Shown: in pieces, positions 1 through 48,477 of the stretch
Position numbering within the stretch: the stretch's first letter is position 1
Layout: the number at the start of each line of letters is the position of its first letter
Source: Verrucomicrobiota bacterium
GTDB lineage: Bacteria; Verrucomicrobiota; Verrucomicrobiia; Limisphaerales; UBA9464
Length of the DNA: 48,477 bases
Assembly (NCBI GenBank): GCA_947471985.1
Contig: CANIZL010000048.1
Span: 1-48,477 of the forward strand
Reading direction: 5' to 3'
The notes under the pieces: model-generated
The model's input: only the letters and a program-made list of their open reading frames with translations
Databases searched by the model: none
Told to the model about the DNA's origin: nothing
Made by a program: the position numbers and the translations under genes

Positions 1-95
1 CATCCACGCCATCCACGCCATCCACGCCATCCACGCCATCCACGCCATCCACGCCATCCACGCCATCCACGCCATCCACGCCATCCACGCCATCC
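1..95. repeat. 9-bp tandem repeat array, cut by the window edge
   Basis: The unit CATCCACGC is repeated about ten times with no visible variation and runs off the left edge, so the true length is unknown. On the complementary strand the unit is GCGTGGATG. The array leads directly into CCGCGG, exactly as the arms of the ~100-bp elements at 1778 and 2940 do. It therefore looks like an expanded version of the 9-bp-periodic arm of that dispersed element rather than an unrelated satellite. No gene is seen in it. Confidence 0.9.
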
Positions 96-341
96 GCGGT
101 CGCCCACCCCTTCTTCTTCCTTCCTCCTTCATAATTCTTCCTTCGCCCCGTACCGCTGACTTTCCCGTCGGCGTGAATCCCCGCCCTCTATCCCAACGGG
201 ATTACATCCTCCAGCCCAGGGTTGATCGGCACGATCTACCCTGGGTCCCATTGCCAAATCCCCGAACCCTGAAGGGGTTGTATCCGCCGGCAAAATTGCC
301 GGGCACCGCACACAGAAGCCGGTTAAAAACCGGCGTTACGG
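96..341 (-). repeat. Left copy of a ~245-bp multi-hairpin element (inverted relative to 2704-2947)
   Basis: Read on the minus strand this stretch matches 2704-2947 nearly base for base, with scattered substitutions. It is built of short hairpins in a row: a 7-bp stem with 3-nt loop at 318-334, a 5-bp CCCTG/CAGGG-like hairpin near 265-279, a long stem at 215-245 (14-bp arms with one mismatch, loop GCA), and ATCCC/GGGAT at 190-202. A GACT/AGTC-type module lies near 148-176, followed by a CT-rich tract. Compensating stems suggest a structured nucleic-acid element. Reading frames through it are repeat translations and not genes. The rest of the gap to 391 holds nothing recognisable. Confidence 0.8.
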
Positions 342-391
342 GACCGCGGGTCTCCGACCCGCCTCCCCGTCCCGCCGGGACACCTTTTCTC

Positions 392-1480
<1,089 letters not shown>

Positions 1481-1611
1481 CGTGAACGTCCCATCGCTCT
1501 GGCAGTGGAAGCCGGAGACATCAAGCAGATTTCGCGCCCGGAGGGCGAACCGTGGGAACGAAGATTCGCGCCGTATGGAACGGGGCCACCGGTTTTCCAA
1601 TCGGGGTGGGG

Positions 1612-1664
1612 TGCAACGCCGGTTTTCAACCGGCCTCGGGGTGCGGTGCCAGGTAATTTTGTCG
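1612..1664 (+). repeat. Partial copy of the hairpin module also found at 2704-2757
   Basis: About 45 bases are identical to the start of the right-hand multi-hairpin element. They comprise the GCCGGTT-TTC-AACCGGC hairpin (1618-1634) and the following GC-rich tail ending in GGTAATTTTG. A third, more diverged tail copy sits at about 1880-1905. The gap 1481-1938 between the divergent FGE-like and PqqD-like genes is filled by this module, the element at 1778-1880 and GC-rich filler. No promoter or small gene could be supported there. Confidence 0.75.
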
Positions 1665-1777
1665 CCACGTCCCCCAGCACCAAAGGTGCGGCATTCCTCA
1701 GCCCAGCCCAACGGGCCGGGTTCCCGCCGGAGAATCCCCGCGCCCTGAAGGGGAGCGGGCACCGGGCGGTGGGAAGG

Positions 1778-1880
1778 ACCGCGGATAACGCGGATGGCGC
1801 GGATAAAGCAGAGAATGAAGCGGTGTGGATCTGTTTCGCTTATCCGTGTTATCCGCGCTATCCGCGGTTCAAATTTTTGG
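1778..1880. repeat. ~100-bp element with inverted 29-bp arms, copy 1
   Basis: The element starts CCGCGGATAACGCGGAT and ends with a near-complement of the same arm, ATCCGCGCTATCCGCGG, so single strands can fold into a long hairpin with a central loop of about 30 nt. Copy 2 at 2940-3041 has the same orientation and differs at only a few positions plus one indel. Arms are 9-bp periodic, like the tandem array at 1-95. Frames through it encode simple repeating peptides that should not be annotated as protein. Confidence 0.85.
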
Positions 1881-1938
1881 GGGAGCGGTGCCGGGTAATT
1901 TGTGCGGACCGGTTTCTGCTTTCTATTGCGCTCCACGC

Positions 1939-2217
1939 ATGAACATCACGGCGACCTCCCGGCCTCGGCGCGCGGAACGAATCCTCAAGCAGGAGGCGGA
2001 GGGTTCCGTGGTGCTGCTGTCGGTGGACTCCGGCGGGTATTATTCCCTTGATGCCTTGGGGGGAAGAGTATGGGACCTGTGCTCCGGTGACCTGACGGTA
2101 TCCGACATCGCCGGTCGGCTGGAGCAGGAGTACGATGCGCCACGGGCCACCATCGAGGCTGACTTGCTGGAACTTTTGTCCGATCTCGCTCGTGAAAAAC
2201 TGGTCCGCGATTCTTAG
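1939..2217 (+). CDS. PqqD-like peptide-binding protein (RRE type) of a RiPP-like cassette
   Basis: This 92-residue protein has the PqqD pattern. An N-terminal strand region (ILKQEAEGSVVLL) leads to GGYYSLDALGGRVWDL (32-47) and then a winged-helix-like helical part (TVSDIAGRLEQEYD, ADLLELLSDL) ending REKLV. In the family such proteins bind the leader of a precursor peptide and present it to modifying enzymes in the cytoplasm. The start at 1939 was chosen because the in-frame extension upstream is translated repeat. The next gene overlaps its 3' end by 26 bases in another frame, suggesting translational coupling. Together with the B2-like protease, HprK-related kinase and nucleotidyltransferase downstream, it resembles the HPr-rel-A/lasso accessory set. 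I see no precursor peptide nearby, so the substrate is unknown. Confidence 0.85.
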   Translation: MNITATSRPRRAERILKQEAEGSVVLLSVDSGGYYSLDALGGRVWDLCSGDLTVSDIAGRLEQEYDAPRATIEADLLELLSDLAREKLVRDS

Positions 2218-2689
2218 CCGCCGCTGGGCCATCCTCCGGGAGATCGAAGGTGCCGCGGGTGCCGGGCTTTTTCTGCGGGCGCTGGGGTTCGGCGTCGCGG
2301 TCCCGGCGTTGATGCGCATGAGCCTGCTGACGTTGAATCGTCGACTCAGCCGGCGCTTCCCGGTCCCGGGAACCTGCACTCCGGAGTCCCCGCTTGGACA
2401 GTCGGTGCGGCGGGGTGTGGATGGGGCGTTGGCGTGGGGGCGGCCGCTGGTGCGGTCGGGGTGTTTGTCCCGGGGATTGACCCGGTACTATTTTCTTCGA
2501 CGCGCGGGTATCGATGTGACGCTCGTGTTTGGGATTCCCCGAAAGGAGGGAGTGCTTTTGACGGAACCTGGGCATTGTTGGTTGGAGTGGGCTGGGAAGC
2601 CGATTTGGGAGGACCGGGATCCGGGGTTGGGGTTCGTGCCGATTTACCAGATGCCGATGGGTGGGGCGGGGGAGATTCACGCCGACTAA
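2192..2689 (+). CDS. Lasso-peptide B2-like transglutaminase-fold cysteine protease
   Basis: This 165-residue protein matches the Transglut_core3/lasso-B2 family. Residues 87-105 (VRSGCLSRGLTRYYFLRRA) carry the expected catalytic Cys91. GHCWLEW carries His128, 37 residues later, and an acidic residue follows at Asp141 or Asp143 (WEDRDP). The family cleaves leader peptides from RiPP precursors bound by a PqqD-like partner. The GTG start at 2192 overlaps the pqqD-like gene by 26 bases; an ATG at 2135 would give a 19-residue longer, less convincing N-terminus. The last four residues and the TAA stop lie inside a dispersed repeat module, so the original C-terminus may have been replaced. The catalytic core looks intact. 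Confidence 0.83.
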   Translation: MKNWSAILSRRWAILREIEGAAGAGLFLRALGFGVAVPALMRMSLLTLNRRLSRRFPVPGTCTPESPLGQSVRRGVDGALAWGRPLVRSGCLSRGLTRYYFLRRAGIDVTLVFGIPRKEGVLLTEPGHCWLEWAGKPIWEDRDPGLGFVPIYQMPMGGAGEIHAD

Positions 2690-2703
2690 AAAGTCAGCGG
2701 TAC
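2674..2703 (+). repeat. Short repeat module (GACT...AGTC type) at the 3' end of the B2-like gene
   Basis: GATTCACGCCGACT followed by AAAAAGTCAGCGGTAC matches the modules at 2866-2894 and 3081-3110 and, on the other strand, near 148-176. In this copy the T after GAC is followed by AA, creating the TAA stop of the preceding gene. Confidence 0.7.
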
Positions 2704-2947
2704 CGTAGCGCCGGTTTTCAACCGGCCTCGGGGTGCGGTGCCAGGTAATTTTGCCGACGGATGCAACCCATTCAGGGTTGGGGAATTTGGCGGTGAGACC
2801 CAGGGTAGATCGTACCGATCAACCCTGGGATGGAGGATGCAATCCCGTTGGGATTGGGAAGGGGATGCACGCCGACTCGAAAGTCAGCGGTACGAGGCGA
2901 AGGAAGAATTATGAAGGAGGAAGGAAGAAGAAGGGGGCGACCGCGGA
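2704..2947 (+). repeat. Right copy of the ~245-bp multi-hairpin element
   Basis: This is the inverted partner of 96-341. Visible hairpins, in order, are: GCCGGTT/AACCGGC with a 3-nt loop (2710-2726); CAACCC/GGGTTG with a 5-nt loop (2764-2780); CCCAGGGTAGATCG/CGATCAACCCTGGG with loop TAC and one A-A mismatch (2799-2829); AATCCC/GGGATT with loop GTT (2841-2855); and the GACT/AGTC module (2874-2885). A purine-rich GGAAGAA tract follows and leads into the CCGCGG arm of the next element. The gap 2690-3185 between the B2-like and kinase genes is almost entirely repeat, and no gene is supported in it. Confidence 0.85.
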
Positions 2948-3041
2948 TAACGCGGATGGCGCGGATAAAGCAGAGGATGAAGCGGTGTGGACCTGTTTCG
3001 TTTATCCGTGTTATCCGCGCTATCCGCGGTTCAATTTTTGG
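2940..3041. repeat. ~100-bp element with inverted 29-bp arms, copy 2
   Basis: This is the same element and orientation as 1778-1880, about 95 percent identical by eye. It starts at CCGCGG (2941) immediately after the multi-hairpin element and ends in the complementary arm and CAATTTTTGG. The junction with the upstream purine-rich tract is the same as at position 96, where the arm is expanded into the 9-bp array. Confidence 0.85.
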
Positions 3042-3080
3042 ACCCGTGGCCCGTTCCGTGGAAGCGGGTGGAGGTGGCGG

Positions 3081-3110
3081 GATGCTCGCCGACTGGAAAG
3101 TCAGCGTACC
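3081..3110 (+). repeat. Isolated copy of the GACT...AGTC module
   Basis: GATGCTCGCCGACT plus GGAAAGTCAGCGTACC matches the short module seen at 2674 and 2866. Here it stands alone about 75 bases before the kinase start, so the module can move or persist independently of the larger element. Confidence 0.65.
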
Positions 3111-3185
3111 GGAGGACGGCGGAAAATTGGTTGGAGTGGCGGGCAATCGTTGCCTTGGAGGGAATTCCGCGGACGTTCCCACCCA

Positions 3186-4163
3186 ATGCAGTTCACTTGC
3201 CAGTTTCATGGTCTGGGTCTGGCCGTGCAGGCCGATGCCCCGGTGCTGGCGGCCGTGCAGGCGCGTTTGCATGAGTTTCCCCCGCTGCCGGCGGGCGAGC
3301 GGGTCGATTGGCATTTCGACTACGTGCCCGTGTCCGGACCCGAGGCGCATGTCGTCGAACGTCCGTCTGGTCCGTCCCGGTCCGTGATGGAGCTTCGCCA
3401 CGCTGAGGTGCTTTATTTTGAGGCCACGCGGCAGTTGTATGTGGAAGCTCCCGGCCGGGCGCGGGTTTTGTGCGACGCGGCCGCCGGACGCGTGCGGGTT
3501 TCCTATCTGGCCACGGTGCCGGATCAACCGTGGTTCCTGTCGCATCCGCTCTTCACCATCCCGTTGCATGAAGTGCTGAAACATCAGGGTTTGTACATGC
3601 TCCATGCGGCGGCCCTGGCCGAACGCGGGCGGGGACTGTTGGTGGCGGGTTCCAGCGGTGCCGGGAAGACGACGCTGGCGCTGACGTTGCTCCGCGCGGG
3701 GTTTGGTTTTCTGGGGGACGACACGGTGTTCTTGCAGCGGCGCGACACCGCCTGGAGCGCCCAGGCGTTTCCGGATGAAATCGATATCACCCCGCAGACC
3801 GCCGCGTTCTTTCCCGAACTCCAGCGCCTGCCGGCAGTGGCCGCACCGGTGGGAAGACCCAAACGGGCCATCTCCGCGAGCGATGTCTACGATGTGCTCC
3901 CGCAGTGGCACGCAGTACCAGCGGTATTAGTTTTTCCGCAGACGCTGTCCGACGGTGCCAGCCGGGTCGCGCCGATGAGTCGGGAGGAAGCGTTGCTGCA
4001 ACTCATCCCCAATGTCATTCGCACCGAGGTGGCGACGTCCCAAGCGCATCTCGACGCCCTCGCCGGTCTGGTGCGGCAATGCGCGTGTTATCGATTTTGG
4101 GCGGGCCGGGATTTTGCCGCGATGCCCGCACTGATGCGGTCCTTGCTGGAGGCGGCTCCGTGA
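3186..4163 (+). CDS. HPr-kinase-related kinase (HprK-rel-A type) of the RiPP-like cassette
   Basis: This 325-residue protein has an HprK-like C-terminal kinase domain. The conserved LHAAAL stretch (139-144) precedes a P-loop GSSGAGKTT (155-163), followed by the GDD motif (FLGDDTVFL, about 177-185) and a later PDEIDIT segment. Residues 1-130 form a variable N-terminal domain. True HPr kinases phosphorylate Ser46 of HPr, but no HPr gene is seen here. Relatives in lasso and HPr-rel-A loci act on, or are thought to act on, the peptide product. The ATG at 3186 was chosen because the longer frame upstream reads through repeats. It overlaps the next gene by four bases (GTGA), so both are probably translated together. 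Substrate is unknown. Confidence 0.85.
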   Translation: MQFTCQFHGLGLAVQADAPVLAAVQARLHEFPPLPAGERVDWHFDYVPVSGPEAHVVERPSGPSRSVMELRHAEVLYFEATRQLYVEAPGRARVLCDAAAGRVRVSYLATVPDQPWFLSHPLFTIPLHEVLKHQGLYMLHAAALAERGRGLLVAGSSGAGKTTLALTLLRAGFGFLGDDTVFLQRRDTAWSAQAFPDEIDITPQTAAFFPELQRLPAVAAPVGRPKRAISASDVYDVLPQWHAVPAVLVFPQTLSDGASRVAPMSREEALLQLIPNVIRTEVATSQAHLDALAGLVRQCACYRFWAGRDFAAMPALMRSLLEAAP

Positions 4164-5494
4164 AGGTGATGAGTGAAGCGTGGCACCACGATTGGTTGGT
4201 GCAGTGTCTGGCGGCCGTTCCGGAACAAAACCAAGTCGTCCCGCCGCACCCCGTCGTTGCTCATGACGAGGCGGACTGGGCGGCGTTGATCCGACTGGCC
4301 GAGCGACACGATGTCGTACCGCTCCTGTATCATCAACTGCACCAGGCGGGTCGTGGCTGGGGCGTGACGGAACGGGTGCGGGGAGAACTGCGGCAGGCGT
4401 TCCTCGTGAACGGCGCGCGCAATGCCCTGCATTATCACGAACTGGCGCCCGTGCTTCGGGCGCTGCGGACGGCAGGGATTCCGTGCCTGGTCCTGAAGGG
4501 CGCCCATTTGGCCGCGTTGGTTTACTCTCAGCCCGCACTACGAACCATGGCCGATATCGATTTGCTGGTTCCGGTGGACGCTTTGCTCCCAGCGGGAGCG
4601 GTTCTGCGCTCGCTGGGCTATGCGGATGCGGAAGACTCGACCTGCGGGGCGGTCGATGAAACGGTCATGCACCTGCCGCGGATGTTTAAACCGCCGGGGC
4701 TGGGCATCGAGGTTCACCATACCATTTCCCGACCTCAGTTGCCGTTTTGCGTGGATGTCGAGGGCCTGTGGCAGCGCGCCCGCACGGTGGAGTTGGCGGG
4801 GGAATCGACGCAGGTGCTGTCGCCTGAGGACGTGCTGCTGTACCTCTGTCTGCACACGGCCAGTCACGCGCGGGAAAGTCAGGGACTCGACCTGGCACCG
4901 TTTCTCCTCGGATTGAAGCCCCTGTGCGACATCGTCGCGATGGTGCGCCGTCATGGGCCCGACTTGGATTGGGCAGCGGTGCGGGAGCGGGCGACGGCGT
5001 GGCGGGCGGGGCGATGCGTCTTTCTTTCGTTGTGGTTGGCGCAGGATTTGTTGGGGTTGGAAGTGCCGGCGTCCGTGTTGGAATCCCTGCGACCTGCGGA
5101 TTTTGCGGACGATTGGGCCGAATTGGCGCGAAAACAAATCCGCCTGGCGGGAACCGAAGCGCCGGACGCCGACGTGTTGCGCACGACGTTTGCGCCGTGG
5201 ATGGAATGGGATAAACGGCGTCACACGGGCGAGCGGCGGGGTTGGTTGGGCGTGCTGTTTCGGGCGCTGATTCCGTCGCGCGATCAGGTGGATCGTCGGG
5301 TGACCGGGGCGGGGCCGGCGACCGCAGCGCCGGGTCAGGTATCCTCGTACTTTTTCACCCGAACCTGGCGCTGGTCGGTGAGGATTGCCCGCATGACAGG
5401 CTATGCGCTGCGGCATCCCTGGCAGACCGCCCGCTACGTCCGTCACATTCGCAATCAGATGCGGTTGTGGAATTGGTTGGAAGATCAGCGGTAG
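4160..5494 (+). CDS. NTP_transf_5-type nucleotidyltransferase family protein of the cassette
   Basis: This 444-residue protein has the signature of the uncharacterised nucleotidyltransferase family common beside PqqD, B2 and HprK-like genes. VLKGAHLAALVY (111-122) precedes LRTMADIDLLVP (127-138), where the DID pair would bind metal. The HHTISRP (EVHH) and SPEDVLLYLCLHTASH segments follow. The rest is helical. The GTG at 4160 was chosen because GGAGG lies seven bases upstream and it overlaps the kinase stop; ATG at 4169 is the alternative. By family the protein may transfer a nucleotide to a protein or peptide, but the reaction is not known. It is the last gene of the cassette; the next gene starts about 100 bases later. 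Confidence 0.85.
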   Translation: MKVMSEAWHHDWLVQCLAAVPEQNQVVPPHPVVAHDEADWAALIRLAERHDVVPLLYHQLHQAGRGWGVTERVRGELRQAFLVNGARNALHYHELAPVLRALRTAGIPCLVLKGAHLAALVYSQPALRTMADIDLLVPVDALLPAGAVLRSLGYADAEDSTCGAVDETVMHLPRMFKPPGLGIEVHHTISRPQLPFCVDVEGLWQRARTVELAGESTQVLSPEDVLLYLCLHTASHARESQGLDLAPFLLGLKPLCDIVAMVRRHGPDLDWAAVRERATAWRAGRCVFLSLWLAQDLLGLEVPASVLESLRPADFADDWAELARKQIRLAGTEAPDADVLRTTFAPWMEWDKRRHTGERRGWLGVLFRALIPSRDQVDRRVTGAGPATAAPGQVSSYFFTRTWRWSVRIARMTGYALRHPWQTARYVRHIRNQMRLWNWLEDQR

Positions 5495-5590
5495 TCGAAC
5501 GCTGGGCGAACGACGGACTCGTCGGCCTCGTTTCAGGGAAGGCGTGCGTTGGTTGAATCCCGTGCCAGAATGGCCGTCCACATCACTTCT

Positions 5591-8500
5591 ATGCTGCCCC
5601 GTCCTGTGTTTCGGAAAGCCACGTATTTTAAACTGACGTGTCTCTGGCTCGGCCTTGTTTCCCCGGTGCGGGCGGACGAGGACCCGTTCGCGGCGGGCGT
5701 GCGCACGACGGATCCGCTACCGCCGGTCGAGCAGCGTGCGCATTTCAAATTGCCTCCGGGCTTTGAGATCCAACTCGTCGCCACCGAGCCCGAGATCAAC
5801 AAGCCCATGAACCTGGCCTTCGATGCCACGGGCCGGCTCTGGGTCACGACCAGCATTGAGTATCCGTGGCCGGCGCCGACGAATCGTCCGGGCCGGGATC
5901 GGGTGATGATTTTTGACGACTTCGGCCCCGATGGACGCGCGCGCAAGGTGACCACGTTTGCCGAGGGGCTGAATATTCCGATCGGCGTTTATCCGTTCCG
6001 CAATGCGGACAAGAAGTGGAAAGCGCTGGTCTGGAGCATTCCGTACATCTGGTTGTTGGAGGATACGGACGGCGACGGAAAGGCGGACAAACGCACGCCG
6101 CTGTACGGCCCGTTTGATCACACGCGGGATACTCACGGCAATCAGGCATCGTTCCGCCGCGGTTTCGATGGCTGGCTCTACGCGACCCATGGGTTTAACA
6201 ATGATTCGCACGTTACGGCGCCGGACGGCAGTCACGTCGATCTCAATTCCGGCAATACCTACCGCATCCGCCTCGATGGCTCGCACATCGAACATCACAC
6301 GCACGGGCAGGTGAATCCCTTTGGACTCGCGTGGGATCCGTGGGGTGATCTGTATTCCAGCGACTGTCATAGCGCGCCGGTTTATCAACTGCTGGCGGGT
6401 GGGTTCTATCCGAGTTTCGGCAAGCCGCACGACGGTCTGGGATTCGCTCCGACGATGATCGAGCACGCGCACGGCTCGACGGCGATCGACGGTTTGGTGT
6501 ATGTGGCCGATGACCTTTGGCCGGCGGAATATCGCGACAATGTTTTCATTGGGAACGTGATGACGAGCCGGTTGAACCGGGATCGCCTGGAATGGATTGG
6601 TGCCACGCCCAAGGCGGTGGAGATGCCGGATTTTCTGACCACGACGGACCCGTGGTTTCGCCCGGTGGATGATTGTTTTGGCCCGGATGGCGCGCTGTAC
6701 ATCGCGGACTTTTACAACCGGATCATCGGCCATTACGAAGTGCCACTCACGCATCCGGGTCGGGATCGCGAACGCGGCCGGATCTGGCGGATCGTGCCCA
6801 CCGGGGCGCCGCTGCGTCCGCGGGCGCTGGCGGACGATTTGCCGGGACTGATCGGTGAACTCGGATCCGGCAGCCTGAATCGTCGGCTGCTGGCGGGCGC
6901 GGAAATCGTGGATCGCTTTGGGGTTTCGGCGTCCGCGGCATTGGATGCGGCGGCGCTGAAGGGCGACAACGCGTTTGCGCGGATTCACGCCAGCGCCTTG
7001 CGGCGTCAATTGCCGGGCGGCGAGACCAGTGGCGACAGCCTGCTGACGAGTACCGATCCGCAACAACGGCTGCACGGACTACGCCGGCTGGGTGAGGGCA
7101 CGCGCCCGGACGCGGCGGCGGTGGCGCGGAAATTCCTGACGGATGCGCATCCGCGGGTGGTGCGGGTGGCGGTGGAAGTGTTGGGCAAATTTCCGGAGTT
7201 CGAGAATGTCCGGCCGCTGCTGGAGTTGCGCGCGAAGGTGCCGGCGGCGGATACGCATCTGACGTACGTGGTCCGCAAGGCGCTGCGCGATCAATTGAAG
7301 TCCACCGCGGTTTTTGAAAAAGTGGTGGCGGCCCAGTGGTCGCCGGGGGAAACACGGTATCTCGGCGACGTGGTGCTGGCGGTGGCTTCGCCGGCGGCGG
7401 GCGCCTTTCTGGTGCGGAACCTCGCGCACTTGGGCTTCGATCGCGAAGGCCTGCTGGCCGCGTTGCAACACGCAGCACGGTATGCGCCCGAGGGCGATTT
7501 ATCGCAGTTGGCGACGCTGGCGCGGGAACATGGGGATCTGACGACACAGCTGAGTTTGTTCAACTCGGTGGACCAGGGCCTGCGTCAACGCGGGGTGGCG
7601 CTGCCTTCGGTTCTGCAGGAATGGGGTGCGGGATTGGTGGGCCAGTTGCTGAATCGCCCGGAACCGACGGCGGGCTGGTTTAATACCGCGTTGCCGACGG
7701 CGCCCACGGCGGTCACGTGGGATTTCGAAGAACGCAGTTTTGCAGATGGGCAGCGCGGGCGGGTGTTGTCGAGCCTGCCCGGCGGCGAAGCGCTGACGGG
7801 TGTATTGCGGTCGCCGGAGTTTGCGGCGCCGGCGGCGTTGTCCTTTTGGCTGTGTGGTCATGACGGTTATCCGGACAAGCCGGAACAGAAGCGCAATGCG
7901 GTGCGATTGCGGGCGGCGGATTCCGGCGAAGTGCTCTTCACGGCGTGGCCGCCCCGGTCGGATGTGGGGCAGCGCATCGCGTGGAATCTGGCGGCGTTGT
8001 CCGGGCGTCGGGTGTTTCTGGAAGTGACCGACGGGGACACCGGTGCGGCGTATGCCTGGCTGGCGCTGGGGCGGATGGAGCCGGCGTCCGTGCCGTTTCC
8101 GACGACCGGACTGCGCTCCGGAGCGACGCCGGTGGCGACGGCGGCGAATCTCGCCAGCCGGTTGCAGCTGGTGTCGCACGCGCCCCGGTTCCGGGCGGAG
8201 GCCCGCCGGGTGGATGCCGATGGGGAGAGTCGAACGGCCGCGGCGAAGGCGGCCCTGGCGCTGGATGCGGCCGCGGCCTTGCCGGAGTTGATCCCGCTCT
8301 TCCAGTCGCCGACCACGGCGCCAGCTTTGCGTGAATCGCTGGGGACACTGCTGGCGGAACAGAATGTGCCCGCGGCGCGCGCGGCGGTGGTGGCGGCGCT
8401 CAAGACCGCTTCGGATCGCGTGCAGAAGAACTGGGGCCTGGCGCTGACGGGAAATCGCGATGGCGCGGAGGTGTTTTTGAAAGCCGTGGAAGACGGCAAC

Positions 8501-9088
8501 GCTTCGGCGCGGCTGTTGCAATTGGCGGGCGCCCGGAATCGGTTGCGCACAGCGAATCCGATGGACTGGGAAGCCCGCGTGGCGCGGCTCACCAAGGATC
8601 TGCCCCCGGCGGATGAAGCCCGCGACAAGCTGATCGCCGCCCGGCGGGTGGCCTATCAGGCCGCGGCGACGGCCGCGGCCCGGCCCGCGGAAGGTCGGGC
8701 GATCTTTGAAAAAAACTGTGCGCTCTGTCATCGCATCGGCACCACCGGCGCCCTCGTCGGGCCGCAGCTTGATGGCATTGGGAATCGGGGACTCGACCGC
8801 CTTTGCGAAGATGTGCTCGATCCGAATCGCAACGTGGATCATGCGTTTTACACCACCTCGATCACGCTGAAGGACGGCGAATCGGTCAGTGGCTTGTTCC
8901 GGCGGGAGGAAGGCGAACTGATCGTGCTGGCGAATGGCTTGGGGCAGGAGTTCACGGTGCCCAAACGCGAGGTGAAGGAGCGGACGGAGATTCCGTTGTC
9001 GCCGATGCCGGACAATTTCGGGGAAGCCCTTCCGGCCGAGGCCTTCAATCAGCTGTTGGCGTTTCTCCTGAACCAGACGGGGCGGTGA
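5591..9088 (+). CDS. PVC-type heme-binding CxxCH protein with beta-propeller-like N-domain and HEAT repeats
   Basis: This 1165-residue exported protein has a predicted signal peptide (about 1-24, ending SPVRA). The domain typical of planctomycete/verrucomicrobial membrane-bound dehydrogenase-like proteins (about 40-420) starts FKLPPGFEIQLVATEPEI and includes DTDGDGKAD. Helical HEAT-like repeats (about 430-700) are followed by a beta-rich lectin-like segment (about 710-835), more helices, and a C-terminal cytochrome c domain. Its heme motif is CALCH (1043-1047), with a likely distal Met in LSPMPDNF. By family it is probably a periplasmic electron-transfer or sugar-oxidation-linked protein; its substrate is unknown. 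The ATG at 5591 gives the best signal peptide; ATG 5570 is also in frame. A second, larger relative follows immediately downstream. Confidence 0.88.
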   Translation: MLPRPVFRKATYFKLTCLWLGLVSPVRADEDPFAAGVRTTDPLPPVEQRAHFKLPPGFEIQLVATEPEINKPMNLAFDATGRLWVTTSIEYPWPAPTNRPGRDRVMIFDDFGPDGRARKVTTFAEGLNIPIGVYPFRNADKKWKALVWSIPYIWLLEDTDGDGKADKRTPLYGPFDHTRDTHGNQASFRRGFDGWLYATHGFNNDSHVTAPDGSHVDLNSGNTYRIRLDGSHIEHHTHGQVNPFGLAWDPWGDLYSSDCHSAPVYQLLAGGFYPSFGKPHDGLGFAPTMIEHAHGSTAIDGLVYVADDLWPAEYRDNVFIGNVMTSRLNRDRLEWIGATPKAVEMPDFLTTTDPWFRPVDDCFGPDGALYIADFYNRIIGHYEVPLTHPGRDRERGRIWRIVPTGAPLRPRALADDLPGLIGELGSGSLNRRLLAGAEIVDRFGVSASAALDAAALKGDNAFARIHASALRRQLPGGETSGDSLLTSTDPQQRLHGLRRLGEGTRPDAAAVARKFLTDAHPRVVRVAVEVLGKFPEFENVRPLLELRAKVPAADTHLTYVVRKALRDQLKSTAVFEKVVAAQWSPGETRYLGDVVLAVASPAAGAFLVRNLAHLGFDREGLLAALQHAARYAPEGDLSQLATLAREHGDLTTQLSLFNSVDQGLRQRGVALPSVLQEWGAGLVGQLLNRPEPTAGWFNTALPTAPTAVTWDFEERSFADGQRGRVLSSLPGGEALTGVLRSPEFAAPAALSFWLCGHDGYPDKPEQKRNAVRLRAADSGEVLFTAWPPRSDVGQRIAWNLAALSGRRVFLEVTDGDTGAAYAWLALGRMEPASVPFPTTGLRSGATPVATAANLASRLQLVSHAPRFRAEARRVDADGESRTAAAKAALALDAAAALPELIPLFQSPTTAPALRESLGTLLAEQNVPAARAAVVAALKTASDRVQKNWGLALTGNRDGAEVFLKAVEDGNASARLLQLAGARNRLRTANPMDWEARVARLTKDLPPADEARDKLIAARRVAYQAAATAAARPAEGRAIFEKNCALCHRIGTTGALVGPQLDGIGNRGLDRLCEDVLDPNRNVDHAFYTTSITLKDGESVSGLFRREEGELIVLANGLGQEFTVPKREVKERTEIPLSPMPDNFGEALPAEAFNQLLAFLLNQTGR

Positions 9089-9249
9089 CGGGGCGGCGCG
9101 GTGCGGGCCCAATTCATCCGTGGCGGGATCCGGGGGGTATGGCCTGACTCCCCGGTTCCCCCAGCGCTGGCTTTTGCACCGCAATTTCCGGTGGCCGCCC
9201 GGGCGTATTCTTCGTTGCCTTCGGCGGAACGCCGACCGCTGTTTTGGGG

Positions 9250-12200
9250 ATGAATTCCCGACGTTGCCCACGGATTGGCTGGGGCGCTCTGCTCACCGTC
9301 ATGGGTGCCGTGCACGCCGTGGATGCGAATCGGTTGACCTATCTGGACACGAGCGAGCCGTTCGGTGTGGGCGTTCATTTTCCCAAGCTCACCACGCCGC
9401 AATGGGTGGGTGAACCCGGGGTCGAGGCGGTCGTCACGCTCGGGATCGACGACATGAGTCAGACGGCCAAGTACGAGGCGTTTTTGCGCCCGATCCTGAA
9501 TCGCCTGCAGCAGATCGATGGTCGGTCGTCCCTGAGCATTTTCTGCAATGCGGTGACCCCGGAGGATCCCCAGTTGCCGCGCTGGTTGCAGGAAGGCGTG
9601 TCGTTGGAGGTTCACACCCTCAGCCATCCCTGTCCGTTGCTGGCCAAACGGGACTTCACGGCGGCCGAGAAGACGTTTCACGGTGGCGTTGATTTATTGA
9701 ATCACGTGCCGGGGAACGTCCCGGTGGCCTTTCGCACCCCGTGCTGCGATTCCATCAACAGTCCGAGCCCGCGGGTGTATGCGGAGTTGTTCGACCGGAC
9801 GAATGCGGCCGGCCAGTTCCTGCGCATGGATTCCTCGGTCGTCATGCTGATGACGACGAATGATCCCGCGCTGCCGACGTCGCTGGTGCGGGAGGCCGAC
9901 GGCCGTGGGCGGTTCACCAAGTACGTGCCGTTTCCGAGCTTTGTCACCACGGTGGAGAATTACCCGTATCCGTGGATCATTGGCCGGACCTGCTGGGAGT
10001 TCGCCTGCATGGCGCCCAGCGATTGGGAGGCGCAGAACATTCTGGGTTCCACCAACGCGACGATGCTGGCGGATTGGCGGGCGGGTTTGGACGCGGTGGT
10101 GCTCAAGCAGGGCAACTTCAACTTCGTGTTTCATCCGCACGGTTGGAGTGCCTCGGCGCAACTGGTGGAGTTCATCGATGACGCCGCCCGGCGGTACGGC
10201 TCGCGGGTGAAATTTCTCAATTACCCGGAAGCCCTGGACCGGCTTACGCGCAATCTCTCGGCGGGGCAGGCGCTGCGCGCGGCGGATGGATCCGACAACG
10301 GGGTTCGCCTGCTGGATCTGGATGGCGACGGATTCCTGGACGTGCTCGTGGGGAACCGCGCGCTGCATCGGACCCGCCTCTGGGTGCCGGCGACGCGCAC
10401 CTGGGTGGAAGCGGATTTTCCGGCGGACTTGGTCGACACGCACGCGGCCGGCCCGGGGGAAAGCGGGGTGCGTTTTGGGATTCTGGAAGCGGAGGGCCGT
10501 GCAATGTGTCTGGTGCGGAATGAGCACACCGCCGGCGCGTGGCGTTTTGCCGGGCGGGCCTGGGAGGAGGCGCCGGAATTTTTGCGCGGATTGGAATTGG
10601 ATGGGCAGCCGATCTTCACCCGTCGCAACGGTGCGGATCGCGGAGTGCGCCTGCGGGATGTCGACGGGGACGGTGTCTGCGAACTGCTCGTTTCCAATGA
10701 CACGCAGAACGCGATTTTTCGTTGGAACGCGGCGGCGCGGACCTGGGAACGGGTGGCTGTGGGACTGCCGCCGGAGGTATCGATTGTGACGGCGAAGGGT
10801 GAGGATAACGGCCTGCGATTTGCGGATGTGAACGGGGATGGGCACGACGACATTTTGTTTTCCAACGAGACCCGGTTCGCCCTTTGGCTGTATGTGCCGG
10901 AGCCGTTTTTGGGTTGGGGCCGCGGTTGGACCCGCAAAATCCAGGCGGGTGTGCGCGCACGTCCGGTTGGCGCGGTGGCGACGATGGCGCCCACGCCCCT
11001 GGAGGAAATTCCGCCCATCGTGCGTGCGGGACCGCAGCGGAACAATGGGGCCTGGATCCATTCGCAACATCTCTGGGTGCAGAATGAAGACACGGCGGAG
11101 CTGCCCAATCTGGTGGACCGCCGGTCCTTTGACGATCTGCTGCGCGGGGTGCCGACGGCGCCCCAATCACCAGCTGAAGCCCTGGCGAGTTTCCGCGTGC
11201 GACCGGGCTTCCACGTCGAATTGGTGGCCAGCGAACCGATGGTGCAGGATCCGGTGGCCTTCGACTGGGGCGCTGACGGCCGGCTTTGGGTGGTGGAATT
11301 GCACGACTATCCGTTGGGTGTCGATGGGCACGGCAAGGCCGGTGGGATCATCAAGTTTCTGGAGGATACCGATGGCGACGGCACCTACGACCGCGCCACG
11401 GAGTTCCTGCGGGAGGTGAATTTTCCCAACGCCATCCTGCCGTGGCGACGGGGTGTTTTGATCAGTGCGGCGCCGGAGATTTTGTACGCGGAGGACACGG
11501 ACGGGGACGGCCGCGCGGATGTGCGTCGCGTGCTCTTCTCGGGATTCAATCCGGGCAATCCGCAGCACCGGGCGAATGGCTTCGCCCTGGGCCTCGACGG
11601 ATGGATCTACGGCGCGAATGGGGACAGTGGCGGCGACATCCGCAGTGAAATCACCGGTCGAAGGGTGTCGATACAGGGACGCGACTTTCGCTTTCGACCC
11701 GATTCGGGAGAGTTCGAGGCGATCGAAGGTCAGACGCAATACGGGCGCAACCGGGACGATTGGGGGCATTGGTTTGGCAACGCGAATTACACATGGCTGT
11801 GGCAGTATCCGCTGCCGTCGCGGTACCTGGCGCGGAATCCCCACCTCGCGGTGCGCGACACCCGGTTGATGCTGGCGCGCTATGCGGACAGTGGCCGGGT
11901 CTTTCCGGCGAGCCGGGCGTTGCCCCGGCCGAATGTGGTTGGTGAAGAGAATCGCGTGACCAGCGCCTGCAGTGCCCTGCCGTATCGCGACGACCTGTTC
12001 GGACCGGAGTTTGCCACCAGTGTTTTTATCAGTGAACCCAGCGAAAACCTGATCCACCGGGAGGTCGTGGAGGAAGTGGGCTCCGGGTTGGCGAGTCGCC
12101 GGGCGGCGGGGGAGGAGCGGTCGGAATTTTTGGCGTCGACGGACAATTGGTTTCGACCGGTGCAATTGAAGACGGGACCGGACGGCGCGCTGTATGTGGC

Positions 12201-14409
12201 CGACATGTACCGGCAGATCATTGAGCATCCGGAGTGGATTCCCGCGGACACCCAGGCGCGCGTGGACGTGCGGGCGGGGGAGGATCGCGGGCGGATTTAC
12301 CGCGTGGTTCCCGACGGGGTGCCACGGCGGCGCGGAATGCGGCTGGCGGGATTGGGTACGCGGGAATTGGTGGCGGCGCTGGAGAGTTCCAATGGCTGGC
12401 AACGCGACACGGTCCAACGCCTGCTGCAAGAGCGGGGGGATGCCGCCGCGGTGCCCGCCTTGCGGAGCCTGGCCACCCGGTCCGCCAATCCGAAGGTGCG
12501 CGTGCAGGCGGCGGCGGCGCTCAACCTGCTGGGCGGAACCGAACTCGCCGGGGTGGTGGCCGGCCTGCGGGATCCGCATCCGGCGGTACGGATCCAGGCC
12601 CTGCAATTCAGTGAGGCTTTCCTGCGTCCGGGAGCGGTCGCGGGTGAATTGAGCGCCGCGATGCTGGCCCTCACGAACGAAGCGCCGGGCGGGGTGCTGC
12701 TGCAGTTGGCGCTGTCGCTGGGCGAATGGCGGGATCCCCGGGCGGGTGCGGCCTTGCTGGCGATTGCCCGGCGGCAGCCCGAGGACGCGCTGCTGCTGAA
12801 CGCCGTGTTCTCCAGCGCGGCGGGGCAGGTTTCGGCGATGCTGGCCGCGGCGGGAACCGACACGCCGCCGGCGGCGGTGTTGGAACGATTGATTCAACTG
12901 GCCGCGGCGCAGGGGGATGACGCGGCCTTGCAGCAAGCGGTGGCCGCGACGGTGCGGCTGGATCCCACCCGGGCGGCGGCGACCCAGTTCAGTGCGCTTG
13001 CCGGTTTGTTGGAGGCGCTTGAGCGGCGGGGAACTCTGCGCACGGCGGTGATCGATTGGCCGGCTTTCGCTCCGGTGATGGCCCGGGCGGAGGCCGCGGT
13101 TTTTGAGGTGGGGCTGGAGGAGACGACGCGACTGGCGGCCTTGCGCGTGCTGGGGCGCGCGCCGAATTCCGGTCCCGTGTCGTTGTCACGGTTGGCGGAA
13201 CAGCTCGCGCCGCAGCACTCCCTGCGCTGGCAGCAGGCGGTGCTGGCGGCGCTGCAACGGCAGCGGGGTCCGGAGGTGGCCGATGAACTCGTCGCCGCGT
13301 GGCCCCGGTTGAGTCCCGCGTTGCGCGGCGTCGCGTTGGAGGTGTTGCTCACCCAGCCGGTGTGGCGGGAGCGATTGCTGGACGCGGTGGCGGCGGGTCG
13401 ACTGAGCCGCAGCGAGGTCAATCTGTCGGCTCGGCAAAAGCTGCGGGAGCAGTCGGATCCGGTGCTCGCGGCACGAGCGGCAGGCTTGTTCGGGGTGGTG
13501 AAAGGAGATCGATCCGGAGTGATCGCCGCCTACGCCGAAGTTCACCAAAGGGTCGGAGATTCGGAGCGCGGGCGCGCCGTATTCCAGGCTCAGTGCACGC
13601 CGTGTCACCGATTGCAGGGCGAAGGGCATGACGTCGGACCGGACTTGGGCGCGGTCGTCGATAAATCCGTTGATGCGCTGTTGACGGCGATTCTCGATCC
13701 CAACCAGGCCATTGAGGAGCGTTATCTGGCTTATCTGGCGGTGACCCGGGCGGGCCGGGAGATCAGCGGCATCGTGGCGAGTGAGACGCCCAACAGTTTG
13801 ACCCTGCGAAGTCCCAACGGCACGGAGGACGTGTTGTTACGTTCGGAACTGACGTCGTTGGTGGGGACGCGTCGTTCGCTGATGCCGGAAGGATTTGAGC
13901 ACGCGCTGGACGTGGGTGGCATGGCCGACTTGATCGCGTATTTGACCGCGACCGGGCCGCGACCCAAGGAATTCAGCGGCAATCGGCCAGAGCTCCTGCA
14001 CGCGGATCCGCGGGGCGATTGGCGGTTATTGGCCGGGACCGCGGAGATTTACGGCGATTCGCTGGTCTACGAGGCGGGCCATCACAATCTGGGATTCTGG
14101 CAGAGTGCGAACGATCGGGCGGTGTGGACGCTGGAGGTGGCGCGCGCGGGGGTCTTTGAAGTGTCGATGGAATGGGCGTGCCCGGAGGCGGACGGTCACA
14201 ATCGGTTGGGGTTGGAAACGGCGGAGGCGCGGCTCGAAATCCCCATCGGTCGCACGGGAACTTGGGACGATTACCGGGATCAAGCGGTGGGACGGATTAC
14301 CCTGCCGGCCGGTCGCCAGCGCTTGGTGGTCCGGGGAGTGCCACCGCTCCGCGGGGCGATTTTGGATCTGCGGCAGCTTCGGCTGGTTCCGGTGGGGGCG
14401 GATAAGTGA
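9250..14409 (+). CDS. Giant fusion: polysaccharide-deacetylase-like domain, FG-GAP repeats, PVC heme-binding domain, HEAT repeats, cytochrome c
   Basis: This protein has 1719 residues. After a signal peptide (about 1-23), residues 40-340 resemble a NodB-fold deacetylase: IDD (66-68), HTLSH (122-126) and FRTPCCDS preserve the expected Asp-His-His metal set and a following catalytic segment. Three calcium-type FG-GAP repeats follow (DLDGDGFLD, DVDGDGVCE and DVNGDGHDD, about 295-535). A PVC N-domain then starts FRVRPGFHVELVASEP (about 650-1000), with HEAT-like helices (about 1030-1400), cytochrome c with CTPCH (1449-1453), and a C-terminal beta-rich, carbohydrate-binding-like domain (about 1570-1719). 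The architecture suggests a periplasmic carbohydrate-handling redox protein. The domain set is the inference; activity is unknown. The GDSL hydrolase frame overlaps its stop, though the hydrolase probably starts later. Confidence 0.87.
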   Translation: MNSRRCPRIGWGALLTVMGAVHAVDANRLTYLDTSEPFGVGVHFPKLTTPQWVGEPGVEAVVTLGIDDMSQTAKYEAFLRPILNRLQQIDGRSSLSIFCNAVTPEDPQLPRWLQEGVSLEVHTLSHPCPLLAKRDFTAAEKTFHGGVDLLNHVPGNVPVAFRTPCCDSINSPSPRVYAELFDRTNAAGQFLRMDSSVVMLMTTNDPALPTSLVREADGRGRFTKYVPFPSFVTTVENYPYPWIIGRTCWEFACMAPSDWEAQNILGSTNATMLADWRAGLDAVVLKQGNFNFVFHPHGWSASAQLVEFIDDAARRYGSRVKFLNYPEALDRLTRNLSAGQALRAADGSDNGVRLLDLDGDGFLDVLVGNRALHRTRLWVPATRTWVEADFPADLVDTHAAGPGESGVRFGILEAEGRAMCLVRNEHTAGAWRFAGRAWEEAPEFLRGLELDGQPIFTRRNGADRGVRLRDVDGDGVCELLVSNDTQNAIFRWNAAARTWERVAVGLPPEVSIVTAKGEDNGLRFADVNGDGHDDILFSNETRFALWLYVPEPFLGWGRGWTRKIQAGVRARPVGAVATMAPTPLEEIPPIVRAGPQRNNGAWIHSQHLWVQNEDTAELPNLVDRRSFDDLLRGVPTAPQSPAEALASFRVRPGFHVELVASEPMVQDPVAFDWGADGRLWVVELHDYPLGVDGHGKAGGIIKFLEDTDGDGTYDRATEFLREVNFPNAILPWRRGVLISAAPEILYAEDTDGDGRADVRRVLFSGFNPGNPQHRANGFALGLDGWIYGANGDSGGDIRSEITGRRVSIQGRDFRFRPDSGEFEAIEGQTQYGRNRDDWGHWFGNANYTWLWQYPLPSRYLARNPHLAVRDTRLMLARYADSGRVFPASRALPRPNVVGEENRVTSACSALPYRDDLFGPEFATSVFISEPSENLIHREVVEEVGSGLASRRAAGEERSEFLASTDNWFRPVQLKTGPDGALYVADMYRQIIEHPEWIPADTQARVDVRAGEDRGRIYRVVPDGVPRRRGMRLAGLGTRELVAALESSNGWQRDTVQRLLQERGDAAAVPALRSLATRSANPKVRVQAAAALNLLGGTELAGVVAGLRDPHPAVRIQALQFSEAFLRPGAVAGELSAAMLALTNEAPGGVLLQLALSLGEWRDPRAGAALLAIARRQPEDALLLNAVFSSAAGQVSAMLAAAGTDTPPAAVLERLIQLAAAQGDDAALQQAVAATVRLDPTRAAATQFSALAGLLEALERRGTLRTAVIDWPAFAPVMARAEAAVFEVGLEETTRLAALRVLGRAPNSGPVSLSRLAEQLAPQHSLRWQQAVLAALQRQRGPEVADELVAAWPRLSPALRGVALEVLLTQPVWRERLLDAVAAGRLSRSEVNLSARQKLREQSDPVLAARAAGLFGVVKGDRSGVIAAYAEVHQRVGDSERGRAVFQAQCTPCHRLQGEGHDVGPDLGAVVDKSVDALLTAILDPNQAIEERYLAYLAVTRAGREISGIVASETPNSLTLRSPNGTEDVLLRSELTSLVGTRRSLMPEGFEHALDVGGMADLIAYLTATGPRPKEFSGNRPELLHADPRGDWRLLAGTAEIYGDSLVYEAGHHNLGFWQSANDRAVWTLEVARAGVFEVSMEWACPEADGHNRLGLETAEARLEIPIGRTGTWDDYRDQAVGRITLPAGRQRLVVRGVPPLRGAILDLRQLRLVPVGADK

Positions 14410-14585
14410 CCGCCGGTGGGGCACCGCCAACGATCCTTCGACCGTTCGACGGGCGTGAAACATTGGTGCCCCGGGAAGGTTGGTGCTTCAGACTTCCGGC
14501 TGTGACGGCAGTTATGGAACAGGATCTCCCGCAACCAAGGGTCGGGCCGGGGCGGCTGGTGTCGCCGCGAACCGGGACTCGGGGC

Positions 14586-15275
14586 ATGGGGTGGCGGAGC
14601 CGTTTCCTGGCCGCTGTCCGGGCAATTATGTGGGTGTGCATCACCGGGACCGCCATGGCGGCAGCGGGCGATATTCGACGCTTTGACGTCGAGGTTCGCC
14701 GTTTCGAGCGGCAGGACGCGACCAATCCGCCGCCGACCGACGCGGTGCTGTTCACGGGCAGCTCCAGTATCGTGAAATGGACCCGCTTGAGGGAGGATTT
14801 TGTCGGGTTGCCCGTGTTGAACCGGGGGTTTGGCGGCTCCACCTGGCGCGAACTGAATCACTACTTCCCGCAATTGGTGGCGAAGTATCATCCCCGGGCG
14901 GTGGTGGTTTATGAAGGGGACAACGATCTGGCGCAGGGCCGCTCGGTGGCGGAGTGCGTGGCGGATTTTGAGGAGTTCCGCCGGCTAATGCATGCCTGTC
15001 TCCCGGATGTTCCGGTGGCGATCCTCACGGTGAAGGCGAGTCCCTCCCGGCGCACGCAACGGCCGGTGCAGGAGCAATTGAACGCGGAAGTGCGACGGCG
15101 ACTCGAGGGGGAGTCCGGTTGGACCGTGCTGGAAGTCGGACGGGTGTTGTTGGATGCGTCCGGGGAACCGCGACCGGAACTCTTCGAGACGGATCAACTG
15201 CATCTCCGGCGGGCGGGTTACGCCCTCTGGGTACCGGTGCTCCGGCCCTGGTTGGATAAATTCGCCGGTCCGTAG
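14586..15275 (+). CDS. Exported SGNH/GDSL-type hydrolase
   Basis: This 229-residue protein has a putative signal peptide (1-27, ending TAMAAAG). It carries the SGNH blocks: LFTGSSSIVKW with nucleophile Ser59, NRGFGGSTW supplying the Gly oxyanion residue, YEGDNDLAQG with the Asn, and DQLHLRRAGY with the Asp-His pair. The GSSSI variant of the GDS block is common in PVC bacteria. These enzymes deacylate carbohydrates or lipids, often deacetylating sugar esters. The frame is open from a GTG at 14406 that overlaps the previous stop and from an ATG at 14514. I chose 14586 because it is the start that puts the signal sequence at the N-terminus. Co-transcription with the upstream giant protein is likely. 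Confidence 0.8.
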   Translation: MGWRSRFLAAVRAIMWVCITGTAMAAAGDIRRFDVEVRRFERQDATNPPPTDAVLFTGSSSIVKWTRLREDFVGLPVLNRGFGGSTWRELNHYFPQLVAKYHPRAVVVYEGDNDLAQGRSVAECVADFEEFRRLMHACLPDVPVAILTVKASPSRRTQRPVQEQLNAEVRRRLEGESGWTVLEVGRVLLDASGEPRPELFETDQLHLRRAGYALWVPVLRPWLDKFAGP

Positions 15276-15396
15276 GCGCTCGGGAGGTTGGTCCGGAGGT
15301 CGTTCCGGAGGTTGGAATCCGGGGTGCCCGGCCCGAGTAGATTTTGCTCAGCAAATGGGCGAACCGCTGCTAGTGTGCTCTCTCGTTTTTCGATCC

Positions 15397-17988
15397 ATGA
15401 CAAAACCTGCTGAGCTGCTGCCGTCGTTGAACCCTGAATTGCCGGTCCTCCCGCCCGGCACCCATTTGCATCGGCTGGCCAACGGTCTGGAGATCATTCT
15501 GCGGCCTGATCCGAGCGCCCCGGTGATCAGCGCGCAGGCCTGGTGTCGCGCCGGAAGTGTCGACGAGGGGCAGTGGCTGGGGGCCGGCCTTTCCCACGTG
15601 CTGGAGCATATGCTGTTCAAGGGGACTTCGACCCGGGGAAGCGGACGCATTGATCAGGAGGTGCAGGCCGCCGGGGGCTACATGAACGCGTACACGTCGT
15701 TTGATCGCACGGTGTACTGGATCAACGCCCCCAGTTCGGGCACCCGCGTGGTGCTGGACATCCTGTGCGATATTTTTCAGAATGCGACGCTGCCGGCGGA
15801 TGAATTGACCAAGGAATTGGACGTGATCCGGCGGGAGATGGACATGGGGCAGGACGATCCCGGACGGCGCGCCAGCCAGGGCTTTTTTGCGGCGGCGTAC
15901 CAGCGGAGTCCGTTTCGGCACCCGGTGATCGGGCATCGGGACATTTTCGACCGCATTACGCGGGAGGATTTGGTGGCGTATTACCAGGCCAAGTATGCGC
16001 CGAACAACTGCTTTTTGGTGGTGGTGGGGGATTTTGATTCGGCGACGGTCCTCGCGCAGATCGAGGCGGCGTATGCCAGTTCCAAGGGACGCGCGGTGCC
16101 GCCGAGTTTTGTGCTGCCGGAACCGCGCCAGACGGCGCCGCGGGAATCGATTGAAACCGCCCCGGTGGAGCACGCGCATTTGCACCTCGGTTGGCACGTG
16201 GGGGACCAACGGGATGTCGATACGCCCGCGCTGGATGTCCTGGCGACCCTGTTGGGGCATGGTCGCAGTTCCCGCTTGTACCGCGCCGTGCGGGAGAAGG
16301 GGCTGGCTCATTCCGTCAGTGCCTGGACGTACACGCCCGGCTCGGTGGGGTTGTTCGGCGTGAGCGCGGTGTGTGACGCGGACAAGATTGAGGTGGTACG
16401 TCAGGCCATTCGGGAGGAGATTCAGCGGGTGACCCAGGAGCTGATGGGGAGCGACGAATTGGCCCGTGCGGTCAAGCAGTTCACCATCGGAACGCTGTCC
16501 ACGCGCAAGACGATGGAAGGCCAGGCTCAGGATTTGGGTAGCAGCTGGCTCGCGGCGGCGGATCTCCATTTCAGCGAACGGTATCTCGGTTCGGTGCGTC
16601 GGCTGGTGCCGGCCGATCTCCTGCGCATTGCGGCGAAGTATCTTCAGTCGGAGGGGCAGACGACGTACGTGTTGCGCCCGGCCGGGGATGCGACGACGGC
16701 GGCGGCGGCCGCGACCAAGGTGGCAGAAAATCCGACCCAGCTTTTTGTGCTTCGCAATGGCCTGCGCCTGTTGGTGAAGGAGGACCATCGTCTGCCCTTC
16801 GTGGAATTCCGCGCGGCCTTTGCCGGTGGATTGCTGGCGGAGACGTCCACGGATGCCGGATTGACGGCGCTCATGGCCAAGATGCTGGTGAAAGGCACCA
16901 CCGGGCGGAGTGCCGAGGACATCGCGGCGATGATCGAGAATGTCGGGGGCAGTCTGGAACCGTACGCGGGCAACAACAGCTTTGGGGTGACGGCGGAGGT
17001 GCTGACCGAAGACTTCGCGGTGGGATTGGAACTTTTTGCGGATGTCCTGCGGCATCCGGCGTGGCCCGACACGGCGTTGGAACGGGAGCGACAGATTCAG
17101 CTGGCGTCCATCAAGGGCCAGCGGGATCAGTTGTTGCAGTGTGCCTTTAAGTCGCTGCGCCGTCAGTTGTTTGGGGACGCGGGCTATGGCTTGGATGCCC
17201 TCGGGACCGAGAGCACGGTCAAGGGTTTTACCGCGACGGATCTCCAACGGTTTTATACGCGACTGCTGACTCCAGGGAACGGGGTGGTGGCCATCTATGG
17301 CGATGTCCGGACGGCGGCCGTTCAAGGGGCGATCGAGAAGGCGTTTGGTGATTGGACTTCACCGAACCCACCCTGGCAGGCGCCGGCGGAGAATCGGGTT
17401 CACTTGGGGCTCCGGTCCGACGAGTCCCGGGACAAGGAGCAGGCGGTGCTCGCCCTGGGGTTCCGAGGTACGACCCTGACCGCTCCGGATCGGTATGCCC
17501 TGGAGTTGATCCAGGAGGCGTGCAGTGACATGGGGTCGCGGTTGTTCATGCGGATCCGCGATGAACTGGGGCTCGCCTACTATGTGGGGGCATCGAATTT
17601 TGTGGGTCGGACGCCCGGGTACTTCGCGTTTTACTGCGGCACGGCGCCCGAGCAGGTGGACCTGGTGGAGCGGGAATTGCGCGCGCAGGCGGAGGAGATC
17701 CGGCTGAACGGGTTGACGGTGGACGAACTCACCCGCGCCAAGGCCAAGATCATCGGGCAGCGCCAGATCGGTCGACAGGATCTGGGGCAGGTGGCGCTTT
17801 CTGCGGCACTGGACGAGCTCTACGGACTGGGGCATGCGCACAGCGATGCTGACGATGCCCGGTACGAAGCGGTGACGTTGGACGAGGTGCGGGCGGCGGC
17901 GAACCGCTATCTGCAGGCGGACCAGGCGGCCGTGGCGATCATTCGCGGCAAGCCGACGGCCGTGGAGCCGGTGGTGCCGCAGGGCTGA
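15397..17988 (+). CDS. M16 family zinc metallopeptidase (two-domain)
   Basis: This 863-residue protein contains two M16 halves in one chain. The N-terminal half carries the inverted zinc motif HVLEH (67-71) in SHVLEHMLFKG and a downstream acidic helix (KELDVIRREM) for the third ligand. The C-terminal half (from about 440) is the non-catalytic partner with the typical RDELGLAYYVG segment. Family members cleave short or unfolded peptides as clam-shell chambers. No clear signal peptide is seen from the ATG at 15397. Longer in-frame extensions overlap the end of the GDSL gene and look unreal. The 120-bp gap upstream contains three imperfect GGAGGTNGNTCC-like units. Confidence 0.9.
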   Translation: MTKPAELLPSLNPELPVLPPGTHLHRLANGLEIILRPDPSAPVISAQAWCRAGSVDEGQWLGAGLSHVLEHMLFKGTSTRGSGRIDQEVQAAGGYMNAYTSFDRTVYWINAPSSGTRVVLDILCDIFQNATLPADELTKELDVIRREMDMGQDDPGRRASQGFFAAAYQRSPFRHPVIGHRDIFDRITREDLVAYYQAKYAPNNCFLVVVGDFDSATVLAQIEAAYASSKGRAVPPSFVLPEPRQTAPRESIETAPVEHAHLHLGWHVGDQRDVDTPALDVLATLLGHGRSSRLYRAVREKGLAHSVSAWTYTPGSVGLFGVSAVCDADKIEVVRQAIREEIQRVTQELMGSDELARAVKQFTIGTLSTRKTMEGQAQDLGSSWLAAADLHFSERYLGSVRRLVPADLLRIAAKYLQSEGQTTYVLRPAGDATTAAAAATKVAENPTQLFVLRNGLRLLVKEDHRLPFVEFRAAFAGGLLAETSTDAGLTALMAKMLVKGTTGRSAEDIAAMIENVGGSLEPYAGNNSFGVTAEVLTEDFAVGLELFADVLRHPAWPDTALERERQIQLASIKGQRDQLLQCAFKSLRRQLFGDAGYGLDALGTESTVKGFTATDLQRFYTRLLTPGNGVVAIYGDVRTAAVQGAIEKAFGDWTSPNPPWQAPAENRVHLGLRSDESRDKEQAVLALGFRGTTLTAPDRYALELIQEACSDMGSRLFMRIRDELGLAYYVGASNFVGRTPGYFAFYCGTAPEQVDLVERELRAQAEEIRLNGLTVDELTRAKAKIIGQRQIGRQDLGQVALSAALDELYGLGHAHSDADDARYEAVTLDEVRAAANRYLQADQAAVAIIRGKPTAVEPVVPQG

Positions 17989-18047
17989 CCGCAGCTGTTT
18001 TCAATTTCACGATCGATTGCCGGATTCCCGGCCACCGGGCCGGCTAC

Positions 18048-18135
18048 GGTGTCAGACACTTTTCTTTTGGCGACGCAGTGCCTGACACCCGTTGCGCGCA
18101 GTGGTGCCAGACACTTTGTGAAAAGTGTCTGTCCC
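18048..18135. repeat. Cluster of TGTCAGACAC-type units with a perfect hairpin
   Basis: Four related units lie within 90 bp: GTGTCAGACACTTTT, TGCCTGACACC, TGCCAGACACTTT and AAAGTGTCTGTCC. The last two form a perfect hairpin of 10-bp stem and GTGA loop (18108-18131), followed by CCCCAAAAAA. There is no T-run after the stem on either usable side, so it does not look like an intrinsic terminator for the M16 gene. It resembles a dispersed extragenic palindromic repeat. Confidence 0.7.
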
Positions 18136-18183
18136 CAAAAAATATCCCTGGAGATCCCTGTAACAGTTCGATCGGTTTTACGT

Positions 18184-18188
18184 AGGAG
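18184..18188 (+). promoter_or_regulatory. Ribosome binding site deciding the radC GTG start
   Basis: AGGAG lies five bases before the GTG at 18194, supporting this non-ATG start. There is no competing in-frame ATG nearby. Confidence 0.6.
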
Positions 18189-18193
18189 CGGGT

Positions 18194-18904
18194 GTGGCTC
18201 AATCGAGTATTCGTTTACAGGATCTGCCGCCGGCACAGCGGCCCCGCGAGCGGTTCTACACCCACGGCGCGTCCGCACTCAGCGTGCCGGAGTTGCTCGC
18301 CATTCTCGTCCGCAGCGGCTTGCGGGGGGTCTCTGCCATGGATATCGGGCACTCCCTTTGCACCCGATTCGTCACCCTCGATGCCCTGGCCCGGGCTTCC
18401 GTGGACGAATTGCAGGGGGTCAAGGGTCTGGGGCGGGATAAGGCGGTGACCTTGAAGGCCGCTTTTGAAATCAGTCGCCGCCTCAGCACGGAGCCCCGCG
18501 AGGAACAGCCCCTCCTCGATACCCCGGAAGCGATCGCCACTCAGATCCGCGAGGAAGCCCTCGCGTTGCAGCATGAGCGGGTGTGGCTATTCCTCCTCGA
18601 TACCCGTAAGCGACTCCTGCGCCGGGAAATCCTCAGCGACGGATTGCTGGATCAGTCCCTCGTCCACGCGCGGGAGGTGTTCCGGCCCGCCATCCTCGCC
18701 AGCGCCCATAGCATCGTCCTCGCCCACAACCATCCGAGCGGCGATCCCATGCCGTCCGATTCCGACATTCGCACCACGCGCGAACTCATCCGCGTCGGGC
18801 GCCTGATGCACATTGAATTGTGCGACCACGTCGTCATCGGACGACGTACGGAAACCCGTCCGGTGGATTGGGTCTCCCTGCGCTCCCTCGGGCTCTGGGT
18901 GTGA
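18194..18904 (+). CDS. radC: RadC family JAMM-fold protein
   Basis: This protein has 236 residues, the usual length. An N-terminal helix-hairpin-helix part (ELLAILVRSG, GVKGLGRDKA) is followed by the RadC/JAB domain with EVFRPAI (161-167), HNHPSGDP (178-185) and Asp191, which form the metal-binding JAMM set, and DHVVIG near the end. RadC was once linked to recombination repair. Its biochemical role remains unsettled, so the name does not imply function. It is convergent with the tricorn-like gene, with an 11-base gap. Confidence 0.93.
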   Translation: MAQSSIRLQDLPPAQRPRERFYTHGASALSVPELLAILVRSGLRGVSAMDIGHSLCTRFVTLDALARASVDELQGVKGLGRDKAVTLKAAFEISRRLSTEPREEQPLLDTPEAIATQIREEALALQHERVWLFLLDTRKRLLRREILSDGLLDQSLVHAREVFRPAILASAHSIVLAHNHPSGDPMPSDSDIRTTRELIRVGRLMHIELCDHVVIGRRTETRPVDWVSLRSLGLWV

Positions 18905-18915
18905 CGTCCGGCGCG

Positions 18916-21900
18916 TTACTTGGACTTGTCCGGATACGGCGGGGGATTGGGGATGACGACGGGGGTTTTGGCCAGCGTCGCCTTGAGTTCCGTGATCGCC
19001 CGGTCCAGTTGATCATCGACGCCGGCGAATTCGCGGGCGGGATCGTTGTCCACTTCGATGTCCGGTGCCACCCCAGTGCCTTCCATGATCCATTCCCGGG
19101 CCTCCAGATCGAAGCGGCTGAATTCCGGACGGTTCAGGAAACCGCCGTCGAGCAGGGGGAGCGATCCGCGGATGCCCACCACGCCGCCCCAGCTGCGCAT
19201 GCCGATGATCGGGCCGAGGTGGTGCTTGCGGAAGCGATACGCGACAATGTCGCCGTCGCTGGCGCTGAACGGATCGATCAGCAGGACCTTCGGGCCGAGC
19301 ACCTGGCCGGAGGGATCCACATTGACGGCTCCGTTGCGGGCCACGGTCCACATGGCCGGTTCGCGGCGGAGCCGTTCGATGATCATGGGCGACACATTGC
19401 CGCCGCCATTGCCGCGGCAATCCACCACCAGCGCCTCTTTGTGCAATTGGGCGTAGTAGAACTTCGCAAACTCGTTGAGTCCGGGCACCCCCATGTCGGG
19501 GATGTGTACGTAGCCAATCTTGCCGTCGCTCGCGCGGCCCACCTTGTCGATGTTGCCCAGCACCCACTTCAGATAGTACAGCGGCTGCTCGTCGCCGGTG
19601 GGAACGATGACCTCATCCCGGGCGCCTTCCGCCTTGGGTTCCCCGTTGATTCGCAGCGTGACTTGATGATCGGCCCGCCCCACCAGTGCTGCGTAAAGGT
19701 CCGTCATCGTGTCCGTCGGTTTGCCGTCCACCGCCACGATGTAGTCGCCGCTCTTCACGTTGACGCCGATCTCGGTCAACGGGCTGCGGTATTTCTTGTC
19801 CCAGTTCTGGCCGGGGAGGATTTCGTCAACGCGGTAGAATCCGCTGGCATCGCGGGAAACACGGGCGCCCAGGAGGCCCAGACCCACCCGTTCCGCCTTG
19901 CGGTAATCGCCGCCACCGACGTACGAATGCCCAAGATTTAGCTCGCCGATTAATTCACCGATCAAATAGGTCAGGTCGGTGCGATCATGCACGTGCGCCA
20001 GCAACGGTTCGTACCGACGGCGCAGACCGGGCCAGTCGACCCCGTGCAGGTTGGGGTCGAAGACGAAATCCCGCATCTGGCGCCAGCATTCGGCGTAGAT
20101 CTGATTCCACTCCGCGCGGCGATCGATGCGAACGCGCAGATCGCTCAGATTTAGTTTTTTGTCCCCCAGGTCGGTTTTGCCCGAGGGAAGGTCGACAATC
20201 GCGAAGTCGGAGCCGTTCTGCAGGAGCATTTTTTTCTGGTCGGCGGAAATGCGGTAGTTGCCGTATTCGCCGATCTCGGTCTCCTTCAGTTTGTCGAGTT
20301 CGAAGAGCTGGAGTTTGCCTTTGCGGACGTAATATAATTTATCGCCGATACTGGTCAGTCCGGAATAACTGCTGGCTGGCAGCGGCAGGACGGCGATGCG
20401 TCCGGGCAGGCCGTCGGCGTCCACGCGGACGATCACCTTCTTGGGTTCGTCCTTTTTGGCCTCGGCTTTCGGTTCCGGCTTGGCGTCGGTTTTGGCGTCC
20501 GATTTCGGCTCGGGCTTGGCCTCGGCGACCGCGTCCTTTTTCGGTTCCTCGGTCTTGATCTTGACTTCGTCGGACTTCGGAGCGAGCGGCGATTTGCCTT
20601 CCTTGGTCAGCGTGAGGAAATAGACATTCGAAAGGTCGTTATAAACGTGGTTCCACTCGGTTTGGCCGTAGGTCGGGTTGAAGGTGCGGTCGGAGACAAA
20701 GAAGAGCAATTTGCCATCCGAACTGAACTCCGGCGACGATACTCCGAACCAGCCGTCCGTGGCCGCAATTTTCTGCTTCGTTTCGAGGGCGTACAACTGG
20801 ATGGCCGGGAATCGACGCTCCTCCGGGCGAACGTACGCGATCCACTGGCTGTCCGGGCTCCAGGTCCAATCGAGTATTTCCCAATTGGCGGTGTCCACCA
20901 CGGTCACGGCCTTGGATGCCACCTCGACGTATTGCAGGCGATTGCGCTTATCACTCCAGCCGATGCGCTGGGAGTCCGGGGACCACGCGAGCGCGTATTT
21001 GTAGGTGTCGGCATTGGTGGTGAGCTGGGTGGCTGTTCCGGAACCATCCTGCGGCCGCAGCCAGATTTCATCTTCGCCGGTGACGTCGCTGAGGTAGGCG
21101 ACCGAGCGGCCGTCGGGGGACCAGGCGGCGTTGCGATCGTGGACTCCGGGTGATTGCGTGAGATTGCGGGTGGGCCCGTGTTTGGCAGGAACGGTGAACA
21201 GCTCCCCGCGCGCACCCAGCAGGGCACGCTGACCGTCCGGCGAAAGGTCGGCACTGGTTACCGTTTTACTGACGTCGCGGAAGACATCGTGTCCGACGGC
21301 GAAATCCTCGCGGATCTCCACCGGGATCTTGGTGATCTGTTCGCTGGCGAGATCGAAGCGGTAGAGTTCGGCCCCGTTTTCAAAGACGATGGCGTTGTCG
21401 CCGAGGGACGGGAATTTGACGGCGAACTCCGTGAACAACGTGAGCGGGCGGACCTGCTGGGTGGTCAGGTCGAGGACGTGCAGATTGGCTTGATGCCGTT
21501 CGTCGCGTTCGGAGACGAAGTAGATCTTGTTGCCCCGCCACATCGGAAAGATGTCCTGGGCGGGATCCGTGGTAAGGCGTTTGGTCTCCTTGGATTGGAA
21601 ATCGTACAGCCAGATTTCGTCGGCCTGGCCGCCGCGATAACGCTTCCAGGTGCGGAATTCGCGAAAGACCCGGTTGTAGGCGAGCTGTTTGCCGTCGGGT
21701 GAAAAACTGCACCAGCCGCCGCGGGGCAGGGGGAGTTGCTCCGGTACGCCACCGCGGGTCCGGGCGAGGTAGAGCTGACCTTTGAACGGATTCCATTCCG
21801 TGCGACGGGACCGATACACCACGGTCTCGTTGTCCCGCCAGGTCATGACCAGATTGTTGGGTCCCATGCGGTCCGAGACGTCGTCGCGATCCAAGGTCGC

Positions 21901-22227
21901 CGTATAGGTCAGGCGCTTGGGTTCCCCGCCTTGGGCCGGGATGACGTACACTTCGGAATTGCCGTCGTACTGGCCCGTGAATGCGATTTGCGTGCCGTCC
22001 GGGGAGAAGCGGGGGCCGATCTCCTGGCCCACGTCACTGGTTAGACGGCGGGCGACGCCACCGGTGGCGGCGACGGTGTAGAGGTCCCCGGCATGGCTAA
22101 AAACGACCTGGTCGCCGTGGATGGCGGGGAACCGCAGTAGCTTCGTTTCCGCTGCCCCGACCGATAACAGCGCCAACCCCCAAGCCGCCAAGATCCCGAT
22201 TCGCCGTTGCTTCCACCGTAACATCAT
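18916..22227 (-). CDS. Tricorn-like S41 serine protease with TolB-type propellers and PDZ domain
   Basis: This 1103-residue protein has a signal-like N-terminus (1-26, ending LLSVGAAE). WD/TolB-like beta-propeller repeats occupy about 30-500 (recurrent RFSPDGTQIAF, WSPDGRSVAYLS and WSPDSQWIAYV). A charged linker rich in Lys, Glu and Pro (about 555-605) precedes a C1-like region with GHSYVGGGDYR, a PDZ domain (about 830-900) and the S41 catalytic core. The core has VVDCRGNGGGNVS and the nucleophile Ser990 in FSASDGD, then EGTGVAPDIEV. Tricorn proteases degrade oligopeptides downstream of larger proteases; this one is probably exported. The double-Met start at 22227 was preferred to the TTG 30 bases upstream. 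The Lys/Pro-rich linker is unusual. Confidence 0.9.
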   Translation of the reverse strand: MMLRWKQRRIGILAAWGLALLSVGAAETKLLRFPAIHGDQVVFSHAGDLYTVAATGGVARRLTSDVGQEIGPRFSPDGTQIAFTGQYDGNSEVYVIPAQGGEPKRLTYTATLDRDDVSDRMGPNNLVMTWRDNETVVYRSRRTEWNPFKGQLYLARTRGGVPEQLPLPRGGWCSFSPDGKQLAYNRVFREFRTWKRYRGGQADEIWLYDFQSKETKRLTTDPAQDIFPMWRGNKIYFVSERDERHQANLHVLDLTTQQVRPLTLFTEFAVKFPSLGDNAIVFENGAELYRFDLASEQITKIPVEIREDFAVGHDVFRDVSKTVTSADLSPDGQRALLGARGELFTVPAKHGPTRNLTQSPGVHDRNAAWSPDGRSVAYLSDVTGEDEIWLRPQDGSGTATQLTTNADTYKYALAWSPDSQRIGWSDKRNRLQYVEVASKAVTVVDTANWEILDWTWSPDSQWIAYVRPEERRFPAIQLYALETKQKIAATDGWFGVSSPEFSSDGKLLFFVSDRTFNPTYGQTEWNHVYNDLSNVYFLTLTKEGKSPLAPKSDEVKIKTEEPKKDAVAEAKPEPKSDAKTDAKPEPKAEAKKDEPKKVIVRVDADGLPGRIAVLPLPASSYSGLTSIGDKLYYVRKGKLQLFELDKLKETEIGEYGNYRISADQKKMLLQNGSDFAIVDLPSGKTDLGDKKLNLSDLRVRIDRRAEWNQIYAECWRQMRDFVFDPNLHGVDWPGLRRRYEPLLAHVHDRTDLTYLIGELIGELNLGHSYVGGGDYRKAERVGLGLLGARVSRDASGFYRVDEILPGQNWDKKYRSPLTEIGVNVKSGDYIVAVDGKPTDTMTDLYAALVGRADHQVTLRINGEPKAEGARDEVIVPTGDEQPLYYLKWVLGNIDKVGRASDGKIGYVHIPDMGVPGLNEFAKFYYAQLHKEALVVDCRGNGGGNVSPMIIERLRREPAMWTVARNGAVNVDPSGQVLGPKVLLIDPFSASDGDIVAYRFRKHHLGPIIGMRSWGGVVGIRGSLPLLDGGFLNRPEFSRFDLEAREWIMEGTGVAPDIEVDNDPAREFAGVDDQLDRAITELKATLAKTPVVIPNPPPYPDKSK

Positions 22228-22305
22228 GGGCGGATGCTCGCCTCCGTCGGGCGGCAAGGAAAGTCCGATCCCAGCATGGCGGGGCCGGATGGCGGAGCCT
22301 TGGAA

Positions 22306-23928
22306 TCAATCGTCCAACATTGGTTGCCAGCTGCGTTCGCCGAGCTGCCGTTCGCCGACAAAGAGGCGGCGGATGCCGAAGCGAAATTGACTGCGGGCGA
22401 GCAGAAAAACGCCGAGCGAAATCAAGGCCGAGGGCAGGCAGACAAACAGCTGCGGCAGGATGGCCCCGAGAAAGAACGTGGCTCCGAAGGCGACCTGGCG
22501 TCGGGCGAGCCACAGAGAAAGAAAGCAACCGGACCAGACCATGGCGGCGAGGTCGGCGACGAGGGACAACCAGCAGTACGCCCAGGCCCCGATCACGACG
22601 GCGCGGGGGGTGGCCCCGACGCCGGGAGGCGCGGCAGCGGCCGAGTACAGGCCGGTGGGGCGCCATAAGTACAGGACGACGGGAATCAGGGAGAGGAGCG
22701 CTGCGACCGTCAAGGGCTGGCGGAACGTGCGGGTCAGCGAAAGCCACACGCCGCGCAGGATGGCTTCATCCTTCAACGGGGTGGTGCAGATGGTCTGCAA
22801 CAATTCCGAGCGGCGTCCCTCGGCGAAGAATTCCGTGGATTGCCACGCGAAGAGGGCGCGAATTCCCAAGGCGAATCCGCCCATCGCCAGTTGCAGCGCG
22901 GGTTGATCGCCGAACCAGCCGCCAAACAGGACGTTGTAAAAACCCACCGGCGGCAGCCCGGCACACCAGGCGCCCAGGATGGAAAGGGTGTGCAGGGCCA
23001 CCAGGCTCCAGACCGCCAAAGCAATCGTTGGCGGTGTGCCGATGAGACCGAGGATCGGGTTGATGTCGAGGAGATCCGCCCGGAAGCCGCTGGTGGCCCT
23101 CCGTCGCCACCAGCGCGGCTGGGTCGCGGTCCCGGAATCCGGGTTGGAAACGGTTTCGTGGGCCCAGCGGCGGACCGCCCAGGACGCAAAGATGAGGGCG
23201 GACCAGCCCAGGAGGTGCATGGTCCACAAGGCCCGCCAATACCGGGTGGGATCGGCCCGTCCGGCCGGCGACAACAATCCGGCTCCCGAGCGGAACCCGG
23301 TCAGGAGATTCGCGTCCAGCCAACTGCGGGCGTTCGGTGGCACCCCCAGTCGGGCCAGGGCAAAATGCAGCAAAGGGAGGAGGAAGACGGCCATGGCCAG
23401 GCAGACGGCGGTGAGCAGCAGGCTTTCCCCGGCGCGTTGCGGATAGGCGGACATGGCCAGCCCGAGCGCGAGCGAGACGAACAGCGTGTTCAACACCGCC
23501 AGGAAGGTCCGCCACATGTCATCGCCCGTGAGGCCGCCAAACAGCCAGGCCACGGTCATGACGGGAAACGCGGCCACGACGCCGCCCACGGCGGTGAGCC
23601 CGTGGGTCATCAATTTGGCGAGAATGATGTCCCAGCCGGTGAGATCCGTGAGGAACAGCAATCCGAGCGTGCCGTCGCGGCGTTCGCCGCCGATGGCGTC
23701 GGCGGTCAGCCAGAGGCCGGCCGCGACGGCGAAAACGAAGGAGGCCCAGGCGAGGGCGCGAAACAGGAAGTACGCGGCGGCCAGTCCTTGGCCCGTGGCG
23801 CTGATGAAAATGAAGATCATCAGACTGGCCAGCACGGCGGCGCCGGCCATACCCAGGCGAACCCAGAACGTCCGGCGATTCCGGGCGGCGATGACCAGTT
23901 CACGGGCAGCAATCGGGGAGAACGTCAT
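22306..23928 (-). CDS. ABC-2-type transporter permease (no ATPase partner seen)
   Basis: This 540-residue membrane protein has about ten to twelve hydrophobic segments, for example VLASLMIFIFISATG, FVFAVAAGLWLTAD and LLTAVCLAMAVFLLPLL. The opening FSPIAARELVIAARNRRTFWVRLG and the ERRDGTLGLLFLTDLTGWDIILAK motif are typical of ABC-2 permeases in PVC bacteria. It would export or flip a substrate together with a cytoplasmic ATPase. No cognate ATP-binding gene lies in the window; the ABC-F gene at 25-27 kb is not a transporter subunit. Upstream lies a 217-base gap without a recognisable gene. Substrate is unknown. Confidence 0.8.
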   Translation of the reverse strand: MTFSPIAARELVIAARNRRTFWVRLGMAGAAVLASLMIFIFISATGQGLAAAYFLFRALAWASFVFAVAAGLWLTADAIGGERRDGTLGLLFLTDLTGWDIILAKLMTHGLTAVGGVVAAFPVMTVAWLFGGLTGDDMWRTFLAVLNTLFVSLALGLAMSAYPQRAGESLLLTAVCLAMAVFLLPLLHFALARLGVPPNARSWLDANLLTGFRSGAGLLSPAGRADPTRYWRALWTMHLLGWSALIFASWAVRRWAHETVSNPDSGTATQPRWWRRRATSGFRADLLDINPILGLIGTPPTIALAVWSLVALHTLSILGAWCAGLPPVGFYNVLFGGWFGDQPALQLAMGGFALGIRALFAWQSTEFFAEGRRSELLQTICTTPLKDEAILRGVWLSLTRTFRQPLTVAALLSLIPVVLYLWRPTGLYSAAAAPPGVGATPRAVVIGAWAYCWLSLVADLAAMVWSGCFLSLWLARRQVAFGATFFLGAILPQLFVCLPSALISLGVFLLARSQFRFGIRRLFVGERQLGERSWQPMLDD

Positions 23929-24145
23929 GCGCGGGCGGCCTTCCAGCGGAGTGCCCCGGGACCCGCACGAGGGGTTGAGGCGGGTTGCGCCCGGTGGTGG
24001 TGGTTCATCCCGGGAGTCCTCTTAGGTTCCATCGATCCGGTTTCAAATGTTCCCATGGAGACCGGGAGCGCGGGTGAGGCTCACGAGAAAAGGTGGCGCG
24101 GTCGGGACGCGATCGGGAAATGCCCAATTCCCCGGGCTCCACGGC

Positions 24146-25246
24146 TCAAACAATCAGCATCGCGTCGCCGTAGCTGAAAAAGCGATAACGCTCGCGGACG
24201 GCCTCGGCATAGGCCTGCAGGATGAATTCCCGGCCGGATTCCGCACCGGGCGCGGCGAAGGCGCTGACCAACATCAGCAGCGTGCTCTGCGGTAAGTGAA
24301 AATTGGTGAACAAGCCATCGATCACCCGGAATTCCGCCGGCGGATGGAGAAACAGGCGGGTGCGGCCGTTCGTGATGGGCGTCAGCTCTCCGCTTACTGC
24401 CCCGGCAGTGTGCCGGGCGGCGCTCTCAAGGACGCGGGCGCTGGTGGTGCCCACGGCGATCACCCGCCGGCCCTCGGCGCGGGCGCGGTTCACCGCGGCG
24501 GCGGTCGCCGCCGGCAGGTGGTAGCGCTCCTCGTGCATGAGGTGCCTGGAAAGGTCCTCCACTTTGACCGGAGCAAAGGTGCCCAGACCGACGTGCAGGG
24601 TGACGAACGCCAGTTCCGCGCCCAGTTCCCGGAGTCGAGCCAAAGTGCCGTCGGTGAAATGCAATCCGGCGGTGGGTGCGGCGACGGAGCCGTCCTCCCG
24701 CGCATAAACTGTCTGGTACCGGTCGCGGTCGGTGGCCTGGACCCCGTCGGAGCCGCGCTGGATGTACGGGGGCAGGGGGATTTCTCCCAGTTCCCGCGCT
24801 GCCGCCAGAACGTCCGTGGTGCCGGCGAAGCGGAGCAGGCGATGCCCCTGATCGTTGGCGGCCAGGACCTCGGCGGTGAGGGCCGCCGGCGACGGGGCGG
24901 CCGGGTCCGGGTGTCGGAAGGTCAACTGACTGCCGGGTCGCAGGCTCTTGCCGGGTTTGGCCAGGCACCACCATTCGAGGGGCCCGGCGGGCTCCAGTAA
25001 CAGGATTTCAAAGGCACCGCCGGTGTCCGACTTGACGCCCCGGAGGCGGGCGGGAATGACCCGGGTATCGTTGAACACCAGCAAATCACCCCGCCGCAGG
25101 AACGCCGGCAGTTCGTCGAACCGGCGATGTTCCCACCGGCGGGTGTCGCGGTGGAGGACCAACAGCCGACTGCCCTCGCGGGTGGGCGCGGGCTGTTGCG
25201 CGATCAGTTCCGGGGGCAGGTCGAAAGCAAAATCGGCGGACCGCAT
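24146..25246 (-). CDS. queA: tRNA preQ1(34) S-adenosylmethionine ribosyltransferase-isomerase
   Basis: This protein has 366 residues, normal for QueA. Clear family blocks are FDLPPELIAQQPAPTREGSR at the N-terminus, VFNDTRVIPARLRG, PLPPYIQR, YQTVYAREDGSVAAPTAGLHFT, HVGLGTFAPV, and the C-terminal TNFHLPQSTLLMLVSAFAG-like segment. It transfers and rearranges the ribosyl part of SAM onto preQ1 at wobble position 34 of tRNA, making epoxyqueuosine in the cytoplasm. No other queuosine gene is in the window. It lies 57 bases after the ABC-F gene on the same strand. Confidence 0.96.
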   Translation of the reverse strand: MRSADFAFDLPPELIAQQPAPTREGSRLLVLHRDTRRWEHRRFDELPAFLRRGDLLVFNDTRVIPARLRGVKSDTGGAFEILLLEPAGPLEWWCLAKPGKSLRPGSQLTFRHPDPAAPSPAALTAEVLAANDQGHRLLRFAGTTDVLAAARELGEIPLPPYIQRGSDGVQATDRDRYQTVYAREDGSVAAPTAGLHFTDGTLARLRELGAELAFVTLHVGLGTFAPVKVEDLSRHLMHEERYHLPAATAAAVNRARAEGRRVIAVGTTSARVLESAARHTAGAVSGELTPITNGRTRLFLHPPAEFRVIDGLFTNFHLPQSTLLMLVSAFAAPGAESGREFILQAYAEAVRERYRFFSYGDAMLIV

Positions 25247-25303
25247 CGGGGCAGGATGGCAAATCGGTCGCCGGAACGACAGCCGGCGACGGGTTTCGTT
25301 CGC

Positions 25304-27223
25304 TTAGCCGGCCTGGGCCCGCAGGGCTTCCAGTTCCTCCCAGCGGGCAAAAAGCTCGAGGGTCCGTTTTTTGGCGGCTTCCAATTCGGCGAGCAGTTCG
25401 GTCCGGCGCCGGCCGTGTTTGGTGTGGAATTCCGGGTCGGCGAACCATTCCTCCAGTTCCGCGACGCGCGCCTCCGTGGTCTGGATCAGGGCTTCCATGC
25501 CTTCCAACTCGCGTTGTTCCTTGAACGAGAGTTTGCGGCCCTTGTTGGTGGAAGCGGGTGTGGCGGCGGAGGTCTTGCTGGTGGCGCGGGGTGCGGCGGC
25601 GGCCGCTCGGGCGGCAGCGGCGGCCGCTGTGGCGGCGGCGGCGGCGCGGGCCTTCTTCTCCACGTAATACTCGTAGTTGCCGTCGCTGAGCACCACGCGG
25701 CCTTCGCCTTCAAAGGCGACAATTCCGGTGCAGACGCGATCCAGGAAATAACGGTCATGGCTCACCACGCACACCGAGCCGGGGAAGCCAATGAGCGCTT
25801 CCTCCAACACCCGCAGCGTCGGCAAGTCCAGATCGTTGGTGGGCTCGTCGAGGACGAGGAAATTGCCGCCGCGCTTGAGAATCTTGGCGAGCAACAGCCG
25901 GCTGCGTTCGCCGCCGCTGAGTTTGCCGACGGTCGTGACGATCCGGTCCTCGGTGAAAAGAAAACGCCGCAAGTAGGCGCGGACGCTCAAGCGGGTCTCG
26001 CCCCAGTTGACGAAATCGCCCCCCTCACTGACCTCGTCGAGCACGGTCTTGGTGTCATCCAGTTGGAGACGGCCCTGATCGACGTAGTTGAAACGGGTCA
26101 GCTGACCGACTTTGACGCTGCCGCTCGTGGGGTTGAGCTCGCCGAGGATGAGGCGCAGCAGGGTGGTTTTGCCGAGGCCGTTGCGCCCGGTGATGCCAAT
26201 GCGGGTGCCGGAGGCGAAACTGAGATTGAGTCCCGAGAACAGGCTGCGCTCGGCGAATTGCATGCCCACGTTCACCAGATCCACCACGCGATTGCCGATG
26301 GGCGGCGGCGGCGGAATGATCAGTTCCATCTCGGCTTCGGTGGCCGGCGGGGCGTCGGCTTCGACTTCGTAGAAGGCGGCCAGACGGACCTTGCTCTTGC
26401 CGGTCTGCGCCTTGGGCCGCCGGCGGACCCAGTCGATTTCGCGGCGCAGGAACATCTGGCGCTTGTGCTCCACCAGTTCCTCGGAGGCGAGTTTCTCGGC
26501 GCGTTGGCAGAGGTAATCCGTGTAGTTGCCCTCGTACCGTTCGAAGGCGCCGTTGCGGAGCTCCACGATGACGTTGGTCACCTGATCCAGAAAGTGGCGA
26601 TCGTGGGTGACCACCAGCAGACCACCGGGATAACTGGCGAGGAACTGGGTGATCCACTCGACGGAATCGGTGTCGAGATGGTTGGTGGGCTCGTCGAGGA
26701 GCAGGAGGTCCGGCTGGGCGACGAGGGCGCGGGCGAGGGCGACGCGGCGTTTTTCACCGCCGGAGAGTTGCCCGATGATGCGGTCGTCGGGCGGACAGCT
26801 CAGCTGGTTCAGGGCGGTGCGGACGCGGGATTCGAGGTTCCAGCCGTCCAGGTGCTGGATGCGTTCCTCGAGTTCATCGTGACGGGCGGAATGGCCCGGC
26901 AGGTTCTCGAATTCGTGGATGAGCTGCAGCACGTGGCTGGCGCCGGCGTGGACGGCGGCGTAGACGGTCTGCTGGGGATCCAGCTCAAACGTCTGCGGCA
27001 GGTAGCCGACGATCAGTCCGCGCCGCCGGATGATTTCGCCTGCATCGCATTCCATTTCGCCTGCGAGCAGGCGGAGAAAAGTGGATTTGCCGGCGCCATT
27101 GCGACCGACCATACCGATGCGATTCCCGGAGGAGACCGCCAGGGATGCATTTTTGAGCAGCACACGATCATGGAATCGAAGTTCCAGTTCACGTGCCGCG
27201 AGGAGTGTTTCTTCTGCCGCCAT
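25304..27223 (-). CDS. uup: ABC-F family ATPase, Uup type
   Basis: This 639-residue protein has two ABC domains and no membrane segment. Site one has GRNGAGKST (40-48) and LSGGEKRRVALARAL followed by LLLLDEPTNHLD. Site two has GRNGLGKTT, LSGGERSRLLLAKIL and FLVLDEPTNDLDLPTLRVLE, the latter typical of Uup. The C-terminus (about 560-639) is a coiled coil, joined by an Ala-rich low-complexity linker (about 520-550). ABC-F proteins act on ribosomes or branched DNA intermediates rather than in transport. The exact role is inferred from the family; EttA-like function is less likely because of the C-terminal coiled coil. Confidence 0.9.
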   Translation of the reverse strand: MAAEETLLAARELELRFHDRVLLKNASLAVSSGNRIGMVGRNGAGKSTFLRLLAGEMECDAGEIIRRRGLIVGYLPQTFELDPQQTVYAAVHAGASHVLQLIHEFENLPGHSARHDELEERIQHLDGWNLESRVRTALNQLSCPPDDRIIGQLSGGEKRRVALARALVAQPDLLLLDEPTNHLDTDSVEWITQFLASYPGGLLVVTHDRHFLDQVTNVIVELRNGAFERYEGNYTDYLCQRAEKLASEELVEHKRQMFLRREIDWVRRRPKAQTGKSKVRLAAFYEVEADAPPATEAEMELIIPPPPPIGNRVVDLVNVGMQFAERSLFSGLNLSFASGTRIGITGRNGLGKTTLLRLILGELNPTSGSVKVGQLTRFNYVDQGRLQLDDTKTVLDEVSEGGDFVNWGETRLSVRAYLRRFLFTEDRIVTTVGKLSGGERSRLLLAKILKRGGNFLVLDEPTNDLDLPTLRVLEEALIGFPGSVCVVSHDRYFLDRVCTGIVAFEGEGRVVLSDGNYEYYVEKKARAAAAATAAAAAARAAAAAPRATSKTSAATPASTNKGRKLSFKEQRELEGMEALIQTTEARVAELEEWFADPEFHTKHGRRRTELLAELEAAKKRTLELFARWEELEALRAQAG

Positions 27224-27305
27224 CGGCCGCGCACATTAGCGAGGATTGGCCGGGTTGAAACAGAGAAACGGCGGAAGCTTGTCCCGGGGGGGGCGGGGCG
27301 GCGGA

Positions 27306-28157
27306 CTAGCGCCAAAGCGGATTCAGTGCGGTGTGGTGGCCGATGCGGATGCTTTGATCAATGGCCTGGGTGATGTGTTCCTTGGCCAATTGCACGGCGT
27401 GGCTCAGCCGGCAGCCCAGGGCGAGGTAACCGGTGATGGCTGCCGCATAGGTGCAGCCGGTGCCGTGCGTGGCGACGCCGCGGATCCGGGGCGCCGACAG
27501 CAGTAATTCCTCGCGGCCGTCCCAGAAGATGTCCGTGGCTTCGGCGGGATCGGTGAGATGTCCGCCCTTGGCGAGGATGGCGCAGCCGTAGCGGGAACGC
27601 AGTTCGCGGGCGGCACAGCGGAGTTCCTCGACGGAATTGAATTCGGCCGCCGGCCGGCCGAGCAGCGCGGCGAGTTCGTCGACATTGGGCGTTAACAAAG
27701 TCGCCAAGGGCACCAACCGGGTGACCAGCGCTGCGATCGCGTCGGATTGCAGCAGGCGGGCGCCGGAAGTGGCGATCATCACGGGATCGACGACGAGCGG
27801 CGGGGTCTTGCGGGACGTCTTGCGCGCCGAAGTGCGGGCAGATCCCAGTTCGGTCCAGAAATCCGCCACGGTCTGGATGATTTCGGCGTTGAAAAGCATG
27901 CCGGTCTTGGCGGCGGCGGGCGGCAATTCGGCCCAGACCGCGTCCAGTTGGGCGCGGACGAAGGCGGGCGGCGTGGCGTGGGTGGCCGTGACGGCCGCGG
28001 GGTTTTGCGCGGTCAGGCACGTGACCACCGACGTGCCGTGCACACCGAGGGCCAGGAAGGTTTTCAGATCGGCCTGGAGTCCGGCGCCGCCGCCGGAGTC
28101 GGAGCCGGCCACGGTCAGGGCGATGGGCTGGCGGGCCCGGTGGGTGCGTCGAGTCAT
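27306..28157 (-). CDS. thiD: Hydroxymethylpyrimidine/phosphomethylpyrimidine kinase
   Basis: This protein has 283 residues. ThiD blocks are [17 protein letters not shown] (14-30), the TCLTAQN motif, [26 protein letters not shown], and [17 protein letters not shown] with the anion-hole GTGC. It phosphorylates HMP and HMP-P in the cytoplasm for the pyrimidine half of thiamine. No other thiamine gene is visible. It starts 23 bases after the stop of the DUF1552 gene, so they may share a transcript although their roles are unrelated. Confidence 0.95.
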
Positions 28158-28180
28158 GGGAAGACGAGTGGCGGGGTTGA

Positions 28181-29671
28181 TCAGGCCGTCGCGGGTTTGC
28201 CGGCAAAATTCGGATCGCTCAGGCCGGCCAGTTCTCCGGTGCTGTCGGCAAATTTATCCGCCCGCACCCCGAAGCGCCGAAGCAGACCCAGATGCAGGTT
28301 CGCCATCGGCGTGTCGTTGTCGTAAACCAGATGCCGCCCGGTGGCCACCGACCCGCCGCCACGCCCGGCCAGGACGAGGGGCAAATTGTGGGGATTGTGC
28401 TGATTTCCGTCGCGGATCCCGGCGCCGTGCAGGATCAGGCAATGATCCAGCAGGGTGCCATCGCCTTCGCGATACGAGCGCAGCCGATCCAGGAAATACG
28501 CCAGCTGCTCGGAATGCCACTGATTGATCCGGCGGTACATTTCCAGCTTGTCCGCGTGGTTCTCGTGGTGGCTGTTCTCGTGGAATCCCCCTTTGACGCC
28601 GTCGAGGAAGCTGAAGTCGCGGCCGCTGACCGAATTGCCAAACATGAAGGTGCTGACCCGGGTGGAGTCCGTGTAGAAAGCGAGGGCCATCAGATCGAGC
28701 ATCAGCTTCACGTGTTCCTGATGCCGCACGCCGCGTTCGCTGGCCTGGCCCGGATCGGTGAAGGGATCGAAACGCTTCGACCAGTCGGCGACGCGCCCGC
28801 CGAGTTGTTCGAGCGCTTTGACCGTGACGGGATCCGCCAGGTATTGCTCGCGCTGGTGGTGGGTTTCGAATTCGATGCGTTTCTCGATCGCCCGCACGCT
28901 ATCGAGATATTCCTGCAGTTTGAGTCGATCGGCGGAACTTACGCGCGACTGGAGCCGTCGGGTGTCCTCGGCGACCAGATCCAGCACGCTGCGTTCCTGA
29001 TCCAGATTGCGCGGCCGACCGCCGGCGTCGTTGCCGCGCCGGAACATGCGATCAAAGGCCATGCGGGGATGGACCTCCTTGGTCAGCGGGGTGGTGGGCG
29101 TGGCCCAGCTGATGTGGGCCCCGTAGAGCTGGGTAAAGCCGACGTTGGTATCGACGCCAGTGGAGGGCGGCTCGATGCCGAGTTCCAGGGAGGGCAGGGG
29201 CGTGAAATTGCCGACCACCTGGGCGATGCGCTGATCGACCGAGGTGTTGCCGGCGCAGAGATCGGCGCCGGTCGTGCGGGTGATGGTGGTGCTGGTGAGC
29301 CAGCCGCCGGTTTTTACGTAATGTCCGTCGCCGGTGAAGGTGGCCTTGTTGCTGAGCTGCGTGAGGATGAGCAGCTCGGACTGGTGGCGGGCGAGGGGTT
29401 CGAGGATGGAAGCAAGCTTGAAATCCCGGCCGCGGCCCGTGGGTGTCCAATGGTTTTGGTTCACGCCGTTGGGCATGTACAACGCGGCAAAACGCAGGGG
29501 AAATGGGTTGGCCGCCCCCGGCGTGGCTGCCGGTCCTTTGACGGGTGCCTCGGCCCAGGCGGGGAGCGATTCCATCCACGGCAGGGCCAGAGTGACCCCC
29601 AGTCCGCGCAAGGCGGCGCGGCGGGAGAGACCGCCGACGGGGCGGGGAGCGGGTGAAGACGGGGCGTTCAC
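28181..29671 (-). CDS. DUF1552 domain protein, Tat-exported
   Basis: This protein has 496 residues. The N-terminus [23 protein letters not shown] carries a twin-arginine motif and a hydrophobic stretch, so it is probably exported folded. The rest matches DUF1552, common in planctomycetes and Verrucomicrobia. Visible marks include [18 protein letters not shown] near the start, [31 protein letters not shown], and the C-terminal [22 protein letters not shown] segment. Members are often coupled to DUF1592/1587 cytochrome proteins, but no such neighbour occurs here. Function is unknown, possibly in periplasmic degradation or redox processes. Confidence 0.9.
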
Positions 29672-29868
29672 GGGATTTATTTTAGCACGGGACCGGACGA
29701 GTGCACTGGGGAAGACGGGGGGGCGACCGGGTAAATTCTAGGCAATTGCCGTCCTGAGGTCGCAGCCGGCGGCCGTGAGGTGGGGCGTCGAGCGGGGGAT
29801 CCCCCCCGGGAGGAGGGTCCGAATGGTTTGGAACTTTTGCCGGGATGGAGTTATGAACCAAGGCGCGC

Positions 29869-31203
29869 ATGGCTCAGTTTACTTACAAGGCCCGAAGACA
29901 ATCCGGCGAACTCGTGGAGGGCGTCCTGGACGCCGGAGATCGTTCGGCGGCCCTCGGGCAGCTGGAGCGCAGTGGGCTGCGCCCGTTTTCCCTGGTCGCC
30001 CCCCCCGCGGGCGCCGCGGCCAAGTCGGCCGCAAAACCGGGGCGGGCCGCCCGGGCCACCGCCAGTTCCGGGAAGGCCGATGCCGCAGCTTCCGGCGGCA
30101 GCAATGCCCTGCCGGCCTCCATCCGCGGGTTGTTCACGCGTCAACGCAAGCCCACCCTGCAGGAGTTGGCCACGTACACGCAGCAGTTGTCCAACCTGCT
30201 CCGCGCCGGCATGCCCTTGACCGCCGCCCTGCGCTCCATGGCCAGCCTCACGTCCAAGGGCATCCCGGGGCACGTGAGCGATCAATTGAAACAGGACGTC
30301 ATCGAGGGCCGCGGATTGTCGGACGCGATGGAACGTCAAAATCACGTTTTCCCCGATCTCGTCATCAACATGGTGCGGGCGGGCGAGCACTCCGGCGCGT
30401 TGCAGGAGGTGTTGCGGCGGCTGGCCAGCCATTTCGAGCGCTTTGCCGAAGTGCAGGCCAAATTCAAGTCGGCGATGATTTACCCGATGGTGGTCATGTC
30501 GGTCGGGGTGGTGTTGGTGTTTTTCTTCATGACGGTGATGATGCCCCAGTTCAGCTCCTTCTTTGAGAGCATGAACATGGGCGGCGACCGGATGCCGACG
30601 TCCACCAAGCTGTTGATTGGGGCGAGTAATTTCATGAAGCGTTACTGGTGGGCTTTTCCGCTCAGCGGGGTGCTCACCTGGATGATTGTACGCCGGTACG
30701 CGGCCACGGAAGGCGGACGGCGTCGCTTGGATGCCTTCAAGATGCGGGCTCCGATACTGGGCGGCGTCGTGCGGCTCAATCTGTTCGGTCAGTTCGCTCG
30801 AACCCTGTCCACGTTGTTGCAGAATGGTGTCCCGGTGTTGAGCGCCCTGAAGATCACCGAGGCGGTGGTGCCCAATTCGATCCTCAAGGACGCGATCGCC
30901 GCCACCCGGGATGCAGTGACGGACGGAAAAACCCTGGCGCAACCGCTGGCCCAGTCCGGAATTTTTCCGCAGTTGATGATCGATCTGATCCGCATCGGCG
31001 AGGAAACCGGCGACGTGCCGGCCGCGTTGAATAACGTGGCGGAGACTTACGAGGGGGATCTGAATATCGCGCTGCGGACGATGACCAACCTGATCGAGCC
31101 GGTGCTCATCGTGGCCATTGCCGTGGTCGTGGGCTTTTTGCTGATCAGTGTGATGCAGGCGATGTTTGCCATCACCAGCAGCATTCAAGGGCAAACCCGG
31201 TGA
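29869..31203 (+). CDS. Type II secretion/type IV pilus inner-membrane platform protein (GspF/PilC family)
   Basis: This protein has 444 residues. N-terminal FTYKARRQSGELVEGVLDA is the usual GspF start. The two T2SSF domains (about 95-220 and 300-425) each end in membrane segments (IYPMVVMSVGVVLVFFFMTVMMP; EPVLIVAIAVVVGFLLISVM). The YTQQLSNLLRAGMPLTAALRSM and FARTLSTLLQNGVPVLSALK signatures are clear. An Ala-rich linker of about 45 residues (about 43-88) follows the first small domain and is longer than usual. It is the platform that couples the ATPase to pseudopilin assembly. It overlaps the next gene by four bases, heading an F-H-I-J-K operon. Confidence 0.93.
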   Translation: MAQFTYKARRQSGELVEGVLDAGDRSAALGQLERSGLRPFSLVAPPAGAAAKSAAKPGRAARATASSGKADAAASGGSNALPASIRGLFTRQRKPTLQELATYTQQLSNLLRAGMPLTAALRSMASLTSKGIPGHVSDQLKQDVIEGRGLSDAMERQNHVFPDLVINMVRAGEHSGALQEVLRRLASHFERFAEVQAKFKSAMIYPMVVMSVGVVLVFFFMTVMMPQFSSFFESMNMGGDRMPTSTKLLIGASNFMKRYWWAFPLSGVLTWMIVRRYAATEGGRRRLDAFKMRAPILGGVVRLNLFGQFARTLSTLLQNGVPVLSALKITEAVVPNSILKDAIAATRDAVTDGKTLAQPLAQSGIFPQLMIDLIRIGEETGDVPAALNNVAETYEGDLNIALRTMTNLIEPVLIVAIAVVVGFLLISVMQAMFAITSSIQGQTR

Positions 31204-31796
31204 AGCCATTCGCCCCCGTGTGTGCCGGTGTCGGTCGCCGGGTCCACTTCCAGGGGCCGCGGCGGGCCTTCACCTTGATCGAATTGATGGTGGCGATCGC
31301 CATCATCGGGATCTCCCTGGCGGTGGCGATTCCCAACCTGCGGCAGATGGTGCGATCGCCGATTGCGCAGGCCACGAAGGATTTCCTCGATGCCACGCGG
31401 GAAGCGCGCAATCGGTCGATCATGCTGGGCCAGCCGATGCAGTTGGTGATCGGGGCGGATGCGCAGCAGACGTGGATGTTGATCGAGCCCGCGCCGGTGG
31501 GGGTCTTGGGCGCCAAGAACGGGGTGACGCAGGGTGGGTTGATGGATCGGGAGGCGGCCAACTGGGACGGCCCCAAGATGGTGAGTCACTTCACCCTGCA
31601 CGATGACGTGGCGTTCCGGAAACTGGTGGTGAACGGCCGGGATTACATTACCTCCTCCGACTCCACGGCGATCCGGTTTTATCCCAATGGCACCGCGGAT
31701 CATTGTGTGGCGGAAATGACCTGGCTGCACAAAGAAGCCCGGCGGTTCACGGTGGAAGTGATGACCGGGTACGTGGACGTGGAGGAGGTAAAATGA
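31200..31796 (+). CDS. GspH-like type II secretion pseudopilin
   Basis: This 198-residue protein has a class III prepilin signal: a basic leader (1-23), cleavage expected after Ala23 before FTLIELMVAIAIIG, and Glu28 at mature position 5. The body is beta-rich and GspH-like, with DATREARNRSIMLGQPMQLVI. The GTG start overlaps the previous stop (GTGA). It would be cleaved by a prepilin peptidase not found in this window and join the pseudopilus tip. GspG is the alternative, but the length and lack of the major-pilin calcium loop favour H. Confidence 0.87.
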   Translation: MKPFAPVCAGVGRRVHFQGPRRAFTLIELMVAIAIIGISLAVAIPNLRQMVRSPIAQATKDFLDATREARNRSIMLGQPMQLVIGADAQQTWMLIEPAPVGVLGAKNGVTQGGLMDREAANWDGPKMVSHFTLHDDVAFRKLVVNGRDYITSSDSTAIRFYPNGTADHCVAEMTWLHKEARRFTVEVMTGYVDVEEVK

Positions 31797-32200
31797 ACTA
31801 CTCGCCCGCTCCCAGCCGCAATCGTCACCGCGCCGCGTTCACGCTAATCGAGGTGGCGATTGCGAGCGTCATCCTCGCAGTGGCGTTGTTTGCGATTCTA
31901 CAAATCTGCAGCGTCTGCCTGAAGGGAACCCGACTGCTGACGCGCAATCATGTGGATGCCACGTCCCTGGCCGCCCAATTGTCCCTGACCAATCGCGTTG
32001 AGGAAGGGACGGATTCGGGGACGTTTGGCGAGGATTACCCGGGCTATTCCTGGGTGCGCAACATTTCGGAGTACACGACCAACGGCCTGTATCAGGTGGA
32101 ATTTCAAGTGCTCGGGCAGACCCGGGACGGCCGCGAAGACCGGTCGGAGATGACGATTCTACTCTATCGACCCGATGCGGTCCGGAGGGTGGGCCGATGA
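31793..32200 (+). CDS. GspI-like type II secretion pseudopilin
   Basis: This is a 135-residue protein with a prepilin leader RHRAAFTLIEVAIASVILAVALFAIL. Cleavage would follow Ala15 and Glu20 is mature position 5. The short body fits a minor pseudopilin of the I type. The ATG overlaps the preceding stop (ATGA) and is preceded by GGAGGAGG, a strong ribosome binding site within the upstream gene. It also overlaps the following gene by four bases. Confidence 0.83.
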   Translation: MNYSPAPSRNRHRAAFTLIEVAIASVILAVALFAILQICSVCLKGTRLLTRNHVDATSLAAQLSLTNRVEEGTDSGTFGEDYPGYSWVRNISEYTTNGLYQVEFQVLGQTRDGREDRSEMTILLYRPDAVRRVGR

Positions 32201-32943
32201 CGCTGCGACGGGAAAGGTGGGAGGCGGAGCCGCTCCGATCCGGGACGTTACCGGGCGCGTGCAACCGGCGTGGGCGTGCGGCGTTCACCATTCTGGAAGT
32301 GCTGGTGGCATTGTTCATTTTTTCGGCGGTGCTGACCTCGCTGTACGCCACCTGGCGTCTGGTGTTGCAGAGTAATGCGGCGGGCCTGTTGATTGCGGCC
32401 AATGCCCAGCGGGCGCGGATGGCCATGCAGACGGTGGAGGAGGCGGTGGGATCGGCGGTGATGTTCAACAGCAATACGAACTACGCGTTCGTTGCGGATA
32501 CCAGCGGTAATTTTGCCGCGGTCTCGCTGGTGGGGCATCTCAGCGATTCCTTTCCAGCGAGCGGGCGCTTTGAAGGCGAGCGCATTCGGCGGGTCACGTT
32601 CATGGTGGAGAACGGACCGGACGGCGAACCGGCCCTGATGATGCGGCAGAATTCCATGCTGGCGGCGGACACCGACAAGGTGGAGTCCTATCCCGTACTG
32701 CTGGCCAAGGATGTCTCGCTGTTCACCATGGAATTTTGGGATCAGCGCAAGAACGAGTACGTGAACGAGTGGGTGAATCCGCGCCTGCTGCCCCCGCTGG
32801 TGCGGATCACGCTCGGGTTTGGGGTGCGGCAACGGCGGCAGTCGGAGCCGGACGAACTCGTCACCCGGGTGGTGCGGATCTATGGCGTGGGCGTGGATGG
32901 CTCGCTGCAGGGCGGGGCGCCGACGCCGGTGCGTCCGAACTGA
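32197..32943 (+). CDS. GspJ-like type II secretion pseudopilin
   Basis: This 248-residue protein has a long basic leader followed by FTILEVLVALFIFSAVLTSLYATWRLVL. Cleavage would follow Ala29, with Glu34 at mature position 5. The large beta-rich body with TVEEAVGSAVMFN and an EFWDQRKNEYVNEWV segment near the C-terminus agrees with GspJ, the biggest minor pseudopilin after K. It overlaps GspI-like by four bases and ends two bases before the K-like gene. Confidence 0.84.
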   Translation: MTLRRERWEAEPLRSGTLPGACNRRGRAAFTILEVLVALFIFSAVLTSLYATWRLVLQSNAAGLLIAANAQRARMAMQTVEEAVGSAVMFNSNTNYAFVADTSGNFAAVSLVGHLSDSFPASGRFEGERIRRVTFMVENGPDGEPALMMRQNSMLAADTDKVESYPVLLAKDVSLFTMEFWDQRKNEYVNEWVNPRLLPPLVRITLGFGVRQRRQSEPDELVTRVVRIYGVGVDGSLQGGAPTPVRPN

Positions 32944-32945
32944 AC

Positions 32946-34046
32946 ATGAAACTTTCCTCCCATTCTGGTCCGGGCCGATCCCCCGGAGTTCGAGCGGGCG
33001 CCGAACGCGGATTGGCGCTGGTGGTGGTCATGGTTTTGGTGCTGTCGATGGCCGTGATTGCCGGCGCGTTTGCGTACGCGATGAAAATCGAAACGCGCCT
33101 CTCGGTGCGGACCCAATCCAACGGGGAATTGGAATGGCTGGGCCGCTCCGGTGTGGAATTTGCCCGTTGGGTGTTGGAACAGCAGAGGCGGATTCCCGGG
33201 GAAGGTCGCTATCACGCCCTGAATCAATTCTGGGCGGGTGGCCCGGGACCCACCAATGACGTCGATAATCCGTTCATCGGGACGACGCTGAAGAATCTGG
33301 AGGTGGGGCCGGGGCGGATCAGCATTGAGATCGTGGATGCCGAGCGGAAGCTGAACATCAACCGGATGAACGACCCGCGGCGCATGCAGTTGATTCTGGA
33401 GCAGATGGGGGTCGTGGGCGGTGATGCCGACTCGCTGATCAACGCGATCGGCGACTGGCGGGATCCCGATAACAATCCCCGAGCGGGCAACGGGGCCGAG
33501 GACGATTTCTATCTGGGGATGGATCCGCCGTATTATGCCAAGAATGCGCCGATCGATGACATCTCGGAGCTGCTGAAGATCCGGGGGGTGACGCCGGAAC
33601 TCTACTGGGGTGCACGGTTCCGGGGACGGAGCCGGGAGTCGGGGCAGGAAGCGGGTCCGATTCCTGCCATTGGCCTGGCGGACGTGTTTTGCGCCGTGTC
33701 GGGCGACGGTGTGAATATCAATACGGCGCCGTTGCCGGTATTGCAGGTGATCATGGGGGGCGATCCCTTTATTGCGCAGCAGGTGATGACGCAACGGGCC
33801 GGGTTGGACGGCGTGGACGGCACCTTCGATGACACCCCGTTTCCCACCCCTCCGAATCTGGGACAACTGACTGCCGGCGGCGCCGGGGCCGTGCCGGGGG
33901 CCGGGGTGGGATTGGTGACGTCCAGCAGCGTTTTTGAAATCCGGGTGACGGCCGAGATCGGTGGCCTGCGGAAACGCTATTTTGCCTTATTCCGCCAAGG
34001 CGGTGTTCCGCTCGGCCAGGTGATGGTGTTTCACCCGGACGAGTAA
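32946..34046 (+). CDS. GspK-like type II secretion minor pseudopilin
   Basis: This 366-residue protein starts with a leader and hydrophobic helix RGLALVVVMVLVLSMAVIAGAFAYAMK that lacks Glu at position 5, as is characteristic of GspK. SGVEFARWVLEQQ, ISIEIVDAERKLNINRMND and INAIGDWRDPDNNPRAGNGAEDDFY are GspK-type motifs, the last resembling its calcium-binding region. The later VNINTAPLPVLQVI is a helix-hairpin-helix-like segment. GspK caps the pseudopilus tip with I and J. It is the last gene of the operon, convergent with a LamG-like gene 15 bases away. Confidence 0.9.
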   Translation: MKLSSHSGPGRSPGVRAGAERGLALVVVMVLVLSMAVIAGAFAYAMKIETRLSVRTQSNGELEWLGRSGVEFARWVLEQQRRIPGEGRYHALNQFWAGGPGPTNDVDNPFIGTTLKNLEVGPGRISIEIVDAERKLNINRMNDPRRMQLILEQMGVVGGDADSLINAIGDWRDPDNNPRAGNGAEDDFYLGMDPPYYAKNAPIDDISELLKIRGVTPELYWGARFRGRSRESGQEAGPIPAIGLADVFCAVSGDGVNINTAPLPVLQVIMGGDPFIAQQVMTQRAGLDGVDGTFDDTPFPTPPNLGQLTAGGAGAVPGAGVGLVTSSSVFEIRVTAEIGGLRKRYFALFRQGGVPLGQVMVFHPDE

Positions 34047-34061
34047 CGGCCGGACGATCGG

Positions 34062-34979
34062 CTACGGTTTCGAACGGCGGGGCAGTTGGCCGACGCCGCC
34101 GGGGAGTTGATTCAGCGTGGTGATTTCGTTCGGGGACAAGGCCCGATTAAAGAGGGCCAGATCATCCATCCACCCGGTGTAGCCCAGCCCGAGCATGATC
34201 AGGCACTTTTCCATATCCCAGGTGAACGTCTGAAGGTGGAGGGGGATCTCGCCTTGCAGTTGGCCATCCAGATAAAAGCGGGTCACGGCGTCCGCCTGGC
34301 CGGTATTGTAGTGGTCCCAGGTGAAGGCCACGTGGGTCCAGCGGTCGCGGGAAAAGGGCGGGTGAACCACGGTGACCAGCGGCTTTTCCGTCGCGGGCAG
34401 GCTGTCCCAGTCCCGCTTTTTTGGATTCCAAACCGGCAGGTCCGCCAGGGCGCCCAGACGGAAGTGCCGCGGCTTCTCGTCCTTGGTGAAATCGGTGAAG
34501 AAAGAGGCATCATTCCAATTCCGGGGAGTGATTTGCAGGGGGTCACAATAATCGGGGGCCAGATCGGCATCGGGGCTCACGCGCAGCCAGAACGAGACGG
34601 TGCCGCTCCAGTGGTTGGAACGATACGCCACATTGCGGGCGCCTTGGAAGGCGACGAGTTCGTCCATCTTCCGTTCAAACCGCAAGGCGCCGCCGTAACG
34701 ACCGGCCCCGGGCGCGAGATGGACCGCATTATTGGTCGGCAGCCCGGGGTGGACGTTGCGGGGGTGTCCCCATTGGGGCGCCGACTGCAGGCGCCGGTCG
34801 CCCAGGGCAAAGTCGGCATCCACCTGATTATCGAAGCTGGCGTGGAAGGTAAGCGCCCGGCCGAGGGCGGCCCGCGTCCCATGCTCCGAGCTGGTGACGC
34901 AGCCGAAGCCGAGGAGGCTGGTCAGGAGAAGTCCCAACAGGGGACCGGGGCGGGAGGCAAAAGACGGGAAATGCTTCAT
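34062..34979 (-). CDS. LamG/concanavalin A-like domain protein, probable lipoprotein
   Basis: This 305-residue protein starts MKHFPSFASR and has a hydrophobic stretch ending LLGFGC. Cys27 could be the lipidated residue, though Phe at -2 is atypical. The body is a LamG-like beta sandwich with LTFHASFDNQVDADFALGD, GGALRFERKM, GTVSFWLRVSPD, WTHVAFTWDH, RFYLDGQLQG and the closing GWMDDLALFNRALSPNEI. Such domains bind carbohydrate or act as surface proteins in PVC bacteria. A longer frame to 35333 overlaps aroQ and is not supported. It is convergent with the T2SS-like operon and could be a substrate of it, but that is only a guess. Confidence 0.83.
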   Translation of the reverse strand: MKHFPSFASRPGPLLGLLLTSLLGFGCVTSSEHGTRAALGRALTFHASFDNQVDADFALGDRRLQSAPQWGHPRNVHPGLPTNNAVHLAPGAGRYGGALRFERKMDELVAFQGARNVAYRSNHWSGTVSFWLRVSPDADLAPDYCDPLQITPRNWNDASFFTDFTKDEKPRHFRLGALADLPVWNPKKRDWDSLPATEKPLVTVVHPPFSRDRWTHVAFTWDHYNTGQADAVTRFYLDGQLQGEIPLHLQTFTWDMEKCLIMLGLGYTGWMDDLALFNRALSPNEITTLNQLPGGVGQLPRRSKP

Positions 34980-35096
34980 GCGGGTGAGCCGGGAAAAGGT
35001 CCGATCAGTCGGCCCTTCGCAAGCGAAGCCCGGGTGGTTTCGGGGGGGCAACACTCTTCCTGACACTGGCGTCCCACCGATTACAGTCCGGCCGCG

Positions 35097-35534
35097 ATGA
35101 ACATCCTGTTCTTGAATGGTCCGAACCTCAATCTGCTGGGCACCCGGCAGCCGGAGGTCTACGGGCGGACCACCCTGGCGGACATTGAGGCCCGGGTGCG
35201 GGCGCGGGCGACGCAGCTCGGGGTGACGATGGAATTTCGGCAATCCAATTTGGAGGGCGAATTGGTGACCTGGCTGCAGCAGGCGCCCGGTCAATTTCAG
35301 GCCATCGTGCTGAATGCGGCCGCCTACACCCATACCTCCATCGCGTTGCGGGATGCCATTTCAGCGATCGCGGTACCGGTGATCGAGGTGCATTTATCCA
35401 ACATCCATGCCCGCGAAGCCTTTCGTCATCACTCCATGATCGCTCCGGTCTGCCGGGGACAAATCGCTGGATTCGGGGCGGAATCCTATGTCTTGGGGCT
35501 TTTAGCGGCCGTTAACGTTTGCGAAAAGCCGTAA
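35097..35534 (+). CDS. aroQ: Type II 3-dehydroquinate dehydratase
   Basis: This protein has 145 residues, the normal size. It begins ILFLNGPNLNLLGTRQPEVYG with the catalytic Tyr22, then has the FRQSNLEGEL motif, LNAAAYTHTSIALRDA with the conserved Asn, VIEVHLSNIHAREAFRHHS with the catalytic His and Arg, and the GFGAESYVLGL end. It dehydrates 3-dehydroquinate to 3-dehydroshikimate in the shikimate pathway in the cytoplasm. Its stop lies in the stem of an intrinsic terminator, so it ends its own transcript ahead of accB. Confidence 0.96.
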   Translation: MNILFLNGPNLNLLGTRQPEVYGRTTLADIEARVRARATQLGVTMEFRQSNLEGELVTWLQQAPGQFQAIVLNAAAYTHTSIALRDAISAIAVPVIEVHLSNIHAREAFRHHSMIAPVCRGQIAGFGAESYVLGLLAAVNVCEKP

Positions 35535-35567
35535 ACTCAAGTTTTTTGTTTAGTTGACGGCATTTTT
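35528..35567 (+). terminator. Intrinsic terminator of aroQ
   Basis: GCCGTAAACT (35528-35537) pairs with AGTTGACGGC (35552-35561) with one A-G mismatch, a loop of 14 bases rich in T, and a T5 run at 35563-35567. The aroQ stop codon is inside the left arm. This is the clearest terminator I see in the window. Confidence 0.65.
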
Positions 35568-35600
35568 CGGGAATATTTTCGGTTCGTGGAAACGGATCGC

Positions 35601-35628
35601 TTGACTTCGGTGTCACCAATTCGACACC
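35601..35628 (+). promoter_or_regulatory. Possible operator/promoter of accBC
   Basis: TTGACT (35601-35606) could be a -35 element. It is followed at once by a perfect inverted repeat GGTGTC-ACCAATTC-GACACC (35609-35628), about 120 bases before accB. No convincing -10 was found, so the promoter itself is uncertain. The inverted repeat is a candidate regulator site. Confidence 0.3.
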
Positions 35629-35751
35629 TTGGCCGCCTGTAAGTGTGGTCGTTTGTTTCAGTCGTTAGACCTGAGACGGCCGACCTTCGTAAGAAAGCTA
35701 AAACCACAACCGGTGGGAGTGTCGCACTGGTTGAACACAAAGAATAGCGCT

Positions 35752-36216
35752 GTGGACCTTAAAGAGATCAAGGCCATCATTGACTTGATGAAGAAGAATT
35801 CCCTCGCGGAATTCGAGCTCGAAGAAAAAGACTTCAAGATCAAGCTCAAACGGCCCATCGGGATGGTTTCCTCCCCGGCTGGGACCATGGTTGAGGATCC
35901 GGAGTTGACGGCGTTTGCTCCGTTGTCGCGGCAGTTGGCCTCCTCGGCCGCGCCGGTTTCGGCCGCCAGCAATGGCGATGCCGAGATCAAGTCCCCGATG
36001 ATCGGAACGTTCTATCGGGCGCCTTCGCCGGACGCCGCGCCGTATGCGGAAGTCGGTGTGGAAGTGGGTCCGGATACCGTGGTTTGCATCATTGAAGCCA
36101 TGAAAGTGATGAATGAGATCAAGGCGGAACGCCGCGGTATCATCACTGCGGTGGTGGCGGAAAACACCAAGCCGGTTGAGTTTGGCCAGCCGCTGTTCCG
36201 CATTCGCCCGATTTAA
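35752..36216 (+). CDS. accB: Biotin carboxyl carrier protein of acetyl-CoA carboxylase
   Basis: This 154-residue protein opens with DLKEIKAIIDLMKKNSLAEFE, the usual N-terminal segment. A short Ala/Ser/Pro linker (about 40-78) precedes the biotinyl domain IKSPMIGTFYRAPSPDA, with Lys118 in EAMKVMNEI, the biotinylation site. The GTG at 35752 was chosen because it matches the family's N-terminus; the frame stays open to 35629 but that part is not conserved. It carries CO2 between AccC and the transferase. It is immediately upstream of accC with a 63-base gap. Confidence 0.93.
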   Translation: MDLKEIKAIIDLMKKNSLAEFELEEKDFKIKLKRPIGMVSSPAGTMVEDPELTAFAPLSRQLASSAAPVSAASNGDAEIKSPMIGTFYRAPSPDAAPYAEVGVEVGPDTVVCIIEAMKVMNEIKAERRGIITAVVAENTKPVEFGQPLFRIRPI

Positions 36217-36279
36217 CGTCGTCACCCCTTCCCCCTGCCCCCCTTGTTTGCCCGTAATCGTACGCCTTCCGGCCCCTAC

Positions 36280-37665
36280 ATGTTTGAAAAGATTCTGGTC
36301 GCCAACCGCGGGGAGATCGCCATGCGCATCATCCGCGCCTGTCGCGAGCTCAACATCAAGACCGTGGCGGTTTACTCCAAGGCGGACGCCAATTCCATGC
36401 ACGTGCAGATTGCCGATGAGGCGATCTGTATCGGGGATGGGCCCTCGGCGGATAGCTATCTCCGGATTGACCGTCTGATCTCGGCGGCGGAGATCGCGGA
36501 CGTGGACGCGATTCATCCCGGGTACGGCTTTCTGAGCGAGAACGCGCACTTCGCGGATGTTTGCGAAAGCTGCAACATCCGGTTCATCGGGCCACGGTCG
36601 GCGGCGATGAACGCGCTTTCCGACAAGTCGACCAGTCGCAATCTGGCCAAAAAGGCCGGGGTACCGACGCCGCCGGGCTCCGATGGCATCGTACAGACCG
36701 AAGCCGAGGCTCTGTCGGTGGCGAAAAAGATCGGCTACCCGATCATGATCAAGGCGGTCGCCGGTGGTGGTGGCCGCGGCATGCGGGCGGCCCACAACGA
36801 TGTTTCCCTGATCAAGGGTTACCACACCGCCCGGACGGAGGCCGAGAAGGCGTTCGGCAATTCCGGAGTTTACCTGGAAAAGTACATCGAGAATCCGCAC
36901 CACATCGAGTTCCAGATTCTGGGGGATACCAAAGGCAACATCATCCACCTCGGAGAACGCGATTGCTCGATTCAGCGTCGGCACCAAAAGCTGATCGAAG
37001 AGACGCCTTCGCCGCTGCTGGATCGCAAGGAATTCAAGGGGTTGCGCCAGAAGATGGGCAAGGCGGCGCTCAATATCGCCCGGGCCGCCGGCTATACCAA
37101 CGCCGGAACGGTCGAATTCATCTGCGACGACTCGGGTAATTTCTATTTTCTCGAGGTCAATAAACGGATCCAGGTGGAGCACCCCATCACTGAAGAGGTC
37201 ACGAACATCGACTTGGTGCGGCAACAGATCCTGGTGGCTGCCGGGGAGAAACTCTCGATTTCGCAGAGCGATGTCGTCATGACCGGTCATTCCATCGAGT
37301 GCCGGATCAATGCCGAGGATCCTTTTAACGATTTTCGTCCGTCGCCGGGCCGTATTGAGATGTATTACGCGCCGGGTGGGCGCGGCGTCCGGCTCGATAG
37401 TCACGCCTATGCCGGGTATACGATCCCGCCGTACTACGATTCGATGATCGGCAAGCTCATCACCTACGGCAAGGATCGGACCGAAGCGATGAACCGGATG
37501 TCGCGGGCGCTGAGTGAGTACATGATCACCGGGGTGAAGACCACGATTCCCTTCTCGATGGCGATTCTGCAGGATCCGGATTTCCGCCGCGGCAATTACA
37601 CCACCAATTTCGTTGAGGGATTGCTGGGTGGAGCCCGTCGGGAGTTGATTCAGGAGAAGGCGTGA
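36280..37665 (+). CDS. accC: Biotin carboxylase subunit of acetyl-CoA carboxylase
   Basis: This protein has 461 residues. It starts [20 protein letters not shown], typical of AccC. Hallmarks are the [14 protein letters not shown] segment, the glycine-rich ATP-grasp loop [52 protein letters not shown] with active-site Glu/Asn/Arg, and the ECRINAEDP stretch. One difference from most relatives is KRIQVEH where N-x-R-L-Q-V-E-H is common. It carboxylates biotin on AccB with ATP and bicarbonate. The aroQ-accB-accC order is widespread in bacteria. Confidence 0.97.
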
Positions 37666-37681
37666 CCTCCCAGAGGACGCT

Positions 37682-38221
37682 GTGAGTGTTGATTCCGCTT
37701 CGCTGCTAACCTTGGTGTGGCAGGAGTTGGCGGCCGCAGTGTCGCTCCCGGAGCATCCTTGGCGCATCCCCGTGCTGGTGACGGGTGGGAGTCAGCCGGA
37801 TGGACGGGTGGTCGTTTTGCGCCGCTTTCAGCGGGCCCCGGATCGCCTCACCTTTTTTACCGATGCCCGGTCACCGAAACTGCGGGCGATCCGTGAGGAT
37901 CCCCGGGTGGCGTGGGTTTTCTATCATCCTGTCCTCCGCCTTCAGGTGCGGGTGCGGGGCCAAGCGACGCTCCAACCGGGGACACCGGCGGTTCGGGCCC
38001 ACTGGGAGGCGTTGTCCGAGATTCATCGGCGTGAGTATGCGGCAGCGACGGCGCCCGGCAGCCCGTGGTCGGGGGCTGGATTTCTGGAGTGGGCCGAGGC
38101 GTCGGCCCATTTTGCAGTCGTTGAAACCGAGGCAGAGGAGTGGGATTGCCTGCAATTGGACCGCAATGAGCACTCCCGTTTCCGTTTCCACGGCGGTCTG
38201 ATGGAACGTTTGGTTCCTTGA
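37682..38221 (+). CDS. Pyridoxamine 5'-phosphate oxidase-like FMN-binding protein
   Basis: This 179-residue protein has the PNPOx-like split-barrel pattern. RVVVLRRFQRAPDRLTFFTDARSPKL is the FMN-binding strand region, with RAIREDPRVAWVFYHPVLRLQVRVRGQATL next. The C-terminal WDCLQLDRNEHSRFRF is like the dimerisation part of small flavoproteins. It is not pdxH in the strict sense, since length and C-terminus differ, so vitamin B6 synthesis should not be assumed. The GTG start is 17 bases after accC, suggesting read-through from that operon. It is convergent with the histidine kinase, and the 51-base gap contains the 14-base palindrome ATCCGCCGGCGGAT (38231-38244). Confidence 0.83.
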   Translation: MSVDSASLLTLVWQELAAAVSLPEHPWRIPVLVTGGSQPDGRVVVLRRFQRAPDRLTFFTDARSPKLRAIREDPRVAWVFYHPVLRLQVRVRGQATLQPGTPAVRAHWEALSEIHRREYAAATAPGSPWSGAGFLEWAEASAHFAVVETEAEEWDCLQLDRNEHSRFRFHGGLMERLVP

Positions 38222-38272
38222 TCGATCCGGATCCGCCGGCGGATGCGGCGGTGGGAGGAGGATTGGGGCGAT

Positions 38273-41200
38273 TTACATGGACGCTTCCAAGGTCGCCAAC
38301 AGCGTGGTCATCTCCGCTTCCAATTCGGGCTGGATCCGTTGCAGCCCTGGCCAATCGGCGACTCGGGCCATGATCTCCGCCTGACCGGCGAGAGCGGCAA
38401 AACGGCGCCCCCCCAGATTGGCTGCGCTGCCTTTGGCGGAGTGGGCGGATATTTTGGCGGTGGCCTGATCCTGCGCGGCAATGGCGGCGCACAGTTGGGA
38501 CAGACGTGCCGGTGCGTCCTCGCGAAACAGATCCACCAGCTCGCGCAAGGCTTGCGGATCCCCGGGCACCCGCAGGACGTCCAAACACGTGGGGTCGAGG
38601 ATGGGCTCGGAGGAGCCCTCATCCGCCGGCGTCCCCGATCCGGGGACCGGAGAATAACGCCCCGTGGCACCCGCCCGTCGCAGTGCTGCTTCCAGTTGGG
38701 GCAGTTCGATCGGCTTGGTGATGAAGTCGTCCATGCCCGCCTCCAGACACTTCTCGCGGTCGCCCGCCATGGCGTTGGCCGTGAGGGCGATGACAAAATG
38801 AGGTGGCCGCACGCCGTAGGTCCTATCGGCCTCCTCCCGCCGCAGCGTGCGGGTGGTCTCATAGCCGTCCAGTTCCGGCATCTGGCAGTCCATCAGCACC
38901 ACATCGTACGGTTGAGCAGACAGCGTAGCCAGGGCCTCGCGGCCGTTGGCGGCGACATCGGCCGAGTAGCCCAGTTTGGCGAGGAGTTTCTGGGCCACCT
39001 TGCGATTCACGAGGTTGTCTTCCGCGAGCAGGATTCGAAGGGCTCGCCGGTTCGGGGACGAGTCGGCGGGCGAGGTGGGCTTGGGGAGACTGACCTGACG
39101 GGCGGCGGCGGCGGGATCCTCACCCCGTTGCACGGCTTCCAGTGTTTCCAGCAGGCGGGTGCGTTTGACGGGTTTCACCACGTGCGCCGACAAGCCCACT
39201 GTGCGGAGAAGGTTCGGCTCCAGGCGTTGGCCCAAGGGCGCGAGCAGGACCAGTCGTGCGCCCTGCAGTCCCGGTTGGGCATGGATCTCGTGGGCCAGGA
39301 CCAGCGCGTCCATGTCGGGCAATTGCAGGTCGAGGAGGGTGATGTCGATGGGGCGACCGGCGGCGGCTTCGTGCTGCAACACGGTGAGCACTTCCGCGCC
39401 GGTTCCCACCGTGAGCACTTCCGCGCCGGCCACGGCAAGTTCGTGCTGGACAGCCAGACGGGTATTGGCGTGATCATCGGCCACCAGGATCCGCAGGGTG
39501 AGTGGCTTGCGTGGGGGTGGCGGAAGGTGAGCGTCCAAGGCTTCCGGTGGACGTTGCAGCACGGCGGTGAACCAGAAGGTGGAGCCCTGTCCTTCGTTGC
39601 TATCGAAGCCCATGCGCCCGCCCATCCGTTCCACCAGCTGACGGCTGATGGCGAGGCCCAGTCCGGTGCCGCCGAATTGGCGGGTGGTGGATTCGTCCGC
39701 CTGGGTGAAGGCCTCGAACACCTTGGCTCGGGCGGCTTCGGGAATGCCGATGCCGGTATCCTGGACCACGAAGCGCACCGCGATGTCCCGCTCGGTTTCC
39801 TCGGTGACTTCCACCCGGACCTGTACCTCGCCCTTCAGGGTAAACTTCACGGCGTTGCCAATCAGGTTCGTCAACACCTGACGAATGCGCCCCGAATCGC
39901 CGCGCAGGCGATCGGGTACGCGTTCATCGATCCAGTCGGAGAATTCCACTCCCTTGGTGAACGCCCGCTCGGCGAGCAATTCGACGGTGTCCTCGACGAC
40001 CTCCCGGAGGTCGAGTTCCTCGGCCGCGACGTTCATGCGACCGGATTCCAACTTCGAGAAATCCAGAATGTCGTTGATGATCGTCAGCAGTGCCTCCGCG
40101 GAGGTCTTCACCGTTTCCGCATAATCGCGCTGCTCCGCGGTGAGCGGGGTGTCGAGGAGCAGGCGCGCCATGGAGATGACCCCGTTCATGGGGGTGCGGA
40201 TTTCGTGGCTCATGTTGGCCACGAACTGCGACTTGGTGCGCGAACTGGCGAGGGCCTCGTCGCGGGCGGCGGCGAGTTCCTGTTCGACCTGTTTGCGATC
40301 GGATATGTCCTCGACGGTGCCCTCGTAATAATTGAGCGAACCATCGGGGCGGCGCACGGCGCGGGCGTTTTCGCTGATCCAGATGATTTCGCCGTTCTTT
40401 TTGCGGACCCGGCTTTCGAAGTGTTCGACCACGCCGCGCTCGGACATCCGCTGGGCAAACTCCTCGCGGCGTCCCTGATCGACGTAAAGCTGGTGGGCGA
40501 TGTCTGTGAAACTCTGTTTGAGCTCCTCGACGGAGGCGAAACCGTAGATCTTGGCCAGGGCGGGATTGGCCGAGATATAGGCCCCTTCCGGGGTGGTTTG
40601 GAAAATGCCGTCCACGGCATTCCAGACGATGCTGCGGAACTTCTCCTCCGCCTGTTCCGCATCCTCCTGCGCCTGTTTCAGGGCGGTGATGTCCCGGGAG
40701 AGGCCGAAAGTGCCGATGATCTGGCCGGCGGCATCGCGCAGAGGCAGCTTGCTGGTGAGGACCCAGTTCACCGTCCCGTTCGGAAGAATCTCGCGTTCGG
40801 TTTTTCCTTCGATCGATTCACCGGTCGCCAGGATGTGTTCTTCGTCGGCGCGGGCGGCGTCCGCATGTTCCTTGCTGAAGAGATCGTGGTCGGTTTTGCC
40901 GATCAGCTGGGCCGGATCCTCGAGTCCCACCTTGCGGGCAAAAGCCCGGCTGGCCCGGAGGATTCGACTGGATTGATCCTTGAAATAGATGACGTCCGGC
41001 GCATTGGTCAGCAGCGCCCGCAGTAGCTCCCGTTCCTGCGCGAGTTCGGCCTGCGTCTGGCGGACCCGGGTGATTTCCCAAAAAATGCCCTGCGTCCCCA
41101 CTGCCTGGCCTGCGGCGTCCAGCACCGGGGTCTTGATGACCTCGAAATAGTGCCGCTGACCATCGGGCGTCCGATTCTCTTCCGTCGTGCGATAGATCTG

Positions 41201-41890
41201 TCCGGTGGCCAGCATCTGCCGGTCGTCCGCCTGAAACTTGGCCGCCTGCTCGCGGGGGAAGAGGTCGAAATCGGTGTGGTTCAGGATTTCGTCGCGGGAT
41301 CGGCCGACGGTTTCGCAGAACTGCGCGTTTACGAAGGTGAAACGGCCCGTGAGATCCTTGCGGAAGATGTTTTGGGGCAGGGATTCAACCAGGGCCTGAT
41401 AGAAGGCCTCGGTATCGCGGAGGGCATCGGCGGTTCGCTGGTGCTCCGCGGCGGTATGCTGCAGACTCGTTGCCCGGCGGGCGAGTTCGCGGTCCAGTTC
41501 CACTTGCAGTCCGACCTGGTGTCCGACGGTCTGCAATCCCGCACGCTGACTGGTGGTGAGCCGACGCGGGATACGATCCGCGACGCCGATCATTCCCAGG
41601 ATTTCGCCCTGCGCCGAACGGATTGGGCAACCGGTGAACCAGCGCAATCCTGCCGCCGCACCTTCGGCGGGTTCGCGGATCTCCCAGAGATCACCGAGTT
41701 CCAGTGTGCGCTGCCCGAGGAGGGTCGCCGCCGCCAGCTCCACGGCATCAAATCCACAGTGGCCCTCCAGGCTTGGTCCGGCGGGGCCCGTCCGCAAAAC
41801 CAATCCGGCGGGAACGAAACAGACCTGCGTCGCCAACATGGCTAACGCGTCAAACGGCCCCCCGACGATGACTGCGGAATTTCCGGACAC
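38273..41890 (-). CDS. Hybrid sensor histidine kinase: GAF-like, PAS x3, HisKA, HATPase, REC x2, HPt
   Basis: This 1205-residue protein lacks obvious membrane segments. A GAF-like N-terminal domain (about 1-130) is followed by PAS domains (about 165-285, 290-410 and 415-540), the HisKA helix with phospho-His562 in MSHEIRTPMNG, and HATPase boxes DTGIGIPEAA and FGGTGLGLAIS. The first receiver has Asp854 in LLDLQLPDMD; the second has Asp1001 in LMDCQMPELDGYE. The HPt domain has His1150 in HSAKGSAANLG. It would relay phosphate His-Asp-His-Asp, probably to an output regulator located elsewhere. No DNA-binding response regulator is adjacent. The signal is unknown; PAS and GAF domains suggest redox or small-molecule sensing in the cytoplasm. 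Confidence 0.92.
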   Translation of the reverse strand: MSGNSAVIVGGPFDALAMLATQVCFVPAGLVLRTGPAGPSLEGHCGFDAVELAAATLLGQRTLELGDLWEIREPAEGAAAGLRWFTGCPIRSAQGEILGMIGVADRIPRRLTTSQRAGLQTVGHQVGLQVELDRELARRATSLQHTAAEHQRTADALRDTEAFYQALVESLPQNIFRKDLTGRFTFVNAQFCETVGRSRDEILNHTDFDLFPREQAAKFQADDRQMLATGQIYRTTEENRTPDGQRHYFEVIKTPVLDAAGQAVGTQGIFWEITRVRQTQAELAQERELLRALLTNAPDVIYFKDQSSRILRASRAFARKVGLEDPAQLIGKTDHDLFSKEHADAARADEEHILATGESIEGKTEREILPNGTVNWVLTSKLPLRDAAGQIIGTFGLSRDITALKQAQEDAEQAEEKFRSIVWNAVDGIFQTTPEGAYISANPALAKIYGFASVEELKQSFTDIAHQLYVDQGRREEFAQRMSERGVVEHFESRVRKKNGEIIWISENARAVRRPDGSLNYYEGTVEDISDRKQVEQELAAARDEALASSRTKSQFVANMSHEIRTPMNGVISMARLLLDTPLTAEQRDYAETVKTSAEALLTIINDILDFSKLESGRMNVAAEELDLREVVEDTVELLAERAFTKGVEFSDWIDERVPDRLRGDSGRIRQVLTNLIGNAVKFTLKGEVQVRVEVTEETERDIAVRFVVQDTGIGIPEAARAKVFEAFTQADESTTRQFGGTGLGLAISRQLVERMGGRMGFDSNEGQGSTFWFTAVLQRPPEALDAHLPPPPRKPLTLRILVADDHANTRLAVQHELAVAGAEVLTVGTGAEVLTVLQHEAAAGRPIDITLLDLQLPDMDALVLAHEIHAQPGLQGARLVLLAPLGQRLEPNLLRTVGLSAHVVKPVKRTRLLETLEAVQRGEDPAAAARQVSLPKPTSPADSSPNRRALRILLAEDNLVNRKVAQKLLAKLGYSADVAANGREALATLSAQPYDVVLMDCQMPELDGYETTRTLRREEADRTYGVRPPHFVIALTANAMAGDREKCLEAGMDDFITKPIELPQLEAALRRAGATGRYSPVPGSGTPADEGSSEPILDPTCLDVLRVPGDPQALRELVDLFREDAPARLSQLCAAIAAQDQATAKISAHSAKGSAANLGGRRFAALAGQAEIMARVADWPGLQRIQPELEAEMTTLLATLEASM

Positions 41891-42026
41891 CCGGGCAGCC
41901 TAGCAATCATCCCGGAGATGAACAATGAAGGTGGATCCCGCGTCGCTGGAATGAAATCGCGGGTTGTGAACCTTCGGTGGTCGCGAATGACAATGGGTGC
42001 GGGCGAATTATGCTCAGCGGCACATC

Positions 42027-43733
42027 ATGCCTGCGCACCCGTTCCCACAGTCCCGCACCGGTGAACCGGATCCGACCGACTCGCTGGCCACTCGACGTGC
42101 ACGGCCGGGGCGGTCCACGACGCTATGGAATTCCCTGCGCGGTTGGTGGGTGCTGGTCGGGCTGGCGTGTACCGCGGTGAGTGCGGCCCGACCGGGGCCG
42201 CCCAATGTACTGATCATCCTGGCCGACGACCTCGGCTACTCCGACCTCGCCTGCTACGGCGGTGAGATTGCGACGCCCAACCTGGATGCGCTGGCGCGGG
42301 ATGGGTTGCGTTTCACGCAGTTTTACAACACGGCCCGCTGCTGGCCTTCCCGGGCCGCCCTGCTGACCGGATACTACGCCCAGCAGGTGCGCCGCGATGC
42401 TGTACCGGGCGTGCCCAGTGGCGTGGTGGGTGCCCGTCCGGCTTGGGCCCACTTGTTACCGGAGCTGCTTCGGCCATTCGGATATCGTTCGTACCATTCC
42501 GGCAAATGGCATTTGGACGGGCTGCCGCTGCAGAACGGATTCGACCACTCCTATCGCCTGGAAGATCACGATCGGCATTTCGCCCCCCGGCGGCATTTCG
42601 AAGAGGATCAACCCCTGCCTCCGGTGGCGGCGGGGAGCGGATATTATACGACCACGGCGATCGCGAACCACGCGATCAAGTGTCTGGAGGAACACGCTCG
42701 GGTGCATCCGCAACAGCCGTTCTTTGAGTTTCTCGCGTTCACGGCCCCGCATTTCCCGTTGCAGGCGCCGCCGGCGGATATTGCCCGGTATCAGGATCGC
42801 TATCAGCGTGGCTGGGAAGTCCTGCGCGACGAACGCTGGCAGCGTATGCGGGCGCAGGGAATCGGTGGCAGTACGCTGTCGCCGATTGAACGGGCGGTGG
42901 GGCCGCCGTATGCGTTTCCCGAGGCCCTCGCTCGATTGGGACCCAACGAGGTGGATCGTCCGTTGCCCTGGCTGGATTTGACCGCAGCGCAGCGTCAGTT
43001 TCAGGCGGCAAAAATGGCCGTGCACGCCGCCATGGTGGATCGCATCGATCGGGAGGTGGGCCGGGTGCTGGAGCAAGTGCGGGCGATGGGGGCGTGGTCG
43101 GATACGCTGGTACTGTTCCTGTCGGATAATGGTGCCAGTGCGGAAATGATGGTGCGCGGGGACGGCCACGATCCCGACGCTGAGTGTGGTACGGGGGCGA
43201 CGTTTCTCAGCCTGGGACCGGGGTGGTCCAGTTGCGCCAATACTCCATTTCGCCGGCACAAGACCTGGGTGCATGAGGGCGGAATTTCGACCCCGTTCAT
43301 TGCGCATTGGCCGCGCGGCATCGCGCAGCGGGGCGCGCTGCGGACGGCGCCGGCGCACCTGATCGACATCGTCCCCACGGTGTTGGAACTGGCGGGCAGC
43401 CGACGCGGTGCCGCTGGAGATGGATCTTCAGCGCCGCCCGCACCGGGCAAAAGTCTGGTGCCACTTTTCGCCCACGATGGCACCATCGCACGCGAGTCGC
43501 TCTGGTGGTTGCACGAAGGCAATCGGGCCTTGCGGGTGGGTCATTGGAAGATTGTGGCGGCCGGGGCCGATCAACCTTGGGAGTTGTATGATCTCAGCCG
43601 GGACCGCTCGGAAACCCGGAATCTGGCGGGGCGGAAACCGGCCAAGGTACAGGAGTTGGCGGCCCAGTGGACCCGCCAGACCGAGGACTACCTTCGCGTT
43701 GCCCGCCTGCCTGGCGCCGATGCAGCGCCGTGA
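42027..43733 (+). CDS. Exported arylsulfatase-family sulfatase
   Basis: This 568-residue protein has a hydrophobic segment at about 40-53 (GWWVLVGLACTAVSAA) after a basic N-terminus, probably a signal peptide. ILADDLGYSDLACYGG (64-79) holds the metal-binding Asp pair. CWPSRAALLTGYY begins at Cys105, which would be converted to formylglycine by a formylglycine-generating enzyme. Later blocks are YHSGKWHLDGLP, LFLSDNGASAE and HKTWVHEGGISTPFIAHWP. It removes sulfate esters from sulfated carbohydrates or similar substrates. The start at 42027 was chosen over the GTG at 41997. It is convergent with the DUF1501/PSD1 operon, a combination frequent in PVC bacteria. Confidence 0.92.
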   Translation: MPAHPFPQSRTGEPDPTDSLATRRARPGRSTTLWNSLRGWWVLVGLACTAVSAARPGPPNVLIILADDLGYSDLACYGGEIATPNLDALARDGLRFTQFYNTARCWPSRAALLTGYYAQQVRRDAVPGVPSGVVGARPAWAHLLPELLRPFGYRSYHSGKWHLDGLPLQNGFDHSYRLEDHDRHFAPRRHFEEDQPLPPVAAGSGYYTTTAIANHAIKCLEEHARVHPQQPFFEFLAFTAPHFPLQAPPADIARYQDRYQRGWEVLRDERWQRMRAQGIGGSTLSPIERAVGPPYAFPEALARLGPNEVDRPLPWLDLTAAQRQFQAAKMAVHAAMVDRIDREVGRVLEQVRAMGAWSDTLVLFLSDNGASAEMMVRGDGHDPDAECGTGATFLSLGPGWSSCANTPFRRHKTWVHEGGISTPFIAHWPRGIAQRGALRTAPAHLIDIVPTVLELAGSRRGAAGDGSSAPPAPGKSLVPLFAHDGTIARESLWWLHEGNRALRVGHWKIVAAGADQPWELYDLSRDRSETRNLAGRKPAKVQELAAQWTRQTEDYLRVARLPGADAAP

Positions 43734-43767
43734 CGGGTGAATCCGGGTGGGCGAAATTGCCGGCGGG

Positions 43768-45255
43768 TTACGCGAGGAGCCCCGACACCACCTGACCATG
43801 AACGTCCGTCAGCCGGAAGTCGCGACCTTGAAAGCGATAGGTGAGCTGCTCGTGATGGATCCCCAATTGATGCAGCACGGTGGCTTGTAGATCGTGCACG
43901 TGTACCGGGTTGCGGGCGACGTTCATGCCGAGGTCATCGGTCTCTCCGTAGGTAGATCCCGCCTTCACACCGCCGCCGGCGAGCCAGCTGGTGAAGGCGT
44001 AGGGATGATGGTCCCGGCCCCAGCGTTTGCGGTCGTCGAGACTGCCTTGAATGAAGGGAGTGCGCCCAAACTCGCCGCCCCAGATGACGAGCGTGTCATC
44101 GAGGAGTCCGCGTTGTTTCAAGTCGGCGACGAGGGCGGCTGAGGGTTGATCGGTATCCCGGCACTGGGTGTAGAGTTCGGTGGTGAGACTGTTGTGTTGG
44201 TCCCAGCCCGCATGCATGACCTGCACGCAACGGACGCCGCGCTCAATGAGGCGGCGGGCCATCAGGCAGTTGTAGGCATACGTACCCTGTTCCGTGACGC
44301 CGGGGCCGTAGAGGTCGAGCACGGATCGGGGTTCGTGACTGAGGTCGGTCAACTCCGGCACGCTGGTCTGCATGCGGAAGGCCATTTCGTACTGGGCGAT
44401 GCGGGTGGCGATTTCCGGGTCACCGTGTTCGCGCAGTTTTAGTTCGTTCAGCTCGGCAAGGTCGTCGAGCATCCCCCGACGCGTCGTCCGATCGAGTCCC
44501 GGGGGATCGCCCAGATACAACACGGGTTCGCCACTGCCGCGGAATTTTACGCCCTGATAGCGCGACGGCAGAAAACCCGAGCCCCAGTAGAAATCGTAGA
44601 AGATCTGCCCGCACGAAGTGCCCTTGCTGACCGAGGTCAGCGCGACAAACGCCGGCAGGTTTTCCGTGTCACTGCCGAGACCGTAGGCCAGCCAGGCGCC
44701 CAGGGTCGGTCGTCCCGGGATCTGAGCTCCGCTGAGCAGCAGGGAGATGCCCGGGGCGTGATTGACGGCTTCGGTGTACAGGCTTTTGACGAAGCACAGG
44801 TCATCCACCTGGCGTGCCGTGTGGGGCAGAAATTCGCTGACCCACGCCCCGCTTTGGCCGTGCTGATGGAAGGGCTCCACCGGCGCCAGCAACAGTTTGC
44901 CATCCGCCTTGCCAGTCATGGTGCTGAAGCGTTTTCCGGCGATGTAATCCTCGGGCACGGGCTTGCCGTGCAGCTCGCGGAGCCGGGGCTTGTAGTCGAA
45001 AAGGTCGACGTGGGTGGGGGCGCCGTTTTGAAAGAGGTAAATGACCCGTCGGGCGCGCGGCGTGTGGTGGGGCAATCCGGGCAGGCGGGAGGTGCTGCTG
45101 CGGGTGGCGGTGGCTGGCGACGGCGGCGGCGCTGCCGCCTGGAGCCCGGAACGTTCCAGGAGCCCGGCCAGGGCCGCGACGCCCAGACCGGTGCCGGATC
45201 GCCCGAGAAACGCCCGGCGGGTCAACTGCAGCTGATGTTCGAGCAGGGGATTCAT
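43768..45255 (-). CDS. DUF1501 domain protein, Tat-exported
   Basis: This 495-residue protein has an N-terminal twin-arginine signal (LTRRAFLGRSGTGLGVAALAGLL). DUF1501 blocks are RRVIYLFQNGAPTHVDLFDYKP, FHQHGQSGAWVSEFLPH, RGVRCVQVMHAGWDQHN, WGGEFGRTP and GGGVKAGSTYGETDDLG. The family is sulfatase-like in fold and very common in PVC bacteria, usually next to a PSD1 protein. It starts seven bases after the PSD1 stop, so the two are one operon. Activity is unknown; it probably works with the upstream cytochrome-like protein in the periplasm. Confidence 0.93.
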   Translation of the reverse strand: MNPLLEHQLQLTRRAFLGRSGTGLGVAALAGLLERSGLQAAAPPPSPATATRSSTSRLPGLPHHTPRARRVIYLFQNGAPTHVDLFDYKPRLRELHGKPVPEDYIAGKRFSTMTGKADGKLLLAPVEPFHQHGQSGAWVSEFLPHTARQVDDLCFVKSLYTEAVNHAPGISLLLSGAQIPGRPTLGAWLAYGLGSDTENLPAFVALTSVSKGTSCGQIFYDFYWGSGFLPSRYQGVKFRGSGEPVLYLGDPPGLDRTTRRGMLDDLAELNELKLREHGDPEIATRIAQYEMAFRMQTSVPELTDLSHEPRSVLDLYGPGVTEQGTYAYNCLMARRLIERGVRCVQVMHAGWDQHNSLTTELYTQCRDTDQPSAALVADLKQRGLLDDTLVIWGGEFGRTPFIQGSLDDRKRWGRDHHPYAFTSWLAGGGVKAGSTYGETDDLGMNVARNPVHVHDLQATVLHQLGIHHEQLTYRFQGRDFRLTDVHGQVVSGLLA

Positions 45256-45262
45256 GAGCCGG

Positions 45263-47827
45263 TCATTCCTTGGTCAACGCTTCGTCGAGATTCAGGATCG
45301 TACTGCACAGGACGGTCCACGCCGCGTGATCGAGGGGATCCAGCCCCGGGTCCGGCGGCAGTTCTCCGACCGCCAACAACTGGCTGGCGGCCGCGGGGTG
45401 GGTGGCGAAGTGATTTCGGTGCCGTTCCCAGGCCCGCTGGCAGACGGCTTGTTCCTCCGGGGTGGGTGACCGCCCCAGCACCCGGAGGTAGGCCTGTTCC
45501 ACGCGTTCGCGGGTGTTGTGCGCCTCGCTCCGGAGAACCCACCCGGCCAAGGCCCGTGCGGCTTCCACGTACGCGGTGTCGTTCAACGTCAGCAGGGCGT
45601 GCAAAGGGACGTTGGTGCGGGGCGTCTTGACCGTGCAGGTCTGACGGCTGGCCACATCGAAAAACATCGTCGGGCCCACGATGCGTCGCCAGAACACGTA
45701 GAGACTGCGCCGATACAAGGCGGCTCCGTGATGTTGTTCGTAGCGTTTGGCCCCGAACGTCGCCTCCTCCCAGACCCCGGCGGGCTGGTAGGGTTTGACG
45801 GGGGCGCCACCCACTTGCTGAGTCAGGAGTCCGGCGGCGGCGAGGGTGACGTCGCGAATCATCCACGAAGGCATTCGGAAACGCGGCCCGCGGGCGAGCA
45901 GGCGGTTTTCCGGATCCTGTTCGGAGAGTTCCGGGGTGACGCGTGAGGATTGGCAATAGGCTTCGCTGGTGACCATTTGGCGGATCAGCTGCTTGACGTT
46001 CCAACCCGACGCCTGGAAATCGGTCGCCAGCCAGTCCAGCAAATCCAGATTTACCGGCTTCTCGCCCTGGACCCCGAAATCCTCCGCGGTCTTCACCAGC
46101 CCGACGCCGAAAATATTCTGCCAGAAACGATTCACCGTGACGCGGGCCGTCAGGGGGTTGGCGGGGGAAACCAGCCAGCGGGCCAGGTCCAGGCGATCCA
46201 CCGGGGCCGAGGCCTTGGGGGTGGACAAGGTGGCGGGGATGGCCGGGCTGACTTCCGCCATCGGCTTCAGGTAGTTGCCCCGGTTTAGAATCGCTGTGGG
46301 GCGCTTCTGCCCGGTGTCCTCCATCACCATGACCCGCGGAATACCGCGGCTGAGCGCGTCCCGTTCCTGGCGGATTTTACGGAGGAAGTCGAGCCGGGTG
46401 GCGTAGGCCGGATCGGTGTCCTTCCACTGGGCGACCAGCTTCTCCAGCCGGCCGGCGTCGCGGTCGCGCAGGGGAATTCGGAGGTGTTCCAGGATCTCCT
46501 TCGGCAGTGCAGTGGCCGCGGCCGCGGCCTCGAGCGGCTGGTCTTTGACCCGCGAGAATTTGACCGCTTCAAAATCTTCCGCGGCTTGGAGCACCACTTT
46601 CAGTTGGGCGTCCATGTCCCGGAGTCGCTCCGCCTGTTCCCGGGAGGGCACGCCGAGATTCGGTGGGGTTTGTGGATCGCCGCCGCTGCCATCGACCCGC
46701 GTCTGATTGAAGAACGCCAGCAGACCGTAGTAATCCCGCTGGGTGTAGGGATCGAATTTGTGGTCGTGACAGCGCGTGCAATTGAAGGTCGCGCCCAGCC
46801 AGACGGTGGCCACGGTTTCCGTTTGATCGAAAAGGTAATCGATGCGGTTCTCTTCTGCGATGCGTCCGCCTTCCCCGTTGATCATGTGATTCCGGAGGAA
46901 GCCCGTGGCCAATCGTTGCTCGTCCGTGGCCTGGGGCAGGCGATCCCCGGCGATCTGCCAGAGGGTGAATTGATCGAAGGGCAGGTTGCGATTAAAGGCG
47001 TCCACGACCCAGTCGCGCCAGGGCCACATGGTGCGTTCGCCGTCACCTTGGTAGCCGTTGGAATCGGCGTAACGGGCGGCTTCCAGCCAATCCCACGCCA
47101 TCCGTTCGCCGTACCGCGGTGAGGCAAGCAGGCGATCCACCAGGCGTTCGTAGGCGTCCGGGGCCGGGTCTTCGAGGAACACCCGAACCTCCGCGGGCGT
47201 GGGCGGCAGGCCGGTGAGGTCCAGCGTCACGCGGCGAATTAGCGTGGTGCGGGGCGCTTCTGCCGCCGGGTGAAGTCCCGCCTGAGCCAGGCGGGCTCGC
47301 ACGAAGGCATCGATGGGATGGCCCTGAGATTGAGCGTGGTTTGTGTGGGCCGGTCGTTGGGGCGCTTCCAGGGCCCAGTGGCGTCCCCAAGGTGCGCCGG
47401 CGTCGATCCATTGCCGGAGCAGCTCAACCTGTGCGGTCGTCAGCGCACGATTGGCCTTGGCGGGTGGCATGACCTCGTCGGGGTCCGGCGAGGTGAGGCG
47501 GCGCAGAAGTTGGCTGTCGGCGGATTTCCCGGGAACGATGGCGACGGCGCCGCTTTTTGCCGGCTGGGTGGCCCCTTCCCGGGTGTCGAGGCGCAGGCCG
47601 CCTTTGCGGGATTTTTCATCGGGGCCGTGGCACGCGAAGCAGTGGTCGGACAGCAGTGGCAAAATGTCGCGCGAAAAACGGATGCCGTCAGCGGCGTGGC
47701 TGCACGGCATTTCGGCGACGAGGGCCAGGAGTAACGCCGGGATTGTCCAGCCGACCGCCCGATGGGCGGCGCGAGGAGTGGAGGAAAGCTTCACGGGTGC
47801 GCGCAGACGTCGATTTCTAACCGCCAC
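45263..47827 (-). CDS. PSD1 and planctomycete cytochrome C domain protein (DUF1549/DUF1553)
   Basis: This 854-residue protein has a signal peptide-like segment (VGWTIPALLLALVAEMPCSHAADG). A planctomycete cytochrome C domain follows with FSRDILPLLSDHCFACHGPD (heme motif CFACH) and SRKGGLRLDTREGAT. DUF1549 (about 155-365) contains LIRRVTLDLTGLPPTP and YGERMAWDWLEAARYADSNGYQGD. DUF1553 (about 560-810) contains LARWLVSPANPLTARVTVNRFWQNIFG. There is no ATG near the N-terminus; GTG at 47827 was taken, and TTG at 47830 is equally open. It leads a two-gene operon with DUF1501, typical of PVC bacteria. Substrate is unknown. Confidence 0.92.
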   Translation of the reverse strand: MAVRNRRLRAPVKLSSTPRAAHRAVGWTIPALLLALVAEMPCSHAADGIRFSRDILPLLSDHCFACHGPDEKSRKGGLRLDTREGATQPAKSGAVAIVPGKSADSQLLRRLTSPDPDEVMPPAKANRALTTAQVELLRQWIDAGAPWGRHWALEAPQRPAHTNHAQSQGHPIDAFVRARLAQAGLHPAAEAPRTTLIRRVTLDLTGLPPTPAEVRVFLEDPAPDAYERLVDRLLASPRYGERMAWDWLEAARYADSNGYQGDGERTMWPWRDWVVDAFNRNLPFDQFTLWQIAGDRLPQATDEQRLATGFLRNHMINGEGGRIAEENRIDYLFDQTETVATVWLGATFNCTRCHDHKFDPYTQRDYYGLLAFFNQTRVDGSGGDPQTPPNLGVPSREQAERLRDMDAQLKVVLQAAEDFEAVKFSRVKDQPLEAAAAATALPKEILEHLRIPLRDRDAGRLEKLVAQWKDTDPAYATRLDFLRKIRQERDALSRGIPRVMVMEDTGQKRPTAILNRGNYLKPMAEVSPAIPATLSTPKASAPVDRLDLARWLVSPANPLTARVTVNRFWQNIFGVGLVKTAEDFGVQGEKPVNLDLLDWLATDFQASGWNVKQLIRQMVTSEAYCQSSRVTPELSEQDPENRLLARGPRFRMPSWMIRDVTLAAAGLLTQQVGGAPVKPYQPAGVWEEATFGAKRYEQHHGAALYRRSLYVFWRRIVGPTMFFDVASRQTCTVKTPRTNVPLHALLTLNDTAYVEAARALAGWVLRSEAHNTRERVEQAYLRVLGRSPTPEEQAVCQRAWERHRNHFATHPAAASQLLAVGELPPDPGLDPLDHAAWTVLCSTILNLDEALTKE

Positions 47828-48477
47828 CAAAGGGCGGGGCGGACTGCGGAGAGTGGATCATGGCTGGCACGTTCCGTTGGACGTCAAAGGTGTCAAGCGG
47901 CTTCGAACGGAGGCTATAAAAGTGCCGGGGCCAGTTGCGCTGGTGTGGAGCGGACCAACGCGTGATCGTGCGTGGGATGGGTTCGCTTTGGGCGCGGGCC
48001 GCGCTCCGGCTAACAGAAAAATGGCGCCATGGCCCGCCACGAAAAACCGGTACCAACCTCCCAATTCGCCCGGCGTAGCGATCGTGCCACGTTCGCTATC
48101 TTCGCCGGATAGGGAGCCAGCCTCAATATCTTGCGGGGGCATCACCGCTGGTGATGCAACAGGCGGCGGAGTGAACTTTGGGCGGAGGAATTGGACCGGG
48201 ATGCCTGTTTTGGCCGGTTCTCAGCTTACTTTTGATCTTCGTGAGGCCTCGGGCGGCACGACTACGCCGGAGATCGGCAAAATTCTCCCCTTCCGGCGCA
48301 GGGATTTCGCCGGTTCGGCTTGTGGAGGGATCGGTTCTTTGAGCCGTCAGCCGATGGCGTCGACGCGCAGGTCGCGTAGGACGCTGATTCCGGGGAGTGG
48401 GACGCCCCGGATGGGGCGGGCCCCATCCTTCCGCTTCGGACTGAAGCGGTCCCGAAACCGCATGAACTGCTGATCCA
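47828..48477. other. Non-coding terminal region with hairpins
   Basis: No convincing gene is seen in this ~650-base stretch. The plus-strand reading frame that stays open here has no family motif and no plausible start. GCATCACC-GCT-GGTGATGC (48139-48157) is a perfect hairpin. On the plus strand TGTCAA and TATAAA are 18 bases apart (47891-47920), a possible promoter, with no recognised product downstream inside the window. Confidence 0.5.
48409..48449. repeat. Two adjacent perfect hairpins
   Basis: GGATGGGG-CGGG-CCCCATCC (48409-48428) and CCGCTTC-GGACT-GAAGCGG (48431-48449) are adjacent perfect stems. They resemble in style the hairpin modules at 96-341 and 2704-2947 but do not share their sequence. 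There is no T-run after them, so a terminator is not supported. Confidence 0.55.

Follow-up and report, generated by a model that had tools for sequence, protein, structure and literature searches.

A cyclase-less lasso-type tailoring cassette in a Verrucomicrobiota bacterium, a candidate system for linear phosphorylated peptides

Organization of the cassette

The window analysed here is a 48,477-nucleotide stretch of a Verrucomicrobiota genome (contig CANIZL010000048.1), which carries four genes in succession on the forward strand at positions 1939-5494, exactly where the original prediction had placed a lasso-type tailoring set. The first gene (1939..2217) encodes a 92-aa PqqD-family discrete RRE, a leader-binding adapter (PF05402, 70.9 bits against a cut-off of 23.4), providing the RRE expected of a lasso cluster. 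The second (2192..2689, GTG start) encodes a 165-aa B2-type cysteine leader peptidase, which exceeds the cut-offs of both PF13471 (49.3 against 26 bits) and the NCBIfam lasso B2 model NF033537 (44.2 against 33 bits), and thus qualifies as a lasso-type B2. It is followed, after a gap of 496 bp (2690..3185), by a 325-aa HprK-like kinase with a His-Lys-Asp-Asp set (3186..4163), and by a 444-aa NTP_transf_5 nucleotidyltransferase-family protein (4160..5494, GTG start; PF14907, 221.3 bits against a cut-off of 31.2). Both predicted overlaps are present, one of 26 nt between PqqD and B2 (GTG start at 2192, stop at 2217) and one of 4 nt between kinase and nucleotidyltransferase (4160-4163). HMM searches detected all four families, three of them above the Pfam cut-off and the kinase below it (PF07475, 29.8 against 33.3 bits).

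The contig starts 1938 bp before the PqqD gene. Within this space, on the reverse strand, lies a gene for an FGE-sulfatase-domain protein (392..1474, start codon not fixed; PF03781, 151.5 bits), which is treated here as a neighbour rather than as a member of the cassette; the other flanking gene encodes a DUF7133/cytochrome protein. The predicted lack of an exporter holds for the two flanking genes, the only ones identified, neither of which is an exporter of the MsbA-like or any other type, and no LppS-like (SpI-like) peptidase is found among these two and the four cassette genes.

Enzyme families and key residues

The PqqD-family protein falls below the cut-offs of the lasso PqqD models (NF033536, 56.1 against 80; NF033530, 35.8 against 70), and assignment to the PqqD of PQQ biosynthesis was rejected (TIGR03859, 37.8 against 46 bits). 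In profile matches to solved structures, it is closer to the lasso protein TbiB1 (the nearest, 8.4e-10) than to LppB (9x8z, 2.8e-4). Its D75, the counterpart by alignment of the D70 with which LppB binds the leader Tyr, is unchanged in 5/5 aligned rows. LppB also requires N33 for binding; the corresponding residue of the window protein is Asp, as in TbiB1, and varies among relatives.

The Cys-His-Asp set that had been described as intact in B2 holds for Cys (Cys91, conserved in all 36 rows that reach it) and His (His128, 37/37), but not for Asp, which is not a conserved column in the 37 rows. The B2 motif reads HCW at the window locus and at L026, L060, L061 and L062; in the 20 rows from cyclase loci it is always HAW. 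PF13471 matches in G066, G070, G100, G111, G114, G582, G585, G588 and G254 were left aside; most are weak, and all except that of G111 sit in frames of at least some 500 aa. The B2 tree is weakly supported at its root and is not taken as evidence for clades, and a sequence profile search of the PDB with B2 gave no match at E <= 0.1.

In the kinase, H140, K161, D178 and D179 are invariant in 4/4 aligned rows and correspond to the His-Lys-Asp-Asp set that PMC9266682 describes in kinases of lasso tailoring. The curated kinase models TIGR04352 (60.4 bits) and TIGR04355 (51.1 bits) both stay below their cut-off of 200, and the SynChlorMet kinase ScmC was rejected at 19.7 against 125 bits. A PADLOC search returned only mad8 (E 0.0022), on the kinase. 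The nucleotidyltransferase has intact LKG and DxD stretches, with K113, G114, D132 and D134 invariant in 5/5 aligned rows, and its profile had no PDB match at E <= 1.

Cyclase search

B2 is known from lasso pathways, in which it removes the leader and acts alongside a cyclase. No such cyclase was found here, in agreement with the original prediction: PF00733 has 0 matches on the contig of the window, and a genome-wide PF00733 search with model scoring detected no lasso-type protein, whether just outside the window or elsewhere. The genome (96% complete, 180 contigs) holds one PqqD, one B2 and five PF00733 proteins, all on other contigs, none of which prefers the lasso cyclase model NF033535. 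With the AsnB model, the proteins on contigs C3 and C11 reach 454 and 417 bits, compared with 240 and 166 under the lasso model; those on C57 and C60 reach 29 and 33 bits with AsnB and have no lasso-model match at E <= 1e-5, and that on C77 matches neither model at this threshold. By contrast, the lasso model gives 437, 415 and 610 bits to reference cyclases from three lasso loci of Verrucomicrobiota, two of which fall below its cut-off of 525, and the AsnB model gives the three 234, 195 and 235. Two other genomes with the cassette each contain a single PF00733 protein, which lies above the AsnB cut-off in G700 (89% complete) and by eye resembles the C60 protein in G543 (92% complete); in G350, G127, G664 and G554 the cyclase check was confined to the loci.

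These results bear on whether the cassette belongs to a true lasso pathway with its cyclase and precursor encoded elsewhere in the genome. Such a pathway would fit a B2 above the lasso-model cut-off and a PqqD nearest to a lasso RRE, and at this completeness and contig number a gap could hide a cyclase. However, the model preferences of the PF00733 proteins in this genome, the AsnB type of the sole one in G700 and the likeness to C60 of the sole one in G543 make this very improbable.

Relatives and the kinase branch

The PqqD-B2-kinase core is found, without an adjacent cyclase, in three further genomes of the same taxonomic order, from three other families (G132, G700 and G543). Across the four families the core proteins share 38-57% identity and keep their key residues, so the loss of catalytic residues in relatives that would speak against a working cassette is not seen. 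The nucleotidyltransferase gene follows the kinase in the window and precedes pqqD in G700 and G543, so that its position shifts although the genes remain clustered; in G132 it was not found in a 33-kb part of the contig. Gene content, gene order, conservation and key residues are established.

Among 38 verrucomicrobial loci compared, 20 contain a cyclase. In a kinase tree of 25 rows, nine kinases from loci without a detected cyclase (several of these loci being short contigs or contig ends) form one branch with 97/94 support, which contains 0/13 rows from cyclase-bearing loci; its rows are long and its inner order is unsure. The kinases of G132, G700 and G543 belong to it. Three further kinases from loci without a detected cyclase, for a total of 12, fall among lasso kinases (L024, L143 and L147). 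The window kinase groups with those of L061, L026 and L060 (98/99). The tree omits four matches with weak E-values, namely a fragment (L027) and ABC-like frames (L028, L132 and L146). A contig search with the kinase alignment, restricted to two narrow peptide patterns, returned one locus, the known one of G132, while viral contigs gave no cassette and plasmids none with a kinase or B2.

The window differs from its relatives in the space between B2 and kinase, which overlap by 4 nt in G700 and G543 and lie 1 nt apart in G132 (with the ATG start used). Dispersed repeats account for most of the gap: 84% of it recurs elsewhere in 1.28 Mb of the same genome, in up to 6 copies, and inverted copies lie within 107-347. 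One copy (2671-2703) overlaps the B2 end and includes its last codons. The presence of repeats between the two genes and at the B2 end could point to decay, and a decaying remnant of a lasso cluster would also account for finding neither cyclase (own-genome check) nor precursor (direct scan of 20% of the genome). Against this, the core has stayed whole across four families at the identities given above, and the B2 and kinase branches of the window are not unusually long compared with close relatives; decay is thus considered rather improbable.

Precursor and substrate

The original prediction also reported no small ORF with a leader-like sequence, and motif scans found none convincing near the cassette, the gap included, or across the window. 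The scan around the cassette gave weak hits at 5989-6096 and 6406-6702 on the reverse strand, which run antisense to the large gene at 5549-9088 and were dismissed for that reason, and the single match to a tighter motif across the whole window (17352-17528) was judged spurious. The proposed comparison of neighbourhoods recovered the core in relatives, but no convincing small ORF for a precursor at the three closest loci. Weak matches at close loci (two in the window, one each in L026 and L060) were antisense, out of frame within a gene or coreless, and a related motif gave one antisense match in L026. By contrast, three distant branch members have short ORFs bearing a [Y/F]xxP leader-like motif: one of 43 aa directly before the kinase, in the position of the B2-kinase gap and without a clear ribosome-binding site (L062, genome G642), one of 25 aa directly before the kinase (L063, genome G350) and one of 49 aa before pqqD (L028). 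The L028 locus also contains three radical SAM genes and may itself serve another chemistry.

Searches beyond the window gave no better candidate. The precursor model NF033521 had five matches in the genome at E <= 10, the best at 15.6 bits and none above the cut-off of 19; in six relatives, G127 not among them, it exceeded the cut-off only in G124 and missed the ORFs of G642 and G350. A leader alignment of 15 rows, 14 from cyclase loci together with the G350 ORF, recovered G124 and G350 (its own rows) and missed those of G642 and G127, which had been held out; its one match in the window genome (E 2.75, C75), a short ORF with a longer frame opposite, was rejected. A leader matrix, under whose threshold 2/17 leaders fell in leave-one-out, was run over 1,283,988 bases (20% of the genome, the window among them) and gave 57 ORFs over threshold, none convincing by eye among the 40 listed; a narrower motif had 0 matches in the same bases. 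Because the leader models are insensitive and miss known short ORFs, these negatives are weak and cannot show absence.

If the cassette acted on a protein, for example a surface or polysaccharide-linked one, rather than on a short peptide, a missing precursor ORF would be no surprise, and none is convincing at four close cassettes. The G700 cassette adjoins polysaccharide export genes (Poly_export, Wzz and Bac_transf). Moreover, linkage of the FGE-domain protein with the cassette is seen in the window as well as in G700, where the best match of this protein (62%) lies directly after the cassette kinase, among 10 matches at E <= 1e-20 (5 in the window genome, itself included), and one of its well-conserved stretches, FAAPDL/YQAPNL, fits [Y/F]xxPxL. 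On the other hand, the RRE retains the Asp that in LppB holds the leader Tyr, the short leader-like ORFs described above occur in more distant loci of the kinase branch, and the FGE linkage fails in G132 and G543. The FGE protein also has, by eye, a signal-peptide-like start, so that its motif would leave the cytosol. A protein substrate is therefore regarded as unlikely, and the FGE-domain neighbour as substrate is a lead only.

Relation to known systems and proposed function

HPr-rel-A systems (TIGR04352) combine an HprK-related kinase with a PqqD-like protein and a nucleotidyltransferase. The original prediction had pointed to them, but the cassette contains a B2 protease in addition and, at 60.4 bits against a cut-off of 200, its kinase does not qualify under the curated model. 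The pathways of phosphorylated and phosphoglycosylated lasso peptides (paeninodin, the ThcoK and SyanK peptides and pseudomycoidin; PMC8498205, PMC9266682) share B1/PqqD, B2 and the His-Lys-Asp-Asp kinase with the cassette, and pseudomycoidin also the nucleotidyltransferase; unlike them, the cassette has no cyclase detected in it or in its genome, and no precursor was found. Lasso-type loci of the same phylum share all four families, often together, but they have a cyclase, a leader-like short ORF in 12/20 (by eye), kinases outside the nine-kinase branch and a B2 with HAW.

A better comparison, which the original prediction did not name, and the nearest published logic is that of the linear polyphosphorylated peptides (LPPs), published in 2026 and called restricted to Bacillota in that report (PMC13381572). 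LPP systems share with the cassette a discrete RRE, an HprK-like kinase and an NTP transferase without a macrolactam cyclase, and a linear phosphorylated product, which is expected here; a polysaccharide neighbourhood is a further likeness, seen in G700 and G350 but not in the window. By contrast, LPP clusters have the SpI-like peptidase LppS, an MsbA-like exporter and one to three precursors with the motif YxxPxVLxHQxIxFETxxS, whereas the cassette has B2 and neither exporter nor precursor adjacent. The cassette is not assigned to the LPPs, although by analogy it would work like them.

The reading of a lasso-type tailoring set without its cyclase, perhaps for a peptide encoded elsewhere or a non-lasso substrate, stands after the genome-wide cyclase check, a comparison against verrucomicrobial lasso loci and the recovery of the cassette in three more genomes. 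With modest confidence, we consider it probable that this is a cyclase-less RiPP tailoring cassette working like LPP systems. Its biochemical steps, the existence and place of a precursor, and the product are inferred. PqqD would bind a short precursor through its YxxP-type leader; the precursor gene would lie elsewhere in the genome or have been lost in this strain. The kinase would add one or several phosphates to a core Ser, as PadeK, ThcoK and LppK do, and the nucleotidyltransferase-family protein would modify that phosphate, perhaps with a hexose as reported for PsmN; LppN was inactive in the host used to test it. B2 would cut off the leader, as in lasso pathways, and without a cyclase the product would be linear: four lasso-type enzymes without the knot-tying one probably yield a straight phosphorylated peptide.

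Tentatively, Verrucomicrobiota may make linear phospho- or phosphoglyco-RiPPs of a class peculiar to them, separate in origin from the LPPs of Bacillota, with a PqqD-B2-kinase-nucleotidyltransferase module derived from lasso machinery, a B2 that cuts peptides never cyclised and, in the branch of the window, a precursor located away from the enzymes. The cassette offers a small, testable enzyme set for the action of NTP_transf_5 proteins on a phosphorylated residue. If the cyclase-less module of RRE, B2, kinase and, mostly, nucleotidyltransferase is conserved, phosphate tailoring can outlive the lasso knot, and do so beyond Bacillota.

Cassette organization and conserved residues

As originally predicted, the four genes share the forward strand at 1939-5494; they encode PqqD (1939-2217; Pfam 70.9 bits, cut-off 23.4), a B2 protease (2192-2689, GTG start; transglutaminase-like domain 49.3 bits, cut-off 26; lasso B2 model 44.2, cut-off 33), an HprK-like kinase (3186-4163; Hpr_kinase_C 29.8 bits, below the cut-off of 33.3) and an NTP_transf_5 nucleotidyltransferase (4160-5494, GTG start; 221.3 bits, cut-off 31.2), with families assigned by Pfam and NCBIfam models. 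The kinase scores 60.4 bits with the NCBIfam model HprK_rel_A, below its cut-off of 200. The expected overlaps are found, of 26 nt (PqqD/B2) and 4 nt (kinase/nucleotidyltransferase), and 496 bp separate B2 from the kinase. Repeats recurring in the same genome in up to six copies (1.28 Mb compared) cover 84% of this gap, part of them being inverted copies of 107-347. Decay of the cassette, to which these repeats could point, is a quite unlikely explanation, and the conserved residues described below speak against it.

The kinase carries a His-Lys-Asp-Asp set (H140, K161, D178, D179), invariant in all four aligned rows and reported to be essential in lasso-tailoring kinases (PMC9266682). In our alignment and its numbering, D75 of PqqD aligns with D70 of LppB, the RRE protein of the linear polyphosphorylated peptide (LPP) system, which is reported to hold the leader Tyr (PMC13381572); the position of LppB N33 is occupied by Asp, as in TbiB1. 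B2 keeps Cys91 and His128, and the nucleotidyltransferase keeps the LKG and DxD stretches. Lasso B1 and B2 are reported to bind and remove the leader, PadeK and ThcoK to phosphorylate a Ser, and PsmN to add one or two hexoses to phosphorylated Ser. From these reports we infer all steps proposed here: PqqD would bind a leader, B2 would remove it, the kinase would phosphorylate a Ser, and the nucleotidyltransferase may act on the phosphorylated Ser.

Dispersed repeats, those of the gap among them, lie at 1-391, 1501-1938 and 2690-3185, with up to 7 occurrences within 1.28 Mb of the genome; they flank the segment comprising an FGE-sulfatase-domain gene (392-1474, reverse strand), PqqD and B2, and the B2 gene ends in one such copy. 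One inverted pair (190-347 and 2697-2854) spans 158 nt with 88% complementarity. The contig starts with a 9-bp tandem repeat (CATCCACGC, 1-99), which may be the cause of the assembly stop.

Cyclase genes

The genome (6.38 Mb, 180 contigs, 96% complete), in which the window is the entire contig C48, yields one PqqD and one B2. No lasso cyclase, originally noted as missing from the cassette, was detected in the assembled genome either: of five PF00733 proteins, none lies on C48 and none is lasso-type by model score. Two are asparagine synthases (454 and 417 bits with TIGR01536, cut-off 267; the lasso cyclase model gives them 240 and 166). With the AsnB model, the proteins on contigs C57 and C60 score 29 and 33 bits, and the one on C77 has no match at E <= 1e-5; at this threshold the lasso model matches none of the three. 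By contrast, three verrucomicrobial lasso-locus cyclases favor the lasso model (437, 415 and 610 bits, cut-off 525, versus 234, 195 and 235 with AsnB), and a cyclase acting in trans is therefore unlikely, as judged on the assembled genome. The C57 and C77 proteins (L019 1-1419; L021 7839-9668) are similar to each other and asparagine-synthase-like, and score like one in the related genome G132; the neighbors of the former resemble sugar-nucleotide genes by eye.

Related cassettes and lasso loci

Kinase matches (E <= 1e-8) occur in 9 of 320 genomes of the order. Near-full-length matches come from four families, represented by the window's genome, G132 (a Verrucomicrobia bin named Loclat), G700 and G543, all of which contain PqqD-B2-kinase. 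Between the B2 and kinase genes there is a 4-nt overlap in G700 and G543 and a 1-nt gap in G132. The nucleotidyltransferase follows the kinase in the window and precedes pqqD in G700 and G543, with a 4-nt overlap in G543 and an overlap or ~40-nt gap in G700, depending on the start codon; none is present within the 33 kb examined of the G132 cassette contig. PF00733 proteins all lie off the cassette contigs: one in G700 (89% complete), above the AsnB cut-off; one in G543 (92%), at 50 bits, resembling that of C60 by eye; and two in G132 (75%), one above the AsnB cut-off and one unclassified at 54 bits. The cassette is real and conserved, with no detected cyclase.

The FGE-sulfatase-domain protein is also cassette-linked in G700 (L060 52-2814; 62% identity, the best match there), where it additionally has an M23 peptidase domain. 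Matches at E <= 1e-20 number only 5 in the window's genome and 10 in G700; in G132 (21 matches) and G543 (10) the protein is unlinked to the cassette.

B2 matches occur in 27 of 320 genomes of the order (E <= 1e-4) and 16 of 387 of the phylum (E <= 1e-5); 38 loci were compared, leaving out nine genomes with a B2 match. A model built in this analysis detects a cyclase in 20 loci, 12 of which have leader-like short ORFs (motif scan, judged by eye). In a kinase tree of 25 rows, nine kinases from loci without a detected cyclase (the window, G132, G700, G543, G642, G350, G127, G664 and G554) form one branch (support 97/94), some of these loci (those of G543, G642 and G554) being short contigs or lying at a contig end. 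None of the 13 cyclase-locus kinases falls inside it, and three from loci without a detected cyclase (L024, L143, L147) fall outside. Within the branch, PF00733 was searched genome-wide in the window's genome, G132, G700, G543 and G642, the last yielding an AsnB and an unclassified 52-bit protein. The B2 proteins of these five carry HCW, and all 20 cyclase-locus rows HAW. In G664, a weak B2-like domain (L142 1568-3217; 23.5 bits, cut-off 26) shares a reading frame with a family 2 glycosyltransferase.

Candidate precursors

The original prediction of no small leader-like ORF holds for the four close cassettes, that of the window included, where a motif scan judged by eye gave no convincing case, but the wider branch contains candidates, recognized from sequence. 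G642 has the order PqqD-B2-ORF-kinase-nucleotidyltransferase, the 43-aa candidate carrying YTKPEI; a cut one residue past its Thr would give a core without Asp or Glu. In the window, the corresponding B2-kinase gap is largely repeats. In G350, the kinase is directly preceded by a 25-aa candidate with what looks by eye like a purine-rich ribosome-binding site; this candidate carries YQAPEV and DVTGGS, the latter fitting the T-x-x-S spacing described for LPP (PMC13381572). In G127, a 49-aa candidate with FQRPEL precedes pqqD.

The G127 locus (L028 4388-12146) appears from its genes to be an unusual RiPP-like cluster, encoding the 49-aa ORF, PqqD, nucleotidyltransferase, HprK-like and Kdo/WaaP-type kinases, B2 and three radical SAM proteins, of which one also contains a B12-binding domain. 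The G350 locus (L063 1840-7261) contains its ORF, kinase, PqqD, B2 and two proteins with weak matches, one to AMP-binding and one to radical SAM, and lies near polysaccharide genes.

Because no substrate was found, decay and action of the cassette on a protein substrate both keep some probability, though each is unlikely.

Relation to linear polyphosphorylated peptides

LPP clusters of Bacillota are reported to encode an RRE, HprK-like kinase, NTP transferase, SpI-like peptidase and MsbA-like exporter, with no cyclase, and to form linear, polyphosphorylated intermediates; they are said to be restricted to Bacillota, and 'Verrucomicrob' is absent from the main text of that report (PMC13381572). 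Searches of the open-licence PMC literature brought up no paper on a verrucomicrobial form, nor any on Verrucomicrobia together with lasso peptide and PqqD. The window cassette, known here from its genes, may work like LPP. However, the peptidase LppS and the exporter, two defining LPP genes, are missing from its cluster, as is an adjacent precursor, and it is classed as a variant rather than a member. In the reading we somewhat favor, the cassette would make a linear, phosphorylated product, and the gene for its precursor would lie elsewhere.
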